From: Thermogemmatispora onikobensis
GTDB lineage: Bacteria; Chloroflexota; Ktedonobacteria; Ktedonobacterales; Ktedonobacteraceae
Direction of reading: 5' to 3'
NCBI RefSeq assembly: GCF_001748285.1
Contig: NZ_BDGT01000008.1
Coordinates: 62,001-126,000, forward strand
Length of the DNA stretch: 64,000 bases
Shown: in pieces, positions 1 to 64,000 of the stretch
How the letters are laid out: every line of letters begins with the position of its first letter
Numbering within the stretch: position 1 is the first letter of the stretch
Notes under the pieces: generated by a model
Seen by the model: the letters and a program-made list of their open reading frames with translations, nothing else
What the model was told of the DNA's origin: nothing
Database searches by the model: none
Translations under genes and position numbers: made by a program

Positions 1-1
1 G

Positions 2-640
2 GTGGGCCTGGACCCAGCGGAATATCGCCGGCGCTACCCCCGTCAGCTCTCCGGCGGCCAACAGCAGCGCGTCGGCCTGGCTCGCGCCCTGGCCGCAGAC
101 CCGGCCATCCTCCTGATGGATGAGCCATTCGGCGCGCTCGATGCCATTACACGTGTTCACCTGCAGGACGAACTCCAACGTATCCAGCGCGAGATGCGCA
201 AGACGATCCTGTTCGTCACCCATGATGTGGAGGAGGCCTTCCGCCTGGGGGACCAGATCGCGATTCTTTCCGAGGGCCGCCTTGTTCAGATCGGTTCTCC
301 AGTCGATCTGCTGCTGAAACCAGCCAATGAGTTCGTAAGCCGCCTTATCGGATCGGATAATATTCAGCGTCAACTCCAGTACCTGCCCGTGAAGAGCGCC
401 ATGCTGGCAGGTACCGAAGCCGCCGGCGAGGATGAGCGCCAGCCACGCTGCTCTTCAGAGGCAACGCTGTTAGAGGCCCTGATGAGCCTGATCGCCTCCG
501 GCGCGCAGGCCCTGGTCGTCTACGATGAGCAGAGCCAGGCCCCAATCGGTACGATTACCCTGAGCGCGATCAATCAAGCGATTACCACCGTCCGGCATGC
601 TGATGAGACAGCACAGACAACGGCCAGCCCAGCCCATTAA
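2..640 (+). CDS. Osmoprotectant ABC transporter ATPase, 5' end cut by window edge
   Basis: ATP-hydrolysing subunit of a glycine betaine/carnitine/choline-type importer (OpuCA/ProV family). Only the C-terminal 212 residues are present; the Walker A half lies upstream of the window. Visible are the ABC signature LSGGQQQRVGLARAL, Walker B ILLMDEPFGALD and the switch histidine in FVTHD. After the nucleotide-binding domain comes a tail (about residues 155-200) resembling a single, shortened CBS repeat, the module that senses ionic strength or nucleotides in this family. The next genes encode the two permeases and the binding protein of the same importer, which fixes the assignment. The substrate is inferred from family and operon and not from specific residues. 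Confidence 0.88.
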   Translation: MGLDPAEYRRRYPRQLSGGQQQRVGLARALAADPAILLMDEPFGALDAITRVHLQDELQRIQREMRKTILFVTHDVEEAFRLGDQIAILSEGRLVQIGSPVDLLLKPANEFVSRLIGSDNIQRQLQYLPVKSAMLAGTEAAGEDERQPRCSSEATLLEALMSLIASGAQALVVYDEQSQAPIGTITLSAINQAITTVRHADETAQTTASPAH

Positions 641-766
641 GGCCCGGCAGCGTCAGCTCAGAGGCGCTGAGTGAGCTGTTTCAGCCAGGACGGCAGGGTT
701 CGCCTGCTGCCAGGAGGTGTTTTGCTGCCTCGCGATCTCTGGACCGTTTTCACAGCGGAGTTGCTC

Positions 767-1426
767 ATGCGTTACTTAACGACTCCTTCCAGCTATGATC
801 TTTCCGATCCCAGCAGTATCCCTAACCTTCTGCTGCAACATTTCACCATTGTGGCGATGAGCATGCTGATCGCCCTGGTTATTGCTTTCCCACTCGCTCT
901 TTTGATCGTGCGTTACCGCCGCCTGCGCCTGCCTGTGATTACTTTGATGGGCTTGCTCTACACGATTCCCGGGCTGGCCCTCATTGGTATTCTGGTCACG
1001 GTCACCGGGCTATCGCTGGCAACCGTGATCATTCCCCTGGTGCTCTATGCTCAGCTGGTGCTGGTACGCAACATCTCTACGGCTATTAGCGCCATTGATC
1101 CTTTGCTGATCGAGGTCGGGCGGGCAATGGGAATGAATCGCGTCCAGATTCTCTGGCGTGTCACACTGCCGCTGGCGATGCCCGTGATTATAGCAGGGAT
1201 TCGCGTGGCAACCGTCACGACAATTGGCATTGCTTCGCTGGCCTCGTTAGTAGACCAGGGAGGGCTGGGCGACTTGATTTTCAAGAGTATCCCCTTGGGG
1301 GACTACGATACGATCCTGGGCGGGGCGATTCTCCTGGCGCTCTTCGCACTCGTGGCCGACCTCTTGCTGCTCTTGTTGCAGCGCGCGCTGGAACGTGGGC
1401 ACAGTCAGTTAGCCCTGGCATCCTAG
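767..1426 (+). CDS. Osmoprotectant ABC transporter permease (OpuCB-like)
   Basis: Integral membrane permease of the betaine/choline-type importer, 219 residues. I place the start at the ATG at 767 (protein begins MRYLTTPSSY) because a GCGGAG ribosome-binding sequence sits 6 nt upstream and this gives the usual family length; an in-frame GTG at 671 would add 32 residues of non-membrane sequence. About five hydrophobic segments are seen. The EAA-type cytoplasmic loop that contacts the ATPase is present around EVGRAMGMNRVQILWRVTLPLAMP. It follows the ATPase gene by about 125 nt and precedes a second permease. Confidence 0.87.
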   Translation: MRYLTTPSSYDLSDPSSIPNLLLQHFTIVAMSMLIALVIAFPLALLIVRYRRLRLPVITLMGLLYTIPGLALIGILVTVTGLSLATVIIPLVLYAQLVLVRNISTAISAIDPLLIEVGRAMGMNRVQILWRVTLPLAMPVIIAGIRVATVTTIGIASLASLVDQGGLGDLIFKSIPLGDYDTILGGAILLALFALVADLLLLLLQRALERGHSQLALAS

Positions 1427-1465
1427 ACCAGCCTGGTGGCGAAGCCTTGAAGGGAGGAGACCCCC

Positions 1466-2143
1466 ATGTTGCTTGTCCAATTGTGGCAGTTCATTCTTGA
1501 CCCAGCCAATACCTTTTGGGACCACACGCTCGCTTACCTGCAGGTCTGTGCTGTCTCTGTGGCCCTGGCGACTGTGCTCGGCATTGCCATCGGGGTGGCC
1601 GTGGTGCGCAGCCCTCTGCTGTCGTTCCTGGCTGTCAATCTCAGTGGTCTGATGCGCGCCATTCCCATTATCGCTTTCCTGGCTGCCGCCCTTCCTTACC
1701 TGGGAGTGGGCTTTAAGCCGACAATTGTCGCTTTGACACTGCTGGGGATTCCGCCGATCCTGCTGAATACGTATACCGGCATTCGCAGCATTGAGCCGGC
1801 AATCATCGATGCTGCGCGCGGAATGGGTCTCAATACGCGGCAGATCCTGCTGCGCATCCAGGTGCCGCTGGTGCTACCCATCGTGGCAGCCGGCGTGCGC
1901 ACTTCGGCAGTGCAGATTGTGGCCACCGCCACGCTGGCTGCAATTATCGGCGCTGGCGGCTATGGCGAGTATATTGTGAATGGCCTCTATGAGTTTAAGA
2001 CGGTCCAGATTCTCGCCGGCGCCCTGCCCGTGGCCCTGCTGGCGATGCTGGTTGAGCTGTTGATGGGCTGGCTCCAGCGCGCCCTGACACCCGCCGGCCT
2101 GCGGGTCCAGGAAATGGCTTTAAGCGAGGCCGCGCGGGCGTAA
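1466..2143 (+). CDS. Osmoprotectant ABC transporter permease (OpuCD-like)
   Basis: Second membrane subunit of the importer, 225 residues. A strong ribosome-binding site (GGGAGGAG) precedes the ATG. Hydrophobic segments span most of the protein, and the EAA loop is recognisable at DAARGMGLNTRQILLRIQVPL, homologous to the loop in the preceding permease. The two permeases would form the heterodimeric channel on which the ATPase acts. Gene order here is ATPase, permease, permease, binding protein, whereas Bacillus opuC has the binding protein between the permeases. Confidence 0.87.
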   Translation: MLLVQLWQFILDPANTFWDHTLAYLQVCAVSVALATVLGIAIGVAVVRSPLLSFLAVNLSGLMRAIPIIAFLAAALPYLGVGFKPTIVALTLLGIPPILLNTYTGIRSIEPAIIDAARGMGLNTRQILLRIQVPLVLPIVAAGVRTSAVQIVATATLAAIIGAGGYGEYIVNGLYEFKTVQILAGALPVALLAMLVELLMGWLQRALTPAGLRVQEMALSEAARA

Positions 2144-2277
2144 AGATCAAGTCAGAGTGAGAGCCAGATCAGCCCCGTCTGCTATTCGCTGACTGTCTGA
2201 CTCTCTATTCTTGCTCGATGGTTATACTGAGAGTGGAGTCCGCCTATCCTATTTTGGATCTTATGAGGAGAAAGTTT

Positions 2278-3228
2278 ATGCGTTCTGTTGCCTTGCCAGC
2301 GCGTCTGCGCGCATTGCTCCTGCTGTCTGTACTGGGGATCAGCCTGCTCACCCTGGCCGCCTGTGGTGGCTCTTCCAGCTCGGGGAGCGGCTCCTCGCCT
2401 AATAGTCAGATTACGCTGACAGTCGGCGGGAAGCTCGATGTCGAGGCCCAGCTTCTGACCAAGATGTATACCCTCCTGCTGCGCCACGCCGGCTTCAAAG
2501 TGATTGAGAAGCCGGCTCTCGGCACCAACGATGTGGTCTTTAACGCCATCACGAGCGGAGCCATCGATCTCTATCCCGAATTTACAGCTACGGGCCTGCA
2601 GCGTTTGGGCCTGCAAACCACACACGACCCGCAGAAGGACTACGAGCTGGTGAAGCAGGGCTTCGAGAGTAAGTATAAGATTGTCTGGCTGGATGTGGCG
2701 CCCCTCAATGACACCTACGGGATTTGTGCCCCCAAGATGGCCGCCGCACCTTTGCAGATTACCAGGCTCTCCCAGCTTCCAGCGGCAGTCGCCTCACAGC
2801 TGACGGTCGCGGCTCCAACAGATGGTCAGGAGCCGTTACAGACGATGGAGTCGATCTATGGCATCCATTTCAAGAAGGTGATCGTCATGGATGAGGCGCT
2901 GACCTTCAATGCGGTGAAGCAGAACCAGGCGCAGTTGAATGTCTGTTATACGACGAGCGCCCTCATCGATCAGAATGGCTTCGTGTTGCTACAAGACGAT
3001 AAGAACGCTTTCCCGATCTATAACCCGGCCCCCATCGTGCGCGAGGATACGCTGAAGAAGGCCCCCGCCATTGCGACAGCCCTGAATCCGCTGGCTCCGA
3101 AGCTCACGACCCAGGTCAGCATCGATCTGCAGCGCCAGGTGACCCAGGCAGTCAATAGCGGGACGCCTCGCTCCCAGGCGATTACGCAGGTGGCAACGAA
3201 TTGGCTGAAGAGCGTCGGCCTGCTCTAG
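2278..3228 (+). CDS. Osmoprotectant-binding lipoprotein (OpuCC/OsmF family)
   Basis: Extracytoplasmic substrate-binding subunit, 316 residues. The ATG at 2278 is chosen because GAGGAG lies 7 nt upstream and the protein then starts with a clean lipoprotein signal: basic N-terminus, hydrophobic core, lipobox LAAC with the modified cysteine followed by a Gly/Ser linker. Upstream in-frame ATGs (2218, 2263) would bury the signal. The mature domain is of the OpuAC type: TVGGKLDVEAQLLTKMY near its start and the family hallmark SGAIDLYPEFTATG. The last gene of the importer operon; a hairpin follows at 3287-3327. Confidence 0.86.
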   Translation: MRSVALPARLRALLLLSVLGISLLTLAACGGSSSSGSGSSPNSQITLTVGGKLDVEAQLLTKMYTLLLRHAGFKVIEKPALGTNDVVFNAITSGAIDLYPEFTATGLQRLGLQTTHDPQKDYELVKQGFESKYKIVWLDVAPLNDTYGICAPKMAAAPLQITRLSQLPAAVASQLTVAAPTDGQEPLQTMESIYGIHFKKVIVMDEALTFNAVKQNQAQLNVCYTTSALIDQNGFVLLQDDKNAFPIYNPAPIVREDTLKKAPAIATALNPLAPKLTTQVSIDLQRQVTQAVNSGTPRSQAITQVATNWLKSVGLL

Positions 3229-3585
3229 CCACGCTCCGTCTCCCTGCTTCAGAGGCGTATCTGCGCCTTAGCTGAGAGGCTGCGAGAGGCTGCTGTCCAC
3301 CCCTTTACGGTCACAGGGCAGCAGCCTTGCTCTTGTTAGCAGAGGCAGGCCAACTGGCTGGCTGACAGGTTGGTTGACAGGCTGAGTGACTGACTGACCG
3401 GCTCGCAGCCAGAGGCGTTCCGGCCTTGCGCCTTGCAGCCTGGTTTTGCTCTTAGGCCGCCTCATCCAGGGGAAAGCCAGCAGAGGAGCCAGGCGCTCAC
3501 TGTGTTATTATAGATACGACCGACCGAAGGCCGTAGCCAGGACGGCCCTGCTCTTGATTCTCACTGATCGCTCTGGGAGACAGCG
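3229..3585. other. Intergenic region with probable opuC terminator
   Basis: A 12-bp stem with one G-T pair (3287-3298 with 3316-3327, loop of 17 nt) lies 60 nt after the binding-protein gene and is followed by T-rich sequence (TTGCTCTTGTT), so it is a plausible weak intrinsic terminator for the importer operon. Downstream (3340-3415) is a run of degenerate CTGACTG/TTGACAGG-type short repeats of no evident function. No convincing gene is seen. Confidence 0.5.
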
Positions 3586-5022
3586 ATGGCACGGTTGGCT
3601 AGAGAGGCCGAGCAGTCAGCAACGCGCAGGCCAGCAGCCTTCCCTCTGCTTCCGAATCGACGCCTTGCTCTGTTATCTCTACTATTGCTTCTACAGTTTA
3701 TTTTGCAGATACCGCTGCTGACTCATCCTCCGAATACAAGCAGCCCTGCACCTTTGATCAATGCCTTTGTCTGGCACTGGCTGCTGACCTTTCTTCCGTA
3801 TATGTTGGCCTGCCTGGTCGTGTTGACTGGCCCCCCGCTCTCAGGTCGGGCGCGCATCGTTGAGCTGGGACTGCTCCTAGGCGGGGCCCTACTGCTCCGC
3901 CTGATGCTGCTACCTATCCCCCCAGTGCTTTCGCCAGATGCCTGGCGTTACCTGTGGGATGCGCGCGTGACGCTGTTGGGTTACAGTCCCTATGTTTATG
4001 CTCCAGGCGATCCCCATTTCATCCACCTGCGCGATTTCATCTTTGCCAACAGTCGCTACCGCAATGTGCCGACGCTCTATCCGCCCGGGGCCCAGCTTTT
4101 CTTTCTGGTCAGCTATCTACTGGCGCCCAGCAATCTGACAGTTTTGAAGGCGATCTTTGTCGGATGCGACTGGCTGACTTGTGTGGTCCTGGCCTGGCTG
4201 CTCTCTCGGCGGGGGAAAGATGGAGGGCTCTGTGTGCTCTACGCCTGGTGCCCGCTACCGATCGTGGAGTTCGCTATTCAGGGTCATGTCGATGCACCAG
4301 CGGTGTTGCTCACCCTTCTGACACTGCTGGCTGCCGGGCACGCCAGTCCTCGCGGGCGAGCTGTGACTGGGTCTCTGTTGGGCATGGCAACGCTGGTACG
4401 CCTTTATCCTGCCCTGCTGCTGCTGGCCATCGCCCGGCGTCGCGACTGGCTACTGGTGCTGGTTTGGGTCCTGACCCTGGTCGCTGGTTACCTGCCGTAC
4501 CTGATTCTAGGACAGGGCCAGCTGCTCAGCCCTTTTGAGAGCTATGCCGGCAGCTATACCCCGAACGCAGGCTTGCCGCAGCAGCTGAGCCACTGGCTGG
4601 CCCTGCACACCTCCCTGAGTCCGGCTCTGCTCCACTGGCTGGAGGAGGGCTTGATTGGCGCAATCATGGGGGGGACAGTAGTCACTGTGCTCTGGCTGCG
4701 CTGGCGGCACCACATCGCCGGGGAGACTGCAGCGCTCTTGCTGATCAGTGCTTTGTTCGCCGTGTCAGCCCATATTTTCCCCTGGTATACGACTGTGCTG
4801 ATTCCGCTGGCCGCGCTGCTCCTGACCTGCAGCGAGAGCAAGCTGGGATTGGGAAGGCCAATAGCTTTCTGGGCCTGGTATTTTGCCTGTACGACTCCGC
4901 TGGCTTACTTTTTCATGTATGAACGCGACTGGACACTCTACTATGCGCTGGTCTATTGGCCTCCGCTCCTCGGGCTGACACTGGCAACAGCGCTGAGCTT
5001 GTATCGTTGCGTCCGTAAGTAG
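3586..5022 (+). CDS. Polytopic membrane glycosyltransferase, GT87/DUF2029-like
   Basis: A 478-residue membrane protein with about ten hydrophobic segments spread from residue 24 to the C-terminus. The first extracytoplasmic loop carries SPDAWRYLWDARV followed by GYSPYVYAPGDP, the acidic motif (Asp before a long loop rich in aromatic residues) typical of GT-C enzymes of the DUF2029/GT87 type, which transfer mannose or other sugars from polyprenyl-phosphate donors outside the membrane. Substrate is unknown. It stands alone between the opuC operon and an intergenic region, so context does not help. An ATG with upstream GGGAGA was taken as start. Confidence 0.72.
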   Translation: MARLAREAEQSATRRPAAFPLLPNRRLALLSLLLLLQFILQIPLLTHPPNTSSPAPLINAFVWHWLLTFLPYMLACLVVLTGPPLSGRARIVELGLLLGGALLLRLMLLPIPPVLSPDAWRYLWDARVTLLGYSPYVYAPGDPHFIHLRDFIFANSRYRNVPTLYPPGAQLFFLVSYLLAPSNLTVLKAIFVGCDWLTCVVLAWLLSRRGKDGGLCVLYAWCPLPIVEFAIQGHVDAPAVLLTLLTLLAAGHASPRGRAVTGSLLGMATLVRLYPALLLLAIARRRDWLLVLVWVLTLVAGYLPYLILGQGQLLSPFESYAGSYTPNAGLPQQLSHWLALHTSLSPALLHWLEEGLIGAIMGGTVVTVLWLRWRHHIAGETAALLLISALFAVSAHIFPWYTTVLIPLAALLLTCSESKLGLGRPIAFWAWYFACTTPLAYFFMYERDWTLYYALVYWPPLLGLTLATALSLYRCVRK

Positions 5023-5144
5023 AGGTCGCCTGGTAAGAGGCGCTGCGTCATTGCCGCGCCCCGTTCGATGTCAGAGATGCCTTAGACTTTCGCAGGCAGC
5101 TTCCTATCAGAGCCAGCTACCTGTGAGAATAGGACAGCTTCTTG

Positions 5145-5372
5145 TTACGACGTCCGCTCATCATAAGGTGGGCGTCGATAGAGATAGAGATAAGTCTCAT
5201 GAGCGCTGCGGCCCGAGGGACGCGCATGGTCAATGGGCAGGAACCAGGAGCTTCGCCGCTGCCATTCTGGACTGTCGAGGCCATCGCGACTATCCGCCCC
5301 CCAGAGGATGGCCACTAAGTCGAGTAGGGCGATCAGCAAGATCAGGAATAAGAAGAGAAGTATGCAAGTCAC
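5145..5372 (-). CDS. Small membrane protein, 75 residues
   Basis: The reading frame can be opened further upstream, but a perfect AGGAGG lies 8 nt before the GTG at 5372, giving a 75-residue protein. It starts with one long hydrophobic segment (about residues 3-25), then a conserved-looking juxtamembrane stretch WGADSRDGLDSPEWQRR and a polar, Arg/Tyr-rich tail. I recall similar short proteins with one membrane helix followed by DSxDGxxSPEW-like sequence in Chloroflexota, but their function is unknown. The strong ribosome-binding site and the helix-plus-motif layout argue that it is real. Confidence 0.6.
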   Translation of the reverse strand: MTCILLFLFLILLIALLDLVAILWGADSRDGLDSPEWQRRSSWFLPIDHARPSGRSAHETYLYLYRRPPYDERTS

Positions 5373-5788
5373 ACCAGGTACCTCCTGAATGGGGACAGGC
5401 CATGCTCCAATGCGCTTGGAGCAAGCGTAACTCTGTGAGACGGTAGCCGGCAGCGGCCCTGCTAGCTGGGACGAGATCAGATCAACGACCTGGTCCGGCA
5501 GCATCCCGTTTACTCACGCTACCCTATTTTGTTCTTCTTTTCCTAAGAACAACAATAGGCGAAAAAGGGTTGCATAACCACAGCCAATCGGCAGGCTTTG
5601 CCTGGGATCAGAGCAAGCCAATCGCCCGTAGCCCTCCTTGCCCCCGGCTATTTGACCAGGAAGCCTTGGGAAAGGCTCACCCCATACTAGTTCCCAGAGG
5701 GCGGTGCATGGTATCATAGCTGTAGTAAATACATGATCCCTCATCAGGAGAGCATCGCCAGCCCGAGGGATGAGAGAGGTGGTTGTCC
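5373..5788. other. Intergenic region with inverted repeat and probable methylase promoter
   Basis: No gene is evident. A 13-bp inverted repeat with one bulged base (5524-5536 with 5545-5558: CTATT-TTGTTCTT and AAGAACAA-C-AATAG, 8-nt loop) could be an operator or a hairpin. Just before the methyltransferase gene, TGGTATCAT at 5709-5717 resembles an extended -10 element, but no good -35 box is present. Confidence 0.4.
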
Positions 5789-6751
5789 GTGGCTTTTAGA
5801 GCGCGAGCCCAGAAAGGGGAGCGAGAACTACCGAGCTTTTTTGGAGAACCTGTGAGACGAGGCATTGTGTACGAGCCACCTGCAGTTCACAGGGAGGAAC
5901 CTTACTTATTCTACCGTCATCCTCATGGGGAGATTTGGGTCGGAGATGCTATTGCCTGGCTGCGCTCGCTGGAAAGTGAGTCCGTCGATCTCATCTTTGC
6001 CGACCCGCCTTACAATATCAAAAAAGCTGAATGGGATAGCTTTGAATCACAGCAGGCATACGTGGACTGGTCCTTACAGTGGATCGAGCAGGCTGCGCGT
6101 GTGCTGAAGCCAACAGGTACCCTCTATATCTGCGGTTACTCCGAGATTCTGGCTGACCTGCGCCTGCCCGCTTCCCGCTATTTCCAAGGCTGCCGCTGGC
6201 TTGTCTGGCATTACAAGAACAAAGCGAATCTTGGTAGAGACTGGGGACGCTCGCATGAAAGCATCCTCCATTTCCGCAAGACGCGGCAATTCACGTTTAA
6301 TATCGATGCGGTACGCATCCCCTACGGCAACCATACCCTGAAGTACCCCGAGCATCCACAAGCTGCAAGTAGCCAGTATGGACGAGGCCACCCGCATCTC
6401 TGGCAACCACATCCACACGGAGCCAAGCCACGCGATGTCTTGGAGATCCCCACGACCTGCAACGGCATGCACGAGAAAACTCCTCATCCAACACAAAAGC
6501 CTGAAGAGCTGCTGCGCAAAATAGTGCTCGCCTCGTCCAACCCAGGTGATCTAATTCTTGACCCCTTCATCGGCTCCGGCACCACGGCTGTCGTCGCCGA
6601 GCAGCTCAAGCGTCGCTGGAAGGGCTGCGATATATCCGTCGAGTACTGTCACTGGGCAGTTGAACGTCTCGAGCTTGTCGAGGACTGGCCGATAGAGAGG
6701 TGGATTTTATATGACCAGGAGAACGCCAGGCGCAGACAGTCAATCAGATGA
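5789..6751 (+). CDS. DNA methyltransferase (beta-class, amino-methylating) of a restriction-modification pair
   Basis: S-adenosylmethionine-dependent enzyme that methylates the amino group of adenine (N6) or cytosine (N4) in a short recognition sequence. The catalytic motif DPPYNI comes first (about residue 73) and the AdoMet-binding motif DPFIGSGTT comes near the C-terminus, the order of the beta class; the target-recognition region lies between. About 320 residues, typical length. Start: GTG at 5789, 9 nt after GAGG; a TTG at 5783 is too close to that site. The downstream endonuclease gene overlaps its 3' end by 41 nt, so the two are translationally linked. The recognition sequence cannot be read from the protein. 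Confidence 0.88.
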   Translation: MAFRARAQKGERELPSFFGEPVRRGIVYEPPAVHREEPYLFYRHPHGEIWVGDAIAWLRSLESESVDLIFADPPYNIKKAEWDSFESQQAYVDWSLQWIEQAARVLKPTGTLYICGYSEILADLRLPASRYFQGCRWLVWHYKNKANLGRDWGRSHESILHFRKTRQFTFNIDAVRIPYGNHTLKYPEHPQAASSQYGRGHPHLWQPHPHGAKPRDVLEIPTTCNGMHEKTPHPTQKPEELLRKIVLASSNPGDLILDPFIGSGTTAVVAEQLKRRWKGCDISVEYCHWAVERLELVEDWPIERWILYDQENARRRQSIR

Positions 6752-7727
6752 TTATAACCGCATTCTGCAGAGATTTCAGAAAAAGATGCTCGACACTCTT
6801 GCATTCCAGCAATTAGATGAATATAAAGATTACTGTACTGATTTCATAAAATTTATGAAAGTGTCACCAATCGAGTGCGTTGTCTCTTCCTCACATCCTC
6901 CATATATGTTCCTAAATTACCAGAATCTACTAGGAATAAGAAGAATAACACGACCAATAAATAGATATTTATTTATTAATGATATTGATGAGTTTGAATA
7001 TAACTTTGAAGTCTTCAAAGACATGCTAGAAGACCTGCGTCTCGCAAGAGGGGAGTGGGCTGCCCTTTCGCGGTTTTCCCAGGCAGATGGTCTAATTAAC
7101 CGCGTAGTCTACACTATCCAGCAGATCATCGGGAGCATTAGCGATTCTTTAGAAAGCTCTAATCAATCTCGAAAGCGAACGGGTCAGTTATTTGAAGGTC
7201 TCATTAAGCAGATCTTTCACGAAGTTGGTTTAAAAAGCAGTCCACGAACAATCAGGCTGCCTGTGCCAGATACCACAGCCGAGCATATGTCATATGAGCT
7301 TGATATTGTCCTTTCCCTCGAAGAGAGACAGCTTTCTTCTTCAGAGTCCTATCTGCATTCAGGTGAGATTATCGCCTCTATCAAAACCACTAGCAAGGAC
7401 CGGCTCGACAAGATCTTTCTCGATAAGTATTTGCTCGATAGACTTCTCAAGAGAAAAACGCCAGTTGTAGCTATCTTTCTCCATGACATTCAAAGAGCCA
7501 CTATTGGCGATAATGAATTCTGTGTTCGATCAACCTTTAAAAGGAATCATTTCCTCGTTTACAGCTATCTCCTGACACGTCTGGAAGGAGTCTACTATGT
7601 AGACTATCGGCCTGAACTGGGCGCAGACCAGAGACTCCAGGGGCAAGTCAAGTCCTTTCAGGACCTGCTCTTTCACGACTTATGGCTGTTACTGAACCAG
7701 CCCGATCAGCCAACTGGCACCTCGTAA
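6711..7727 (+). CDS. Probable type II restriction endonuclease (PD-(D/E)XK-like)
   Basis: A 338-residue protein beginning inside the methyltransferase gene with GAGAGG 11 nt before its ATG. The likely nuclease core is in the C-terminal half: an acidic residue in YELDIVLS (D198), then GEIIASIKTTSKDR (E219, K225), which fits the strand-acid-strand-lysine layout of the PD-(D/E)XK fold and the KTTSKDR-type sequence seen in several type II endonucleases. The N-terminal half has no motif I recognise. The gene is visibly richer in A+T (codons such as ATA, TTA, AGA, AAT) than its neighbours, as is common for horizontally moved restriction genes. Its end overlaps the oppositely oriented acetyltransferase gene by 22 nt. 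Confidence 0.75.
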   Translation: MTRRTPGADSQSDDYNRILQRFQKKMLDTLAFQQLDEYKDYCTDFIKFMKVSPIECVVSSSHPPYMFLNYQNLLGIRRITRPINRYLFINDIDEFEYNFEVFKDMLEDLRLARGEWAALSRFSQADGLINRVVYTIQQIIGSISDSLESSNQSRKRTGQLFEGLIKQIFHEVGLKSSPRTIRLPVPDTTAEHMSYELDIVLSLEERQLSSSESYLHSGEIIASIKTTSKDRLDKIFLDKYLLDRLLKRKTPVVAIFLHDIQRATIGDNEFCVRSTFKRNHFLVYSYLLTRLEGVYYVDYRPELGADQRLQGQVKSFQDLLFHDLWLLLNQPDQPTGTS

Positions 7728-8584
7728 TAATCAAAGGTTGTGCTGATCTTGAAGCCACAGGCTTGATAGAGAGCGAGCGCTCCCTCGTTCGTGGTATCCA
7801 CCTCCAGTGCAATCCGGCGCGGGCGCTGGCGAAGGATATGCGCGACCGTCCAGGCCAGCGTCTGGCGTCCGTAGCCCTTGCCCTGGTACTCAGGTAACAT
7901 GCAGAAGCCATAGATGAAGGCCTCGTCTTCATCATCGATATAACGGATCAGCCCAACAACCTCGCCAGCCACCTCCGTCACCAGCGTCACGCGCCGCGGA
8001 CTGGTAATATCCCGTGTCGTCTCCGCTAAGAGCGCTCTATCCTCCGTCATCTCAAAAGCCCGCGCCGTAATGTGCGTCAGCAGAGGTGCCTCATCCGCCC
8101 TGGCCGGGCGAATCCGCACCCCATCCTGTTGCTCCACCCGGAGGGGCGCATCCTCCAACTCGCGCACCATTCGATACTCCGAGTTGTGATAGCGCGCCTT
8201 TACCGCTTGCGCAAAGCCCTGGGCCCCCAGCGAGTTGCGATCAAAAAAGAGCAGAATCCGCGGCACGCCACGATACCTCAGCTCCTGGTTGGCCAGGCGG
8301 AAAAGCAGCGAAAAGATGCCCTGGCGACGTCTGTCAGGATGAACCATACCCGTTAGCTCGGCCTCGCGTGGATTGAAACTATAGAGCGCCAGATAACCGA
8401 GCAGCTGGCCATCCTCATAGTAGAGAAAGTCGTTGGTCACCTGCCCCGAGCGCGAACGCAACATTTCCCAGAGCAAGCGCACCTCAATGCCTTCACGCTC
8501 ATGGCATAAGGCCGCCAGGGCGGCAATCTCCTGCAGCTCCTCAGCTGCCAGCGTGCGCTTACGCACCAAACCATGTTTCTGCAT
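7706..8584 (-). CDS. GNAT acetyltransferase with two tandem domains
   Basis: About 292 residues with two N-acetyltransferase folds, the architecture of mycothiol synthase-like and related proteins. The second domain is the better conserved: FMLPEYQGKGYGRQTLAW-type acetyl-CoA loop (CMLPEYQGKGYGRQ) and the family ending LALYQACGFK. The first domain has a degenerate version at MVHPDRRRQGIFSLLF. The substrate is unknown; two-domain enzymes of this type often acetylate amines or peptides. The ATG at 8584 is preferred to a TTG five codons upstream. It converges on the restriction endonuclease gene. Confidence 0.78.
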   Translation of the reverse strand: MQKHGLVRKRTLAAEELQEIAALAALCHEREGIEVRLLWEMLRSRSGQVTNDFLYYEDGQLLGYLALYSFNPREAELTGMVHPDRRRQGIFSLLFRLANQELRYRGVPRILLFFDRNSLGAQGFAQAVKARYHNSEYRMVRELEDAPLRVEQQDGVRIRPARADEAPLLTHITARAFEMTEDRALLAETTRDITSPRRVTLVTEVAGEVVGLIRYIDDEDEAFIYGFCMLPEYQGKGYGRQTLAWTVAHILRQRPRRIALEVDTTNEGALALYQACGFKISTTFDYYEVPVG

Positions 8585-8953
8585 GTCTCGCTGGTCCAAT
8601 CTAGCCAGGCTGTTTTGGTGGGGATTCCCTTGTAGCCCGGCCCGTGTCTACTCAGTATCGTTGCGCAAAGGGAAGAAAGCGCGCTTGCCATCAGCCTCTC
8701 CGTCCAACAAACAAGGCCAAACTGTCTGCCGCAGTGCGAGACTTGAGATGGCAAGCGCAATGCTTCTCTCCATCTATGACAGCCGTTCTCTGCCGTCTGC
8801 CACCGCTCTAGCCACCGCTCTATACATTGCCATAGCACCAGTGCCCCTGTCAATCAGCGTCGCTGGCACCCTGGCGACCGCTTTCCGGTGGACCGCAGGT
8901 CGTGAGTCAAGCAGACCACTGCGACAAGAGAGCGCTCCTGCTACACCACAAGT
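8585..8953. other. Intergenic region, nothing recognisable
   Basis: Between the acetyltransferase and the acyl-CoA dehydrogenase gene end, both leftward. Open frames exist on both strands but have no ribosome-binding sites, no domain-like pattern and overlap the neighbouring genes out of frame. No hairpin with a T-run is seen. Confidence 0.4.
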
Positions 8954-10099
8954 CTAGCGCAGACCCAGCAACTCGCGCGCAATGATCAGCTGGCGAATCT
9001 CGGTTGTCCCGGCCCCGATCTCTGCCAGGCGCGCATCGCGCCACATGCGCTCGACCTCGAAGTCGGTGGTGTACCCCCAGCCGCCATGAATCTGCAGCGC
9101 CTCGTTTGCCGCCCGCCACTGGGCACGGGCCGTAAAGAGCAGTGCCGCTGCAGCCTCCTTGCTGACGCGCTGTCCCTGCTGGGCCAGCCACAAGGCTCGA
9201 TGGGCCAGCAGCCTGGCTGCTTCCAGATCGGTGTACATATCGGCCAGCTTGGCTTGAATGAGCTGAAAGTTGGCGATGGGTTGTCCGAATTGCTGACGCT
9301 CACGAGCGTACTTCAGTGAAAGCTCCAGCGCGGCCTCGATCCCTCCCACAATGCTGACAGCGAAGAAGGCCCGCTCTAGATCAAGACCGCTCATCACGAC
9401 ACGATAGCCTTCGTTGACCTGGCCCAGCACGTTTTCCGCTGGCACAAAGGCCTCCTCAAAGACCAGCTCCCCTGTGGGTGAGCCGTGCATGCCGACCTTC
9501 TCGATCTTGCGCGCCACATGGTAACCTGGCGTCTTTGTCTCGAAGAGGAAGGCTGTGATGCCTCGGCTACCCGCCTCCGGCCTGGTTTTGGCATAGACAA
9601 TCAGGAGATCGGCGATCGGGCCGTTGGTGATAAAGACCTTTGTACCGTTAAGCACGAACCCTCCATCAACGGCGCGCGCCGTTGTACGAATCCCCATAGC
9701 ATCGGAGCCAGCGTCAGGCTCGGTCAGGGCCAGCCCGCCGATCATCTCGGCTGCCGCGAGCCTGGGAAGATAGCGCTGCCTCTGCTCTTCAGTTCCATTG
9801 CGCAAAATATTATGGGCGCAGAGGTTCAGATGCGCCCCAAATGACATGGCGATGCCCCCATTGGCCCGCCCAATGGCTCGCGCTACCAGGGCCGCCATCA
9901 AGAAATCGCCGCCGCTGCCACCATAGCTCTCGGGAATGCCTATCCCGGTATAGCCCTGGTCCGCCAGCTTGCGCCAGAGCCAGCGCGGGAAATCATCGCT
10001 GCGCTCAAGCTCTGCGGCCAGAGGCTTGATCTCGCGAAGCGCAAACTGCAGAGCGCTTTCATAGGCCAGTCGGTGCTCTTCAGGGAGTTCGAAGTCCAT
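8954..10099 (-). CDS. Acyl-CoA dehydrogenase, isovaleryl-CoA dehydrogenase-like
   Basis: FAD-dependent enzyme that introduces the alpha-beta double bond into an acyl-CoA, 381 residues, full length. Family signatures: ALTEPDAGSDA (substrate/FAD loop), ERQQFGQPIANFQ and the C-terminal GGWGYTTDFEVERMWRDAR. At the position of the medium-chain catalytic Glu (YEGT) the sequence is IGAGTTEI, so the base must be elsewhere; the segment GLDLER, which holds the catalytic Glu in isovaleryl-CoA and long-chain enzymes, is present. This favours branched- or long-chain substrates. The electron-transfer flavoprotein genes are not nearby. Confidence 0.9.
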   Translation of the reverse strand: MDFELPEEHRLAYESALQFALREIKPLAAELERSDDFPRWLWRKLADQGYTGIGIPESYGGSGGDFLMAALVARAIGRANGGIAMSFGAHLNLCAHNILRNGTEEQRQRYLPRLAAAEMIGGLALTEPDAGSDAMGIRTTARAVDGGFVLNGTKVFITNGPIADLLIVYAKTRPEAGSRGITAFLFETKTPGYHVARKIEKVGMHGSPTGELVFEEAFVPAENVLGQVNEGYRVVMSGLDLERAFFAVSIVGGIEAALELSLKYARERQQFGQPIANFQLIQAKLADMYTDLEAARLLAHRALWLAQQGQRVSKEAAAALLFTARAQWRAANEALQIHGGWGYTTDFEVERMWRDARLAEIGAGTTEIRQLIIARELLGLR

Positions 10100-10234
10100 C
10101 TTTGGCTTGATCCTTTCTCTTAGCGGAAACAGACTGCGCCTGCATGCCCTATCTTTTAGGTGGCGAGTTACGTATACTCTATTATATGACGAATCAGGTC
10201 AGCATCGACCCTCTCCTTGGAAAGCGAATCGAGC

Positions 10235-11521
10235 ATGCTGAATACAGCTTCTGTGCAAGCAGTTGAGAAGGCCCACTTCTCGCAAGCATTCATCAGGCCA
10301 CTCTACGACTCCTACTGCTTCGCCAATATTCCAGGCACTATTCTGACCTTGCTGACGGGAGCCGGTGAGAGTCCCTTGCCCAGCGACGTTTTCGGAGCGC
10401 TGCCCCAGCGCTATCAGCGGGTGATTCTCTTCTTTATCGATGGCTTTGGCTGGCGCTTCCTGCAGCGCTATGCCGAGCGTCATCCGCTGCTCCGCCAGGC
10501 CCTCGACGAGGGCCTGCTCTCGCTGCTTACGTCGCAGTTCCCGTCGACCACAGCAGCCCACACGACCACCATCCACACCGGCCTGGAAGTCGGTCAGAGC
10601 GGGATCTATGAATGGACCTACTACGAGCCGCTAATCGATGAGGTGATTGCCCCGCTGCTCTTCTCATACGCAGGCGAATTCACACGCGACACGCTGATGC
10701 AGTGCGGCCTACCGCCTTCGGCTTTTTATCCACAACAGACGCTTTACGAGACGCTGGAGAGCTACGGCGTGCGCAGCACGATCTTCCAGCACCGTTCCTA
10801 TACCCCGTCGACATTCTCTAACGTGGTCTTCCGGGGCGCACGTGTCTGCGCCTTCGACACACTCTCCCAGGCCCTCGATGAACTGCGCGAGCAGCTCCTC
10901 TCAGCGCAGGCCAACGAGACCAGGCCCGCCTACTATCTGCTCTACTTCGATGGGATCGACTCCACCGGTCACCGCTCCGGTCCCGACTCTCCAGAGTTCG
11001 AGGAGGCAGTTCTCCAGTTCTGGAGCACCCTGGAAAGGCATTTCTACCAGCCGCTACACGGCAAGCTTGCTGAGACACTCCTGATGTTCACCGCTGATCA
11101 CGGCATGGTGCCCGTGCAACCCGAAACCACCTTCTATCTGAATCTGCAGCTACCAGAACTGGTGCCTCTGCTCCGGACGACCCGCCAGGGCCGCCCGCTG
11201 GTTGCCGCAGGCTCGGCGCGCGATATGTTCCTCTATGTGAGAGACGAAGCGCTGGACGAGGCTCTCGCTCTCCTGAGCCAGGCCCTGGCCGGACGGGCAG
11301 AGGTCCATCGGACGCAGGACCTGATCGCCGCCCACTTCTTCGGGCGCCAGGCTCCCAGCGAGGTCTTTTTGAGGCGCGTGGGCAATGTCGTGCTCTTACC
11401 GTACGAGGGGGAAAGCGTCTGGTGGTTTGAAAAAGGGCGCTTCCAGATGCGCTTCCGGGGTCACCACGGCGGCCTGACCCCGGCAGAGATGCAGATCCCC
11501 TTGCTGCTCCTACCGCTTTGA
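10235..11521 (+). CDS. Alkaline phosphatase/nucleotide pyrophosphatase superfamily phosphodiesterase
   Basis: Metal-dependent phosphodiesterase-like protein, 428 residues from the ATG at 10235. The metal and nucleophile pattern is visible: FFIDGFGW (first metal Asp), FPSTTAAHTTTIHTG (nucleophilic Thr region), FDGIDSTGHRSGPDS (Asp and His) and FTADHGM (Asp-His pair), with a final His in RGHHGG. This is the order in type I phosphodiesterase/nucleotide pyrophosphatases. No signal peptide is seen, so it is probably cytoplasmic. The substrate cannot be inferred. Diverges from the acyl-CoA dehydrogenase gene across a 135-nt AT-rich spacer with promoter-like TATACT and TATAAT hexamers. Confidence 0.82.
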   Translation: MLNTASVQAVEKAHFSQAFIRPLYDSYCFANIPGTILTLLTGAGESPLPSDVFGALPQRYQRVILFFIDGFGWRFLQRYAERHPLLRQALDEGLLSLLTSQFPSTTAAHTTTIHTGLEVGQSGIYEWTYYEPLIDEVIAPLLFSYAGEFTRDTLMQCGLPPSAFYPQQTLYETLESYGVRSTIFQHRSYTPSTFSNVVFRGARVCAFDTLSQALDELREQLLSAQANETRPAYYLLYFDGIDSTGHRSGPDSPEFEEAVLQFWSTLERHFYQPLHGKLAETLLMFTADHGMVPVQPETTFYLNLQLPELVPLLRTTRQGRPLVAAGSARDMFLYVRDEALDEALALLSQALAGRAEVHRTQDLIAAHFFGRQAPSEVFLRRVGNVVLLPYEGESVWWFEKGRFQMRFRGHHGGLTPAEMQIPLLLLPL

Positions 11522-11652
11522 AATGCACCTCACAGTGCAGGCTCCTGAGAGCCACAGGAGAGAGGGGGGCCTGTTCCTGTGGCTCCCCTCTCCTCTCATC
11601 ACAGCGGGTGGCGCTGCCTTTTCGTTTGCTTGCTTGTGTAAATGACCCGCTC

Positions 11653-14403
11653 TCACTCGTAGCGCAGGACCTCCAGGGGGCGCACGCGCACCGCCCCCCA
11701 GGCAACAAAGGCCGCTACCACCATCGCGAGGACCGCCGCCCCGACAATCAGCGCCAGAACGATTACCTCACTGGTGCCCAGATTGAAATTGAAGACGAAA
11801 TGACCAAGCAGGCTGAGCGCCAGGCTAACCAACAGCATAGCAAGGAAGGCCCCGACACCAGCGACGGTGCCGTTTTCAAGCAGGACCTCACCCAGGATCG
11901 AACGGCTGGTATAGCCCACCGCCTTGAGAATACCGAGCTCGCGCCGCCGCTCAAGCATGGCCAGCCCAACGGCGTTAGCAATGATGACAATCCCCGCAAA
12001 GAGCGAGAGCGAGGCGATGGCACTCAGCGTCAGGATGATATAGCTCAGGAACTGGTTGACATAATCGCCCAGGTTCGCCAGATTGGCGACCGAGATGGTA
12101 CCAGCAATAGCCTGCATACGATCGAGGGCCTTGTCCAGCTGAGCTGGATCGATCTTCAGGTAGTAGACGTTGGTGGCCTGACCGCCAGGGCTGAGAGCCT
12201 GCACCAGATTCAACGGCGCGAGCATCCCTCCAGCGGAGAAAACCCCTGGCTGTGGACGGTAGATGCCCACCACCGTCACCGTACGGGTAACTTTGCCGTC
12301 CTGGCTGACCAGGGTAAGCCTACTGCCAAGCTGCAGGTGACCCTTCAAAGGAGCAAGCTCGAGAGCAGCCTGCGGCAAGAGTACGTTATCGCTGCCCACA
12401 TCCGCCGCACTGAGGTTGCGCCCCTGGACAATGGAGACTCCTTGAGACGGAGCTTGCCCATGCGCCAGATCATAGCCCTCCAGCTCTCCCAGATAAAGGA
12501 GTGCGATCTGATTCTCGACGCTGTTTGGCGACGCATTTCCAGTCTGGCGCAGCAGCGTCTGCAGCGGCACCCCATCGATCGTCAGCGGCAAACAGGAAGT
12601 CAACACCTGATGCTCTCGCCGCTGAATACCGGGGACGCTGCTCCACTGTGCCTCTAACAGCTGAGCCTGGCGATCATTCGTGGTAGCAATCACATTGAAC
12701 GAGACGACCTGCGCCAGCGACGTATTGATGGCATCACGCAAATCCTGCCCCAGAATCAGAATCAGGCCAATCGTGAAGATACCCACGAACAAGGCCAACA
12801 TCGTCGTGGTGGTACGGGCCCGCTGACGCCCAATATTACGCAAGGCCATCTTAATATTGGCCTTCCAGGTCGCAGGCAAAAAGACTGTCACGAGCCCGGC
12901 TGCAGCCGCCAGCAAGAGCAGCGAGCCAAAGACTGGCAGCACAAAGGTGATCAGGCCGGCAATCACCAGAGCCACAACGATCAAAGCCAGAAAGCCAACA
13001 CTCAGTCGCTCTGGAACCGGCAGCAGACTAATGACGATGACAGCAAGAACAAAGAAGAGACTGAGCAGCCCCAGAAAGATGAACGTGCTATAGACGACGC
13101 CGATCCCCAGCGCAACATCGTTGTTGAGCACGACAATGGCCATGCCACAGAAGAGCAGCGAGAGCAGCAAGAGCAAACCCGCCGTAAGAAGCCGGCTGCC
13201 AGGACGCAAGCCCTCTGGAAGCTCACGGATCACGCTCAGCGGGCGAATATTAGCCGCCTGGACAATTGGCAGCAACCCAAAGATGAGGGCAGTTCCCAGA
13301 CCGATCAGCACCCCACCTCCGAGAATGAGCGGGTCGAAGCTGACTGGCAGGTTGAACATAAAGAGCTGCCTGATCAGGTTGCGTGCCAACAGGCTCACAC
13401 CCAGACCAATGGCCGAGCCAATCACGCCCCCAATGAGACCAAGCAGACCGGCCTCCAGGCCAAAGAGCAGGTAGAGATCGCGTCGCCGGTAGCCAGTGGT
13501 CTTGAGCATGGCAATCTCGGTACGCCGCCGCAGAAGAAGCACCTGCATGGTGTGGACAATGCCAACACCGCCAATGAGCAAGGCTAGCAGTCCAGCAACC
13601 TCCAGAAACTTGCGGATATAGTCAACCTGCTGCTCATCAGCCTTCAAAGCATCCGTCACCGTCTGCACTGAGGCATAATAGTACTGGTTTTGAACTTCCT
13701 TGACAACACGATCGGTCCGCGACTGATCGTTATTTGTCGATATATAAATGTTTTCATACAGCAATGGCAGGTCAGGGGCAGCTGCCTGATAGGCGCTTGC
13801 GGCCAGGTACATTCTAGCGCCTCCCAGGGAGGCTATACCCTCATTGGCGATGACGCCGGCAATAGTGACATGGAAAGAGCGCGCGGTCGGCTCAGTAGAG
13901 CTGGCATAGATGGTCAGACTATCCCCAACCTTGTAATGATACCGATCAAGAAAGTTCTTGGTGACCACCACCTGCTGTCCCTGGACCAGGCGCGAGAAGC
14001 TGCCATCAGACGGCTGCAGAAAGGTAGGCGGGGAAACTACGGGGTAGGTCTGAGGATCAATCACGAGAAGCTGGAAGCTGTCACCCACACCTGCCGAGAG
14101 CGTTGTTGAGGCCTGTGCTGCAATCACTGGGGTATAGGCACTGATCTCCCCCTGCTTTTTGAGGCGCTCAAAGAAAGCCAGATCCTTGCTATTGAACGGC
14201 TGAACATAGGTAGAGACAGCCACATCGCCACCGTTGGCCTCACGTACATTGCTGGTCAAAGCCAGATTGATCATCTGGCCAACCAACTCCAGCGAGACAA
14301 TGGCCAGCACCCCTACCGCGATACACAGAATTGCCAGCACGCTGCGCTGACCGCCTCTCAGCAGCGAACGCCAGGCATACTTGAAGTAGAGCGAGGCTTT
14401 CAT
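11653..14403 (-). CDS. ABC exporter permease with two FtsX domains (MacB/LolC type)
   Basis: A 916-residue membrane protein. It starts with a short cytoplasmic segment and a membrane helix (residues 17-40), then a large extracytoplasmic domain (about 45-260), three helices of the first FtsX domain, further helices in the middle, a second extracytoplasmic domain, and a second FtsX domain at the C-terminus ending in the characteristic RVRPLEVLRYE. This is the duplicated, monomeric arrangement of mechanotransmission-type ABC transporters that export peptides, antibiotics or lipoproteins. Its ATG overlaps the stop codon of the upstream ATPase gene (ATGA), so the two are one operon and one transporter. 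Confidence 0.9.
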   Translation of the reverse strand: MKASLYFKYAWRSLLRGGQRSVLAILCIAVGVLAIVSLELVGQMINLALTSNVREANGGDVAVSTYVQPFNSKDLAFFERLKKQGEISAYTPVIAAQASTTLSAGVGDSFQLLVIDPQTYPVVSPPTFLQPSDGSFSRLVQGQQVVVTKNFLDRYHYKVGDSLTIYASSTEPTARSFHVTIAGVIANEGIASLGGARMYLAASAYQAAAPDLPLLYENIYISTNNDQSRTDRVVKEVQNQYYYASVQTVTDALKADEQQVDYIRKFLEVAGLLALLIGGVGIVHTMQVLLLRRRTEIAMLKTTGYRRRDLYLLFGLEAGLLGLIGGVIGSAIGLGVSLLARNLIRQLFMFNLPVSFDPLILGGGVLIGLGTALIFGLLPIVQAANIRPLSVIRELPEGLRPGSRLLTAGLLLLLSLLFCGMAIVVLNNDVALGIGVVYSTFIFLGLLSLFFVLAVIVISLLPVPERLSVGFLALIVVALVIAGLITFVLPVFGSLLLLAAAAGLVTVFLPATWKANIKMALRNIGRQRARTTTTMLALFVGIFTIGLILILGQDLRDAINTSLAQVVSFNVIATTNDRQAQLLEAQWSSVPGIQRREHQVLTSCLPLTIDGVPLQTLLRQTGNASPNSVENQIALLYLGELEGYDLAHGQAPSQGVSIVQGRNLSAADVGSDNVLLPQAALELAPLKGHLQLGSRLTLVSQDGKVTRTVTVVGIYRPQPGVFSAGGMLAPLNLVQALSPGGQATNVYYLKIDPAQLDKALDRMQAIAGTISVANLANLGDYVNQFLSYIILTLSAIASLSLFAGIVIIANAVGLAMLERRRELGILKAVGYTSRSILGEVLLENGTVAGVGAFLAMLLVSLALSLLGHFVFNFNLGTSEVIVLALIVGAAVLAMVVAAFVAWGAVRVRPLEVLRYE

Positions 14404-15197
14404 GAACGGATAGCCTCCTCCCTGAGCACTTCGATCGCGGCAATGCGACCGTCAACAATGCGAATGGCGCGATCGGCGTGGCTGGCCACTGTTGCATCGT
14501 GTGTGGCAATAATAAAGGTTTTGCCGGTAGTATGACGCAGGTAAGTGATCAGCTGCAGCAACTTCTCGCCATTGGCGGCGTCGAGATTCCCGGTTGGCTC
14601 GTCAGCGATCACAATCGGAGGGTCAGTTGCCAGAGCACGGGCAACAGCAACACGCTGCTGCTCGCCTCCCGAAAGCTGCGTCGGACGGTGATTGAGCCGG
14701 TGGGAGAGACCAACCAGCTCCAGAAGTTCGCGCGCCCGGGACGCCGGTGACCCTTTGTGCCTGCCAACATAGAGGGGAATTTCGACGTTCTCTTGGGCTG
14801 TGAGGGTGGGGATCAGGTTAAAGGCCTGGAAGACCATACCGATTTTCTGGTTGCGCACAGCGGCCAGTTTGCCCTCGCTCATGCGCGTGACATCAATACC
14901 GTCAATGAGGACCCGCCCACTGGTTGGATTGTCCAGGCCCGCGATGATCCCCAGTAAAGTGCTCTTGCCCGACCCCGAGGGCCCCACAATGGCCACAAAT
15001 TCCCCTTGCCGCACGCTGAAACTGATACCGCGCAGAATCTCGATACGTTCGTGACCAAGTGGCAGACTGCGCGTTACCTCCTCAACCTGCAGGATTGTCC
15101 TCCCCAGCGCTGGCCGCCCTTGTTCATCTCCTCCTGCTGGCATACTCCGAGACTCGAGTTGGTCAGCCCCGTTGTCGCTTTGGACTCTTTCTTCCAT
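14400..15197 (-). CDS. ABC exporter ATPase (MacB/LolD type)
   Basis: ATP-hydrolysing partner of the following FtsX-type permease, 265 residues. Seen in order: Walker [13 protein letters not shown]-loop at [16 protein letters not shown], signature [15 protein letters not shown], Walker [13 protein letters not shown] and switch histidine ATHD; the NLIP.LT and EPTGNLD sequences are typical of the LolD/MacB subgroup. Start: ATG at 15197 has AAGGAG 9 nt upstream; an in-frame ATG at 15272 has none and would add a disordered 25 residues. Expression is driven from the operator-bearing promoter at about 15.4 kb. Confidence 0.9.
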
Positions 15198-15350
15198 CGC
15201 TATGATCTCTCCTTCTTTCCCGGTTACATCTGGCAAGTAGCTGCTCACTCCGCCCCCTTGCCCTTCTCTCATAAGGAAGATGATACTCCTTCAGAGGAAA
15301 GAGGGTAGCCGCTTGCCCGTCCGGCGGCGATCTGCCGATCTTCCGACTGG

Positions 15351-15395
15351 CTATAACTTATTGTTATAGCTTCCGAATTTATAACATACCGTTAT
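15351..15395. promoter_or_regulatory. Two repressor-type operators, ATAAC-N5-GTTAT
   Basis: Two perfect dyads with the same half-sites and spacing: ATAAC-atacc-GTTAT at 15381-15395, overlapping the -10 box and spacer of the exporter promoter, and ATAAC-ttatt-GTTAT at 15353-15367 (extended to 7-bp arms CTATAAC/GTTATAG), just after the transcription start. Centres are 28 bp apart. The positions predict repression by a homodimeric one-component regulator (TetR-, PadR- or MarR-like). No such regulator gene is adjacent; the TetR gene at 23.4 kb has a different dyad next to it. Confidence 0.7.
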
Positions 15396-15407
15396 CTGAT
15401 CTGTCAA
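15379..15407 (-). promoter_or_regulatory. Sigma-A promoter of the ABC exporter operon
   Basis: Reading leftward, -35 TTGACA (15402-15407), a 17-bp spacer and -10 TTATAA (15379-15384): a near-consensus vegetative promoter. Predicted transcription start is near 15372, leaving an untranslated leader of about 175 nt before the ATPase ATG at 15197. A dyad operator occupies the 3' part of the spacer and the -10 box. Confidence 0.8.
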
Positions 15408-15524
15408 GAGGAGAATAGCACCCTAATTAGGGCAATGTGATGTTTTCCTGGCACTAACCAGTCAAAGCCAGGCCAGGCAAGGAAGCGCCAAGAATCGCAG
15501 GCGTGCCAGTCTGAGAGTCCGGGA

Positions 15525-15553
15525 TAGGCAAGCATCATCAACTATGCTATACT
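15525..15553 (+). promoter_or_regulatory. Probable promoter of secD-secF
   Basis: Extended -10 element TGCTATACT (TATACT at 15548-15553, TG at 15545-15546) with a weak -35 TAGGCA (15525-15530) 17 bp upstream. It lies about 300 nt before the secD ATG. The sequence between promoter and gene has no convincing ORF. Confidence 0.5.
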
Positions 15554-15845
15554 GCACAGGAACTCATCGTACGGCCTTGACAGAGGAAAGAGCGAGCAAC
15601 TGTAAGGAATCGAACAACAGCGACCGCCTACGCGCACCAGCGGCCCGCTCCGTACAGCCCACCAGTGAGGGAGTGGTTTCTGCGCGTTTCGGCAGGCGCT
15701 GGTCAAACCCAATACATATCTCTTTTCCTGCGTTTCTTTCCCGGGATCTCAGCAGCGTGGGCAGGCAGGATGGCAAGGAGAGCCAGCGCCTGCGCGAGCG
15801 GATGAGGGAGAGCGCCAGGAAGAGAGCGAGGAGAACGTAGACGCT

Positions 15846-17222
15846 ATGCGTAGAGGAACAGCCCTACTCCTCCTGCTGATCGTCATCCTGGCGGCCTGCG
15901 CGGCCTATATTGACTGGCCCACTACGCCGGGTATCCACATTCTGGGGATCAACCACGACTTCAAGGTCAATCTGGGACTGGATCTGCAGGGAGGCGTCCG
16001 CGCCTTGTTGGTGCCTGCTAATTCCAACGAGCAGGTGACCGACGAGACTATTCAGGCCGCCCGCAACCTGATTGAGCAGCGCGTCAATGGCGGCCTGGGT
16101 GTCTCAGAACCAAGCATCCGCGTGCAGCAGAACGGCAATCAATACAGCATCTCTGTGGAGCTGCCGGGCTTTAACACGGGCAATCAGACCCAGGCTCTGC
16201 AGACGCTTCTGCAGGCGGGCAATCTCGAATTCTGGGATACGGGTTCGACGCCGCTCACCGAGAACAGCACCTTCGATCCCAGCCAATACACCAGCACCAA
16301 CCCCGGCGGCAAGCCCTGGTTTACTGGCAAGGATCTCGACCCCAGCCAGATCGGCGTAAGCACAGACTCGTCGGGCCAGCTGCAGATCAACTTTGCTATG
16401 AAGGGTGACGCCGTTTCGAAATTTGGCCAGTTCACTCAGCAGCATATCGGCGACTATCTGACCGTCACCCTCGACCGCAAGGTGATCCAGTCTGCTGTTA
16501 TTCAGAGCGCTATCAACGGTCCAGGGGTCATTACCGGTCGCTTCACTCTCCAGGAGGCTCAGTCTATCGCCACCGTCCTGCGCTACGGGGCGTTGCCCAT
16601 CGCGCTGAAGATCGCCAGTCTGGAGACCGTCGGTCCCACGCTGGGCACCGACTCGATTCAGAAGAGCCTGATCGCTGGCGCCATCGGCCTCAGCATGGTT
16701 GTGCTCTTCATGCTGCTCTACTATCGTCTCCCCGGTCTGCTGGCCGATCTGGCCCTGGCGCTCTATGCCGGACTCACCTTCGCAGTCTTTAAGCTCATCG
16801 GGGTCACCCTGACGCTGGCCGGGATCGCCGGCTTCATTCTCTCGATCGGTATGGCAGTGGACGCCAATGTCTTGATCTTTGAGCGCGTCAAGGAAGAGCT
16901 ACGTGCCGGTCGCTTACTGGCGGCAGCTATCGATGCTGGCTGGAAGCGTGCCTGGCCGTCAATTCGCGACTCCAACTTTTCTACAATCATCACGTGCCTG
17001 GTGCTCTTCTTCTTCGGCAATACCTTCGGCGCAACGATCATCAGCGGTTTCGCTACTACGCTCATCCTGGGCGTGCTGATCAGCATGTTCACGGCTATCA
17101 CTGTCACACGCACCTTCTTGAACGTGCTGGTGCCGACAGGCGTCATCAACCACCCCGCCCTCTTCGGTCTGCCCGCCGGCTCGATCGCGGCAGCCACTGG
17201 AGGACGGCGTAGCTCGCTGTAA
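15846..17222 (+). CDS. secD: Protein translocase subunit SecD
   Basis: Accessory subunit of the Sec translocon that uses proton motive force to pull secreted proteins across the membrane; member of the RND superfamily. 458 residues. An N-terminal membrane helix (residues 5-22) is followed by the extracytoplasmic domain with the SecD signature NLGLDLQGGV, then a second region EGVISG-like (GPGVITGRFTLQEA) and a C-terminal block of helices containing AGIAGFILSIGMAVDANVLIFERVKEEL, the conserved charged motif of SecD/SecF. Shorter than E. coli SecD, as in Gram-positive-type lineages. secF follows 12 nt later. Confidence 0.96.
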   Translation: MRRGTALLLLLIVILAACAAYIDWPTTPGIHILGINHDFKVNLGLDLQGGVRALLVPANSNEQVTDETIQAARNLIEQRVNGGLGVSEPSIRVQQNGNQYSISVELPGFNTGNQTQALQTLLQAGNLEFWDTGSTPLTENSTFDPSQYTSTNPGGKPWFTGKDLDPSQIGVSTDSSGQLQINFAMKGDAVSKFGQFTQQHIGDYLTVTLDRKVIQSAVIQSAINGPGVITGRFTLQEAQSIATVLRYGALPIALKIASLETVGPTLGTDSIQKSLIAGAIGLSMVVLFMLLYYRLPGLLADLALALYAGLTFAVFKLIGVTLTLAGIAGFILSIGMAVDANVLIFERVKEELRAGRLLAAAIDAGWKRAWPSIRDSNFSTIITCLVLFFFGNTFGATIISGFATTLILGVLISMFTAITVTRTFLNVLVPTGVINHPALFGLPAGSIAAATGGRRSSL

Positions 17223-17234
17223 GAGGAGGATGCT

Positions 17235-18791
17235 GTGTTCAGGCTCGTTGAAAAGCGCTATCTCTTCCTGGCGCTCTCGCTGCTGGTGATTTTCCCAGGC
17301 GCCATCTCTTTGGTCTTCAAAGGGCTGAACGTTGGCATCGACTTCGCTGGCGGTTCTTCCCTCAGTCTGCGACCAGAAAAGCAGCTGACCATCACGACCG
17401 TACGGAACCTGCTCAAACCTTTCCCTCTGAAGGATGTGCAGGTCCAGCTCGGCAGCGATCAGACGCTGGCCGGCAAGGGAACGGTCTGGGTGCGCTTGAA
17501 TACGACCATCGATAGTACGGTTCAAAACGCCATTAAGAAGGACCTGCAGACACTCTACAACAGCACAAGTCTGGGGATCACCTTCGATGATCTGGTCTAC
17601 AGCGGCAAAAAGGTCACGCTTGTGACGGTGACGAACTTCCCCAAAGGGGTTACCCCCAAGGTGGAGGATATCCGCAAAGCTCTGAGTAAGCTGCCGAATA
17701 CAACCGATACGACGAAGGCCGCTTCCTCTAGCAGTGGCTCGTCGGCCTCGGCCACCGCTACTGCGACCTCGGGGCCTTCGGTCGCTCGTACGCCTACCCC
17801 GACGGCCAGCGCTCAAACCAAGGCAACGGCCACTGCCGCAGCTCAGGCCACCGCCCAAACCAAGGCAACAGCCACTGCCGCAGCTCAAGCCACCGCCACA
17901 GTCCAGGCGAAGCAGGTGACTCCGACGGCCACGGCCACCGCTACCGCTACGGCCACCGCTACGCCGTCAAGTGGCTCCAGCAGTAACCCGGCCAATATTC
18001 CAGTCAAGGTCATGGACATCCGCCAGGGGACCACGACCCAGACGATCAATATTCTGACGGTGACCCCCCTGGATGCGAATCTGCAGGCCGGGATCGAAAG
18101 CGCCTTTATCAATCAGGGCAAGACCTATGTCCAGTTGCTCCAGACGGCCACTGTTCAGGGTTCGGTGGCGGCAGATACTCAGCGCAATGCTATTCTGGCA
18201 GTTGCCGCTGCCTCGATCCTGATCCTGCTCTATATCTGGTTCGCCTTCCGCAAGGTGCCACGCCCCTGGCGCTATGGTGTCTGTGCGGTGCTCGCGCTGG
18301 TACACGACGTGCTGGTGGTGCTGGGAGTCTCCTCGATCCTGGGCTGGGCCGTCGGGTTCCAGATTGACGCACTCTTCATCACCGCCCTGCTGACGGTGAT
18401 CGGCTTCTCTGTTCACGATACGATCGTGGTCTTTGACCGCATCCGCGAGAATATGCAGCGGCGCACCGTCGAAACCTTCGAGGAGGTGGTGAATGCCAGT
18501 CTGATCCAGACGATGGCCCGTTCGCTGAACACTTCGCTGACGGTGCTTTTCACGCTGGCCGCCCTCACGCTCTTCGGCGGTGTCTCAATTCGGCCTTTCA
18601 CGGGAACGCTGCTGCTCGGTATCTTCAGCGGTACCTACTCGTCAATCTTTAACGCCAGTATGCTGCTGGTGATCTGGGAGAAGGGCGAGCTTGGTCTGAG
18701 CTGGCTACGAGCACGCTTCGGCGGTGCAGGCGCGACCGCTCCAGGCGGGCGCCGCGCTCGCGAGCGCGAGCTGACTTCGACTCGCGGTTAA
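17235..18791 (+). CDS. secF: Protein translocase subunit SecF with a repeat insert
   Basis: Partner of SecD. 518 residues, roughly 200 more than the usual SecF. The N-terminal helix and LNVGIDFAGGSSLSL are typical, as are the C-terminal helices with GFSVHDTIVVFDRIRENM and SLNTSLTVLFTLAALTLFGG. Between about residues 158 and 252, in the extracytoplasmic domain, lies a low-complexity Thr/Ala/Ser segment that includes two exact copies of a 14-residue unit (QTKATATAAAQATA) and an (AT)n stretch. The GTG start has AAGAGGAGG just upstream. The insert should be outside the cell; its role is unknown. Confidence 0.94.
   Translation: MFRLVEKRYLFLALSLLVIFPGAISLVFKGLNVGIDFAGGSSLSLRPEKQLTITTVRNLLKPFPLKDVQVQLGSDQTLAGKGTVWVRLNTTIDSTVQNAIKKDLQTLYNSTSLGITFDDLVYSGKKVTLVTVTNFPKGVTPKVEDIRKALSKLPNTTDTTKAASSSSGSSASATATATSGPSVARTPTPTASAQTKATATAAAQATAQTKATATAAAQATATVQAKQVTPTATATATATATATPSSGSSSNPANIPVKVMDIRQGTTTQTINILTVTPLDANLQAGIESAFINQGKTYVQLLQTATVQGSVAADTQRNAILAVAAASILILLYIWFAFRKVPRPWRYGVCAVLALVHDVLVVLGVSSILGWAVGFQIDALFITALLTVIGFSVHDTIVVFDRIRENMQRRTVETFEEVVNASLIQTMARSLNTSLTVLFTLAALTLFGGVSIRPFTGTLLLGIFSGTYSSIFNASMLLVIWEKGELGLSWLRARFGGAGATAPGGRRARERELTSTRG
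17814..17897 (+). repeat. 42-bp tandem repeat inside secF (two copies)
   Basis: Units at 17814-17855 and 17856-17897 differ at only two synonymous positions and encode the same 14-residue peptide. They lie within a larger ACGGCCACC/GCT-rich stretch (17710-17990). The near-identity at DNA level suggests a recent in-frame duplication. Confidence 0.9.
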
Positions 18792-18967
18792 CTCGCTGAG
18801 AGTCCTCTAGCGTAGCTGTCTGGTTCGAGGTTTCCGACTCGGAAGAGCGAAAACAGATCGAACGGCAGAACGGCACGCTGCAGGCTTAAGCAGGCCAGTG
18901 AGAACGGGTGAAAAGAACCAGCGACTCTTCAGGTCTGTCCTGAACGGGTAAGAGGTGGAGAACGGTT

Positions 18968-19906
18968 ATGCTCACCGGTATCGACCATGTGATTCTTGGG
19001 GTCAAGGATCTGGAGAGGGCCAGTGCTCTCTTCTCTGAGCAGCTGGGCTTGAGCGTCTCTGGCGGTGGGCGCCATCCCGCCGCCGGGACGGCCAATCGTA
19101 TTATTGTGATCGGCGACACCTACCTGGAGTTGATTACAGTCGTGGCGCCGGATGAGGCTCAGCCCAGTATGTTGGAACGTCTCGCCAAGGGAGAGGGCTA
19201 CTGGAACTTTGCTCTGGCTTCTGATGCGATTGAAACGGATTGCCAGCGGATGCGGGCGCGCGGGGTACCCGTGTTGGGTCCGAATCGCGGAGAGCTACGG
19301 GCCGCCGATGGCCGCTCTCGCTCCTGGCTGCGCGCCGATATTGAGCGCCCCGACCTGGCCCAGCACTATCCTTTTCTCATCCAGCACGACAGCAGTGGGG
19401 AGGAGCGCCGTTTCCGCCTTGCTGGCTGGCGCCAACCACCCCCCCATCCTTTGGGAGCAGTGCGCGTCTCCAGCGTGGCGATCGCCGTGGCCGATCTGGA
19501 CGAGGGCCGGCGACGCTTCAGCCAGATTTACGGGCTGGAAGCCTCTCCTCCCTATACAGGCGAGGCCGAGCACTGGGAAGCCTTCCTGGTGGCTTTCCCG
19601 TTGGGCAATGGTTTCCAGAGCTTCGAGCTGGCGTCTCCTCTGCCGCTGGCCAACAATACACCCGCTGACTCGCTCCCTGGCCTGGGCCAGTTGTGGCCAG
19701 AGCCAGGGAGTGTGGCGCCTTTTCTCCAGACAGTGGGTGAGAACCTCTGTCGGATGACGCTGGAGGTCACTGATCTGCAAGCGGCCCGGCGCTACCTTGA
19801 CCAGCACGGCGTCACCTATCTGCTCCGGGAGCAGCCCCAGCCAGTCCTCTGGATTCATCCAGACTTCACCTGCGGAGCCGCTATTGTGCTGCACCAACTC
19901 GCTTGA
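18968..19906 (+). CDS. VOC-family protein (glyoxalase-like, two-module)
   Basis: 312 residues. The N-terminal half starts with GIDHVILGVKDLERASALFSEQLG, the beta-alpha pattern and metal-binding His of the vicinal-oxygen-chelate fold (glyoxalase_3-like). The second half repeats it less clearly (VRVSSVAIAVADLDEGRRRFSQIYG, where Ala replaces the first His). Members include glyoxalases, extradiol dioxygenases and binding proteins; the reaction here is not predictable. Ribosome-binding GGTGGAG lies 8 nt upstream of the ATG. It is probably a single-gene unit after secF. Confidence 0.75.
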   Translation: MLTGIDHVILGVKDLERASALFSEQLGLSVSGGGRHPAAGTANRIIVIGDTYLELITVVAPDEAQPSMLERLAKGEGYWNFALASDAIETDCQRMRARGVPVLGPNRGELRAADGRSRSWLRADIERPDLAQHYPFLIQHDSSGEERRFRLAGWRQPPPHPLGAVRVSSVAIAVADLDEGRRRFSQIYGLEASPPYTGEAEHWEAFLVAFPLGNGFQSFELASPLPLANNTPADSLPGLGQLWPEPGSVAPFLQTVGENLCRMTLEVTDLQAARRYLDQHGVTYLLREQPQPVLWIHPDFTCGAAIVLHQLA

Positions 19907-19948
19907 GTACCTAAAAAGGCGGGCAGACAGACAGATCAATGGCGAGGA

Positions 19949-20038
19949 GCAGCGGAGTGAAGCGAGAAACGGCGGAGCAGGAGCAACGGCGGGCCGACAA
20001 GGTTATCCATTTCGGCCCTCCCTTCACTCCGCCGCTGC
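19949..20038. terminator. Inverted repeats between convergent genes
   Basis: Two nested dyads lie between the VOC gene (rightward) and the HD gene (leftward): an outer GCAGCGGAGTGAAG (19949-19962) matched by CTTCACTCCGCCGCTGC (20022-20038, 3-nt bulge) and an inner GGGCCGA (19991-19997) matched by TCGGCCC (20012-20018). A folded RNA could stop transcription from either side, but no T-run follows, so intrinsic termination is uncertain. Confidence 0.35.
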
Positions 20039-20665
20039 AATATGAAAACGCAGCTTTCGCTTGAAGACTTTCTCGAACAGATCGGCTTTCTCGTGAGCCT
20101 GGTCAAGCTCTTCGTCAAGATCAGCCAGGGGGCGCGTCCAGAGTTGAATCGTCCAGCGCTCCCGGGTGCACTCCTCGGACACACTGGCCAGACGCAACAC
20201 ACGAGCATCGTGATTGTAGTCGAGGGCATCGGCAATGCGTAAGAGAGCTGCAAGCATGGAGACGCGCTTGCGCGCTGGGCGACTCATGACCGCATATTCT
20301 TCGTGCGCCAGACTCGGCAAGGCTCGCCGATGGTAGCGCGCAATGCAGGCAATTTCGTGCCGCTCCTCATCGCTAAAGTCAGGGAGTGGGGTCTCCTTGA
20401 TGAGACGGAAGGAGTGCTTGTGATGACGCCGCTCTTCAACGAGCATCCCTGTGTTGTGTAAGAGGGCTGCCCGCTCTAGCAGGCGCTGCGCTTTGTCATC
20501 AAGTCCATGCAACGGTTCTGTGGCTACAAAGAGCTGCAAGGAGAGACGCGCCACATGACGGGCATGGGGCCAGTCTTCGACTTGCAATCCCCCGCTGAGC
20601 TGCAACTCTTCGGGTGTGGGCTGAGGGAGTTGCCACCACTCTAATTGATCTTCTATGGAATGCAT
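20024..20665 (-). CDS. HD-domain protein resembling the C-terminal domain of Ppx/GppA
   Basis: 213 residues with the helical pattern of the HD domain that forms the C-terminal part of many exopolyphosphatases: DWPHARHVARLSLQLF, then ERAALLHNTGM and HKHSFRLI, then ARYHRRALPS. The metal-binding His-Asp doublet is His-Asn here (LLHNTG), so a metal-dependent hydrolase activity is doubtful; E. coli Ppx also lacks a strict HD doublet at this place. It lies downstream of, and codirectional with, the Ppx-CHAD genes and may be the domain separated from them, acting in polyphosphate or (p)ppGpp recognition. Confidence 0.7.
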   Translation of the reverse strand: MHSIEDQLEWWQLPQPTPEELQLSGGLQVEDWPHARHVARLSLQLFVATEPLHGLDDKAQRLLERAALLHNTGMLVEERRHHKHSFRLIKETPLPDFSDEERHEIACIARYHRRALPSLAHEEYAVMSRPARKRVSMLAALLRIADALDYNHDARVLRLASVSEECTRERWTIQLWTRPLADLDEELDQAHEKADLFEKVFKRKLRFHIAAAE

Positions 20666-20827
20666 GCGGTATACCCACCTTTATACGCCACGCTCTTCAA
20701 GCGACCATGCTTTGTAGCATAGTTTTAACCTGGCGTTTACTTTCCCTTTACCTGTTCTTATTGTACACCAGATTGACGAAGACTGCTGTACAGAGAGGCA
20801 CTAAATTGCGAAGGCAAGTGGGCGACG

Positions 20828-21355
20828 CTAGCTCCGTAAGAGGACTTGCAGCTCTTGTCGGAAGTGCCGAGCTTCAAGCTCCTGCCAATGTTGGCGAAAA
20901 GCAAGGAAATGTCTCTCACGCTCTTCCAGAAGACGCGGCAGGAGGTGGCACAGACTCCCCTGAATGGCGAGCGGCGGCTCCCCCAGAGCCGGCGGCAAAG
21001 ATATAAGTTGAGCAGTCTCGTCAATGGCGTCTCCCTCAGCCCTGGTCAATACTCCTTTGAGTAAGGCAATAAGAACATCGTGATCGTGGAGCCTCCCCAG
21101 CTCTTCCTGCAACTGCTCCAGCTCTGCCAGCACCGCCTGACATTCTTCCGGTAAGACTTCCTGGAACAGTTCCAGGGTGTAGCGGAGCCGCTTGACGGCA
21201 ATGCGCAGGTGATGCTGGCGCCGCGTGTCGTGCGGATCGTCCGCCGCCTGGCTCCAGCCATAGAGTTCCTCCAGACGCTGCAGGGCGATCAGACGGGCAT
21301 TGTGGGCAGCGGGTGCGCAGGGATCAAGACCTTTGACAGGCTGGGCTTTGGCCAT
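20828..21355 (-). CDS. C-terminal half of a CHAD domain
   Basis: 175 residues. QHHLRIAVKRLRYTLELFQEVLP is the second basic helix of a CHAD domain (conserved histidine-containing alpha-helical domain that binds polyphosphate). The first half of a CHAD domain sits at the C-terminus of the upstream Ppx-like protein. The ATG at 21355 is 2 nt after that gene's TAA, in another frame, with GAGGAG upstream, so translation is likely coupled. The pair reads as one domain broken at its central linker; the pieces could reassemble, or a frameshift may have split the gene. Confidence 0.75.
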   Translation of the reverse strand: MAKAQPVKGLDPCAPAAHNARLIALQRLEELYGWSQAADDPHDTRRQHHLRIAVKRLRYTLELFQEVLPEECQAVLAELEQLQEELGRLHDHDVLIALLKGVLTRAEGDAIDETAQLISLPPALGEPPLAIQGSLCHLLPRLLEERERHFLAFRQHWQELEARHFRQELQVLLRS

Positions 21356-21357
21356 TC

Positions 21358-22818
21358 TTAGCACTCCTCTCCTGCAAAGCAGGCCAGCAGCTGCGCGCGT
21401 AGCGCTTCGCCGTCTAGCTCGCGTAGATGCTCCTCCAGGGCAGCGACCTGCTGACCGCGCTGCTCTTCCAGCACGGCCAGCAGCCAAAGGAGGGCAGGAC
21501 GATCCTCGGCCTCAGCTTCTGTCAGCAGTGCGTGCAGGTTCAGGAGCAGGACGTCGCTGTCTCGTACGGCGCCAAGGAGGGCAGCGGTTTTTTTGAGGCG
21601 GCGATAGAGCTTCTTGAAGGCCACTGGTTCTAGATAGCCACGATAGGCGTCAAGAGCGGCCCGTAGACGCCGCGAAGCCACGCGCATCTTATGGACGGCT
21701 TCCTCATCTGCTTCCTTGAGGAGGAGACGGCGCCAGGAGAGCATCTTCTCCAGGCGCTCAGTAAGCAGGCGACGGCCATAGGCAAGGAAATCGTCGTGGG
21801 CAGCCTCTTCGGCTGTCTGACGCTGCTCGTGGCTCTTCCGATCCTGGCCGCCGACGGCTCCTTGATCCTCAACCCGGTAGAGCCAGGCTGGACCATAGCG
21901 CTCGTAGGCTAGCAATGCTCCCTCGCGAATGCCGTGGGGACTAATCAGTAGCTGATCCAGCCCCAGGCGCGCCAGCAAAGCTCGCAGGATCAGGGTGCCA
22001 GCAGGGAGAATACGGGCCCGCTTATAGGGCTGCCCATAGCGCTCGGCGATCTCGCTCGCCGAGAGGGCCGCCAGTAATCCCTCGCATTGAGCCAGATCTT
22101 CGGCGCTGAGGGAGCGCTGGTTAGCTGGCAGGCCAAAGGCGCGCTCAGCCAGTAACCAAAGAGAATTGGCGCTGCCACCGGTGGCAACCAGCACAGGCGG
22201 GTAGAAGGGGATGACCAGATCGCGCAGGGAATCTTGCAGAAAGGTGCGCGCGGTGGCCCGTTCTTGACGAGTCGGCGGATCAGATGATAGATAGCGATCG
22301 AGCAACCAGCCGGAGCCAATGGGCAGGGAGAGACGCCAGGTGATGCGCCCGTCGTGGGCAGTGACCAGCTCGGTACTTCCTCCGCCGAGATCAACGACCC
22401 CGAGGTCAAGAGGGGCCCGCCCTGCGTGATAGAGTTCATAGGTGGCCCCATAGAAAGTTAGCACAGCCTCGGCTTCACCACTGATAAGGGCTACGGGAAG
22501 CCCGACTTGCTGCTCAATCCGTCCGAGGAAGGCCGCCCGATTGCTGGCCCGGCGAATGGCCTCTGTGGCGATCAGAAGGATGGTCTCCGCCCCCAGACGC
22601 CGCGCCAGGGTCACGTACTGCGCAATGACCGCGAAGGCTAGTTCTGCCTTCTCTTCGGAGATCGCCCCGCTGACGTTGACGCTTTCTCCAAGACGGGTAA
22701 GGTCAAGCTCATCGGCAAGAATGTCCAGGTAATCAGGCCAGCAACGAGCAACTACGAGGTGTATCGTGTTGCTGCCGATATCGATGGCGGCCCGGATTGG
22801 CCGCGATTCTGCTCCCAT
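21358..22818 (-). CDS. Ppx/GppA phosphatase fused to the N-terminal half of a CHAD domain
   Basis: Exopolyphosphatase or guanosine pentaphosphatase-type protein, 486 residues from the ATG at 22818. The ASKHA-fold signatures are AAIDIGSNTIHLVVA at the start, ATEAIRRASNR, and VDLGGGSTELV. From about residue 360 it continues into a CHAD module with EAVHKMRVASRRLRAAL, then ends with GEEC. The frame remains open upstream to 23022, but the promoter element at 22973-22981 lies inside that extension, so a start downstream of it is needed. CHAD binds polyphosphate and would tether the enzyme to granules or substrate. Confidence 0.82.
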   Translation of the reverse strand: MGAESRPIRAAIDIGSNTIHLVVARCWPDYLDILADELDLTRLGESVNVSGAISEEKAELAFAVIAQYVTLARRLGAETILLIATEAIRRASNRAAFLGRIEQQVGLPVALISGEAEAVLTFYGATYELYHAGRAPLDLGVVDLGGGSTELVTAHDGRITWRLSLPIGSGWLLDRYLSSDPPTRQERATARTFLQDSLRDLVIPFYPPVLVATGGSANSLWLLAERAFGLPANQRSLSAEDLAQCEGLLAALSASEIAERYGQPYKRARILPAGTLILRALLARLGLDQLLISPHGIREGALLAYERYGPAWLYRVEDQGAVGGQDRKSHEQRQTAEEAAHDDFLAYGRRLLTERLEKMLSWRRLLLKEADEEAVHKMRVASRRLRAALDAYRGYLEPVAFKKLYRRLKKTAALLGAVRDSDVLLLNLHALLTEAEAEDRPALLWLLAVLEEQRGQQVAALEEHLRELDGEALRAQLLACFAGEEC

Positions 22819-22972
22819 AGGCAGTTGTCTCGCTCTTTCTCCAGGACCTGTCTTGTCTTCCAGCCCGGCCCCCTTGAGACAGCTCGCTTCGTCTGCTCCC
22901 TTCTGTTGGGCTGGCAGCTGGCAGGAATCAGGCCGCCTCTCAGGCAACCCGACAGTTGGCCGCTTTTGTCTC

Positions 22973-22981
22973 ATTATAGCA
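22973..22981 (-). promoter_or_regulatory. Extended -10 promoter element of the Ppx-CHAD-HD genes
   Basis: TGCTATAAT read leftward: perfect TATAAT (22973-22978) with the upstream TG of an extended -10 box. No matching -35 is seen. Predicted start near 22966, about 150 nt before the chosen ATG. Confidence 0.55.
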
Positions 22982-23050
22982 TGCTTGCCCGCAGGCCAGA
23001 GAAGAGGGCCGGGATAAGGCACTCAATCGGGAAATTTGCCTGGAAACCCC

Positions 23051-23079
23051 TTGACAGAAAACCCAAGTTGGAGTAATAT
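23051..23079 (+). promoter_or_regulatory. Promoter of tRNA-Leu
   Basis: TTGACA (23051-23056), 17-bp spacer, TAATAT (23074-23079), ending 65 nt before the tRNA. A near-consensus sigma-A promoter. Confidence 0.8.
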
Positions 23080-23144
23080 AGCCTCACGGAACCGAAAGCC
23101 CCACCGCTCAGGCAGGTGGGCAACGGACCGCATGCGGCGTACAG

Positions 23145-23230
23145 GCCGAAGTGGTGAAACTGGTAGACACGCAACGTTCAGGGCGTTGTGCCTTACCACG
23201 GGCGTGTGGGTTCGAATCCCACCTTCGGCA
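23145..23230 (+). tRNA. tRNA-Leu (anticodon CAG)
   Basis: Cloverleaf read directly: acceptor GCCGAAG (23145-23151) pairs with CTTCGGC (23223-23229); D arm with GTGAAACTGGTAGACAC; anticodon stem CAACG/CGTTG around the loop TTCAGGG, anticodon CAG; a long class II variable arm; T arm GTGGG-TTCGAAT-CCCAC; discriminator A. The 3' CCA is not encoded (ACCC follows). It decodes CTG, the leucine codon used very heavily by the genes in this window. Confidence 0.97.
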
Positions 23231-23238
23231 CCCTTCTT

Positions 23239-23296
23239 GAGCTGCCGTATGTGAAAGGGCCTGCTGAGGCTGTTCACATACGGCAGCTCCTTTTTT
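23239..23296 (+). terminator. Intrinsic terminator after tRNA-Leu
   Basis: Perfect 17-bp stem (23239-23255 with 23273-23289), 17-nt loop, then T6 at 23291-23296, starting 9 nt after the tRNA. With the promoter upstream it makes tRNA-Leu a self-contained transcription unit. Confidence 0.93.
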
Positions 23297-23431
23297 CCGT
23301 TGGCTGACCACTCCAGGCTTCTCCCACCGACAGCCTGGTCATTCCCCCCGAGCTAGCCACCACCCCCTCTCTCTTCTACCCAAGGCACCCGCTACCAGCA
23401 TGTGGGGCAGGGAGGTCAGAACTCAACGTGT

Positions 23432-24058
23432 TTAGTGCAGCGCCTCAAGATAGCTTGTGACAAGAGCCTGGAGGTCACCCTCCGCCCCCTCATCAAGCCA
23501 TCGTTCCAGCGCAACTCGCAGGGCAGCCACATGGGTGGCCACTAACAAGCGAAGCCTGCCACACTCATATGCTTCCCCCGCGCGCTCCTGAAGAAGGTCA
23601 TAAAAGGCCATCTCAGCCTCTAAGAGGGCATAGAGGTAAAAGGCGGCCACCGATGGAACCTGGCGGGCAATCTGATAGCGCAGCAGGAAACTGCGGCGCT
23701 GGTGCTGGTAGAGCTGGGCAATGTAGAGCAAGACAGCTCTCAGCGCGGTGCGCACTGCCTCGTTCTCAGACTGGACCCTCGGCAGCGGCAGAGTACGCAG
23801 ATGCTCTAGCCCGGCCCGCATGACAGCCCGCGTTGGCCCCAGTAAGACTTCTTCCTTGGATGGAAAGTAGCGGAAGAAGGTACGCGGCGAGATCATGACT
23901 GCTTCAGCAATATCCTGAATGGAGGTCTGCTCGTAACCGCGCTGTAGGAAGAGCTTGAGCGCGGCTTGTTCAATGGCTTCCTGAAGAAGACGCTTCTTGC
24001 GCTCGCGTAGGCCAGACCGGACGGCCTGGTCCTGTTGTGAGATGGCCGTGTCGCTCAT
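23432..24058 (-). CDS. TetR-family transcriptional regulator
   Basis: 208 residues. The N-terminal DNA-binding domain is clear: AIEQAALKLFLQRGYEQTSIQDIAEAVMISPRTFFRYFPSKEEVL, including the helix-turn-helix and the FFRYFPSKE end typical of TetR/AcrR proteins. The C-terminal half (from about residue 85) is a divergent helical ligand-binding domain. It diverges from a short-chain dehydrogenase gene; the 210-bp spacer contains a dyad overlapping the dehydrogenase promoter, so it probably represses that gene and itself. The ligand is unknown. Confidence 0.9.
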   Translation of the reverse strand: MSDTAISQQDQAVRSGLRERKKRLLQEAIEQAALKLFLQRGYEQTSIQDIAEAVMISPRTFFRYFPSKEEVLLGPTRAVMRAGLEHLRTLPLPRVQSENEAVRTALRAVLLYIAQLYQHQRRSFLLRYQIARQVPSVAAFYLYALLEAEMAFYDLLQERAGEAYECGRLRLLVATHVAALRVALERWLDEGAEGDLQALVTSYLEALH

Positions 24059-24074
24059 TCCCCTTTGTCTTTCA

Positions 24075-24104
24075 TTGACTTTTGTCAGTTAGTGACATTA
24101 TAAT
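24075..24104 (+). promoter_or_regulatory. Promoter of the SDR gene with embedded TetR-type operator
   Basis: TTGACT (24075-24080), 18-bp spacer, TATAAT (24099-24104). The spacer contains the dyad TGTCA-gttag-TGACA (24083-24097), and TGAC-tttt-GTCA (24076-24087) overlaps the -35 box. A repressor bound here would block RNA polymerase; the divergent TetR gene is the obvious candidate. Confidence 0.68.
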
Positions 24105-24267
24105 GCGAACAAGCGGCGTTGACAACCAGCCCACACGTGCACTGACGCCGCAGCCCTGGCCGTCAAGCGCCGCCTGGATCTGGCAACGAGCAAGGATGGC
24201 TCAGCGTTTCTCTTCCAGTTCCCAATTTCTGATGTCTCCAGCCTAGCAGAGAAGGAGTAAGCAAGAG

Positions 24268-25035
24268 ATGATGCGCTTCGAGCAACAGGTCGCCGTGGTG
24301 ACAGGAGCCGCGTCAGGCATCGGTCGCGCACTGGTGCAGCGCCTGACTAGCGAAGGAGCGGCGGTGGTCGCCGTCGATATTGTCGAGGAGCCGTTGCAGG
24401 CACTGGTAGCGGAATTGCAAGGGCAGGGGGCAAAGCTCTGCGCCTGCCCCGCCGATGTGGCCTCGGAGAGTGGCGTTGAGGCCATGCTGACGACTGCTAC
24501 TTCGACCTACGGGCGGCTCGATATCCTGTGCAATAATGCGGGTATCATGGATCTGATGACGCCCGCCGCTGAGGTTCCCTTAGAGTTGTGGGAGCGCGTG
24601 CTCGCAGTGAACCTCTACGGTCCCTTCCTGGCTTGCCGCCGGGCCATTCCGATTTTTCTAGAGCAGGGTAGCGGCACGATTGTCAATACGGCCTCCGAGG
24701 CTGGCCTGCGCGGCGGCGCCGCCGGCACCCCGTACACGGTCTCCAAGCATGGTCTGATCGGCCTGACTCGCAGCATTGCTTTCCACTATGGCGAGCGTGG
24801 CATTCGCTGCAACGCCGTTTGTCCGGGAGCGGTGGCGACAGCTATCGGTATGGGGTCGGGCGTCCCGAGTCAGTCTGGTCTGGAGCGCGTTGGGACCTTC
24901 ATCCGCGCCAGCGCTCCCTCACGGGTAGCCTCGCCCGACGAGATCGCCGCAGCTATTGCTTTCCTCGCTTCCAAAGAAGCAAGCTATATTAATGGGGCCA
25001 TCCTGCCCGTTGACGGAGGCTGGCTAGCAGCTTGA
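24268..25035 (+). CDS. Short-chain dehydrogenase/reductase
   Basis: NAD(P)-dependent oxidoreductase of the classical SDR family, 255 residues. Cofactor motif TGAASGIG (residues 12-19), the structural NNAG (89-92), catalytic Ser143, Tyr156 and Lys160 (YTVSK), and the C-terminal NGAILPVDGGW are all present, so it should be active. An acidic residue after the second strand (VDIVEE) favours NAD over NADP. Substrate unknown. Ribosome-binding AAGGAG lies 11 nt upstream. Likely controlled by the divergent TetR regulator. Confidence 0.92.
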   Translation: MMRFEQQVAVVTGAASGIGRALVQRLTSEGAAVVAVDIVEEPLQALVAELQGQGAKLCACPADVASESGVEAMLTTATSTYGRLDILCNNAGIMDLMTPAAEVPLELWERVLAVNLYGPFLACRRAIPIFLEQGSGTIVNTASEAGLRGGAAGTPYTVSKHGLIGLTRSIAFHYGERGIRCNAVCPGAVATAIGMGSGVPSQSGLERVGTFIRASAPSRVASPDEIAAAIAFLASKEASYINGAILPVDGGWLAA

Positions 25036-25315
25036 GCTATTCCTGCTTGAGGAGCGGTCGGAGCCCGGCAGCTCTCTAGCTCCGGCGGCTCCCTTCCTCT
25101 TTGCTCTCTCCCCTCCTGCTCCTGGGTAGTGTCAGGCGAAGGGCATTATCCGCACGGTTGATAGATAGATGCTTACCCTCTTCCCCAGGCTGATCGTATT
25201 GGCTCATCTGTCGCCTTTAGCAGCCAGAGAAGGGCGCTGCCGGCCATCAAGCGTGGCTCACCAACAGGATGCATATGGTATGATTCTTTCAGTAGACGAC
25301 TGAGCGCTTCTCATT

Positions 25316-25414
25316 GGACCTGGGGGAGCTCGGGCAACCGGGCTGAGAGGGCCCCTGTCAGCGGGGCCGACCCCTCGAACCTGACCCGGGTAATACCGGC
25401 GGAGGGAAGGGTCC
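25316..25414 (+). promoter_or_regulatory. TPP riboswitch (THI box)
   Basis: The conserved core is read directly: GGGCTGAGAGGG (pyrimidine-sensing helix), then ACCTGACCCGGGTAATACC and GGCGGAGGGAAGG (pyrophosphate-sensing helix). Closing helix P1 is GGACC (25316-25320) with GGTCC (25410-25414). It precedes thiC. No terminator with a T-run lies between it and the gene, so control is more likely at translation, through the GGAGG at 25471. Confidence 0.95.
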
Positions 25415-25482
25415 GTCTGGCCGCCCAACCCGCTGCCGGTTCCCCTTCAGGTCAGTCCCAGACAATGACCGGAGGTGGAACA

Positions 25483-26820
25483 GTGCCAACTCAGCTTGAG
25501 CAGGCCCGTCAGGGCCAGATTACCGAGGCAATGGCCTATGTGGCCCAAGCCGAAGGTCTCCCCGTTGAAGCAATCCGCGAGAAGGTCGCTGCCGGCCTGG
25601 CAGTTATTCCAGCCAACCCCAATCATCGCACCCTCTCTCACTTTACCGCTATCGGCCAGGGCCTCCTGGTAAAAGTCAACGCCAACCTTGGTACCTCCTA
25701 CGACTATGTCAATCTAGCAGAGGAGTGCCAAAAGCTCGCACTGGCCCAGCAGGCTGGCGCCGATGCCGTCATGGATCTCTCGACCGGTGGCGACATTCCC
25801 GCCATTCGTCAGACGCTGTTGGGGTCCTGTATTGTTCCCCTGGGCACCGTTCCGATCTACGAAGCCGAGTTTCGGGCGGTGCGCGAGAAGGGTTCTTTTC
25901 TCAAGATGAGCGCCGATGAGCTGTTTGAGACGATTGAACAGCATGGCAAGGCTGGCGTCGATTTTATTACTGTGCACTGTGGGGTGACGCGTCAGAATCT
26001 GGAGCATTACCGGCAGGCGGAGCGCGTGACAGGGATTGTTTCGCGCGGCGGGGGCCTGCTGGCGGCCTGGATGCTGGAGAACGGAGCCGAGAATCCGCTC
26101 TACGAGCATTTCGATTGGCTGCTGGAGATCGCTCGCCAGTATGATATGACGTTGAGCCTGGGAGATGGCCTTCGGCCTGGATCGCTTGCCGATGATCTTG
26201 ACGGCGCCCAGGTGGGCGAGTTGATTATCCTGGGAGAGTTAGTCGAACGAGCGCGGCGCGCAGGCGTACAGGTGATGGTTGAAGGTCCGGGCCATGTGCC
26301 CCTCAGCGAAGTGCAGGCCAATGTCCAGCTGCAGAAGAAGCTCTGTCGTGGTGCTCCTTTCTACATTCTGGGCATGTTGCCCGTTGATACCGCTGCCGGC
26401 TTCGACCATATCGCCGGAGCGATCGGTGGGGCGCTGGCAGGCATGCATGGGGCCGATATGCTCTGCTATCTGACGCCGGCTGAGCATCTGGGTCTGCCTA
26501 ATCCGCGCCAGGTCTATGAGGGAGTGGTAGCTTTTAAGATCGCCGCCCACGCCGCTGATGTAGCTCGTGGCCATCCCCAGGCCCTGGCTCGCAACCGTCA
26601 GATGTCGGAGGCTCGCTATCGTCTCGACTGGGATACCCAATTTCAATTGGCGCTCTATCCTGAAGAGGCACGGCGCATCTTCGCTGAGCGCGCTTCCAAG
26701 ACGCGGGCCTGCTCAATGTGTGGGCCATTCTGCCCGATGAATCTTGTTGAGCATGTGCTGCGTCGACAGCAACGGGACGGTAGCCCGCATCCACAGGCGG
26801 CGGAGCAGCTGGTCCGCTGA
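25483..26820 (+). CDS. thiC: Phosphomethylpyrimidine synthase ThiC
   Basis: Radical-SAM enzyme that rearranges 5-aminoimidazole ribotide to hydroxymethylpyrimidine phosphate for thiamine. 445 residues, the shorter form without the long N-terminal domain of E. coli ThiC. Recognisable blocks: DAVMDLSTGGDIP, GVDFITVHCGVT, SRGGG, SLGDGLRPG, EGPGHVP and the C-terminal Fe-S motif CSMCGPFC. The cysteine spacing is C-x2-C-x3-C, one residue shorter than the C-x2-C-x4-C I know from E. coli. Start: GTG at 25483, 7 nt after GGAGG; an ATG at 25465 lies before that site. Controlled by the TPP riboswitch. Confidence 0.94.
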   Translation: MPTQLEQARQGQITEAMAYVAQAEGLPVEAIREKVAAGLAVIPANPNHRTLSHFTAIGQGLLVKVNANLGTSYDYVNLAEECQKLALAQQAGADAVMDLSTGGDIPAIRQTLLGSCIVPLGTVPIYEAEFRAVREKGSFLKMSADELFETIEQHGKAGVDFITVHCGVTRQNLEHYRQAERVTGIVSRGGGLLAAWMLENGAENPLYEHFDWLLEIARQYDMTLSLGDGLRPGSLADDLDGAQVGELIILGELVERARRAGVQVMVEGPGHVPLSEVQANVQLQKKLCRGAPFYILGMLPVDTAAGFDHIAGAIGGALAGMHGADMLCYLTPAEHLGLPNPRQVYEGVVAFKIAAHAADVARGHPQALARNRQMSEARYRLDWDTQFQLALYPEEARRIFAERASKTRACSMCGPFCPMNLVEHVLRRQQRDGSPHPQAAEQLVR

Positions 26821-26895
26821 GGGGTTACATCTGAGCCGCTGCGGTCCCAATCGGAGGCAGATCCTGTTGTCGTCCTGCCGCGCTTGAAACTCCAT

Positions 26896-26954
26896 GGGAG
26901 CGGCTCAAGAGAAGCAAGAGAAGCAAGATAACATCGCTTCCTTGAGTCGCTCCC
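26896..26954. terminator. Hairpin between thiC and the phosphoketolase gene
   Basis: A 14-bp stem with one G-T pair (26896-26909 with 26941-26954, 31-nt loop) lies between the two convergent gene ends; rightward it is followed by GTTTAGAGTTT. It may act as a bidirectional terminator. Confidence 0.5.
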
Positions 26955-26963
26955 GTTTAGAGT

Positions 26964-29339
26964 TTAATCTGTCCAGGTCCAGTCGCGTATTTCAGGCATA
27001 TCCTCCAGGTGCTCACGGATATAGCGATGATGTTCACGCAGCCGCTCCTCGCATTCGCGCACGAGTGGCGCTGTGAGATGGCGCAGGCGTGGCGTGTGCT
27101 CCATCGCTAGCAGGCAGAGATGGTAGCGGCTGACTTCGTTGAGGACGACCATATCAAAGGGTGTGGTCGTGGTTCCCTGCTCGTTGTAGCCGCGGACGTG
27201 GAAGCGGGCCGGATTGGGGCGCCCGTGTACGAGCTGATGGACAGCGCGCTGATAGCCGTGAAAGGCGAAGATGACAGGCTTCGCCTCAGTAAAGTGGGCG
27301 ACGAAGGTTGCATGGTCGAGGCCGTGCGGGTGCAGCTCGGGAGGATAGAGTGTCATCAGATCGACGACATTGACGACACGTACTTTGAGCTGCGGGAGCT
27401 GGCGGCGGAGCCACCAGGCGGCGGCCACGGTCTCCATTGTCATGACGTCTCCGGCGCAGGCAAGCACGACATCCGGTTCGTTATCATCCTCGTTGCCTGC
27501 CCAGGGCCAGATCGAGAGGCCACGCCGGCAGTGCTCAATGGCTTCAGCCATGCTGAGATACTGCAGATGCGGCTGCTTGTCGACCACGATCAGGTTGATG
27601 TAGTCACGGCTGCGCAGGCAGTGGTCAGCCACCGAGAGCAGGCAGTTGGCGTCAGGCGGCAGGTAGATGCGGGCGATGCTCCCCCGGCGCGAGAGCAGGG
27701 TATCGATGAGGCCCGGCCCCTGATGGGAGAAGCCGTTATGATCGTTGCGCCAGCAGGTGGAGGTGAGCAACAGGTTGAGCGAGGCAATCGGTGCGCGCCA
27801 GGAGAGGGATCGGGAACCTTCGAGCCACTTTGAGTATTGGATGATCATAGAGTCGGCGATCATCGCAAAAGCCTCATAGGTGGCGAACAGACCATGCCTG
27901 CCGGTCAGGAGGTACCCCTCTAACCAGCCTTCGCAGAGATGCTCGCTGAGCACCTCCATGACGCGCCCATCCGGCGAGAGGTGGTCATCGATAGGCAGGA
28001 TGCGTTCCAAAAAGGTCCGGTTCTGGACGGCAAAGACGTCGCCGAGACGGTTGGAGTTGGTCTCATCAGGGCAGAAGTAGCGAAAGTTGGCCTGCTCCGC
28101 GTTCTCCTTGAAAATGTCGCGGAGAAAGACCCCAAGCGGACGAGTGTTGCTATAGTAGCTGGTAGCCGGTTTGGAGACTTCGAGCGCGTAGGAACGGAAA
28201 TCGGGCAAGCGCAGGTCAACGAGCAGTTTTCCACCATTAGCGTGAGGATTGGCGCCCATGCGGCGCTCGCCCTGCGGGGCCAGAGCCGCTAATTCGGGGC
28301 GGAGGCGTCCGCCTTCGTCAAACAGCTCTTCGGGGTGATAGCTGCGTAACCAGTCCTCCAGCAGCTTGAGGTGAGCCGGTTTCGTCCTGACCTCCTCCAG
28401 GGGAACCTGATGCGCGCGGAAGGTCCCTTCAACGGGGATACCATCGACTTCCTTGGGGCCGGTCCAGCCTTTGGGCGTACGAAGGACAATCAGCGGCCAA
28501 CGCGGTACGCCACTGAAACCCTGGGTCCGGGCCTGCTGCTGGTAGCTGCGGATCTCGTGATAGCAGTGATCAAGGGTTTCGGCCAGGGCCCGATGCACAG
28601 TGAGCGGGTCGTCTCCTTCGACAAAGTAGACGTGGTAACCGTGTCCCGAGAAGAGCTGTTCGATCCGCTCGTCGCTGGTGCGACCCAGAACCGTCGGACC
28701 GGAGATCTTGTACTCGTTGAGGTGCAGAATAGGAAGCACGGCTCCGTCACGGATGGGATTGAGAAATTTGATGCTTTTCCAGGACCCTTCGAGGGGACCA
28801 GTTTCGGCTTCGCCATCGCCGACAACGGCAGCTACAATCAGATCGGGATTGTCGAAGGCAGCGCCGAAGGCATGGGCCAGCACATAGCCTAACTCGCCCC
28901 CTTCGTGGATGGAGCCAGGAATGGGAACGCCGACGTGACTGGGCACGCCGCCAGGAGTAGAGAACTGGCGAAAGAGGCGACGCAGCCCTTGCTCGTCCTG
29001 GCTTACTTCCGGGTAGATCTCTGAATAGGTCCCTTCAAGGTAGACGTTGGCGATCACCGCCGGACCACCATGTCCGGGTCCTGCCAGAAAGATCATATCG
29101 ACGTCATAGTCTTTGATCAGGCGATTGAGATGGACGTAGATGAGATTCAAGCCTGGCGAGGTGCCCCAATGCCCCAACAACCGGGGCTTGATGTGCTCGG
29201 GCCGCAGTGGCTCCTTGAGCAAGGGATTTTCCTGGAGGTAGATCTGCCCTACAGTCAGATAGTTGGCGGCACACCAGTACTTATGCATCAGTTCTAGCTG
29301 CTGCTGGCTGAGTGTACGCGCCCCGGCAGCGGTCGACAT
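26964..29339 (-). CDS. xfp: Xylulose-5-phosphate/fructose-6-phosphate phosphoketolase
   Basis: Thiamine-diphosphate enzyme that cleaves xylulose 5-phosphate (or fructose 6-phosphate) with phosphate to acetyl phosphate and a shorter sugar phosphate. 791 residues, full length. Signatures: [27 protein letters not shown] (88-94), the TPP/Mg motif [16 protein letters not shown] (174-189), and [13 protein letters not shown] in the pyrimidine domain. AGGAGGG precedes the ATG. It is transcribed alone, leftward. Its place next to thiC (both thiamine-related) may be chance. Confidence 0.96.
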
Positions 29340-29653
29340 GCTTCCCTCCTCTGTTCAGTGACAAACAAGGCAAGAATACCCACTTGACATTCATTCGTTA
29401 TTCTGGCAGCTTTTGCGGCGATCCTCGCTCGAGGTCACAGCCGTGGTCATCCTCGGGGAACAGCCAGTGAGCCGCGCCCGCTTTCTTTCTGAGCATAGCA
29501 AGAGCCTCTCACAGCGCACTCACAGCAATCCTGCTCCTTCTCACAAGAATGGCACAGGGCCACACAAGAAGCAGAGGCACAATAGTAACAGTTATCTCCG
29601 TTCTGTCACAGGTACGACTGGGCCACGCAAAAGGTGTCGCTGCGGTCCATGCG
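29340..29653. other. Intergenic region, nothing recognisable
   Basis: Leader of the phosphoketolase gene and tail of the YrdB-like gene. No ORF with a ribosome-binding site, no clear promoter pair and no terminator were found. Confidence 0.35.
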
Positions 29654-30010
29654 CTAGACCGTGTTCTGTCCCCAGAGCGAGAGAGCCAGGCGGTTAAGCA
29701 GGAAGAGCGCCATCAGCATGCTAGCGAGCAGGTAGCATTGTCGATGCCACAGAGCCAGAGCAGCCAGGCCGAAGAGAGCCAGCTCGACCAGCAGCCGCCA
29801 GGGATCAACCAAACGGTGACGCGCCTTGGGGGCCACGAGTAGGCCCCAGACAAGCATTGCGAATAGGGGCAGGGCCAGCCCCAGGAGGAAGCTGAGTGGG
29901 AGCGCCAGACTGGTGGAGCTGGCTCCCCAGTAGCTCAACGTCAGGATCATGGCCACTTCCAGCAGGAAGCGCAGAGCACGGTTACATTCTTTGAGAATGA
30001 CAACAATCAT
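29654..30010 (-). CDS. YrdB-like (DUF2568) small membrane protein
   Basis: 118 residues with four hydrophobic segments (about 11-30, 37-57, 70-88, 90-110). The signature of the YrdB/DUF2568 family is visible: ALRFLLEVAMILTLSYWG at the start, FAMLVWGLLVAPKARHRLVDPWRLLVELALFG in the middle. The family is widespread but its function is unknown. The frame is open much further upstream, but there it runs antisense to nothing of its own kind and overlaps the metallohydrolase gene in the same direction; the ATG at 30010 gives the family length. No good ribosome-binding site is seen. Confidence 0.7.
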   Translation of the reverse strand: MIVVILKECNRALRFLLEVAMILTLSYWGASSTSLALPLSFLLGLALPLFAMLVWGLLVAPKARHRLVDPWRLLVELALFGLAALALWHRQCYLLASMLMALFLLNRLALSLWGQNTV

Positions 30011-30068
30011 GACGATGGTAATAGTTTCCCGCCCCTGGCCTGGTGCACCAGGCCAGAGAAAAGGGGGA

Positions 30069-31022
30069 TCAGGCAAAGTGCAGCGTGGTGCCAACGCTGG
30101 TCTGGATATAGGCCGCGGGCAAAGCGCGAGCCAGTTCGTGAGTCGCGCGCCAGCCGGTACAGTGCCCAGGCACAATGACACTGGGTCCAATCGCCTGCAG
30201 TTCGGCGATGGTACGCGGGATAATCGGCTCGAAGACGGCGCCGCTGAGATGCAGACCGCCGACAAAGGCGTAGACGGTCTCGATGCCGGTAAGCCGCCGG
30301 GCATGCTGAAGAATGTTGATGACCCCGGCGTGGCTGCAGCTAGAGAGGACCACCAGGCCGCGGTTTTTGAGATGGCAGACAATAGCCTGATCATCCCAGA
30401 CCCAGATATCGGGCTCCCAGCCGTGGTCAGTACGCGCTTGTTGCAAGGGGAAGCCTTTTTCAAAATCGGTGACGCGCTCAACTTGACCGGTCACCAGCAC
30501 GGTTCCATCGAGCAGCAGCGAGGGACCTCGTTCTTCGATGATGGTAACACCTTCGCGATCGAGATCGGCCTGGCTCGGTGGGGGCATATGGATTTCGGTA
30601 CCGGTTGGGAAGACGATGCGTCGGTAGCGCCAGGCATCGGGATGGAGCAGCAAGGGCAGACCGCGCTTCCCCAGACGGCGTACGACGCCCTCTAACCCAC
30701 CGTGATGGTCGGCGTGACCATGTGAGAGCACGATAGCCCGTAGATCAGCCGGACGCACCTCCAACACATCCATGTTGTGCAGGAGGGTGCTGCGCCCAAG
30801 CCCGGCATCGTAGAGTAGAGAGGCCCGCCACCCATTGCGCACCACTGTGAGCAGCAGGGCATAGCCGTGCTCGGCAATGAGCTGCTCGCGCTCGGTCCAG
30901 TTTATGGCCAGGGGGGCCCGCTGAACCATCTCATTGCCGGGCAGCAGGACATCGACACTGTTATCTACGAGAATCGTGACGTCGATCGTGTCGACCGGGG
31001 GTAGCGTCACCTGTTCGCTCAT
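30069..31022 (-). CDS. Metallo-beta-lactamase-fold hydrolase
   Basis: 317 residues. The metal motif HxHxDH is seen as SHGHADHHGG, with further ligands in SSCSHAG and the C-terminal GHCTG. The layout resembles the group of dihydropterin/RFA-P synthase-like MBL proteins (COG1237), which have the metal site far from the N-terminus after a strand reading VTILVDNS. The actual reaction in bacteria is unclear. AAAGGAGC precedes the ATG. A YrdB-like gene follows 58 nt downstream on the same strand. Confidence 0.8.
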   Translation of the reverse strand: MSEQVTLPPVDTIDVTILVDNSVDVLLPGNEMVQRAPLAINWTEREQLIAEHGYALLLTVVRNGWRASLLYDAGLGRSTLLHNMDVLEVRPADLRAIVLSHGHADHHGGLEGVVRRLGKRGLPLLLHPDAWRYRRIVFPTGTEIHMPPPSQADLDREGVTIIEERGPSLLLDGTVLVTGQVERVTDFEKGFPLQQARTDHGWEPDIWVWDDQAIVCHLKNRGLVVLSSCSHAGVINILQHARRLTGIETVYAFVGGLHLSGAVFEPIIPRTIAELQAIGPSVIVPGHCTGWRATHELARALPAAYIQTSVGTTLHFA

Positions 31023-31415
31023 GAGTAGTGCTCCTTTGGCACAAAAGTAGCACGATGGCTTTTCTCCTGGTTTGATCGGCTCGATGCCTTCTCTCCTCGA
31101 CTGGACCGGACTGGGTTGACATGTCCGCCGCTGCTCTGCTCGCCCGCTGTTGCCGGCTCAGACAAGCTGGTTTCAGAATACAGCAGAAATGTGGACGACT
31201 GCAAGCCAGGGGAGGAGGAGGAGCGCGCGCCAACCTGGTCACGGGGGCTGTTTGGCTTTGTGTGGTCTGACATGGCGCATGGGCTGGCCTCTGATGCCCG
31301 CTCCGGCGGACAGGCAATCGCTGGCGGCTGCATGCTGACCAGTTCTCGAGCGCAGTGCAGCGAGAAAGGCAGTTGAGAAGCAACAGACGAGCTTTTGGCG
31401 CTTGAGATGGCAGGC

Positions 31416-31509
31416 TTGACGGGAGACGGAGAGTGTGGTATGCTGCAAAGGACACATGGAAGCGAACTGTCAAAGCCGCTGCCCATGGTTACGGGCAGCG
31501 GCTTTTTTT
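31416..31509 (+). ncRNA. Candidate short RNA: promoter plus terminator only about 60 nt apart
   Basis: A strong promoter, TTGACG (31416-31421), 17-bp spacer, TGG-TATGCT extended -10 (31439-31444), is followed within 60 nt by an intrinsic terminator: 12-bp stem (31473-31484 with 31493-31504), 8-nt loop ATGGTTAC and T7 (31503-31509). Predicted start is near 31451, so the transcript would be about 58 nt. Either it is a small RNA, or it is a leader attenuator of the zinc-ribbon/bS21 genes, which begin 184 nt further on. No antiterminator is obvious. Confidence 0.55.
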
Positions 31510-31692
31510 GGCACGCCGTTCTTTGTCATTCAGCGGCTCCGCGCCGACGCTGCCCCTACTCTGCTAGGCTCAGGTCGCACGCTCCCGCGCCTATAGCCTT
31601 TTGCCGTCTGGTAGCTTGCAGATAAGAGCGCTGTCAGACGAGTCCCAATGCATTTCCCACCACAGAGAAATGCGCGTAAGGAGACTATCTAC

Positions 31693-32031
31693 ATGATTAA
31701 CCCTGGACAGGACCAAATCCTGGTCTGCCGCGAGTGCGGCCAGGAATTCACCTTTACCGTTGGAGAGCAAGAGTTTTTTGCCAGCCGCGGCTTGACCAAT
31801 ACACCCAGCCGCTGCCCCAGCTGTCGGGCGGCGCGCAAGGCAAGTGGCGGGCGCCGTGGCCGTGGCTACGGGCGTGAGGAGCGCCAGATGTATACGGTGA
31901 CCTGCGCTAGCTGCGGTAACGAGGCCCGGGTGCCGTTCTTGCCCCGCGATGATCGCCCCGTCTATTGCAGCGATTGCTATCGTCCCCAGGAGTCGTACGG
32001 GCGCGGCCAGGGCCGCCGCGCGCGCTGGTAA
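31693..32031 (+). CDS. Zinc-ribbon protein with four CxxC motifs
   Basis: 112 residues. Four pairs of cysteines (12/15, 41/44, 71/74, 92/95) form two zinc ribbons: an N-terminal one like the probable zinc-ribbon family zf-trcl (LVCRECGQEFTFTVGEQEFF) and a C-terminal one (TCASCGNEARVPFLP...YCSDC). A Gly/Arg-rich linker joins them and the tail is basic, so RNA binding is plausible. AAGGAGA precedes the ATG by 8 nt. The gene for ribosomal protein bS21 follows 11 nt later, suggesting a role around the small ribosomal subunit. Confidence 0.8.
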   Translation: MINPGQDQILVCRECGQEFTFTVGEQEFFASRGLTNTPSRCPSCRAARKASGGRRGRGYGREERQMYTVTCASCGNEARVPFLPRDDRPVYCSDCYRPQESYGRGQGRRARW

Positions 32032-32042
32032 GGCGGGCCGAG

Positions 32043-32237
32043 ATGAGCGAAGTTCGCCTGAACCCTGACGAGTCCTTCGAGGTCGCCCTTAAGCGCTTTA
32101 ATCGCAAGGTTTTGAACGCTGGTATTCTGGCCGAGGTGCGCCGCCGCAAACATTACGAGAGCCGCAGCGATCGCCGCAAGCGTAAGGCCGCCGTGGCCCG
32201 CCGCCGCCGCCGCCGCCATACACGCACACGCCGCTAG
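32043..32237 (+). CDS. rpsU: 30S ribosomal protein bS21
   Basis: 64 residues, very basic. The N-terminal EVRLNPDESFEVALKRFNRKVLNAGILAEVRRRKHYES is the typical bS21 pattern (ALKRFNRKV...G...E.RRR..YE.), followed by a long Arg/Lys tail. bS21 binds near the anti-Shine-Dalgarno region of 16S rRNA. The ATG at 32043 was chosen because upstream extensions run into the zinc-ribbon gene. A hairpin follows at 32294-32339. Confidence 0.92.
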   Translation: MSEVRLNPDESFEVALKRFNRKVLNAGILAEVRRRKHYESRSDRRKRKAAVARRRRRRHTRTRR

Positions 32238-32293
32238 CTCCATACACGGTCAAGAGTGCCTGACTGGTCATCCATAGAAGACTCAGCAATAGC

Positions 32294-32339
32294 AGCAGTA
32301 GAAGAGCTGTCCTTAACAAGCGCTCGCTCTTCTACTGCT
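32294..32339. terminator. Hairpin after rpsU
   Basis: Perfect 14-bp stem (32294-32307 with 32326-32339) and an 18-nt loop between the convergent rpsU and TIR-SAVED genes. No T-run follows on either side, so factor-dependent stopping or RNA stabilisation is as likely as intrinsic termination. Confidence 0.45.
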
Positions 32340-32433
32340 TGTCGCAGATGCAAGCTAGAGGCACAGTCTTGCTGAAGGCTCCCCCTTCAAGCGAGTGCTC
32401 ATCTAACAGATGCCTATCTGCAGGATCTCACTC

Positions 32434-34203
32434 CTACTCTTTTTGATTGAGTGTGTAGGCATAGCGATAGGCTGCAGAGAACTCGTATAAGGAAACTGGG
32501 CCGAAAACGCTAGCATTCAGCTGCTGGCCGATCAGGACCGCAAGCCCAGCAGGAAGTGATGAGAAGAGATGGATATGGGCAATGCCTTGGCTGCGCAGGC
32601 GGCGCAGGTCACGTCCAATCTGACGGGCAATGGCCAGGGCATGATTGCCATCCCTTACCCCTCGGGTGTGGTCTACTCCCTCCGGCATCGAATAATGGAT
32701 GAAGCAGCTATAGTCAATCTTATTCCCTGCCTGTTGCATGTATACCTTTACATCATTTTCAATATTATTCGATATGGAAATAGCCACTACCGCTGTCTGG
32801 GGATCTCCCTCCTGAATGCTCTCATCACAGGTAAGAGGGGAAGAATCGCTCTGCGGCCCTTCGTTATCCCAATACTGCTGTCTTGCTTCATCACGTACTT
32901 GCAGCCTCATTCCCTGGAAAATGAAGCCGAACAGGTAGGTCAGCGAATAGACTGCTTTAATCGGAACTTTTAGACTTTCTCCAGAGCCTGGACCAATAGC
33001 CGTGAGCAGTCCTTTGATATCCTGCAGAGCGGGAACAATAAGATCCTGCCATTCAGCGACCGTAGGGACACGTCGCACATCCCTATTCTCGTCTTCAAGG
33101 AAAAGCCTCCTGGCATCAACCGACAGATCGAGCCGAGGGCTGCCCTCTCCAAAAACAAAGGTGCGTAGCCCAATCCAGATTTCATGGTTCTCCCCAGCTC
33201 TCACGCGACGCTGGCGAAAGGCCTCGCGCAGGATCTTGCGCGCAAGCGAGCGCAGCTTGCCGCTCACTACCTCCTGCTGGCTCACCTCCGGCTCAGGCTC
33301 GTCCGCAATAAAATTCGTCAGCTTCCCGAGACTGACCTTTGCCAGGGCGTTCTGCACTCTTTTCCGGCTGACCCCCTGCAGGATCACAACTATAGGAAAC
33401 CCCAGCTCGCTTTCGTGGCGCGTGAGGGCAGCGTGTGCCTCGGGTAGCCAGAGCTGCGGCTTCTTGAGGGCTTCGGGTGTGAGATAGAGCAGGTAGGCAT
33501 CGGCTAACTCGCTCACGGCCCGCTCTGCGGCTTTTTCACGGAGGCCGAGAAAGGGCAGGTCCTCGCTGTCGCGGTGCCAGAGCTTGAGGCCGCGCAGGCG
33601 CAGCATGAGTTCTAGCTGTTCGCGGTTTTTTCCGGCATCGCCAGCAGAGCTGATGAAAACGGTGGCCGGTCTGGTCGGGTCCTGTTCCTGCTGGGATCGA
33701 TGAGCCTCGGATTGGCCAGCATCCATCGTCGTCCTCTCTTTCTCCTCTGTTCCAGAGCCTGCGTCGAGGGCTTCCCAGATTTTCCGAATCTCCTCAGCTA
33801 TTTCTTTCCATGCTTTATTGCGATTATCTCCCTCTCGCTGGGCGAGGGCCTCCCCATTGCGCGGCAAGAGTTGCAGCTCGGCCAGGTCAGTGCCTCCGAG
33901 ATCCACGGTCTTGTATAAGATTGGAATAAGTTCAGCCTCGCCACTCGTTGCTCGTTTCAAGGCCATGCTGGCCACTTCTCCCATCGAAAACAAGAAATCA
34001 GGGCTGATAAGCATGATGATCAGCTTCGCCTGATTGATCAGCTTGCTCTGCTCCTGCTTCGGCGGTTTTCCTGGTAGGGTATCTTGAATATCTCTTATCC
34101 TATTAAGATTATATAAGTGTTTGCTTAGTTCCTCAAAACCACGCTTATCCTCACTGGCATACAAGCAAAGAATTTCACCAGCAATCGACTGACTCGCTCC
34201 CAT
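32434..34203 (-). CDS. TIR-TIR-SAVED protein, predicted cyclic-oligonucleotide-activated effector
   Basis: 589 residues, last gene of the type III CRISPR operon, 18 nt after the preceding RAMP gene, with GAAGGGAGA 8 nt before the ATG. Residues 10-145 form a TIR-like domain (ILCLYASEDK...LIIMLISPDFLFS...IPILY). Residues 178-280 form a second (TVFISSAGD, LWHRDSEDLP, YLLYLTPEAL, LPEAHAAL, FPIVVIL), with Glu255 where TIR NADases have their catalytic Glu; the first domain has Ser at that place. Residues 340-585 match the SAVED sensor, including IHLFSSLPAGLAVLIGQQLN near the end. Known TIR-SAVED proteins degrade NAD when cyclic nucleotide drives filament assembly; the same is inferred here with Cas10 as the producer. 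Confidence 0.82.
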   Translation of the reverse strand: MGASQSIAGEILCLYASEDKRGFEELSKHLYNLNRIRDIQDTLPGKPPKQEQSKLINQAKLIIMLISPDFLFSMGEVASMALKRATSGEAELIPILYKTVDLGGTDLAELQLLPRNGEALAQREGDNRNKAWKEIAEEIRKIWEALDAGSGTEEKERTTMDAGQSEAHRSQQEQDPTRPATVFISSAGDAGKNREQLELMLRLRGLKLWHRDSEDLPFLGLREKAAERAVSELADAYLLYLTPEALKKPQLWLPEAHAALTRHESELGFPIVVILQGVSRKRVQNALAKVSLGKLTNFIADEPEPEVSQQEVVSGKLRSLARKILREAFRQRRVRAGENHEIWIGLRTFVFGEGSPRLDLSVDARRLFLEDENRDVRRVPTVAEWQDLIVPALQDIKGLLTAIGPGSGESLKVPIKAVYSLTYLFGFIFQGMRLQVRDEARQQYWDNEGPQSDSSPLTCDESIQEGDPQTAVVAISISNNIENDVKVYMQQAGNKIDYSCFIHYSMPEGVDHTRGVRDGNHALAIARQIGRDLRRLRSQGIAHIHLFSSLPAGLAVLIGQQLNASVFGPVSLYEFSAAYRYAYTLNQKE

Positions 34204-34221
34204 AAGAAGATCTCCCTTCTA

Positions 34222-35394
34222 CTAGGCAGAATCGCGCGTCTCAGCAATGCGCTTGCGGGCGTTCTCGGGCAGGTCGAACCACCCGGCTTTGTCAGGATAG
34301 TAGTATTCGACGTCGGGATCAGGCGGCCAGCGCCAGATACGGCGCAGATCCTCCATTGCCAGCCGCTGCAAGTGCTCGCGTTTGAACTCTTCTACCAGCT
34401 CGTCGATAAACTGCGCCAGGGCCTCGCCCTGCAGTTGCTCTCTGCCGTCCTGACCACGCGCACTGAAACTGTAGCGCCGTGCATAGTCGATCAACTCCAG
34501 ACGCAGCGGCTCCAGAGCAATCGAGCCAAGGCCCAGCGGCTTGGCGTAGCCGATCTTGTGACACATGCCCTTTTCAAGGACGATGGCCAGCAGCAGCGCG
34601 CCCAGCTCGTCGCGCTCCAGATTGGTAAAGTCGAGGCGAGCGTAAAAGACGGTGTCGTAGCCCAGCGGGTGAATGTAGCGGTTGGCCGGTTCTGCGCGTC
34701 TGAAGTAGACATAGCCGCTCGCCTGCAAAGGTTCCCTGTCAGGATCATGGTGGAAGTAGAACTTGCGCCCGGCGATGTAGCGCTCTTGCTCATCGAGGTA
34801 GAAGGCACGATGATGCGGCTTTGGCTCAACCAGGGGCTGGGTATACATTGGCTTGTAGAGAGCCACCGTTTCCGGGTCGGCCTGAGCATCGCCGATATTC
34901 ACTTTGCCCATGAAGATGCTTTCCCGCTTGTGCTCTTTGAGCGAGCCAAAGATCCGGCAGGCGATGCAGAGATGGGTATCGTCCTGGCAGTGCAAGAATT
35001 CAGGCCTGACTTTATCCTTATACACCGCCTTATAGCGACCCCGCTCGCCTGTTTTCTCCTGCTCATAGTTGCCATCGAAGAGCGTCAGGCAGCCGTTGCC
35101 CAGGGTTTCGACCAGGCTGCGCAGCAGGCCCTTGAGCGAGGTGCCGGGAATGATGTAGTGGCCAGTTCCATCCTGGATGAAAGGTACTGGCTTCTTGGGA
35201 TCTTTGATCGCTTTGCCAGCCGCAGCCAGCGAGTAGGCCGCGATAAAAATGGGAGTACGTGCCGTCAGGCGCAGCTCCAGCCTGCCGCTGTAGAGCCGTG
35301 GCAGGCCAGCGCCAAAGAGGCGGTGATGCCAGACGGGCTTACGCCGCTCCGGGGGACGGCTCCAGTCAATGCGCGCGAAATCATACGGGTTCAT
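34222..35394 (-). CDS. Type III CRISPR RAMP protein (TIGR03986-like)
   Basis: 390 residues. A Cas7-type RAMP subunit: glycine-rich loop motif IPGTSLKGLLRS at residues 82-93 and Cys-containing CHCxxCRIFGS-type segment (LCIACRIFGS) that often binds zinc. A second half with GYAKPLGLGSI forms the other glycine loop. Length and the PGTSLKG position resemble the TIGR03986 RAMP family of type III loci. It would belong to the backbone that holds crRNA and target RNA. Its start overlaps the stop of the upstream gene by 4 nt (ATGA). Confidence 0.78.
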   Translation of the reverse strand: MNPYDFARIDWSRPPERRKPVWHHRLFGAGLPRLYSGRLELRLTARTPIFIAAYSLAAAGKAIKDPKKPVPFIQDGTGHYIIPGTSLKGLLRSLVETLGNGCLTLFDGNYEQEKTGERGRYKAVYKDKVRPEFLHCQDDTHLCIACRIFGSLKEHKRESIFMGKVNIGDAQADPETVALYKPMYTQPLVEPKPHHRAFYLDEQERYIAGRKFYFHHDPDREPLQASGYVYFRRAEPANRYIHPLGYDTVFYARLDFTNLERDELGALLLAIVLEKGMCHKIGYAKPLGLGSIALEPLRLELIDYARRYSFSARGQDGREQLQGEALAQFIDELVEEFKREHLQRLAMEDLRRIWRWPPDPDVEYYYPDKAGWFDLPENARKRIAETRDSA

Positions 35395-36053
35395 GAGCGA
35401 CCTCCCCTGGTCTCTGTGGGCAATGGCTCTGCTTCTAGACCGGCAAAGCGAAAGTAGGCCGTCGCCCCATCTGCAGGGTCGTAGTAGGAGTAGACTTTCA
35501 GCGTTACCCGTTTTGCCGTCGGGAGCAGCTCGGCAGGATAGAACAAGGGCCGCGGAATGCGCGTGGTGAGAAAGAGGCGCGGCTCCTCTTCAGGTGCTAC
35601 CCCTACCTCTTGCGGCCGCACGCGACGGGGACGCTCCCCGAAAAGATAGTATTGCGTCGAGCGACGCTTGAGACCTTCCACCGGGCGCGAGCTTGCCTGC
35701 AGATGTTCGGCCAGCAAGTGCGCCTGTCCCAGGTAGACCACGCGCAGCTCCCCCTCGCTGCCATCCCAGCGCAATTCTCCCTCTTCGCAGAAGACCCGTC
35801 CCCAGGTATAGGCAGCCCACGGAAGCGGGTCCCTCTCCACTTGCAGCACCTCGCTCAGCCGGGCGAAGCGCACCAGCAGACGCCGCATTTGTCGATTATC
35901 ATCCACAACCCTGCCGGGTAGATGCTCGCCGAGAAAGAAGGCGTTTGCAGGAAAGGGCTTGACAAGCTGTTCGAGAGCAGCGTGCGCCACGGATGCGCTG
36001 GAGACAACCTCACCAGACTGCGCGTCACATGCAGGAGATGCTGTTTTGCTCAT
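35391..36053 (-). CDS. Type III CRISPR-associated protein, Csx19-like
   Basis: 220 residues. I recognise it only weakly: the layout WAAYTWGRVFCEEGELRW in the centre and STQYYLFGERPRRVRPQ later resembles the Csx19/TIGR03984 family, which accompanies Csx10 in III-D loci. No nuclease motif or glycine-rich RAMP loop is seen. ATGA overlaps join it to both neighbours. Function within the complex is unknown; if not Csx19 it is a novel locus-specific protein. Confidence 0.55.
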   Translation of the reverse strand: MSKTASPACDAQSGEVVSSASVAHAALEQLVKPFPANAFFLGEHLPGRVVDDNRQMRRLLVRFARLSEVLQVERDPLPWAAYTWGRVFCEEGELRWDGSEGELRVVYLGQAHLLAEHLQASSRPVEGLKRRSTQYYLFGERPRRVRPQEVGVAPEEEPRLFLTTRIPRPLFYPAELLPTAKRVTLKVYSYYDPADGATAYFRFAGLEAEPLPTETRGGRS

Positions 36054-37108
36054 ACGCGTCCTCCTGCTGCCAGGGCAGCCAGCACTGCTGACTCATCTGG
36101 CCATTCCTGGATGCGGCGAATAAAGTGCCCAATGGCCTCCTCGCGGAGTTGCGCCAGGGCCTCATTGGTGAAGACACGCAGGTGGCGAATGCCGCGCAGG
36201 CGTCGCTCAATGCCAGCAGGCAGCTTGACCAGATCGTCATACCAGGTCCCGTAGCGACCTAAGCCCGTCTCCCTGACAGCAGGCCTCTCATTCAGCCAGC
36301 GCCCCAGTCCCCACAGCTCGCTGACCGGCTCGCGCGCGTCGCTGCCGCGGATGGTGGCCGTGACAAAGCCGCCGGGCCAGCCCTCTTGCTCCTCCTCGCT
36401 GATCGCTCCTTTGATCCAACCCAGGCCACGTGAGCGACCTGAGCCAAGGCGAATCAGCCCATCCTCCAGGTCTTGCAGAACCACGAAGAGCATACCAAGC
36501 TGCCAGATCTCGAAGTTCCGCAGGTGAATCGCGCATTCAAAGGTGACCCCTGCGCTGATGACCTCCAGCTCAAATTTGGCCCTGTGGGCGGCGCCGCCGG
36601 TCAGGCGATCGATACCCACACCGTCGCGCAGCTCGCGGACAGGGGCCGAAACGAGATAGGCATCGCCGATGGCCAGGCGCCCGATAAACCAGGTTGAACC
36701 GAAGAGGCGACAAACCGGGCAGGAACATGCATAGACCTCATCAGTATGGGCTTCGAGATAGTGGCGACGCTGATCATTGTCCTTGGCCTCGCTAGTGAAG
36801 CGCCCGCCACAGGAGTCGCGATAGGTGCGGCGGCGCTCCTCAAGATCGGCCTCCTGATCCTCGCTGCCGGCGAAGGGATAGCAAACCACACGCGGTCTCA
36901 GGCTGGCGACAATCTTCTCGACGTGGCTGCGGAAGACCCCTTTGAGCGAACTGCCGGGCAGAAACGGCTCCTGACGCCCGTTGCGAAAGGTCAGCACTGG
37001 CGTCATGTCCGGCCCACTGACCGTAGGCAGGCCAGATTTGACGAGCAGTGGACCGGTGGTGGTGATGCGCAGGCGCAAGCGAGCCTCATTGAGGAGTTGT
37101 TTAAGCAT
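36050..37108 (-). CDS. Type III CRISPR RAMP protein (Csm3/Csx7-like)
   Basis: 352 residues from the ATG at 37108, which has AGGAGG 11 nt upstream; a TTG three codons earlier is too close to it. RAMP features: PGSSLKGVFRS in the first quarter, CSCPVCRLFGS with four-cysteine zinc-like spacing, DGVGIDRLTGGA, and the C-terminal glycine loop LGSGRSRGLGW. The segment SGPDMTPVLT holds an Asp at the place of the target-cleaving Asp of Csm3. It resembles the SSO1426 (Csx7) family. Predicted Cas7-like backbone subunit that may cut bound target RNA. Confidence 0.8.
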   Translation of the reverse strand: MLKQLLNEARLRLRITTTGPLLVKSGLPTVSGPDMTPVLTFRNGRQEPFLPGSSLKGVFRSHVEKIVASLRPRVVCYPFAGSEDQEADLEERRRTYRDSCGGRFTSEAKDNDQRRHYLEAHTDEVYACSCPVCRLFGSTWFIGRLAIGDAYLVSAPVRELRDGVGIDRLTGGAAHRAKFELEVISAGVTFECAIHLRNFEIWQLGMLFVVLQDLEDGLIRLGSGRSRGLGWIKGAISEEEQEGWPGGFVTATIRGSDAREPVSELWGLGRWLNERPAVRETGLGRYGTWYDDLVKLPAGIERRLRGIRHLRVFTNEALAQLREEAIGHFIRRIQEWPDESAVLAALAAGGRV

Positions 37109-37123
37109 TGGTAACAATTCCTC

Positions 37124-38086
37124 CTATCTCTCTGGCTGGTTGGCGCTAAACAGCCGCTCAATCTGCTTCGCCAGGAAGTCCTCACCGTCTTCGACGCGGT
37201 TAAATTTCTCTTCGGGACTGCGCCCAAGCAGATAACGCTGCAAACGCCGGGCGCGCTCCTCGGGGCTTAGCCTCCCGTTCTTACCGTCGGAGTCCTCTTC
37301 GCCTTCCAGCTCCAGGATGTAGACGCGCAGGTCGCGCAGGCGGCAGGCCCCCAGGCCGCGCGAACGCTTGCCGCCGATCGATCCGAAGCCGTTGACGAAC
37401 TCGCTGAGTCCCAGGCTGAGCAGCCAGAGGTCCTCTCTGGTGGCGTTCTCTAGAGTGATCTCCAGGTCAAAGGCAGTGCTGGCCGGCACGACCTCGTAGT
37501 CGTACTTGAGGCGTTCCTTGGCACGCTCGCTGTCGCGCTCGATGGCCACACCGTCGCGCAGCTGAATGATACCGTTCCATTCCTCCTCGGGAATGTAGAG
37601 GTCGCTGACGTTAACCCGCGAGGCCGAGAACGGCGAGCCGAAGAGCTGACAGGTGTGACAAAGCTGCTCTAGAATAGGGAGCAGATCCAGCTCGCCCCGC
37701 TGACGCCTCTCCTCAGCTATGGTGCGCTGGCGCGCAGTCGGACAGATGTTATCAAGACTTCCTTCCTCATGCTGGATTTGTTCTAGCTCCTCCTGCTCCC
37801 GCTCGATGAGGCCGCAGGTGCGCAGGCGCGGCCGCGGCAGCTCAGCCAGGGCAGCCACCAGTTTTTCAACCGTGCTGCGCAAGGCCCCTTTAAAGCTCGA
37901 ACCCGGAATGAAAGGAATGTTCTCGGGCGTCAGGACAATCGGGCTTTTGCTGCTGCTCAGGGTGAGCTTGCCGCCGCCGATGTGCAGCGCCGTCTCCATG
38001 ACAAGCCGCCCTTTGAAGAGATAGCGGTTGCGCAGGCGCAGCCGGCGCATGAGATCCTTTCGATAGAGATCGTGATCGACTGCCAT
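37124..38086 (-). CDS. Type III CRISPR RAMP protein (Csx7/SSO1426-like)
   Basis: 320 residues. Seen: PGSSFKGALRSTVEKL (61-76), CHTCQLFGSPFSASRV, DGVAIERDSERAKERLKYDYEVVP and the glycine loop IGGKRSRGLGACRL; this series is typical of the SSO1426/Csx7 family. In the loop before PGSSFKG, where Csm3 has its catalytic Asp, the sequence is SSKSPIVLT with no acidic residue, so this copy probably does not cut RNA. It overlaps the start of the upstream small-protein gene's stop by one base and leaves 15 nt before the next RAMP gene. Confidence 0.8.
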   Translation of the reverse strand: MAVDHDLYRKDLMRRLRLRNRYLFKGRLVMETALHIGGGKLTLSSSKSPIVLTPENIPFIPGSSFKGALRSTVEKLVAALAELPRPRLRTCGLIEREQEELEQIQHEEGSLDNICPTARQRTIAEERRQRGELDLLPILEQLCHTCQLFGSPFSASRVNVSDLYIPEEEWNGIIQLRDGVAIERDSERAKERLKYDYEVVPASTAFDLEITLENATREDLWLLSLGLSEFVNGFGSIGGKRSRGLGACRLRDLRVYILELEGEEDSDGKNGRLSPEERARRLQRYLLGRSPEEKFNRVEDGEDFLAKQIERLFSANQPER

Positions 38087-38562
38087 TATCGCTCTCTCCT
38101 AGAGAAACCTTCTTTCTTCTCTTCCTTCTGCTGCTCTTGCTCCCCCAGCAAGCGGCTGTTTTCTGCCACCAAATGCTGAATGAATTCGGCCATCAACTGC
38201 GCCATCAGCTCCTCAGTCTGAGCGCGCCTGGCCTGTACCCCTCCCTGGTCATCGAGCAGGTGGAACTCAGCTTTCAGGCGATTCTTCTGCATAGATTCCA
38301 TGTATTTCTTCAGATTCTGGTAAAAAATTTCTATATTTCTTTTACTGGCGGACCAGTTACGCTCGGTCTGATGGGTGACGAAGTCACGCAGCGCCTGGTA
38401 GTTGAGGGCCAGCGAGATGGCGTGCAGGCCATTGATCTGGCTATTGGGCAGAGGCTCGCAGTCTTCTTCGTCCAGCAACTGGCGTATGAGGCTCACAGCT
38501 TCTGGATAGAGCACCTCGTCGCTCAGTAGGGCAATCCTGTTAAGCTGTTCCTCTGAGAGCAC
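38086..38562 (-). CDS. Small helical protein of the CRISPR operon (possible Cas11)
   Basis: 158 residues, predicted almost wholly helical, with charged C-terminal tail. No motif is strong enough for a family name. Position between RAMP genes and size suggest a small subunit (Cas11/Csm2/Cmr5 type), which lines the complex along the target RNA. Residues QALRDFVTHQTERNWSASKR carry the kind of basic and aromatic residues expected there. It lies only 6 nt after the next upstream small gene. Confidence 0.55.
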   Translation of the reverse strand: MLSEEQLNRIALLSDEVLYPEAVSLIRQLLDEEDCEPLPNSQINGLHAISLALNYQALRDFVTHQTERNWSASKRNIEIFYQNLKKYMESMQKNRLKAEFHLLDDQGGVQARRAQTEELMAQLMAEFIQHLVAENSRLLGEQEQQKEEKKEGFSRRER

Positions 38563-38568
38563 GGGCTA

Positions 38569-39084
38569 CTACCTCCTTCGCTCCGTAAAGGCCTCTAGCT
38601 CCTTGTGGCCCTTCATCATCGAGCAAAACTCATAGTAGGCTACCATCGAGTGGATAAACTGGCGCATCAAGGAGAGATGGACACGTCGACGGAGTTGCCG
38701 GTCCTCCTCAGTTTTCTCGCCGATGCCCAGCTCCTGGCAGACTCTGTCAGCACGCGCGGCCAGATCCTGCTCCAGGACGCGCAGCAAACGCTCGCCGAAA
38801 CCTGTTTGAGGATCAAGCTGATCATCACTGCATGGCAGGCGCCACTCTTTCATAGTTAAGCGCCCAATCTGCTTCTTGACATAGTCCAGGACATCGCTGC
38901 GCTTGAGCGTTCCATTGACGATGGCCTCCAGCCCGGTCATCTGCGAGCGGTGATCCTTTTTCAGAACGACCGCCGCATGGTATCCAAGGCGCTCGGCCAG
39001 CTCATAGAAGTCCGGTCTATCCGCTTCCTTACTCACGGCAATCACAATCTGAATCTCAGGGATCGGCTTGGGCTTTGTGCTCAT
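38569..39084 (-). CDS. Second small helical protein of the CRISPR operon
   Basis: 171 residues. Apart from a beta-like start (IQIVIAVSKE), it looks helical throughout, with SDVLDYVKKQIGRL in the centre and a long helical C-terminus ending at ERRR. I do not recognise a family. It follows the Csx10-like gene by 2 nt and precedes the other small gene by 6 nt. It may be a second Cas11-like subunit or a locus-specific factor; two different small proteins side by side are unusual for a type III operon. Confidence 0.5.
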   Translation of the reverse strand: MSTKPKPIPEIQIVIAVSKEADRPDFYELAERLGYHAAVVLKKDHRSQMTGLEAIVNGTLKRSDVLDYVKKQIGRLTMKEWRLPCSDDQLDPQTGFGERLLRVLEQDLAARADRVCQELGIGEKTEEDRQLRRRVHLSLMRQFIHSMVAYYEFCSMMKGHKELEAFTERRR

Positions 39085-39086
39085 GA

Positions 39087-40370
39087 CTACAACACCTCAA
39101 AATGGAAAGGATCAGACACGCACACCCGACCGAAACCCTCGTTGCGACGGCGACCGATGCCCTCCTCTTCCAGGCGGAAGAGGGCTTCAATCAGCCGATC
39201 AAGGCCGGCGCCGCTGCGCTCCCAGTAAGCGAAGAGGAAGACGGAGCCACGCTCAATGGCATACTCAGCGGCGCGTGGCAGCCCCCAGAGATCGTTCCAA
39301 CCCGTTACTCGACGCAGCGCTGCCGCCGTGTGAAGACAGCGCAGATCATCGCTGGTGAAAGGCGGGCCGAGCAGCTCCGCCAGAGCGGTCTCATCGATGC
39401 GCCCGCGATAGCGCAGGAACTGATCGCAGAGGATGGTCGGCGAATAGAGCGTAAGGGCAAAGTAGAAAGGCTTCTGGTCGTTGCATAGCTCATGACTGGC
39501 CAGGTAGTCCTTCAGCTTGCGATCGAAGGTCAGCAGGCGCTCACGGAAACGAGCCAAAGAGGTCGCTGCATCTTGCAGAGGAGTCAGCGTCAGCTCAACT
39601 GCGCCGAGGCCGCGTGTGCGCCCCGTTCCAATGCGCACCAGACCCGAGTGGCCCACCTCCTCGATAAAGCGCTGGAGCAAAGGGGCCTCTTCGTCGGAGG
39701 CTTTCACCAGTCCCCAGAAGCAGGTTCCCTCGTCCAGAACCTCACGATTGTAAAGGATCTCTTCCTGTACAGTTCCTCGCAAGCGGTCGATGCCAGTATG
39801 AGTCTGTAGGTGCCGCCGCCCGCGATAATCGGCCAGATGAAAGGCCCCGTTGTGTCGCGCATAACAACCGGTAATGCTCTGCATCGAGGCACTGCAGTCC
39901 TTACTAGGACAGGAGTGCAGCTTTTTAAGCGCCTTGATCGCTTGCGATTCATTGCCGGGCTGCAGAGCAAAGACAGCCCAGGCAAACAGTGTATCGCTCA
40001 CGCCGTGCCCGTTCTCGTCCGCTTCCTGACCGCTATCGCTTTTAAAGCCTGGGTGCCGTTTGCAGCTTTGGGCCGTGCGCGGCAGCGGATAGACAGGGCT
40101 GAGTGCTATCTCTTGCTGGGACTTATTTTTCTTCTCTCCATCCGAGACCAGAGGAGCGAGCAACAGGTCGGGAAATTGTACGCGCCCGCTGAGAAAGAGG
40201 CGACTGAATTCGTCACGCTGGGTCGGATAGAGCAGACGGTGCAGACCAGCCAGGCTACCAGCCAGGCTCGTGCCAGGCAGGTAGTCCAGGCAACCAAAGC
40301 CAGAGGGGGCATGATCAGCGCGAATGGCCAGCGGCGCGCGGGCTTGCAGCAGCAGGGTGAAAGCGTTCAT
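39087..40370 (-). CDS. csx10: Csx10-like RAMP (Cas5 group) protein
   Basis: 427 residues. LPGTSLAGSLAGL near residue 33 is the first RAMP loop. The middle segment THTGIDRLRGTVQEEILYNREVLDEGTCFWG is the most diagnostic feature of Csx10, followed by the glycine loop RIGTGRTRGLGAVEL. Csx10 takes the Cas5 place at the 5' end of crRNA in III-D complexes. It overlaps the preceding RAMP gene by 4 nt. Its presence is the main reason for the III-D-like label. Confidence 0.8.
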   Translation of the reverse strand: MNAFTLLLQARAPLAIRADHAPSGFGCLDYLPGTSLAGSLAGLHRLLYPTQRDEFSRLFLSGRVQFPDLLLAPLVSDGEKKNKSQQEIALSPVYPLPRTAQSCKRHPGFKSDSGQEADENGHGVSDTLFAWAVFALQPGNESQAIKALKKLHSCPSKDCSASMQSITGCYARHNGAFHLADYRGRRHLQTHTGIDRLRGTVQEEILYNREVLDEGTCFWGLVKASDEEAPLLQRFIEEVGHSGLVRIGTGRTRGLGAVELTLTPLQDAATSLARFRERLLTFDRKLKDYLASHELCNDQKPFYFALTLYSPTILCDQFLRYRGRIDETALAELLGPPFTSDDLRCLHTAAALRRVTGWNDLWGLPRAAEYAIERGSVFLFAYWERSGAGLDRLIEALFRLEEEGIGRRRNEGFGRVCVSDPFHFEVL

Positions 40371-41155
40371 TCTTCATCCTCCTGCGCCGTCGAATAGTAC
40401 ATCAGCTCGTCGAGACGCGCCAGCCAGCCGCGCCATTCTTCGGGAGGATACTCCTCACCGTTGATTTCCAGACGCAGCACGTCGCAGTGACAACGCCCCT
40501 TTCCCGTTGACTTGTTGGCTCCGAGCTGCTCGACCAGATGCAGGCCCGCGAGCAAGAGCAGCAGCGAGTAAGTCGGGCTACGCGGCTCCTCATCAAGAGG
40601 CAGGCAGGTCAGCCAGCCGCGAATGGTGCCGGAGAAAGTTAGATGGCGCCGACCAAACTCGCTGGTGTAGAGGGCACCAGGGACCGCCGTGCGCGTAAGG
40701 CGCCGCAGGCGGACCTGCGTATAGGGGGTTACCAGGGCTTCGGGAGACTCTTGCAGTCCTTCCGCCGTGGATGCTGTCCCTGCAGTCGGAGCCGTCTCCG
40801 CGGTCGTCAAGAGGCGAGCGTTGTCAAAGAAGAGCGTTCCGGGCAGCATCTGCGAGCCGAAGATACGTGTGATCATGCTGACGCGTGACCCGAGGCCGCG
40901 CAGGGCCAGCTCATCATCGTGCGGAGTAGCCATGAGCTGGTACATTTCAGCCAGCTCTTCGTAGGTGCGGGCCAGTTGCTCGCAGCGTTCGCGGACGGCC
41001 CCCTTAAAGGTAGCCCCGGGTACGTAGAGCCAGCCCTGCTGATCACGCGCTACTGTACGATCGACCAATCCCCGGCGGAAGCCAGTCCCAAAATGGAAGG
41101 GAGTAAGGAAGGTTAAGCTGTAATCGATCGACAGGCGGTCAGTCCTCGCTTTCAC
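40367..41155 (-). CDS. Type III CRISPR RAMP protein (Csm3/Cmr4-like)
   Basis: 262 residues from the GTG at 41155, which has GAGGAGGG 7 nt upstream; a TTG eight codons earlier precedes that site. RAMP features: FHFGTGFRRGLVDRTVARD, then VPGATFKGAVRERCEQL, a FGSQ segment and the C-terminal loop GANKSTGKGRC. The Asp in GLVDRTVARD is at the position of the RNA-cutting Asp of Csm3. Starts 17 nt inside the end of cas10. Predicted Cas7-type backbone subunit. Confidence 0.78.
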   Translation of the reverse strand: MKARTDRLSIDYSLTFLTPFHFGTGFRRGLVDRTVARDQQGWLYVPGATFKGAVRERCEQLARTYEELAEMYQLMATPHDDELALRGLGSRVSMITRIFGSQMLPGTLFFDNARLLTTAETAPTAGTASTAEGLQESPEALVTPYTQVRLRRLTRTAVPGALYTSEFGRRHLTFSGTIRGWLTCLPLDEEPRSPTYSLLLLLAGLHLVEQLGANKSTGKGRCHCDVLRLEINGEEYPPEEWRGWLARLDELMYYSTAQEDEE

Positions 41156-42938
41156 GCTCGCCCTCCTCTGCTGCCACAAAATCGTAGAGTTCGACCAGGT
41201 CGAGCAGCGGCGTCAGGTAGATCTCTCGCCCCGACTGACCCTGGTCTTGAAGCCGCGACCAGGGGAAAATGACACGCGGGAAACCCTGGAAGAGACTAGC
41301 GTTTTCTATCGACTGGTCCCCGCGCAGGAGATAGCGCTGACTGAAGTCATAGAGCCGTTTCAGCAGAAACTCGCGCTCTCTGTCGCGGCAGCCCTGTAGG
41401 GCCGCCAGGGCCTCGGGAACGGTGCTGGTCCGGTTCATTTTGAGCACGGCCTCGCGTAGCTGATGCAACTTGGAGCGCGGAAAACCCAGGCGCTTCGCTT
41501 CGCGAATGGCTTGTAGCAGATCCTCCAGCGCGGGGAGCCGATAGGGGCGTAGCGTGGCACGGAATTCAGTGTCGGCCTCACGCTTGCAGTAGACGGTCTT
41601 GTAGAGATAGTCAAATTCATGGGTACCGGCGCCAGCTACGACCAGGAAATTGATGCGCGTGTCGTCGCCATCTCCGGCGTCACGCCACTGGTCCACCCGG
41701 GCCTGCTTCTTAGCGAACCTGAGCGCATTCTCCGCCAGATCGTGCATCAGGCCGAAAGGATACTTCAATGGGGCAAAAACTACCCCCACTGAGAGTGTGC
41801 CCTGCTGCTTACCTGCCTTTTCACGGAAGACACGGGCCACCTCCAGCGCCACGTTAAGGGCACGATCACCGCTGGTCAGCAGCATCAGGTCGTCGCCGCC
41901 AAGCAAGAGCACATCGAAGGGAAAGAAATAGTCGCCCTTTGGCTGAGCTTCTTGTCTTGCCTGACCATTCTCCTCCCCGTTGTCCTCCTCATCCAACAGG
42001 CCCTTCACGGGGACCGGCTTGAGGTGTTCAGCGACTGCGCTCGCCAGGGCCTCGTAGATGGCATCGTCGATATCGCTGGCGAATTCTTCGATTTGTTTGA
42101 GGGTCGAGAGCTTTTCAATCCTGCTGCCCATACCGTTGCCATCGGCGTAGATCAGGCCGAGATAGTCTCTGACACTACCACTACCTCGACCACTGCTGGC
42201 AACGGCGCGCAAGGTATCGATATCACGTGGGCGCTCCGGTTTGCACGGCTGGCCAGCTTCCTGGAAGTAATCAAGCGGCAGCAACTCGATCAGCTTCTTC
42301 CAAAGCACCGCTTGCTTTGCGCCATGAGCAGAGTCCAGCGCCTTGCCACTCAATTTGGCATCCACCAAGCCGTCAATACTTTTCTTGATCTGAGCATCCT
42401 CTCTTCTCTTCTGAAGGCAGACAGGGCAGTAACGCTGCTCTTCCCCCCGAGGCTCTCTCCAGGGGCTTTGCCCGGCAGCATATGCAAGGCCGCAGGAGTC
42501 GCAGAGCTGGAGCAGCGGATGAGACGGCAAGGCCACGATGGCCGGTGGGCAATCCTTGGCGCGGCGCAGCTTGTAGCGCAGCAGGTCAAGCTGCTGGAGC
42601 AGGTTAGCCTGCCAGAGATCAGGCTCAGCCAACTCCGCTGGCAGCCGCTGCACAGCGCCCGTGACAGTAGCCCCACCCTGGGTTTCTTCGCGGTATCTGG
42701 CCTGGACTCGTCTCACGAATTCTTCTGATTTGTCCTCAGCCAGCAAGAAGAGGCCCGAGCCGCCATTGGCATAGACCACCCGCGCGTTGGGATCGAGATC
42801 CCTGGCGATGGCTCCCATGATCTCACGGTTGAGTCGGTCGAGGATAGAGCTGGCACCCCGGATCTCTCTCAGACGATCGGTGCTGAAGACGTAGTTTTTG
42901 ATACGATCGGTGTCGAGCGCTACCAGAGCATAGGCCAC
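41139..42938 (-). CDS. cas10: Cas10, GGDD cyclase type, without HD domain
   Basis: Large subunit of the type III effector, 599 residues. The protein begins directly with a Palm domain (YALVALDTDRIKNYVFSTDRLREIRGASSIL), a zinc-binding insert has CDSC (146-149) and CPVC (171-174), and the second Palm carries YADGNGMG (265-272) and the cyclase motif LLLGGDD (344-350). The usual N-terminal HD nuclease is missing, so it should not cut DNA but can make cyclic oligoadenylate on target RNA binding. First gene of the ten-gene operon. Its product would feed the SAVED sensor encoded last. Confidence 0.9.
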   Translation of the reverse strand: MAYALVALDTDRIKNYVFSTDRLREIRGASSILDRLNREIMGAIARDLDPNARVVYANGGSGLFLLAEDKSEEFVRRVQARYREETQGGATVTGAVQRLPAELAEPDLWQANLLQQLDLLRYKLRRAKDCPPAIVALPSHPLLQLCDSCGLAYAAGQSPWREPRGEEQRYCPVCLQKRREDAQIKKSIDGLVDAKLSGKALDSAHGAKQAVLWKKLIELLPLDYFQEAGQPCKPERPRDIDTLRAVASSGRGSGSVRDYLGLIYADGNGMGSRIEKLSTLKQIEEFASDIDDAIYEALASAVAEHLKPVPVKGLLDEEDNGEENGQARQEAQPKGDYFFPFDVLLLGGDDLMLLTSGDRALNVALEVARVFREKAGKQQGTLSVGVVFAPLKYPFGLMHDLAENALRFAKKQARVDQWRDAGDGDDTRINFLVVAGAGTHEFDYLYKTVYCKREADTEFRATLRPYRLPALEDLLQAIREAKRLGFPRSKLHQLREAVLKMNRTSTVPEALAALQGCRDREREFLLKRLYDFSQRYLLRGDQSIENASLFQGFPRVIFPWSRLQDQGQSGREIYLTPLLDLVELYDFVAAEEGERESED

Positions 42939-43523
42939 AGCTGCACTACCTCCTTCTGATGTCTACAGCGCTCTCTAGCTGCCCTACCCGGCAGACAATA
43001 GGAGTATAGCATAGTTATAGCCCTCCCACTTCAAAGGGGTATATGATTTTCTTCATAAATTTTTATGAATTTCACTAATACACCTATCAACCAACTACGT
43101 TACCCTGAATAGGATCACTATTTTTTACTAAAAAATCTCGCCACTTTTTCAACCCCTACGACGTGTAAATATACCTTACATATGAAAATCTGGCAATCTA
43201 TCGTTACACAAGTGACCAGCAATACCTATGCGGAAGCATGAGCGAGTTATGGCTAGAGAGTAAAAGGTGTCCTCTCTCATAAGGGCAGTAACGAGCCGGA
43301 GAATTTCACCCCTGCTCCATTCTCACCTTCCCCGAGGGGGCAAAGTACGCTATCATATCAAGGCAGCCGGGAACAGCAGAGGACAACGGGGGTACCTCAG
43401 CCAGCCGCCATCGGCACTAGCAGGACCAGCCGGGCCGGGCCTGGCCGGACCGAGAGCCTATGAACCAGCCAGAGAGAACACACAACAGCCATCCTCACAG
43501 ACAGTACGAACGGAGAAAACCAC
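42939..43523. other. AT-rich divergent intergenic region with palindromes
   Basis: 585 bp between cas10 (leftward) and the cardiolipin synthase gene (rightward). 43000-43200 is markedly AT-rich for this genome. Dyads: TTCATAAA-tt-TTTATGAA (43052-43069), ATTTTTT-act-AAAAAAT (43120-43136) and TGTAA-N7-TTACA (43164-43180). There is no repeat-spacer series, so it is not a CRISPR array. TATCAT near 43353 may be part of a rightward promoter. No gene is evident. Confidence 0.5.
43003..43011 (-). promoter_or_regulatory. Extended -10 element of the type III CRISPR operon
   Basis: TGCTATACT read leftward (43003-43011), 65-70 nt before the cas10 ATG. A TTGAAG (43029-43034) upstream is 20 bp away, too far for a normal -35, so the extended -10 would have to do the work. 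The same nine bases serve the secD promoter at 15545. Confidence 0.55.
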
Positions 43524-44819
43524 ATGAGGCATAGAGAGCATCGAGAGCGCAGCAGCCCAACAAGCATAGCGATGGCCTTGCTCATCTCCCTCGCACGCCA
43601 CTTCTCCCTTAAGCGCCTGCTCCTACGCACCGTGGGGGCCATCCTCAGCGCCCAGGCCATCACCCTGATCATCCTGCAAGTTATCTCGCGTCAGCGCAAG
43701 CGCTACCTTCCCCAGGGCGGCTTCCCACACACGCGCTTTGCTGAGGTCACCATCGGACAGGACCACCTGCAGCTCTACGACTACGGGCGCGACCTCTACG
43801 ACGATATGCTCGCCGCCATCGACTCCGCTCAAGAAACCATTTATCTGGAATCATATATCTGGAAAGACGACAGCGTTGGCCGCGCCTTTAAAGAACACCT
43901 CATTCGCAAAGCCGAAGAAGGCGTTGCCGTCTACGTCATCTTCGACTGGTTCGCCAACCTGGTTGTCCCGCGCAAATTCAAAATCTTCCCTCCCACCATT
44001 CATGTGCTCCAGTACCAGGCGTTCCGCTACCCCTGGCATCTTTTCGATCCGCGACGCTATGCTCTCGACCATCGCAAACTACTCGTCGTCGACGGCAAAA
44101 TCGGCTTCATCGGCGGCTACAACATCGGCGAAACCTACGCCACCAGCTGGCGCGACACCCACCTGCGCATCCGCGGGCCAGCCGCCGCCGACCTGGCCCA
44201 GTCCTTCGTCGACTTCTGGAACCAGCACGTACCCGCCTATGAACGCATCACCAGGCGCCACCCGCGCTGCTTCAACCCGCTCATCAACGTGCGCGGCACC
44301 AGCGCCATGCGCCTCATGTTCCCCATCCGCGACATGTACATCGAGGCCATCGACCGCGCCCAGCAGTTTATTTACCTCACTAACGCCTACTTTGTTCCCG
44401 ATTCCATTCTGCTCGACGCCCTCAAGGCTGCCGCCCGGCGTGGCGTCGACGTCGAGATTCTCGTCCCCTGGATGTCCAACCACATCATCGCCGACTGGCT
44501 CTCGCGCAGCCACTTCAGCGAATGCCTCAAGGCCGGCATCCGCATCTTCGGCTATCGCCACATGCTCCACGCCAAAACCTGCACCATCGATGGCGAATGG
44601 GCAACCATCGGCACCGCCAACCTCGACCGCCTCAGCTCGATCGGCAACTACGAGATCAACGTGGAGATCTACAACGGCGACCTGGCCCGTCAGATGGAGG
44701 TCCTTTTCAAGTACGATAAGACCAATGCCTTCGAGCTGCGCCTCGAAGACTGGGAGCAGCGGCCCTGGTATGTGCGCCTCAGCGAGTGGCTCCTGACCCC
44801 ACTGCGCTTCTTGACATGA
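43524..44819 (+). CDS. Cardiolipin synthase-like phospholipase D family protein
   Basis: 431 residues, membrane-anchored by an N-terminal helix (about residues 33-54). Two HKD phosphatidyltransferase motifs are intact: HRKLLVVDGKIGFIGGYNIG and HAKTCTIDGEWATIGTANLD, each with the His-Lys-Asp triad, the order and spacing of bacterial cardiolipin synthases. It would join two phosphatidylglycerol molecules (or similar) into cardiolipin at the membrane. GGAG precedes the ATG by 9 nt. It stands alone, diverging from the CRISPR operon. Confidence 0.87.
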   Translation: MRHREHRERSSPTSIAMALLISLARHFSLKRLLLRTVGAILSAQAITLIILQVISRQRKRYLPQGGFPHTRFAEVTIGQDHLQLYDYGRDLYDDMLAAIDSAQETIYLESYIWKDDSVGRAFKEHLIRKAEEGVAVYVIFDWFANLVVPRKFKIFPPTIHVLQYQAFRYPWHLFDPRRYALDHRKLLVVDGKIGFIGGYNIGETYATSWRDTHLRIRGPAAADLAQSFVDFWNQHVPAYERITRRHPRCFNPLINVRGTSAMRLMFPIRDMYIEAIDRAQQFIYLTNAYFVPDSILLDALKAAARRGVDVEILVPWMSNHIIADWLSRSHFSECLKAGIRIFGYRHMLHAKTCTIDGEWATIGTANLDRLSSIGNYEINVEIYNGDLARQMEVLFKYDKTNAFELRLEDWEQRPWYVRLSEWLLTPLRFLT

Positions 44820-44854
44820 CTCTCCCACCCGCCACAGTTTTCCTGCCAGCAAGC

Positions 44855-44923
44855 AAAAAGAGAGCGCGCCCCGGCTGAGTCACTGGCAGCCTGCATCATC
44901 TGCCAGACTCAGCCGGGGCGCGC
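44855..44923 (-). terminator. Terminator of the lysine operon
   Basis: Perfect 18-bp GC-rich stem (44864-44881 with 44906-44923) that continues through a 2-nt bulge into a 6-bp inner stem TGGCAG/CTGCCA. Reading leftward it is followed by TCTCTTTTTG (T5 at 44855-44859). It starts 30 nt after the last lysine gene. Confidence 0.88.
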
Positions 44924-44953
44924 CCCTGCTCTCCACCGTCTGCTCATCAGTCT

Positions 44954-46054
44954 CTAGAGAAGCTGCCCCACCGCTGCCACGAATTCCTCGGTGGTCGCCC
45001 TGCCCCCCTGATCAGGAGGCAGCACCTGCCCGCGCCGATAGACCTCAGCAACGGCCTTCCTCAAGCGCCGCGCCTGCTCTCCATAGCCAAGATAGTCCAG
45101 CAACATGGCCCCAGAGAGCAGCATGGCCGTCGGGTTAATCACCCCCTTGCCAGCCAGATCCGGTGCGGAACCGTGCACCGGCTCAAAATAGGCATAGGCG
45201 GGACCATAGCAGCCACTTGGTGCCAGACCAAGCCCTCCAATGCAGCCAGCGGCCATATCGGCCAGAATGTCGCCGTGCTCATTCGAGAGCACAACCACAT
45301 CGAGGCTCTCAGGCACCGCTACCATGCGCCGCGCCAGATCATCAATCAGGAACTCCTGATACTCCAGCTCTCCATAGCGATGCACCGTCTCGCGCACTAT
45401 CTCGCGAAAGCGCCCATCGGTGCGCGGCTGAATCGAATACTTGGCGCCGAGCGTCACCCGTCCCGGATAGCCCTGAGCCTTGCGCTCCAGGGCCAGCTCA
45501 CAGGCAGCCTGCGCCACATAGGCCATTTGCTCATCGGTGCAGATGCGCACCGCATAGGCCCCCTGACGGTCCACCGGCGGCGGCTGCCACCAGCTGCGGC
45601 TGCTCGCCAGGGCCGCCAGTTCGGCCAGGTCTCCTTCGCGCGGTGGATACATCCCCTCCAGATTGTCGCGCACAATGACAAAATCGAAATGCTCCGGCTC
45701 GCGCATCGGACTGCGATAGCCCGGCTGCCAGCACACCGGACGAATGTTGACGCGCGTATCTTTGCCCCAGCGCAGATACCAGAGCACAGGCCGGCTTGGT
45801 CCGCCACTGGCCCCAAAGAGCGTGCACACCGCCCTGTCGATCAGCTCCTGCGTCTCCTGCGGAAAGGCCGCTCCGTAGCGCTCCTCGGCCTCACGCCCAC
45901 TGCTCCCTCTGACAAAGCGCAACTCCGGCACCAGGCGCCGCAAGACCTCCACGGTGGGCCAGACTACTTCGGGCGCGGCGTCATCGCCGGCAACGACGCA
46001 GATCAGCGCCGGCTCGTCCTGAACCAGTTCCCGCCGAAAGATGGCCGCGCTCAT
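44954..46054 (-). CDS. Homoisocitrate dehydrogenase-type enzyme
   Basis: Beta-decarboxylating dehydrogenase (isocitrate/isopropylmalate family), 366 residues; in the alpha-aminoadipate route it would oxidise homoisocitrate to 2-oxoadipate. Seen: GDDAAPEV at the N-terminus, a substrate loop with two arginines (NIRPVCWQPG...VIVRDNLEGMY), LSNEHGDILADMAAG (metal Asp pair) and the NAD-binding FEPVHGSAPDLAGKGVINPTAML. The operon full of LysW-pathway genes decides for homoisocitrate over isocitrate or isopropylmalate. ATGA overlap with the preceding gene. Confidence 0.85.
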   Translation of the reverse strand: MSAAIFRRELVQDEPALICVVAGDDAAPEVVWPTVEVLRRLVPELRFVRGSSGREAEERYGAAFPQETQELIDRAVCTLFGASGGPSRPVLWYLRWGKDTRVNIRPVCWQPGYRSPMREPEHFDFVIVRDNLEGMYPPREGDLAELAALASSRSWWQPPPVDRQGAYAVRICTDEQMAYVAQAACELALERKAQGYPGRVTLGAKYSIQPRTDGRFREIVRETVHRYGELEYQEFLIDDLARRMVAVPESLDVVVLSNEHGDILADMAAGCIGGLGLAPSGCYGPAYAYFEPVHGSAPDLAGKGVINPTAMLLSGAMLLDYLGYGEQARRLRKAVAEVYRRGQVLPPDQGGRATTEEFVAAVGQLL

Positions 46055-46539
46055 CGCAGCGTGCCCTCACGCCGGATGTATTCGATGATGCCCCCAGCCT
46101 CCACAATGCGCGCAATAAAGGGCGGTAGCGGCTGCGCCTGAAAGCGCTGGCCGGTGGTCAGGTTGGTAATCAGACCCTGCTCCAGCTCGACTTCGGCCTC
46201 TTGCCCATCCTCACTATTGAGCACAGCCTCCTCGCAGATCAGGACAGGCAGCCCGATGTTAATGGCATTGCGGTAGAAAATGCGAGCAAAGCTACGGGCA
46301 ATCACCGCCTTGACGCCGCTGGCTTGAATGGCCGCCGGGGCATGCTCGCGCGAGGAGCCACAGCCAAAATTGTGGCCGGCCACAATGATGTCGCCCGGGC
46401 GCACCTGCTGGGCAAACTCCGGCAGAATCTCACAGAGACAGTACTTCGCCAGCTGCGCACGGTCGGTCGTGACATTGTAACGCCCCGGAATGATGACATC
46501 GGTATTGATATTATCACCGAGCTTCCAGATACGTCCCAT
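46051..46539 (-). CDS. lysU: Homoaconitase small subunit
   Basis: 162 residues, the swivel domain of the aconitase family, working with the large subunit to convert homocitrate to homoisocitrate. Signatures: GDNINTDVIIPGRYN and GHNFGCGSSREHAPAAI, with the Ser-Arg of the substrate pocket; the NINTDVIIPGRY start and 160-residue length match LysU/LeuD-type proteins. The ATG at 46539 has AAGGAG 11 nt upstream; a TTG at 46569 lies before that site. Confidence 0.88.
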   Translation of the reverse strand: MGRIWKLGDNINTDVIIPGRYNVTTDRAQLAKYCLCEILPEFAQQVRPGDIIVAGHNFGCGSSREHAPAAIQASGVKAVIARSFARIFYRNAINIGLPVLICEEAVLNSEDGQEAEVELEQGLITNLTTGQRFQAQPLPPFIARIVEAGGIIEYIRREGTLR

Positions 46540-46644
46540 GCTCTTGATCGCTCCTTCTCTCACTCTCAATCTACAGTCGTTGCTCTACTGGACAGAGCAT
46601 CTGCCCTCTCGTCTCCTTTTGCTCACCAGCACCTGCTCACACAC

Positions 46645-47898
46645 TCAAGCAAGGAACTGGCGCGGATCGGTGATATGCCCGGTGATGGCCGTTGCCGCCA
46701 CCGTGGCCGGACTGCCTAGATAGATCTCGGCAGTGGGATCGCCCATGCGCCCGGTGAAATTGCGATTCATCGTCGTCAGGGCACGCTCGCCGGGACCAAG
46801 CACACCGAAGTGTCTACCAATGCAGGGGCCACAGCCCGGCGTCCCGACCGAGGCCCCAGCCTGGATAAAGGTTTCAATGTAGCCCAGGCGCAGCGCCTCC
46901 AGATAGACCTCCCGCGAGGCTGGAATAACGACCATGCGCGTAGTAGGATGAATGGTGCGCCCGCGCAAGATCGAGGCCGCGATCGCCAGATCGTCCAGCC
47001 GGCCATTGGTACAGGTGCCCAGGAAAACCTGATCGATCTGAATGTGCTCGACCTGCTCAACCGGGACCACGTTGTTGACATCCGGCGGGCAGGCCACCAG
47101 CGGTGACAACTCTGAGACATCGACTTCGACCACACGCTCGTAGCGCGGATTCTGCGGCTGCAGCATCGGATAGCTACGATTGACACGCCCACGCAGCCAA
47201 GCCTCGGTGGTGGCATCGGGCGCGACCAGACCGGTCTTGGCTCCCATCTCGATGGCCATGTTGCAGAGCGTGAAGCGCTCGCTGACCGAAAGAGCTTCGA
47301 CAAGCGGGCCGCTATACTCCAGGGCGCGGTAGTTGGCCCCATCCACACCAATACGCCGCACCAGCTCCAGCGTCACATCTTTGACATAGACGCCGGGTTG
47401 CAACTGCCCCGTCAGGCGCACATTGATGGTCTCGGGGACGCGGAACCAACTGCGCCCTGTAGCATAGGCTACGCCAATATCGGTCGACCCCATGCCGGTG
47501 GCGAAGGCTCCGAGGGCGCCATAGGTGCAGGTGTGGCTGTCAGCCCCAACGATAATCTCGCCCGGTGCCACAAAGCCACGCTCCGGCATCACCTGATGAC
47601 AAATGCCCTCTTGCAGGATCTGGATGCCCTGCTCACGGGCAAAGCCGCGGATATCTCGCTGGAGAGTAGCCGCCGCCACGGTGGCCGCCGGGACAATGTG
47701 ATCAAACACGATGTGCGCACGTGCGGGATCAAAGACGTGCCCGCCGCGCTCGCCCGTCAGTTTGCGAAAGGCTTGAATGGCCAGCGGCGAGGTCGTGTCA
47801 TGGCTCATGACGTGATCAACGTCGACGATCACAATCTCGCCAGCGTTCACTGGCCGGCCCAGTTTATAGCTAAAGATCTCTTCGGCTAGCGTTCCCAT
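46645..47898 (-). CDS. lysT: Homoaconitase large subunit
   Basis: 417 residues, the [4Fe-4S] part of the homoaconitase. Cluster ligands are the Cys in FLGTCTNGR and the pair in GCGPCIGRHFGV; other family blocks are VDHVMSHDTTSP, GADSHTCTYGALGAFATGMGSTD and NRNFTGRMGDP. LeuC- and LysT-type enzymes share these; the operon points to homoaconitate. The start lies 13 nt inside the end of the homocitrate synthase gene. A 105-nt gap separates it from the small-subunit gene. Confidence 0.9.
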   Translation of the reverse strand: MGTLAEEIFSYKLGRPVNAGEIVIVDVDHVMSHDTTSPLAIQAFRKLTGERGGHVFDPARAHIVFDHIVPAATVAAATLQRDIRGFAREQGIQILQEGICHQVMPERGFVAPGEIIVGADSHTCTYGALGAFATGMGSTDIGVAYATGRSWFRVPETINVRLTGQLQPGVYVKDVTLELVRRIGVDGANYRALEYSGPLVEALSVSERFTLCNMAIEMGAKTGLVAPDATTEAWLRGRVNRSYPMLQPQNPRYERVVEVDVSELSPLVACPPDVNNVVPVEQVEHIQIDQVFLGTCTNGRLDDLAIAASILRGRTIHPTTRMVVIPASREVYLEALRLGYIETFIQAGASVGTPGCGPCIGRHFGVLGPGERALTTMNRNFTGRMGDPTAEIYLGSPATVAATAITGHITDPRQFLA

Positions 47899-49037
47899 GC
47901 GGTACTCCTTTGCTGCTCATACCAGGATTGAATAAAAGCGTCAACGGCCTCTGACGAGAGCGGCCCCTCCTCAGCTCGCATTTTCAGCGACCAGGTCAGC
48001 TCACGCACTTCCTCATCGTTCAGCTGCAGCCCCAGCTCCGCAGCTCGATGAGCGACAGCATGGCTGCCCGTGAAGCGCGAACCCAGGTCTACCCGGCGCT
48101 CCAGGCCAAAGTCCGCCGGATTCAGGATCTCATAGGCCCGCGGATTGTTGAGAATGGCCCGCGTGTGCACACCCGCGCGATGAGTGAAGGCGTACGGCGC
48201 TGTAATCGGATTATTGAAAGGGATAGGGAGATGAAGACATTGAGCAACATAATCATCGAGAGGCGCTAACTGCCTTAAATCGCGCTGCTGCAGCGTCTCA
48301 GGATAATGCAGGTAGAGCTGCGCCACCAGGCCACTCAGTGAAGCAATGCCATTGCGCTCGCCGATGCCCAGTACAGTCACATCCAGACAATCCGCACCGG
48401 CTTCATAGGCGGCAACGGTATTGGCAATGGCGCAGCCGCTATCGTTGTGCCCATGAAACTCGATCCCAACCTGGGGATAGCGCTCGGCACAGAGGCGAAT
48501 GATGCGCTCGACCTGGCGCGGCGTGGCAATGCCCACCGAATCGGGCAGGCCGATGCGCTCCACCCCAGCCTCCACTACGGCATCAAAGACGGTCAACAGG
48601 TCGACCAGATCACTGCGGAAGGCATCCTCAGCCGAGAAACGCACATAGCGCCCCGCCTCCCGAATGCGCTGGATCAGCGGCACGGCATCGGCGATAATCC
48701 TCTCGATGCGCTTACCATGACTATAAGAGCGCAACTCGGGTGAGGTGCCATAGAAGAGGTTGACGCCGGCCACCGGGGTTGCCAGAGCTGCCTCGACATC
48801 CGCCTCAACACAGCGCACATGGGTCACGATGCGCGCCCGCAGCCCCAGGGCGCAGAGATGCTCGATGGCTTCGCGGATGCGCGGCGCCGAGATCGGCGAG
48901 GGTACCTCAATGAAATCGACGCCGAAGGCATCCAGCATACGAGCAATAGCAATCTGCTGCTCCAGATTGAAGAAAGCGCCGGCGAACTGCTCGCCTTCTC
49001 TGAGCGTCGTATCGAGAATGTGCAGCGCTCGTCTCAT
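47886..49037 (-). CDS. lysS: Homocitrate synthase
   Basis: First enzyme of the alpha-aminoadipate pathway: joins acetyl-CoA and 2-oxoglutarate. 383 residues, DRE-TIM (isopropylmalate synthase) superfamily. The metal and acid-base motif is LDTTLREGEQFAGA, and FHGHNDSGCAIAN holds the metal-binding His pair; AGVHTRAILNNPRAYEIL in the C-terminal part is typical for homocitrate synthases. No regulatory LeuA-dimer domain follows. ATGA overlap with the lysJK gene. Confidence 0.9.
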   Translation of the reverse strand: MRRALHILDTTLREGEQFAGAFFNLEQQIAIARMLDAFGVDFIEVPSPISAPRIREAIEHLCALGLRARIVTHVRCVEADVEAALATPVAGVNLFYGTSPELRSYSHGKRIERIIADAVPLIQRIREAGRYVRFSAEDAFRSDLVDLLTVFDAVVEAGVERIGLPDSVGIATPRQVERIIRLCAERYPQVGIEFHGHNDSGCAIANTVAAYEAGADCLDVTVLGIGERNGIASLSGLVAQLYLHYPETLQQRDLRQLAPLDDYVAQCLHLPIPFNNPITAPYAFTHRAGVHTRAILNNPRAYEILNPADFGLERRVDLGSRFTGSHAVAHRAAELGLQLNDEEVRELTWSLKMRAEEGPLSSEAVDAFIQSWYEQQRSTAWER

Positions 49038-51418
49038 CGCTCCTCGTCCTCCTCTCCGCCTGCCACCTCCTGAGCCAGGCTTGTCAGCACGCGCTCCAGG
49101 ATGGCAATGGCCTCCATATATTCCTCCACAGCAAGGTGTTCCCCGGGTGTATGATCCAGGCGCGCGTCGCCCGGACCATAGGCCACAATCTCAGGTCCCC
49201 AGGCCGGCCCCACGACGTTCATATCCGAAGTGCCGGTCTTGACTTTAAAGGCAGGCTGGATTCCCATTGCCCTCATGGCCTGCACAAAGGCGCGCACCAG
49301 CCTGGTCGTGCGCGGTGCCTGAAAGGCAGCTTCTTCGCCACTGAATTCTAATGCTAGATCTGACTCTTCTGCCCAGTGCTGCAGTTCCTCACGCAGCGCC
49401 TGCGCTGAGCAGGCCAGCGGCAGACGATAGCCAATGCGCAGCGTCGCCCACTCATGGAGACCATCCTGTTCACTCTCGATGCTGCGCAGCACCGGCTGCA
49501 GCGACGCAAAAGGTGAGCTGCCACCATGCAGACGGTTCCACTCCTCTGCATGCTGCCTGACCCGCTCCCAGAAGGCCGCGGCTGCCTCCGCCGCCGTCTG
49601 GCGTGGCCCAGCGCTGTGACCACAGGGACGTACCACTCGCCCGTCAACAAGCAGTCGCCCTTTGTAGCCGAGCGTCACCGCCCGGCTGCCGCTTGGTTCG
49701 CCGATCATGCACGCATAGGGACGATAGCGCTCTACGACGGCACGCGCTCCACGCGAGGTGGCCGCCTCCTCTTCGACAGCCCCAATGACCACAATAGGAC
49801 GCTGCAGATGGCGACGCCCCACCAGGCGCGCTGCCGCCGCCAGGAAAGCCGCCAGCGGCCCCTTGGCATCCACGGCCCCACGTCCGTAAAGTCTGCCCTC
49901 GCGGAAAGCCACCGGGATCGCCCCGGGCACGGTATCCATATGCCCCAGCAGCACCAGCGGCGCTCGTCGGGCGGCTTCCGCGGCCACAGGTACCGTGGCG
50001 ATCAGGTTGCCGACCTCGTCAATGGCAGTTTGTAGTCCGAGGCGTGGCAGATATTCGGCCAGCCAGGTCGCAAGGACACGCTCCTGACCCGAGAGACTGG
50101 GAATGCTGACCATACGATAGAGCAGCTCAATCTCAGCAGCCTGTTCAGCGGCTGCCCCTTCCCCTGCCGAGGCCGTCTGCGCGTGCGCAGGACGAGGCTC
50201 TGCCGTCGCTGCCGGCTGGCCGGCTTGCAATACCTCTGCCAGGCAGTCGAGCGCCTGGTCAAGCTGCTCCTCGCTGATGACTAGCGGCGGCAGCAAGCGG
50301 ATGACGTTGGGACCTGCGGGCAGGGCCAGCACGCCGCGCTCTAGCAGCGCTTCGAGATAGGGTTGCACGCGCGTGCGCAGTTCGACGCCGAGCAGCAGGC
50401 CCAGGCCACGCACCTCGCGAATCAGCGGCGACTGCAGTGCCCTCAGACGCTCCAGAGCATGCTGACCGAGGCGCGCGGCTCTCTCAGCCAGTTCCTCGCG
50501 CTCGATGATGTCCAGCGTCTCCAGGGCCGCAGCACAGACCAACGGATTGCCGCCGAAGGTGCTGCCATGCGTGCCCGGCGTCAGCCGCCCGCTGGCAATT
50601 ACACGCTCACCAAGTGCCACTACTCCCATCGGCAACCCTCCGGCGATTCCTTTAGCCAGACAGAGCAGGTCGGGCTGCAGCCCATAATGCTCGCAGGCCA
50701 GGAAGCGCCCCGTGCGTCCGCAGCCAGTCTGTACCTCGTCGACGATCAGCAAGATTCCACGCTCCTGGCAGAGCCTGGCCAGCTCACGCACGTAGGTCGC
50801 ATCGGCCACATGGACCCCGCCTTCTCCCTGGACCAGCTCAATGAGAACCGCTGCTGTCTGATCGTCGATCGCTCGCTCCAGAGCCGCCAGGTCGTTGTAG
50901 CGCACATGCCTGATCTCTGGTACCAGAGGAGCAAATGGCTCGCGATAGCTGCGTTCCCAGGTGGCCGAGAGCGCGCCGAACGTGCGTCCGTGAAAGCCAC
51001 GCAGAGTGGCAATGATGCCCGGTCGTCCGGTCGCCAGACGAGCAAACTTGATCGCTCCTTCGACCGCTTCAGCCCCACTGTTGCAGAGAAAGAAACGCTG
51101 CAATCCGGACGGCATGAGCTGCGCCAGACGCTCTAGCAGACGCGCCCGCACATCGTTGTAGACACTCTCGGGGCAGGTAATCAGGCGCTGCGCCTGGGCC
51201 GCCAGCGCTGCGGCAATCTCCGCCCGCCCATGTCCGATGTTTGCCACTCCATGCCCGGCGGCGCAGTCAATGTAGCAGCGTCCCCGCGCATCCCAGAGCA
51301 GCGCCCCCTCGCCGCGCACGATCTCCACTGGCCGCTTGTTGTAGACGCCGCTGGTGTGAAGGCGCTCCAGATCCATCAGCGTCTCGAAGGCCGCCGCTGG
51401 TTCGCTGAGTATGCTCAT
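49034..51418 (-). CDS. lysJK: Fusion of LysW-lysine aminotransferase (LysJ) and LysW-lysine hydrolase (LysK)
   Basis: 794 residues, two enzymes in one chain. Residues 1-400: class III PLP aminotransferase of the acetylornithine type (CNSGAEAVEGAIKFAR, IVDEVQTGCGRTG, the PLP lysine in CLAKGIAGGLP), which makes LysW-gamma-lysine from the semialdehyde. A linker of about 30 Ala/Glu-rich residues follows. Residues 432-785: M20/M28-type metallopeptidase (LLGHMDTVPG, GRGAVDAKGPLAAF, GAVEEEAATSRGA, KTGTSDMNV), which frees lysine from LysW. The two steps are consecutive, so channelling of carrier-bound intermediate is plausible. No frame break is seen across the linker. Confidence 0.92.
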   Translation of the reverse strand: MSILSEPAAAFETLMDLERLHTSGVYNKRPVEIVRGEGALLWDARGRCYIDCAAGHGVANIGHGRAEIAAALAAQAQRLITCPESVYNDVRARLLERLAQLMPSGLQRFFLCNSGAEAVEGAIKFARLATGRPGIIATLRGFHGRTFGALSATWERSYREPFAPLVPEIRHVRYNDLAALERAIDDQTAAVLIELVQGEGGVHVADATYVRELARLCQERGILLIVDEVQTGCGRTGRFLACEHYGLQPDLLCLAKGIAGGLPMGVVALGERVIASGRLTPGTHGSTFGGNPLVCAAALETLDIIEREELAERAARLGQHALERLRALQSPLIREVRGLGLLLGVELRTRVQPYLEALLERGVLALPAGPNVIRLLPPLVISEEQLDQALDCLAEVLQAGQPAATAEPRPAHAQTASAGEGAAAEQAAEIELLYRMVSIPSLSGQERVLATWLAEYLPRLGLQTAIDEVGNLIATVPVAAEAARRAPLVLLGHMDTVPGAIPVAFREGRLYGRGAVDAKGPLAAFLAAAARLVGRRHLQRPIVVIGAVEEEAATSRGARAVVERYRPYACMIGEPSGSRAVTLGYKGRLLVDGRVVRPCGHSAGPRQTAAEAAAAFWERVRQHAEEWNRLHGGSSPFASLQPVLRSIESEQDGLHEWATLRIGYRLPLACSAQALREELQHWAEESDLALEFSGEEAAFQAPRTTRLVRAFVQAMRAMGIQPAFKVKTGTSDMNVVGPAWGPEIVAYGPGDARLDHTPGEHLAVEEYMEAIAILERVLTSLAQEVAGGEEDEER

Positions 51419-52284
51419 CGCCGCACCTCCCCCGAGAGCGCCGGCTGCTGATAAACTGGGGACGCCTCAGCCTCACAGGAGCTGGAAGCGGCAATGACTG
51501 TCCCAGCACCCGCCAGAACCGCCGCCAGCGAGCCAGAGCCAATGCAGACGCGGCGCACTCCACCAGCCAGGGCCTCCTGAGCGCCGAGCAACTTCTTACG
51601 CATGCGCCCCTGAGCGTAGGAGAGATAGCGCTCCAGCTCGTGGGCCACGATCGTGGGCACCACACTGCGCGGATCGGCCAGATCGCGCAGCAACCCCGGC
51701 ACGTTAGTGAGAATGGCCAGCGTCTCCGCCCCCAAGGCTGCCGCGACCGCCGCCGCCACCCGGTCCCCGTCAACATTCAAGCGCTCTCCCTCCAGACCCA
51801 GGGCCAGCGGCGCTACTACCGGTGTATAGCCCGCCTCCAGGAGCAGGCGCAGCAACGGGGCATTGACTTGCTCGATCTGCCCACTGTAGTCATCGCGCAC
51901 CACACGCACGCGGCCATCCGGCATCACCGCCCGCAGGGCCGTCTTGCGCCGCGCTCGCAGTAGCTGACCATCAACGCCAGCCAGCCCCACAGCATTGACA
52001 CCGCAGCGCTGCAGGAGCGCCACCAGTTCCGTGTTGATCTGACCAGCTACTGCCATCGCATAAATACGCAAGGTCTCGGCATCGGTATAGCGACTGGTCA
52101 TTCCATTGGGAGCCGTGAGAACCTGCATGGGGTGGCCCAGGCGCTCGCTCAGCTCATTCGTGAGCTGGGAGCCGCCATGTACCACCACTACCCGCTCGCC
52201 CTCCCTCACCAGGCGCGCAATCTCCTCAACAACCGGCGTCGCATCAATCCCGGCCCCACCGCCAATCTTGACAACGAGAGTCAT
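51415..52284 (-). CDS. lysZ: LysW-aminoadipate kinase
   Basis: 289 residues, amino-acid kinase family (acetylglutamate kinase-like). It phosphorylates the distal carboxyl of LysW-bound alpha-aminoadipate. Seen: VVKIGGGAGID at the N-terminus, VVVHGGSQLTNELSERLG, and the ATP-binding TNVPGLLRD followed by GRMRKKLLGAQEALAGGVRRVCIG. GAGGAGG lies 9 nt before the ATG; the stop overlaps the lysJK start (ATGA). The carrier LysW gene in the operon separates it from true ArgB. Confidence 0.9.
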   Translation of the reverse strand: MTLVVKIGGGAGIDATPVVEEIARLVREGERVVVVHGGSQLTNELSERLGHPMQVLTAPNGMTSRYTDAETLRIYAMAVAGQINTELVALLQRCGVNAVGLAGVDGQLLRARRKTALRAVMPDGRVRVVRDDYSGQIEQVNAPLLRLLLEAGYTPVVAPLALGLEGERLNVDGDRVAAAVAAALGAETLAILTNVPGLLRDLADPRSVVPTIVAHELERYLSYAQGRMRKKLLGAQEALAGGVRRVCIGSGSLAAVLAGAGTVIAASSSCEAEASPVYQQPALSGEVRR

Positions 52285-52347
52285 GGCCCGTGCCTCCTCT
52301 TCTCTTGCTCTCCTGACCGAACCGAACCGAACAGAACAGCACTCAGA

Positions 52348-53415
52348 TCAGATCGGATGCAGCCCTGGGAAGGTCAGCCCCAGGGTTTCATCCCAGCCAA
52401 AGCGACAGTTGAGCGCCTGCACGGCGTTGCCGGCGGCCCCTTTCACCAGGTTGTCCAGCGCGGCCATGACCACCAGGCGGCGCTGGTCCGTGTCGAGTTC
52501 AAAGCCTATGTCACAGTAGTTGCTGCCAGCCAGAATCTTCGGCTCTGGATAGCGGTAGACACCGCTTCGCTCTTTGACCAGGCGAATAAACGGCTCCTCA
52601 CGATAGGCCTCGCGATAGAGGCGCCAGATCACCTTCTCATCGAGGTCAGTGTTCAAGAAGACCTGGGCAGTGACCAGCACGCCACGCACCAGCTCCACCG
52701 CGGTCGCCGAAAAGGCCAGCGTCTGCCGCCAGGAGCCACCCACGCCAGCCAGAGCGCCTAGCTCCTGGATCAGCTCGGCACTATGGCGGTGACCGGTCGG
52801 CTGGAACGAGCGGACCGCCCCGCTGCGGTCGGGATGATGGCTTCCCGGCCCCGGCGTAGCGCCCGCCGCCGAGGAGCCAACTTTCGCATCGACTACCAGG
52901 GGCAGCCCCTGGTCAACAAGGCCAGCCCGATAGAGCGGAGCCAGACCGAGGATGGCCGCCGTGGCCATGCAGCCCGTTCCGCTGATGAGGGCCGCCTCGC
53001 GTAGTTCCTGCCGATGCAGCTCGGGCAGCCCATAGACAGCCTGGGCCAGCAGCTCCGGCTGCGGATGCTCCTTTCCATACCAGCGCAGATAGAGGTCCGG
53101 CGAGCGCAGGCGAAAATCTGCCGAGAGATCAATGACTACTGGCGCCAGATTGCGGTAACGCTCGATAGCCTGCATCGCCGTTCCATGCGGCATGCAGAGA
53201 AAGATCACGTCACAAGTCGACAGGTCATCATAATGGCAGAGACGAAGGCCGCAGAGTTTGCGCAGATTGGGATGCAGGCTATGCACATACTGGCCAGCGT
53301 GACTGCTGGAAGCCACCTGGGCAATCTCCACCTGGGGATGGAAAAGCAGTAGACGCAGCAGCTCGCCCGCTGTGTAGCCCGAGCCGCCCACGATCGCTAC
53401 GCGCACCTGACTCAT
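52348..53415 (-). CDS. lysY: LysW-aminoadipate 6-phosphate reductase
   Basis: 355 residues from the ATG at 53415. NADPH-dependent reductase of the ArgC family that turns the acyl phosphate into the semialdehyde on LysW. Seen: [22 protein letters not shown] (Rossmann loop), FLCMPHGTA, and the active-site Cys in [13 protein letters not shown]. The fragment [36 protein letters not shown] has the His-rich substrate region of this family. ATGA overlap with lysX. A 63-nt spacer with (CCGAA)n repeats precedes lysZ. Confidence 0.9.
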
Positions 53416-54275
53416 CGCTCCGCTCCTTGCAGCACGCATTGCTCGATGTAGTCCAGCATCGCGCCAGGAATGTCGACCCCGGTGGGAGCGATGCTATTGC
53501 GGAATTCCATTGTGGCATTGATTTCGTTAACCAGCAGACCACGCTCTTCGTCTTCCAGGAGATCAATGGCCAGGATGCCACCGCCAACCGCCTGCGCCGC
53601 ACGGACACAGAGGGCATCAAGCTCGGGAGTAACTGGGCAATTGCTGGCCTGCGCCCCGCGGGCCGTGTTCGTGATCCAGTGCTCGCTTGTGCGATAGATC
53701 GCGCATATTGTGTGCTCTCCTACAACAAAAGCTCGAATATCGCGTTGCGGCTTCTGTATATATTCCTGGATATAGTGCAGGTGATGCTGATAGGAGCCTA
53801 GCGTCTCGCGGTGCTCCAGCACAGCCTCAGCAGCGTCGCGGTCATTGACGCGCGCGAGCAGCCGCCCCCAGGAACCGGTGGTTGGCTTGATGACCGCAGG
53901 ATAGCCCAGGGCCTCAATGCCGCGCAGAGCGCTCTCGGCACTACAGGCCAGGAGCGTACGCGGCGTAGGAATGCCGGCGCGCAGCAAGGCCAGGGTGGTT
54001 TGCAGCTTATCGTTACAAAGAGCTGTTGTTGCTGGACGATTGAAGACGTGCACTCCCCAACTCTCCAGAACCTGAGCCACTGCCAGGCCGTGGGACTGGC
54101 TCACGCTGCGACACAGCACGGCATCGTAGGAGCGCCAGCGCTCATCGGGACGCGCCAGATCGAGAAGCAGCTCGCCATCGTTGAGCAGGTCAAAGGCGAT
54201 GTTGCGCTGGCGCATAGCCTCGATGAGCAGCTTCTCCTCAACGCGGATGCGCGAGGTCAGAATTGCCAGCCTCAT
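53412..54275 (-). CDS. lysX: Alpha-aminoadipate-LysW ligase
   Basis: 287 residues, ATP-grasp ligase of the RimK/LysX group; it attaches alpha-aminoadipate to the C-terminal Glu of LysW, protecting the amino group. Seen: [36 protein letters not shown] (ATP lysine and loop), [23 protein letters not shown] (metal-binding residues; this NEIN.TMEF segment is typical of LysX). Follows lysW by 3 nt. Confidence 0.94.
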
Positions 54276-54278
54276 GCT

Positions 54279-54452
54279 CTATTCACCCCAATCCTCTTCA
54301 ACACGCGGGGCCAGCGCCACCGCTGGCTGCTCCAGGTTGGTTACCTCCAGCTCAGCATTACAATCGGGACAATAGACGATTTCGCCGACAAGTCTATTCT
54401 GCAGATCAATTTCGGCCTCACACTCTGGACAGAGGGCCACCAGTTTGCTCAT
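54279..54452 (-). CDS. lysW: LysW amino-group carrier protein
   Basis: 57 residues, with AGGAGG 6 nt before the ATG. A zinc ribbon is formed by C8, C11, C28 and C31 (CPEC and CPDC), followed by an acidic segment and the invariant C-terminal EDWGE, whose last Glu carries the substrate on its gamma-carboxyl. This small acidic carrier protects the amino group of alpha-aminoadipate and presents it to LysX, LysZ, LysY, LysJ and LysK, all encoded downstream. First gene of the operon, right after the second T-box terminator. Confidence 0.96.
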   Translation of the reverse strand: MSKLVALCPECEAEIDLQNRLVGEIVYCPDCNAELEVTNLEQPAVALAPRVEEDWGE

Positions 54453-54511
54453 GACGGTTCCTCCTGATTAGCAGCCTGATTGCAGGCCAGGGTCTTTCAC
54501 CAGCTACAGCC

Positions 54512-54835
54512 AAACAAAAACGCTCTTCGCCCCTTCTCGCGAAGGACGAAGAGCGTCAGTAATCGCAATCGACAGCTCTCGCGGTACCACCTTCATTCGC
54601 CGGCACTCCTGCGCACCGGCCTCAGCGAGCACGCCAGCGTGCTCTTGCCCGTTAACGGGGGCCTCCGGCAGAGGTCTACTCTCGCCCGCCTCAGCGGACG
54701 GGACGATTTCTTCTCGCGGCTCCAGGGTCTTTCTCACGGCTCACGATAGACGAGCTTTCCACCAACCGCTCGCTCTCTGGCTATCGGAGGAACCGCTACC
54801 TGTCCCCTTCAGCGCCTTCTCTGACTGTGACCGTA
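54512..54835 (-). promoter_or_regulatory. T-box riboswitch 2 (proximal), lysine operon leader
   Basis: Leftward T-box leader immediately before lysW. Stem I top: AGAGAGCGAGCGGTTGGTGG with the AG bulge and GGTTGGTG loop. Probable specifier AAG (Lys) at 54731-54729 in GTGAGAAAGAC, followed by a purine. The T-box AAGGTGGTACCGCG (54593-54580) contains the tRNA-acceptor-binding bulge. A strong terminator follows: ACGCTCTTCG paired with CGAAGAGCGT and TTTTTGTTT (54556-54512). Uncharged tRNA-Lys should stabilise the antiterminator and let transcription reach lysW. Confidence 0.9.
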
Positions 54836-55040
54836 TCTGTTTGTTTGCTTGCTTGCTTGTTTACCTATCAGGCTCTCTTTAGAGAACCAGTAACCGGCGC
54901 GTGTGGCCCGGTCCCCGCTGGCCGGCTCTCACCAGGCTCTCACTCTGAGTCGCCTGCTTCTTTTCTGCTACTGCTGCTGTCCGTTTTCTCCGCGGGTCTG
55001 TGGTAAGCGGATGGCGTCATAGGTCATGGACTGCAGCAAC

Positions 55041-55410
55041 AAAAAAACTCTTCATCCTCGAAAGGACGAAGAGCGCAACAGAGATGGCGGCTCTCGCGGT
55101 ACCACCTTCATTCGCCGCTACCTCACGGCAGCGACCTCGGCGAGTGCAATCCCCTGATCTTCTTTCTTTCTTTCAATCCCTGGTTTCAATCCCTGGGTGA
55201 GCTTCTCCAGGAGCGAGACTGCACTCCTGCCCGTTAACGGGGGCCTCCGGCAGAGGTCTACTCTCGCCCGCCTCAGCGGACGGGACGATTTCTTCTCGCG
55301 GCTTCGGGACCTTCTTCACGACCTGCCAGCATACGAACTTTGCACCAACCGTTCGCTCTCTGAATGCGGCCTGGCCGCTACTCATCCCGCAACGCCTTTC
55401 GCTCTTAGAA
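55041..55410 (-). promoter_or_regulatory. T-box riboswitch 1 (distal), lysine operon leader
   Basis: A second complete T-box upstream of the first. Shared features: AGAGAGCGAACGGTTGGTGC at the top of stem I, the nearly identical stem I base/stem II region (GCCGCGAGAAGAAATCG and on), T-box AAGGTGGTACCGCG (55108-55095) and a terminator CTCTTCGTCCT/AGGATGAAGAG with T7 (55073-55041). Probable specifier AAG at 55313-55311 in GTGAAGAAGG, aligned with that of T-box 2. Between stem I and antiterminator it carries a 13-bp tandem repeat that T-box 2 lacks. Confidence 0.9.
55171..55196. repeat. 13-bp direct repeat inside T-box 1
   Basis: TTTCAATCCCTGG occurs twice with no gap (55171-55183 and 55184-55196), next to a (TTTC)n tract. 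It lies in the linker of T-box 1. Confidence 0.85.
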
Positions 55411-55429
55411 TGGGTTGCTTTTTTGGGAT

Positions 55430-55457
55430 TTATACCATTTTTTGCCGCTGCTGTCAA
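55430..55457 (-). promoter_or_regulatory. Promoter of the lysine operon
   Basis: Leftward TTGACA (55452-55457), 16-bp spacer, TATAAA (55430-55435): near-consensus sigma-A. Predicted start near 55423, just before T-box 1. I see no second promoter between the two T-boxes, so transcripts should pass both. Confidence 0.78.
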
Positions 55458-55669
55458 GTCCCGGGGAAGACATTGGCCTGGAGCCACAGTTTTGGTTTTG
55501 GTCCCTGGCGCCCAGCCGGGTTGTTGCAACAGGAGATGCCACCTGGCACGTCCTATGTAATGAAGAGAGAGACAGAGGTGTGGGTGCTCACCAGTTCCTT
55601 CCTCTGCTGAGGGGAAGGACCAGGCACCCGGCTCCGTTGCCAATGAAAGAAGGAGGGCCAGGCCACTAC

Positions 55670-56461
55670 ATGAGCACTATGCTCCCCTGGTACTACTGGC
55701 CATGTGCGCCAGCTCAGCTGAGTCTCGCCCAGGGCGAGGTCCATATCTGGTGCGCCTCGCTGGCTCTGCCCACCGCCAGGATGGCAGAGCTGGCCACAGT
55801 TCTGACGCCTGCAGAACAGGAACACGCCGCTCGCTTTCGCTCGGCGCAGGCCCGCCAGCAGTTTATGGTAGCGCGGGCGATCCTGCGCCTCATCCTGAGC
55901 CGCTATCTTGGGTTGCTTCCACAGCAGTTGCGCCTGCGTACCAATCCCTGGGGAAAGCCAGAGCTAGATCCTGAGCCAGCTCGCCTTCAGCCGAGGCTGA
56001 CATTCAATCTGTCGCACTCCGAAGCGCTCGCTCTCTATGCTGTGACAGGCGGACGGGCGATCGGCATCGACCTGGAGTATTTGCGCCCTCTGCCAGAGGC
56101 CGAGCTGGAGCAGCTCGCCGCCCGCTACTTTGCGCCCGCGGAATATCGGACGCTCCTCAGTCTGGCAGACGAGGAGAAGCTGCCAGCCTTTTTCCGCTGC
56201 TGGACCAGCAAAGAGGCCTATGTCAAGGCGCGCGGTCAGGGCCTTGCGCTGCCTTTGGATGCTTTTGAGGTGTCGCTGACTCCCGCATCTCCCGCCAGGC
56301 TGCTGGCCAGCACCGAAGAGCCAGATGCTCCTCAGCGCTGGTCGCTGCTGGCCATCGAGCCAGCACCGGCCTATACCGCTGCCCTGGCCGTCGAGGGCCA
56401 TATCGAGCATGTAGCGTATTTCCGCTGGAACGATCAGGAGCCTTCTCTTTTCGCCACTTGA
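55670..56461 (+). CDS. 4'-phosphopantetheinyl transferase (Sfp type)
   Basis: Transfers phosphopantetheine from CoA to a serine of acyl or peptidyl carrier proteins. 263 residues, the two-lobed Sfp length. Motifs: TNPWGKPEL and FNLSHSEALALYA (first), IGIDLEYLRP (132-140, Mg-binding Asp) and FRCWTSKEAYVKARGQGL (175-192, Mg-binding Glu and Lys). The frame is open upstream to 55415, across the leader of the divergent lysine operon; the ATG at 55670 with AAGGAGGG 14 nt upstream is chosen. No polyketide or peptide synthase is in the window, so the target carrier is elsewhere. Confidence 0.9.
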   Translation: MSTMLPWYYWPCAPAQLSLAQGEVHIWCASLALPTARMAELATVLTPAEQEHAARFRSAQARQQFMVARAILRLILSRYLGLLPQQLRLRTNPWGKPELDPEPARLQPRLTFNLSHSEALALYAVTGGRAIGIDLEYLRPLPEAELEQLAARYFAPAEYRTLLSLADEEKLPAFFRCWTSKEAYVKARGQGLALPLDAFEVSLTPASPARLLASTEEPDAPQRWSLLAIEPAPAYTAALAVEGHIEHVAYFRWNDQEPSLFAT

Positions 56462-56548
56462 CAAAGCAAGCGTCCAAGCTCATAATCCAGGCAGTGAGTC
56501 TATCACTAGTTGGCGGCGGCCTTCGCAGAGAGCAAGGAGGCACGGAAC

Positions 56549-58468
56549 ATGAAAGAGCATCACAGCGGTGAGCTGCCCCCATCAGAGGTATTGCGCAGCC
56601 AGGCTCTCAGTATCATCGAGGTGCGACCCGGTGATCCACGCCAGCAGGTGCTCACAGCTATCTTGACGCAAGAGAAGCTGGGGCGCAGACAGACGCTGCT
56701 GCTTCTGCCAGCCGACAATAAGGCTTTCTACCGCAAGGTTGATTTCGAAGGGTTGCGCGAGCTGCAGCGCAAGCTGCAGATGCAGCTTGTCATTATTGCT
56801 CAGCCCGGCTCGAAGGTGGCTAACTACGCTCGCCAACAAGGCTTTCCTGTCTTTTCCTCGCTGGAAGACTATGCCACCACAACTCGGCTCTATCAGCCTT
56901 CGCCAGGCGAGAGCGCTGCCGCCGCCGAGGAGCTGGCGCCCCCCCCCGCGCCCGCCAGAGGCACTGCCGAGGAGCCGCGTGCCGGCGCTCTGCCAGGCCC
57001 AGCTTCAGCAGCACCCGAGAGCGAGGCTCCCCCTACCGCAAGCAGTCTCCCCACTGCTCATGAGAGAACAGCCGGCACTCTCCTTCCTCTGGTGCCAGTG
57101 ATGAGCGGTCGCCCCCCCTCTCTGTTGAGGCACCAGGCCCGTCCGTCCAGCAGCTTTCTTACTCGTAAACGTCTCTGGCTGCTGCTCGGCCTGGTCATTG
57201 GACTGCTCCTACTCATCAGCATCGCGCTGATCCCCCTGAGTCAGTTCTTCGGTGGGGCAGCCAGCGCCGCCAGCGTCACCATCGTTCCCCAAACGCGCCC
57301 TCTTCAGCAGATCTATACCCTGACCGGGCAACCGGGCGTCTCCGCTAACGCCGCTCGCCACCAGATCGGCGCACGCCTGCTGGCCTCATCCGAATTGCGC
57401 CAGAGCCGCCAGGTACCAGCCAGCGGGCACGGCGTGACCCCGGCAACGCGGGCCAAGGGTGTTCTGACTTTTTACAATGCTTTGCCTGTACCTCAACGTA
57501 TTCCGAAAGGCACCATCCTGAGCGACCAAAGGGGCGTTCAGGTCATCACCGATCAGACAGCTTCGCTGCCAGCGGCTACACCTCCTGTGGAGTCCAGCGC
57601 GAACGTCCTCGCTCATGCTTTGCAGCCAGGCAGTCAAGGGAATCTCCCGGCCTTCGCCTTCCACACTGTTTCTTGCTGTAGCAGCGGCATCACCGTCCAA
57701 AATTCCCTGGCCTTTAGCGGCGGGGCCGATCCTCAGCCCTATACCTATGTACAACAAAGCGATATCGATCAGGCCAGCACGGCCCTCCAGATGAGCCTCA
57801 TTGCAGCAGCCCAGCGCGATCTCCAGGCACGAGCGGCAGCTAATGAGCGCTTCGTCGGCGGAGCAGAGTGCCCGGCCTTGACGAGCGCCGACCATCAGGC
57901 AGGCGACCGGGTGTCAGAGGTGACAGTGACGGTGACTGTCGTCTGCAGCGGCGAGGTCTACGATCAGGTGGGGGCTCGCGTTCTAGCCGCCAGCCTGCTC
58001 GCTAACGATGCCGCGCGCAACCCAGGGCCAGGCTACAACCTGGCCGGCCAGATCGCCACGAACATCGTGTCGGCTACCCTCGATCCTCACCAGCAGGGTC
58101 TTATCACGCTGCGCGTGCAGGCCGCGGGCATCTGGGCCTACCGCCTCGACCCTCAAGAGCGCCAGCGACTGGCAAACCTGATTAAAGGGAAATCCAAAGA
58201 TCAGGCGCTGGCTCTGCTCAGACAGCAGCCAGGGATTCAGAGTGTCTCGCTCGCTCTCAGCGGCAACGGGTCCCGCCTGCCGGATAATCCCGGCTCGATT
58301 AGCATCCACGTAGCCACGGTCGCCGGTCTGAAAGCCTCGCCACTGCCGACGATCTCCCCCTCCCCGGCTACGCGCCTGGCTCAGCCCGCTAGCAGGAGTA
58401 CGCCCTCAGTGATTCCTTCTCCTCTTCCCAGGACCTCCGCTACAGCGATAACCCCTACTGTCCCTTAA
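56549..58468 (+). CDS. Membrane-anchored protein with baseplate-J-like extracytoplasmic domain
   Basis: 639 residues; AAGGAGG lies 9 nt before the ATG. Residues 1-110 form a cytoplasmic alpha/beta domain (IIEVRPGDPRQQVLTAILTQ...TLLLLPADNKAF...LVIIAQPGSKVANYARQQGFPVF). A Pro/Ala-rich linker (about 120-205) leads to one membrane helix (about 210-235). The outer part has KGVLTFYNALPVPQRIPKGTIL, then VQVITDQTASLPAATPP and GSQGNLPAFA, a pattern I know from proteins annotated baseplate J/gp47-like in Chloroflexota, and ends in a Ser/Thr/Pro-rich tail. There are no phage genes nearby, so it is probably a cellular envelope protein of unknown role. Confidence 0.6.
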   Translation: MKEHHSGELPPSEVLRSQALSIIEVRPGDPRQQVLTAILTQEKLGRRQTLLLLPADNKAFYRKVDFEGLRELQRKLQMQLVIIAQPGSKVANYARQQGFPVFSSLEDYATTTRLYQPSPGESAAAAEELAPPPAPARGTAEEPRAGALPGPASAAPESEAPPTASSLPTAHERTAGTLLPLVPVMSGRPPSLLRHQARPSSSFLTRKRLWLLLGLVIGLLLLISIALIPLSQFFGGAASAASVTIVPQTRPLQQIYTLTGQPGVSANAARHQIGARLLASSELRQSRQVPASGHGVTPATRAKGVLTFYNALPVPQRIPKGTILSDQRGVQVITDQTASLPAATPPVESSANVLAHALQPGSQGNLPAFAFHTVSCCSSGITVQNSLAFSGGADPQPYTYVQQSDIDQASTALQMSLIAAAQRDLQARAAANERFVGGAECPALTSADHQAGDRVSEVTVTVTVVCSGEVYDQVGARVLAASLLANDAARNPGPGYNLAGQIATNIVSATLDPHQQGLITLRVQAAGIWAYRLDPQERQRLANLIKGKSKDQALALLRQQPGIQSVSLALSGNGSRLPDNPGSISIHVATVAGLKASPLPTISPSPATRLAQPASRSTPSVIPSPLPRTSATAITPTVP

Positions 58469-58703
58469 CTGGGGTCGGACTACCGGAACGGGACCATAAC
58501 CAACGATCTTGCGTTTGACTGATTGCTACGCTCTGAACGGCTGCCAGGCCCTCGCCCCCTTCTGTCTTCTCTTGTTATCAGATTTCTATATATACATTGA
58601 TCTGTCATAGCCCGTGTCCATACTGAGAGCAGAAAGGAAAGTGACGGATCAGCATATATGCTCGTTGCAATGGAGACGCACATCAGGAAAGGAGTGGACT
58701 TCT

Positions 58704-59378
58704 GTGAGTCGCATTATTGTTCAGAGCGAAAAGGTTATCTCTGGTAAGCCAGAAGATATCTACGCGATTCTAGCTGACTATAAGGGCCGTCATCCGCAGA
58801 TTCTGCCAGCTAACTTCCAGGACTATCGGGTTGAGCAGGGCGCCCAGGGCGAGGGCACAGTGGTGAGCTTTCGTTTGCACGCTGGCGGACGGGAACGTCT
58901 CTACCGCATGCGGGTGAGCGAGCCAGTACGGGGCCAAACCCTGACAGAGAGTGATCTCAATTCCTCACTGATCACAACCTGGACGGTCACGCCGCTCGAC
59001 GATGGGCAACGTACGCAGGTACGCATTGCCACAATGTGGGAAGGAGGCAGTGGCCTCGGCGGTTTCTTTGAGCGCCTCTTCGCTCCTTTGGGCTTGCGAC
59101 GGATCTATAACCAGACCCTGGCTTCGCTGGCGGCTGTGGTCGAAGGTCGACCCGCAGAGGGGCGCCGCCCAAGCAGCCCAGTGCTCTTGCTACCGCTATT
59201 AGCGTTGCTCATCGCCCTACCTTTGTTGATTCGCCTGTTCCAGCAACGCCGCCGACGCTCGAAGCTGCCAGCGCGCGTTGTCCCCGCCAGTAAGTTGAAG
59301 GAAGCCCGCTCGCGGCTCCGTGAGGCTCGCCATCAGGCTGCCCGCGCGCTCCCTCGTTTGCGCTCGCTGCGGGCCTGA
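58704..59378 (+). CDS. SRPBCC (START-like) protein with C-terminal membrane helix
   Basis: 224 residues from the GTG at 58704, 9 nt after AAGGAG. Residues 5-150 have the SRPBCC pattern (VISGKPEDIYAILADYKGRHPQILP, VVSFRLHAGG, TWTVTPLDDGQRTQVRIATMWEGG, FFERLFAPLGLRRIYNQTLASLAAV), the helix-grip fold that binds hydrophobic ligands. A hydrophobic segment at about 163-182 is followed by a strongly basic tail, so the protein is probably anchored with the ligand domain on one side of the membrane. Ligand unknown. Confidence 0.72.
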   Translation: MSRIIVQSEKVISGKPEDIYAILADYKGRHPQILPANFQDYRVEQGAQGEGTVVSFRLHAGGRERLYRMRVSEPVRGQTLTESDLNSSLITTWTVTPLDDGQRTQVRIATMWEGGSGLGGFFERLFAPLGLRRIYNQTLASLAAVVEGRPAEGRRPSSPVLLLPLLALLIALPLLIRLFQQRRRRSKLPARVVPASKLKEARSRLREARHQAARALPRLRSLRA

Positions 59379-59841
59379 GTCGATCCGATGACCACCGTTG
59401 ATCACCCTCAGTTGAGCAGGAGAGACGCCACCTGAGACGGTTGGCGTCTCCTCGGCTCTCTCCTTCTTTCGCCGCTCGCTGCTTGACAACCTTCTCCGAA
59501 GTCGTTATCCTCCAAAGCAGGGATAGATGCAGAAGATTACAAACAAGCTAGCCCTGATTAAAACGAAGACACGCTTCTGAAAGAGAAAAAGGCTCGCTTG
59601 CTTCCAGCAGCTATCTCCTTCCGCTGCCTGCCTGGTCCGCCAGAGTTGCTGCCATCGATTGAGGCACGAGACCAGGCGAGGCCTGTCCTGGCCGGCTCAG
59701 GCCCCTTTCGGACCTCGGGGCCTCGGCAGCGAGGAAAGGGCAGGCTGAGCAGGAGGAGCCAGGTTTTGGCTGAGCTGACCTGGTACTTGCGAGCGAGAGA
59801 GCAGTAGCCTGCTCTCCCCCGTTGGAGAGAAGAGACAGAGG
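59379..59841. other. Intergenic region with weak hairpin
   Basis: A 9-bp inverted repeat (GAGACGCCA 59422-59430, TGGCGTCTC 59442-59450) follows the SRPBCC gene and may be a weak terminator, though no T-run follows. The rest shows no gene with a ribosome-binding site. AT-rich sequence at 59525-59590 may hold the promoter of the next gene. Confidence 0.4.
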
Positions 59842-61947
59842 ATGGCTTTTGCGATGAGAGGGCAGTGGCCTGATGCGTATTGGGATCAGAGAGCCAGTCG
59901 TGGTCGTCTGCTGGTGCATCTGGTGCTGCTCATGGTGCTGCTACCGCTGCTGGTGGCGCTCCTTGGCAGATCGGCCTTGGGCGGCTTCGACTCGCTCGCC
60001 AGCGGCTGCACCGCGTTCTCCCTCTCTCCAGGGCGCACGCCGCCGCTCTATCTGGGCCTGGCGGCCTATCGCTTTGTGGATAAGCTGGCCTATCTGGAGA
60101 TCGGCGATCGCGCCCTGGGTTTGTCCACCGCCGATCTTTTCGGAAACAATGCCGATTCTTCTCATTACCTGCGTGCCCTCCCTGGCGGTGGGCGTGTGCT
60201 TTTCGATGCGCTCGGCCCCGGCCTCTTGACCTTCGCCCGTATGCAGGAGGAGATCGGTGCACCCTGGCTGCTCTACCGCGATGGCGAGCTGCACAAGTTC
60301 TCAGCCAGCGATTTGGGCCAGCAACAACCTACCTCACCGCTGGCCAGCCTCTTTCCATATCCTTTCTCCCTAAATGTAGATGAGGACGAGGGCAGCAGTA
60401 TTATTGCTCTGCCGCTTCCTTTTGCTCAACGCCTGACCCTGAGCACCACGCGCCCCAATGGCAATTTCTATGCGATCTATCGACGCTTTCCCTGGGGGAG
60501 CACGCCCCCGCAGTGTTCCGCCAGTATGACAGCGCGGCTGGCCAGCCTGCTGGTTAGTACTCACGCTACGGCGCTGCCTGAGACGGCCCCCTGGCAATGG
60601 AAGCGTGGGCAGCTGACCCTGCCGCCAGGGAAGCGTGTGACTTTTCTGACTCTACGGGGGCCTGCCCAGGTGCGGGAATTGACCTTTCGTGTGCCGCTGA
60701 GCGAGGCGGTCGCTTTTGGAAGGAGCTGGCTGTCGATCACCTGGGACGGTGAGCGGCAGCCCTCGGTGGTCGCTCCGGTGAAGTTCCTCGCTGGCGATGG
60801 CGCTGGCCTCTACCGACCCGTGGGCCGTCCTTTGGTCGCCAGCTGGTTGGCAACAATCCAGAGTGAGAGTAGTGGCAATCAGCGACTGATGGCCTTCCAT
60901 CTTTATTGGCCGATGCCTTTTTCGCGCAGCGCTCGCCTTATGCTGCAGTCGTCCCAACGGCTGACCACCGTAGACTGGAGCGTGGCTTTTGAGCCTTTTC
61001 CCGATCCTCCCAGCTGGTGGGGGACCTTTCATGCTACCTATACCAGTGTGCCCCATCCGCCACAGGGCCAGGCCCTGACTTTGCTGGACGTCCACGGAAG
61101 TGGCAAGCTTGTGGGAACGGTGATTAATTTCTGGCGACCCGACGGGACGCTGGAAGGCAATCCAGAGATCACGCTCGACGATAGCCTGACTCCTCAAATC
61201 GAGGTCACAGGCACCGAAGAGTGGGGCCTCGGCGGCGATTACTGGCACGGCGGGCACCAGACCAGCCTGCCCCTGGGCGGCTTTCCCAGCGGTCCAGCTA
61301 ATCCCCTGGGGAGCGAGCGCGATGGTGCCGCCCTCTACCGTTTCCTGGTTGCCGACAGCATCCCTTTCAACCGCCATCTGGTCTTCCGGCTGGGACATGG
61401 TAGCCACAATCAGAGTCCTTACCCCTATCGCGCTCTCTTGCTCTGGTATGGGACAGTACGTCAGACGGCGACTCTTAGCGATACACTGCTCCCCGCACAG
61501 GCAGGCAGCCGCTTCCAACACGGCTACCAGGCCGTAGATGAACACTTCTATGATCTGCACGCCGCCGCTATTTACCAACAGGGGAATATCACGCGCAGCG
61601 GCACTGTCAGTGCGGCGAGCGGGGCGCTCTCGTTCAGTCTCCGCCTGGCGGCCAATAACGTCGGGGCTTTTCTGCGCCGTCTTTTTGACTACTGCACCCC
61701 CAATCAGAGCGCCGCAGTCTACGTGGATGGGGCCTTCGCCGGGATCTGGTACAGCGCCGGTGTGGCCAACCACGGCCCGCCCGGCTCGCCTCGCCACTGC
61801 TGGCGCGAGGAAGACTATCCGCTGCCAGCTCAGTTGACGGCGGGCAAAAGCGCCATCCATCTGCGTCTTGTCCCCGTCTCTTTGAGCCAGACATCCTTAT
61901 CAGCCTGGACGGCCTTCCGCTACCAAGCGTATAGCTTCCTGCCCTAG
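59842..61947 (+). CDS. Membrane-anchored DUF2961 (GH172-like) protein
   Basis: 701 residues. One hydrophobic segment at about residues 22-42, then a long extracytoplasmic part. The family core is recognisable in the second half: GTVINFWRPDGTLEGNPEITLDD, IEVTGTEEWGLGGDYWHGG (equivalent of the GTGTEDYF segment), then RDGAALYRFLVADSIPFNRHLVFRLGHG. DUF2961 proteins include GH172 glycosidases acting on fructofuranosides or arabinofuranosides. I do not know whether this divergent copy is catalytic. The start is a TTG/ATG choice; the ATG at 59842 is preceded by AGAGACAGAG. Confidence 0.68.
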   Translation: MAFAMRGQWPDAYWDQRASRGRLLVHLVLLMVLLPLLVALLGRSALGGFDSLASGCTAFSLSPGRTPPLYLGLAAYRFVDKLAYLEIGDRALGLSTADLFGNNADSSHYLRALPGGGRVLFDALGPGLLTFARMQEEIGAPWLLYRDGELHKFSASDLGQQQPTSPLASLFPYPFSLNVDEDEGSSIIALPLPFAQRLTLSTTRPNGNFYAIYRRFPWGSTPPQCSASMTARLASLLVSTHATALPETAPWQWKRGQLTLPPGKRVTFLTLRGPAQVRELTFRVPLSEAVAFGRSWLSITWDGERQPSVVAPVKFLAGDGAGLYRPVGRPLVASWLATIQSESSGNQRLMAFHLYWPMPFSRSARLMLQSSQRLTTVDWSVAFEPFPDPPSWWGTFHATYTSVPHPPQGQALTLLDVHGSGKLVGTVINFWRPDGTLEGNPEITLDDSLTPQIEVTGTEEWGLGGDYWHGGHQTSLPLGGFPSGPANPLGSERDGAALYRFLVADSIPFNRHLVFRLGHGSHNQSPYPYRALLLWYGTVRQTATLSDTLLPAQAGSRFQHGYQAVDEHFYDLHAAAIYQQGNITRSGTVSAASGALSFSLRLAANNVGAFLRRLFDYCTPNQSAAVYVDGAFAGIWYSAGVANHGPPGSPRHCWREEDYPLPAQLTAGKSAIHLRLVPVSLSQTSLSAWTAFRYQAYSFLP

Positions 61948-62171
61948 ACCAGTCTCCTCTGCCCGCAGCGGCTCACACACTTGTGCCCCGGAAGCGCACC
62001 TTACATCCAGTAAGATCGACATCCTTTCACCATGAGACCGGTAGAAATCACAGGCATCTGTCAACTGATCATGGTAGGCTATCGTTACGACAGCAGTGCT
62101 CATCTTGAGCACAGTGACTATTGCGTCCACCGCGGCCTGTATTGTAGACCGCGCAGCAAGGAGGCATAGCT

Positions 62172-63428
62172 ATGAGCCGGTCAGCTTCTTACGCTACTGC
62201 CGCCGCCCCGAGCGAGGCGCGGCCCCTGATTCCCGCTCAGGGCAATGGGCGCCGTCTACTACGACGACTGAGCGCCCTCCAGCAGGAAGTGGCCGAAGTC
62301 GTGGAGGAGGCAGTTGAGAGCGGCAGTCATACGAATGGGCCCCGTGTTCAGGCCCTGGAGGAGGCATTTAAGATCTATCTGCAGGTGGTCGATGCGATCG
62401 CCGTCAATAGCGGCAGCTCTGCTTTGCGGGCCGCCTGCGAGCTGCTGCGCCTGCCCCCGGGAGCCGAGGTCATTGTCCCATCCTACACGTTTATTATGAC
62501 CGCATATGCGGTCAACGATGCCTTTGCCTTCGAGTCCCAGAGCGGAGCGCTGGCCAAAGGCGGTCTGATTCCTGTCTTTGTCGATATCGATCCTCAGACC
62601 TATACGATCGATCCGGCCAGCGTCAGGGACGCCCTAAGCGAGCGCACGCGAGCCATCATCGCCGTCCATATGCTGGGTCAAATGGCTGACATGCGCCCCC
62701 TGCTCGATCTGGCCGATGAGCACGAGCTTTTTCTCATCGAGGATGCCGCCCAGGCCCACGGCGCGACCTACTGCGATCCCCAGACGAACCATATTTACCA
62801 GGCGGGGAGCATGGGCGATTGCGGCTGCTTTTCGCTGAGCGATGTGAAAAATATCGGCTCGCTGGGCTGCGATGCGGGCCTGCTGACGTTGACTAGACGC
62901 CTCGGCTCCCGCCTGCCAGCTCTCTCCGCCGAGGCCCGTGCCTGGCGCAATACGGGTCGCCTCGGGCGGCATCGCTATGAGCATCAGACCTGGGGTATCC
63001 GCGCACGGATGGACGAGTATTCGGCCTCAGAGTGTCTGGCCCAGCTGCACTATCTGGCTAGTTGGGTAAGCCGTCGCCAGGAGATTGCCGCACGCTATAA
63101 CGCTGCTCTGGCTGGCACTTCTTTCACGCCCCCCTATACTGCTCCTGGCCGCGGCCATGCTTTCTTCAATTACATGGTGAAAGCGCCCACGCTGGAAGCC
63201 CGCCACCTGCTGGAGTCCCGCCTGCGAGCGGCGGGCATCCAGGTTGCCGATACCTATAGTGTGGTGCCTGATCAGCCTCTCTATCGCCAGGGTCTGCTTC
63301 CCTGCCGTACGGTGGCCGCTGAGCGAGCGCGGGAGGTTGCTCATTTACTGGTGGCCATTCCCTGTTACCCTGAGCTTGGTGAGGAGGAGATTGCCCGCAT
63401 TGAGGAAGTGTTGAGCCGTTGCCCGTAA
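62172..63428 (+). CDS. DegT/DnrJ/EryC1/StrS-family aminotransferase
   Basis: PLP-dependent sugar aminotransferase or dehydratase family, 418 residues; AAGGAGG lies 8 nt before the ATG. Seen: NSGSSALRAACELL (PLP phosphate loop), PSYTFIMTAYAV, HMLGQMADM, EDAAQAHGA and the PLP lysine K226 in SLSDVKNIGSLGCDAG. In most family members the lysine sits in SF.xxKN; here SLSDVKN. The enzyme normally acts on NDP-keto-sugars in surface-polysaccharide or antibiotic sugar synthesis, but there are no other sugar genes adjacent. Confidence 0.88.
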   Translation: MSRSASYATAAAPSEARPLIPAQGNGRRLLRRLSALQQEVAEVVEEAVESGSHTNGPRVQALEEAFKIYLQVVDAIAVNSGSSALRAACELLRLPPGAEVIVPSYTFIMTAYAVNDAFAFESQSGALAKGGLIPVFVDIDPQTYTIDPASVRDALSERTRAIIAVHMLGQMADMRPLLDLADEHELFLIEDAAQAHGATYCDPQTNHIYQAGSMGDCGCFSLSDVKNIGSLGCDAGLLTLTRRLGSRLPALSAEARAWRNTGRLGRHRYEHQTWGIRARMDEYSASECLAQLHYLASWVSRRQEIAARYNAALAGTSFTPPYTAPGRGHAFFNYMVKAPTLEARHLLESRLRAAGIQVADTYSVVPDQPLYRQGLLPCRTVAAERAREVAHLLVAIPCYPELGEEEIARIEEVLSRCP

Positions 63429-63576
63429 GCGGCTCCCAGCCCTGCCCTGCCCAGTCCTGCCCTGCCAGGCTCCTCACTAGAGGAGGGCCCAGCGCCGGTG
63501 ACAAGGCTTTTCTCTGCCTCTCCCGCCGTCTCTCCTGCCTTGCGCCGGTGCTGGCCTCTTCCCCTTCTGTTTCCGT

Positions 63577-63990
63577 TTATTCACCATGAGCCTCTTGGGG
63601 AGAAGACCCGCTCTCTGCCTCAGCCAGGTGCGTCTTGATGAGTGCCAGGAGTTCTTCGGTCCGAAAGGGCTTGGTGAGATAGGCGCTGGCACCGGCCAGA
63701 CGCCCCTTGAGGCGGTCTAGAACGCCATCATAGCCGGAGAGAATGATGATGACCGGGCGCCGAGGACGACGGGCCTTGAGGATCTGAGCAATACGGTAGC
63801 CACTGAGGCGCGGTAAGGCTATGTCCAGGAGCACGAGATCAGGGAGGAGATCGCGTTGCTGCGCAAGCGTCCTGATGGCCTCTACACCATCAGCATAGGT
63901 CAGGCAATCGATACCCTGGCGTCGCAAACATACCTCGACGATCTTGCGCACCGGCAATGAGTCGTCGATCACCATGACAAGCTTGCCCAT
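63577..63990 (-). CDS. Single-domain response regulator (CheY-like)
   Basis: 137 residues, only a receiver domain. The acidic pocket is D9-D10 (VIDDS), the phospho-acceptor is D56 (LVLLDIALPRLSG), with Ser85 (ILSGYD) and Lys107 (LTKPF) completing the active site, so it should be phosphorylated normally. No output domain follows; the C-terminal tail is short and acidic. Its histidine kinase is not in the window. Transcribed leftward, convergent with the aminotransferase gene. Confidence 0.9.
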   Translation of the reverse strand: MGKLVMVIDDSLPVRKIVEVCLRRQGIDCLTYADGVEAIRTLAQQRDLLPDLVLLDIALPRLSGYRIAQILKARRPRRPVIIILSGYDGVLDRLKGRLAGASAYLTKPFRTEELLALIKTHLAEAESGSSPQEAHGE

Positions 63991-64000
63991 CGTAGCCTGC

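Follow-up and report, generated by a model that had tools for sequence, protein, structure and literature searches.

Two T-box leaders with lysine specifiers in series upstream of the LysW lysine operon in Thermogemmatispora and its family

In Bacillota, T-boxes often occur in tandem, mostly upstream of trp and ilv-leu genes (PMC12452182), and a review from 2020 described the mode of action of such tandems as unknown (PMC7583486). T-boxes specific for lysine are known and count among the rarest (PMC7778990), and in Chloroflexi the element has been described for ileS and trp genes (PMC2494555). In a literature coverage that was incomplete, with some of the main T-box surveys outside it, we found no paper on a T-box, single or tandem, controlling a LysW operon; the judgment of an earlier note on this DNA, that such control is rarely described, agrees with the papers covered. 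Within the same incomplete coverage, no paper linked T-boxes to Ktedonobacter. The LysW of PMC5584792 was rejected as the pathway protein, being a transporter of the same name. TBDB and similar databases may list the leaders described here without comment.

We analyzed a stretch of 64,000 nucleotides from Thermogemmatispora onikobensis (the window). On its minus strand, a pair of leaders lies between a promoter and the lysW start codon at 54452, with the following features.

55429-55457, minus strand: promoter with TTGACA (55457-55452), a 17-nt spacer and TATAAA (55434-55429), matching at 11 of 12 positions and the only strong one
55059-55401, minus strand: leader 1, full-length T-box (RF00230)
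55311-55313, minus strand: leader 1 specifier AAG (Lys), next base G, in a loop between covarying helices
55228-55302, minus strand: leader 1 stem II and IIA/B region, 75 nt, identical to the leader 2 block
55095-55106, minus strand: leader 1 T-box core GGTGGTACCGCG, UGGU bulge at 55104-55101, fitting discriminator A
55041-55074, minus strand: leader 1 intrinsic terminator and T-run (hairpin with T-run 55074-55047; -17.7 kcal/mol, z -5.2)
54539-54821, minus strand: leader 2, full-length T-box (RF00230)
54729-54731, minus strand: leader 2 specifier AAG (Lys), next base A, in a loop between covarying helices
54646-54720, minus strand: leader 2 stem II and IIA/B region, 75 nt, identical to the leader 1 block
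54580-54591, minus strand: leader 2 T-box core GGTGGTACCGCG, UGGU bulge at 54589-54586, fitting discriminator A
54516-54557, minus strand: leader 2 intrinsic terminator and T-run (hairpin with T-run 54557-54519; -26.9 kcal/mol, z -5.6)

A covariance-model search with RF00230 matched both leaders over model positions 1-219, leader 1 at 55401-55059 (69.4 bits) and leader 2 at 54821-54539 (82.4 bits); of these two whole-model matches, the better had an E value of 6.6e-18 and the other of 1.5e-14. When the whole genome was searched, the matches fell at the same places (E 1.2e-14 for leader 1 and 5.4e-18 for leader 2) and ranked fifth and fourth, respectively, among 16 genomic T-box matches. Both scores are lower than the Rfam gathering cut-off of 93 bits, and a default Rfam scan of the window at that cut-off returned no T-box, the E-value mode being needed. 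The shortfall is explained by the GC-rich sequence and the large insertions, of which leader 1 carries the longer one ahead of its antiterminator; several leaders at the loci of relatives score near or above the cut-off. Both leaders are thus confirmed as T-boxes. The earlier note had read two complete T-boxes in series, each with its own terminator, and the covariance-model scan that it had proposed bore out the first part over the full model, while the hairpins and T-runs listed above supported the second.

The genes behind the leaders were identified by profile matches.

54279-54452, minus strand: lysW, carrier protein of 57 aa (TIGR01206, 59.3 bits, over cut-off; PF21344)
53412-54275, minus strand: lysX (TIGR02144, 347 bits, over cut-off)
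52348-53418, minus strand: lysY, ArgC-like reductase (TIGR01850, 383.8 bits)
51415-52284, minus strand: lysZ, [LysW]-aminoadipate kinase (NF010659, 329.2 bits, over cut-off)
49034-51418, minus strand: lysJ-lysK fusion of 794 aa, aminotransferase and [LysW]-lysine hydrolase (NF003367, over cut-off)
47886-49037, minus strand: homocitrate synthase (TIGR02146, 393.6 bits, under the cut-off of 413.55; assigned with operon context)
46645-47898, minus strand: homoaconitase large subunit (TIGR01343, 557 bits; TIGR02086, 563 bits)
46051-46569, minus strand: homoaconitase small subunit (TIGR02087, 208.5 bits)
44954-46054, minus strand: homoisocitrate dehydrogenase (TIGR02088, 227 bits, under the cut-off of 409.8; assigned with operon context)

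The genes mostly overlap or adjoin, and the fusion protein combines a class-III aminotransferase (residues 30-397) with an M20 peptidase (490-779). With all pathway genes identified, the operon is a complete alpha-aminoadipate/LysW route; the earlier note had named it the LysW lysine operon. On the other strand, a divergent gene at about 55661-56461 (plus) resembles an Sfp-type phosphopantetheinyl transferase in a translation judged by eye.

In the alignment of the leaders, the antiterminator is formed by columns 11-29 with 54-66 and the terminator by columns 54-65 with 79-90; the two structures are mutually exclusive because the strand of columns 54-65 is common to both. Paired cells made up 95.0% for the antiterminator and 97.4% for the terminator, compared with 36.7-60.1% when the pairing was slid. 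Changes on both sides were seen in five pairs of the antiterminator and seven of the terminator, and the cells changed on both sides numbered 10 and 15, where shuffling gave means of 2.1 and 1.7. A T-run was present 3' of the hairpin in 33 of the 34 leaders inspected. The sole exception was a leader 2 (L032 1113-1226, plus strand), which had no recognisable T-run after the hairpin.

The arrangement suggests that one transcript, starting near 55422, would run through two tRNA-Lys-responsive T-box attenuators before reaching lysW. In each of them, stems I and II would hold tRNA-Lys(CUU) via its anticodon at the AAG specifier; the 3' end ACCA of an uncharged tRNA would pair with the UGGU bulge, the antiterminator would form and RNA polymerase would pass, while with a charged tRNA the terminator would form instead. 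Passage of both leaders would make expression of the LysW pathway approximately the product of two read-through probabilities, with less leak under ample lysine and a steeper increase as lysine becomes scarce. For independent saturable switches in series, the log-log slope is doubled at low signal and the leak is squared. The AND-like, steeper response proposed earlier would fit two serial Lys T-boxes, the operon probably being on only when both copies sense a lysine shortage, and the multiplicative model may fail if the leaders interact. We infer tRNA binding, termination in the cell and the multiplicative logic from sequence, and consider the explanation as a whole, two serial tRNA-Lys T-box attenuators behind one promoter with multiplicative read-through into the LysW operon, highly probable.

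The doubling is not required for function, as this operon in other Chloroflexota has a single T-box near lysX or lacks one there. It is possible, at somewhat less than even chances, that both leaders work and that the gain lies not in slope but in a tighter shut-off through the squared leak, in safety against failure or in a different tuning. The second terminator far exceeds the first in strength (-26.9 vs. -17.7 kcal/mol), and stem I and the terminators have diverged by position yet stayed intact, both in line with such a gain; if the leaders are independent, however, low leak and higher slope come jointly and are hard to separate. Multiplicative read-through of two lysine-responsive leaders is our preferred reading.

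This reading depends on the specifiers. Stem I was compared over 30 sequences, drawn from the family and from one sister; compensatory changes occur in 12 of its 14 consensus pairs. Columns 111-119 of the stem I alignment, the 3' side of the specifier loop, are flanked by two covarying helices and read GAAGAAGGT at 55317-55309 in leader 1 and GAGAAAGAC at 54735-54727 in leader 2. Specifier columns 115-117 contained AAG in 23 and AAA in 5 of the 28 rows with letters, and the next base was always a purine. One-base shifts of the frame give mixtures of Lys/Glu/stop or Arg/Lys across the family leaders; only the AAG/AAA frame specifies a single amino acid, and the comparison thus fixes the frame and, with it, lysine. 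The discriminator base is A in both tRNA-Lys(UUU) and tRNA-Lys(CUU), which therefore fit the UGGU bulge of both leaders. According to TBDB, two-codon amino acids have one specifier in >85% of cases and a 3'-A is favoured (PMC7778990), making AAG the less usual specifier here.

The two leaders could also be imagined to differ in the isoacceptor that they read (CUU or UUU) or even in the amino acid, given that AAA occurs in one leader or in both in a few genomes of the family and that the adjacent frames are Arg or Glu codons in some leaders. In the conserved frame, though, the specifier is AAG in both leaders of the window, and only this frame yields one amino acid across the family, which makes such a division of labor very improbable. 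The AAG (Lys) specifier that the earlier note had aligned to both leaders was recovered in the folded loops, and a specifier other than Lys in the folded stem I, which it had named as contrary evidence, was found in neither. Its second piece of contrary evidence, a separate promoter between the leaders, was likewise absent: the single upstream promoter that it had proposed stands with 11 matching positions, and nothing comparable was found behind it.

Each of the 22 family genomes carried TTGACA or TTGACT, 17 or 18 bases and a TATA-type -10 box ahead of leader 1, matching at 9-11 of 12 positions; in the window, the -35 box begins with base 55457. The region between the leaders held at best a site matching at 7 of 12 positions in the window and at 6-9 of 12 in the 22 family genomes, always weaker than the upstream site and not conserved. 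In Thermogemmatispora, the gap of 87-240 nt between the two RF00230 matches offers room enough for a promoter that would make the proximal leader an independent unit, but most other genera of the family have gaps of 60-94 nt without a site comparable to the upstream promoter, and we give this arrangement even less credence than a split in specificity.

The pair is conserved well beyond the window. Two T-boxes were found upstream of lysX/lysW in all 22 family genomes with enough upstream sequence, representing nine genera; four further loci (L024, L030, L033 and L037) were cut by contig ends and fall outside this count. The LysX encoded in the window shares 99% identity with its T. aurantia counterpart. 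A single T-box is present at the locus in two further families of the order (L043 and L044). In the rest of Chloroflexota, 51 further lysX upstream regions were examined, mostly 1.5 kb or more with a few cut short, so that a more distant operon promoter would escape; one co-oriented T-box was found in five of them (L052, L059, L061, L067 and L096) and none in the others. By inspection, four of these five single T-boxes have AAG in the aligned specifier, L067 being less certain. The doubling thus characterizes the family, and control of lysW by T-boxes extends further, in a patchy distribution. Regulation by the gene-proximal leader alone, the distal one being a decaying duplicate, is close to refuted and as improbable as a second promoter: decay is frequent in duplicated regulatory elements, and leader 1 has the lower score in the window and the longer insertion before the antiterminator, but both leaders are complete in every one of the 22 genomes, with specifier, core, antiterminator and terminator intact at both positions. 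The pair occurs in nine genera, and sister families carry one copy ahead of the same operon, which makes the effect of doubling directly comparable.

Within the present genome, only lysW is preceded by a T-box pair. Two other candidates for tandem arrangement (C1:96373/96848 and C1:115327/114957) were rejected, their second matches covering only model positions 183-216; most plausibly, each is one T-box containing a long insertion. Judging from translations by eye, other T-boxes of the genome (L001, L002, L006-L013 and L016) precede likely leuS, serS, trpS, proS, glyS, AlaX-like, valS, argC, argG, pheS and thrS genes. At L003, a SAM riboswitch (1273-1382) is followed by a T-box (1501-1833, plus strand) upstream of a gene that by eye is a likely homoserine acetyltransferase.

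We compared the two copies within and between Thermogemmatispora species. Identity between leaders 1 and 2 is only 54-59% over stem I and 61-65% over the antiterminator/terminator, compared with 86-95% and 86-93% between sister species at the same position. In stem II and the IIA/B region the relation is reversed, with 96-100% identity between copies within a species and 80-88% between species, and plain constraint was rejected as the cause of the identical 75-nt block on these figures. The block is absent from all other T-boxes of the genome and hence not a general feature of them. Similar homogenisation, including the terminator, was seen at L023, L039 and L040. The simplest account would be repeated gene conversion, confined in Thermogemmatispora to stem II and leaving stem I and the terminators free to specialise; such segment-wise conversion would show which part of the copies is kept alike and which may differ.

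The tRNA matching the AAG specifier, tRNA-Lys(CUU), is itself unusual. Its gene is split in all six Thermogemmatispora genomes and whole in the other genera checked. Four of the introns were recovered in full: they are 646-667 bases long, start with GUGCG directly 3' of ...CUCUUAA and contain a group II domain V above the Rfam cut-off (RF00029, 50-59 bits). In the present genome, the intron is 649 nt long (L227, G000:C46:22900-23760, minus strand; L227 741-93) and lies directly after the anticodon loop, CUCUUAA|UCGC. No long ORF was found in the one intron checked. A related intron of 575-615 nt with the same site and the same domain V interrupts tRNA-Trp(CCA) at CUCCAAA| (L323, G000:C7:55500-56800, minus strand; L325 and L328), which explains why neither ARAGORN nor RF00005 returned a tRNA-Trp. 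A third related, ORF-less group II intron occupies the same site of tRNA-Ile(CAU), at CUCAUAA| (L324, G000:C52:20300-21800; L326 and L327); it is 670-754 nt long in L326 and L324, its domain V has compensatory changes, and in L327 the 5' exon and domain V were found.

The group II reverse transcriptase/maturase profile TIGR04416 had no match in four genomes of the genus (G000, G038, G039 and G042) and 4-11 matches in other family genera; splicing may be autonomous or proceed via another factor. Plastid tRNA genes carry group II introns, trnK among them. Introns of bacterial tRNA genes are group I according to one review (PMC4810243), and an incomplete literature coverage yielded no account of group II introns in these genes. 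A group II intron in the tRNA-Lys(CUU) of Thermogemmatispora is well supported, and group II introns in tRNA genes are perhaps more striking than the T-box pair itself. Dependence of the operon on the spliced tRNA, with the paired T-boxes reporting on spliced, uncharged tRNA-Lys, is unlikely, and a regulatory coupling of T-boxes and intron splicing is a guess; if true, it would tie lysine supply to splicing and thereby to temperature, magnesium or a host factor.

Compared with known systems, the leaders share with the transcription-attenuating T-boxes of RF00230 the AG bulge and the terminal loop motif of stem I, the specifier loop, a stem II with AGTA, an F-box-like CCG...CCGUUA, the UGGN-bulge antiterminator and the terminator; they differ from typical members in being GC-rich, in their large insertions and in their host, a member of Ktedonobacteria and not of Bacillota. 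The lysine (L-box) riboswitch likewise controls lysine genes through a leader RNA but senses lysine itself, and an Rfam scan of the window found no match to it. The same window contains a TPP riboswitch at 25312-25425 (plus strand, 68.4 bits). The Lys-specific T-boxes of Bacillota, such as that of the Lys permease BH0807 (PMC2494555), have the Lys specifier in common with the present leaders but have not been reported as pairs on a biosynthetic operon, whereas those described here are paired and mostly AAG. The tandem T-boxes of Bacillota, found on trp, ilv-leu and thrS operons (PMC12452182), likewise place two complete T-boxes before one operon. The present pair differs from them in amino acid and phylum and in a homogenised stem II beside diverged stem I and terminators, and it extends T-box control to the LysW route of lysine biosynthesis.
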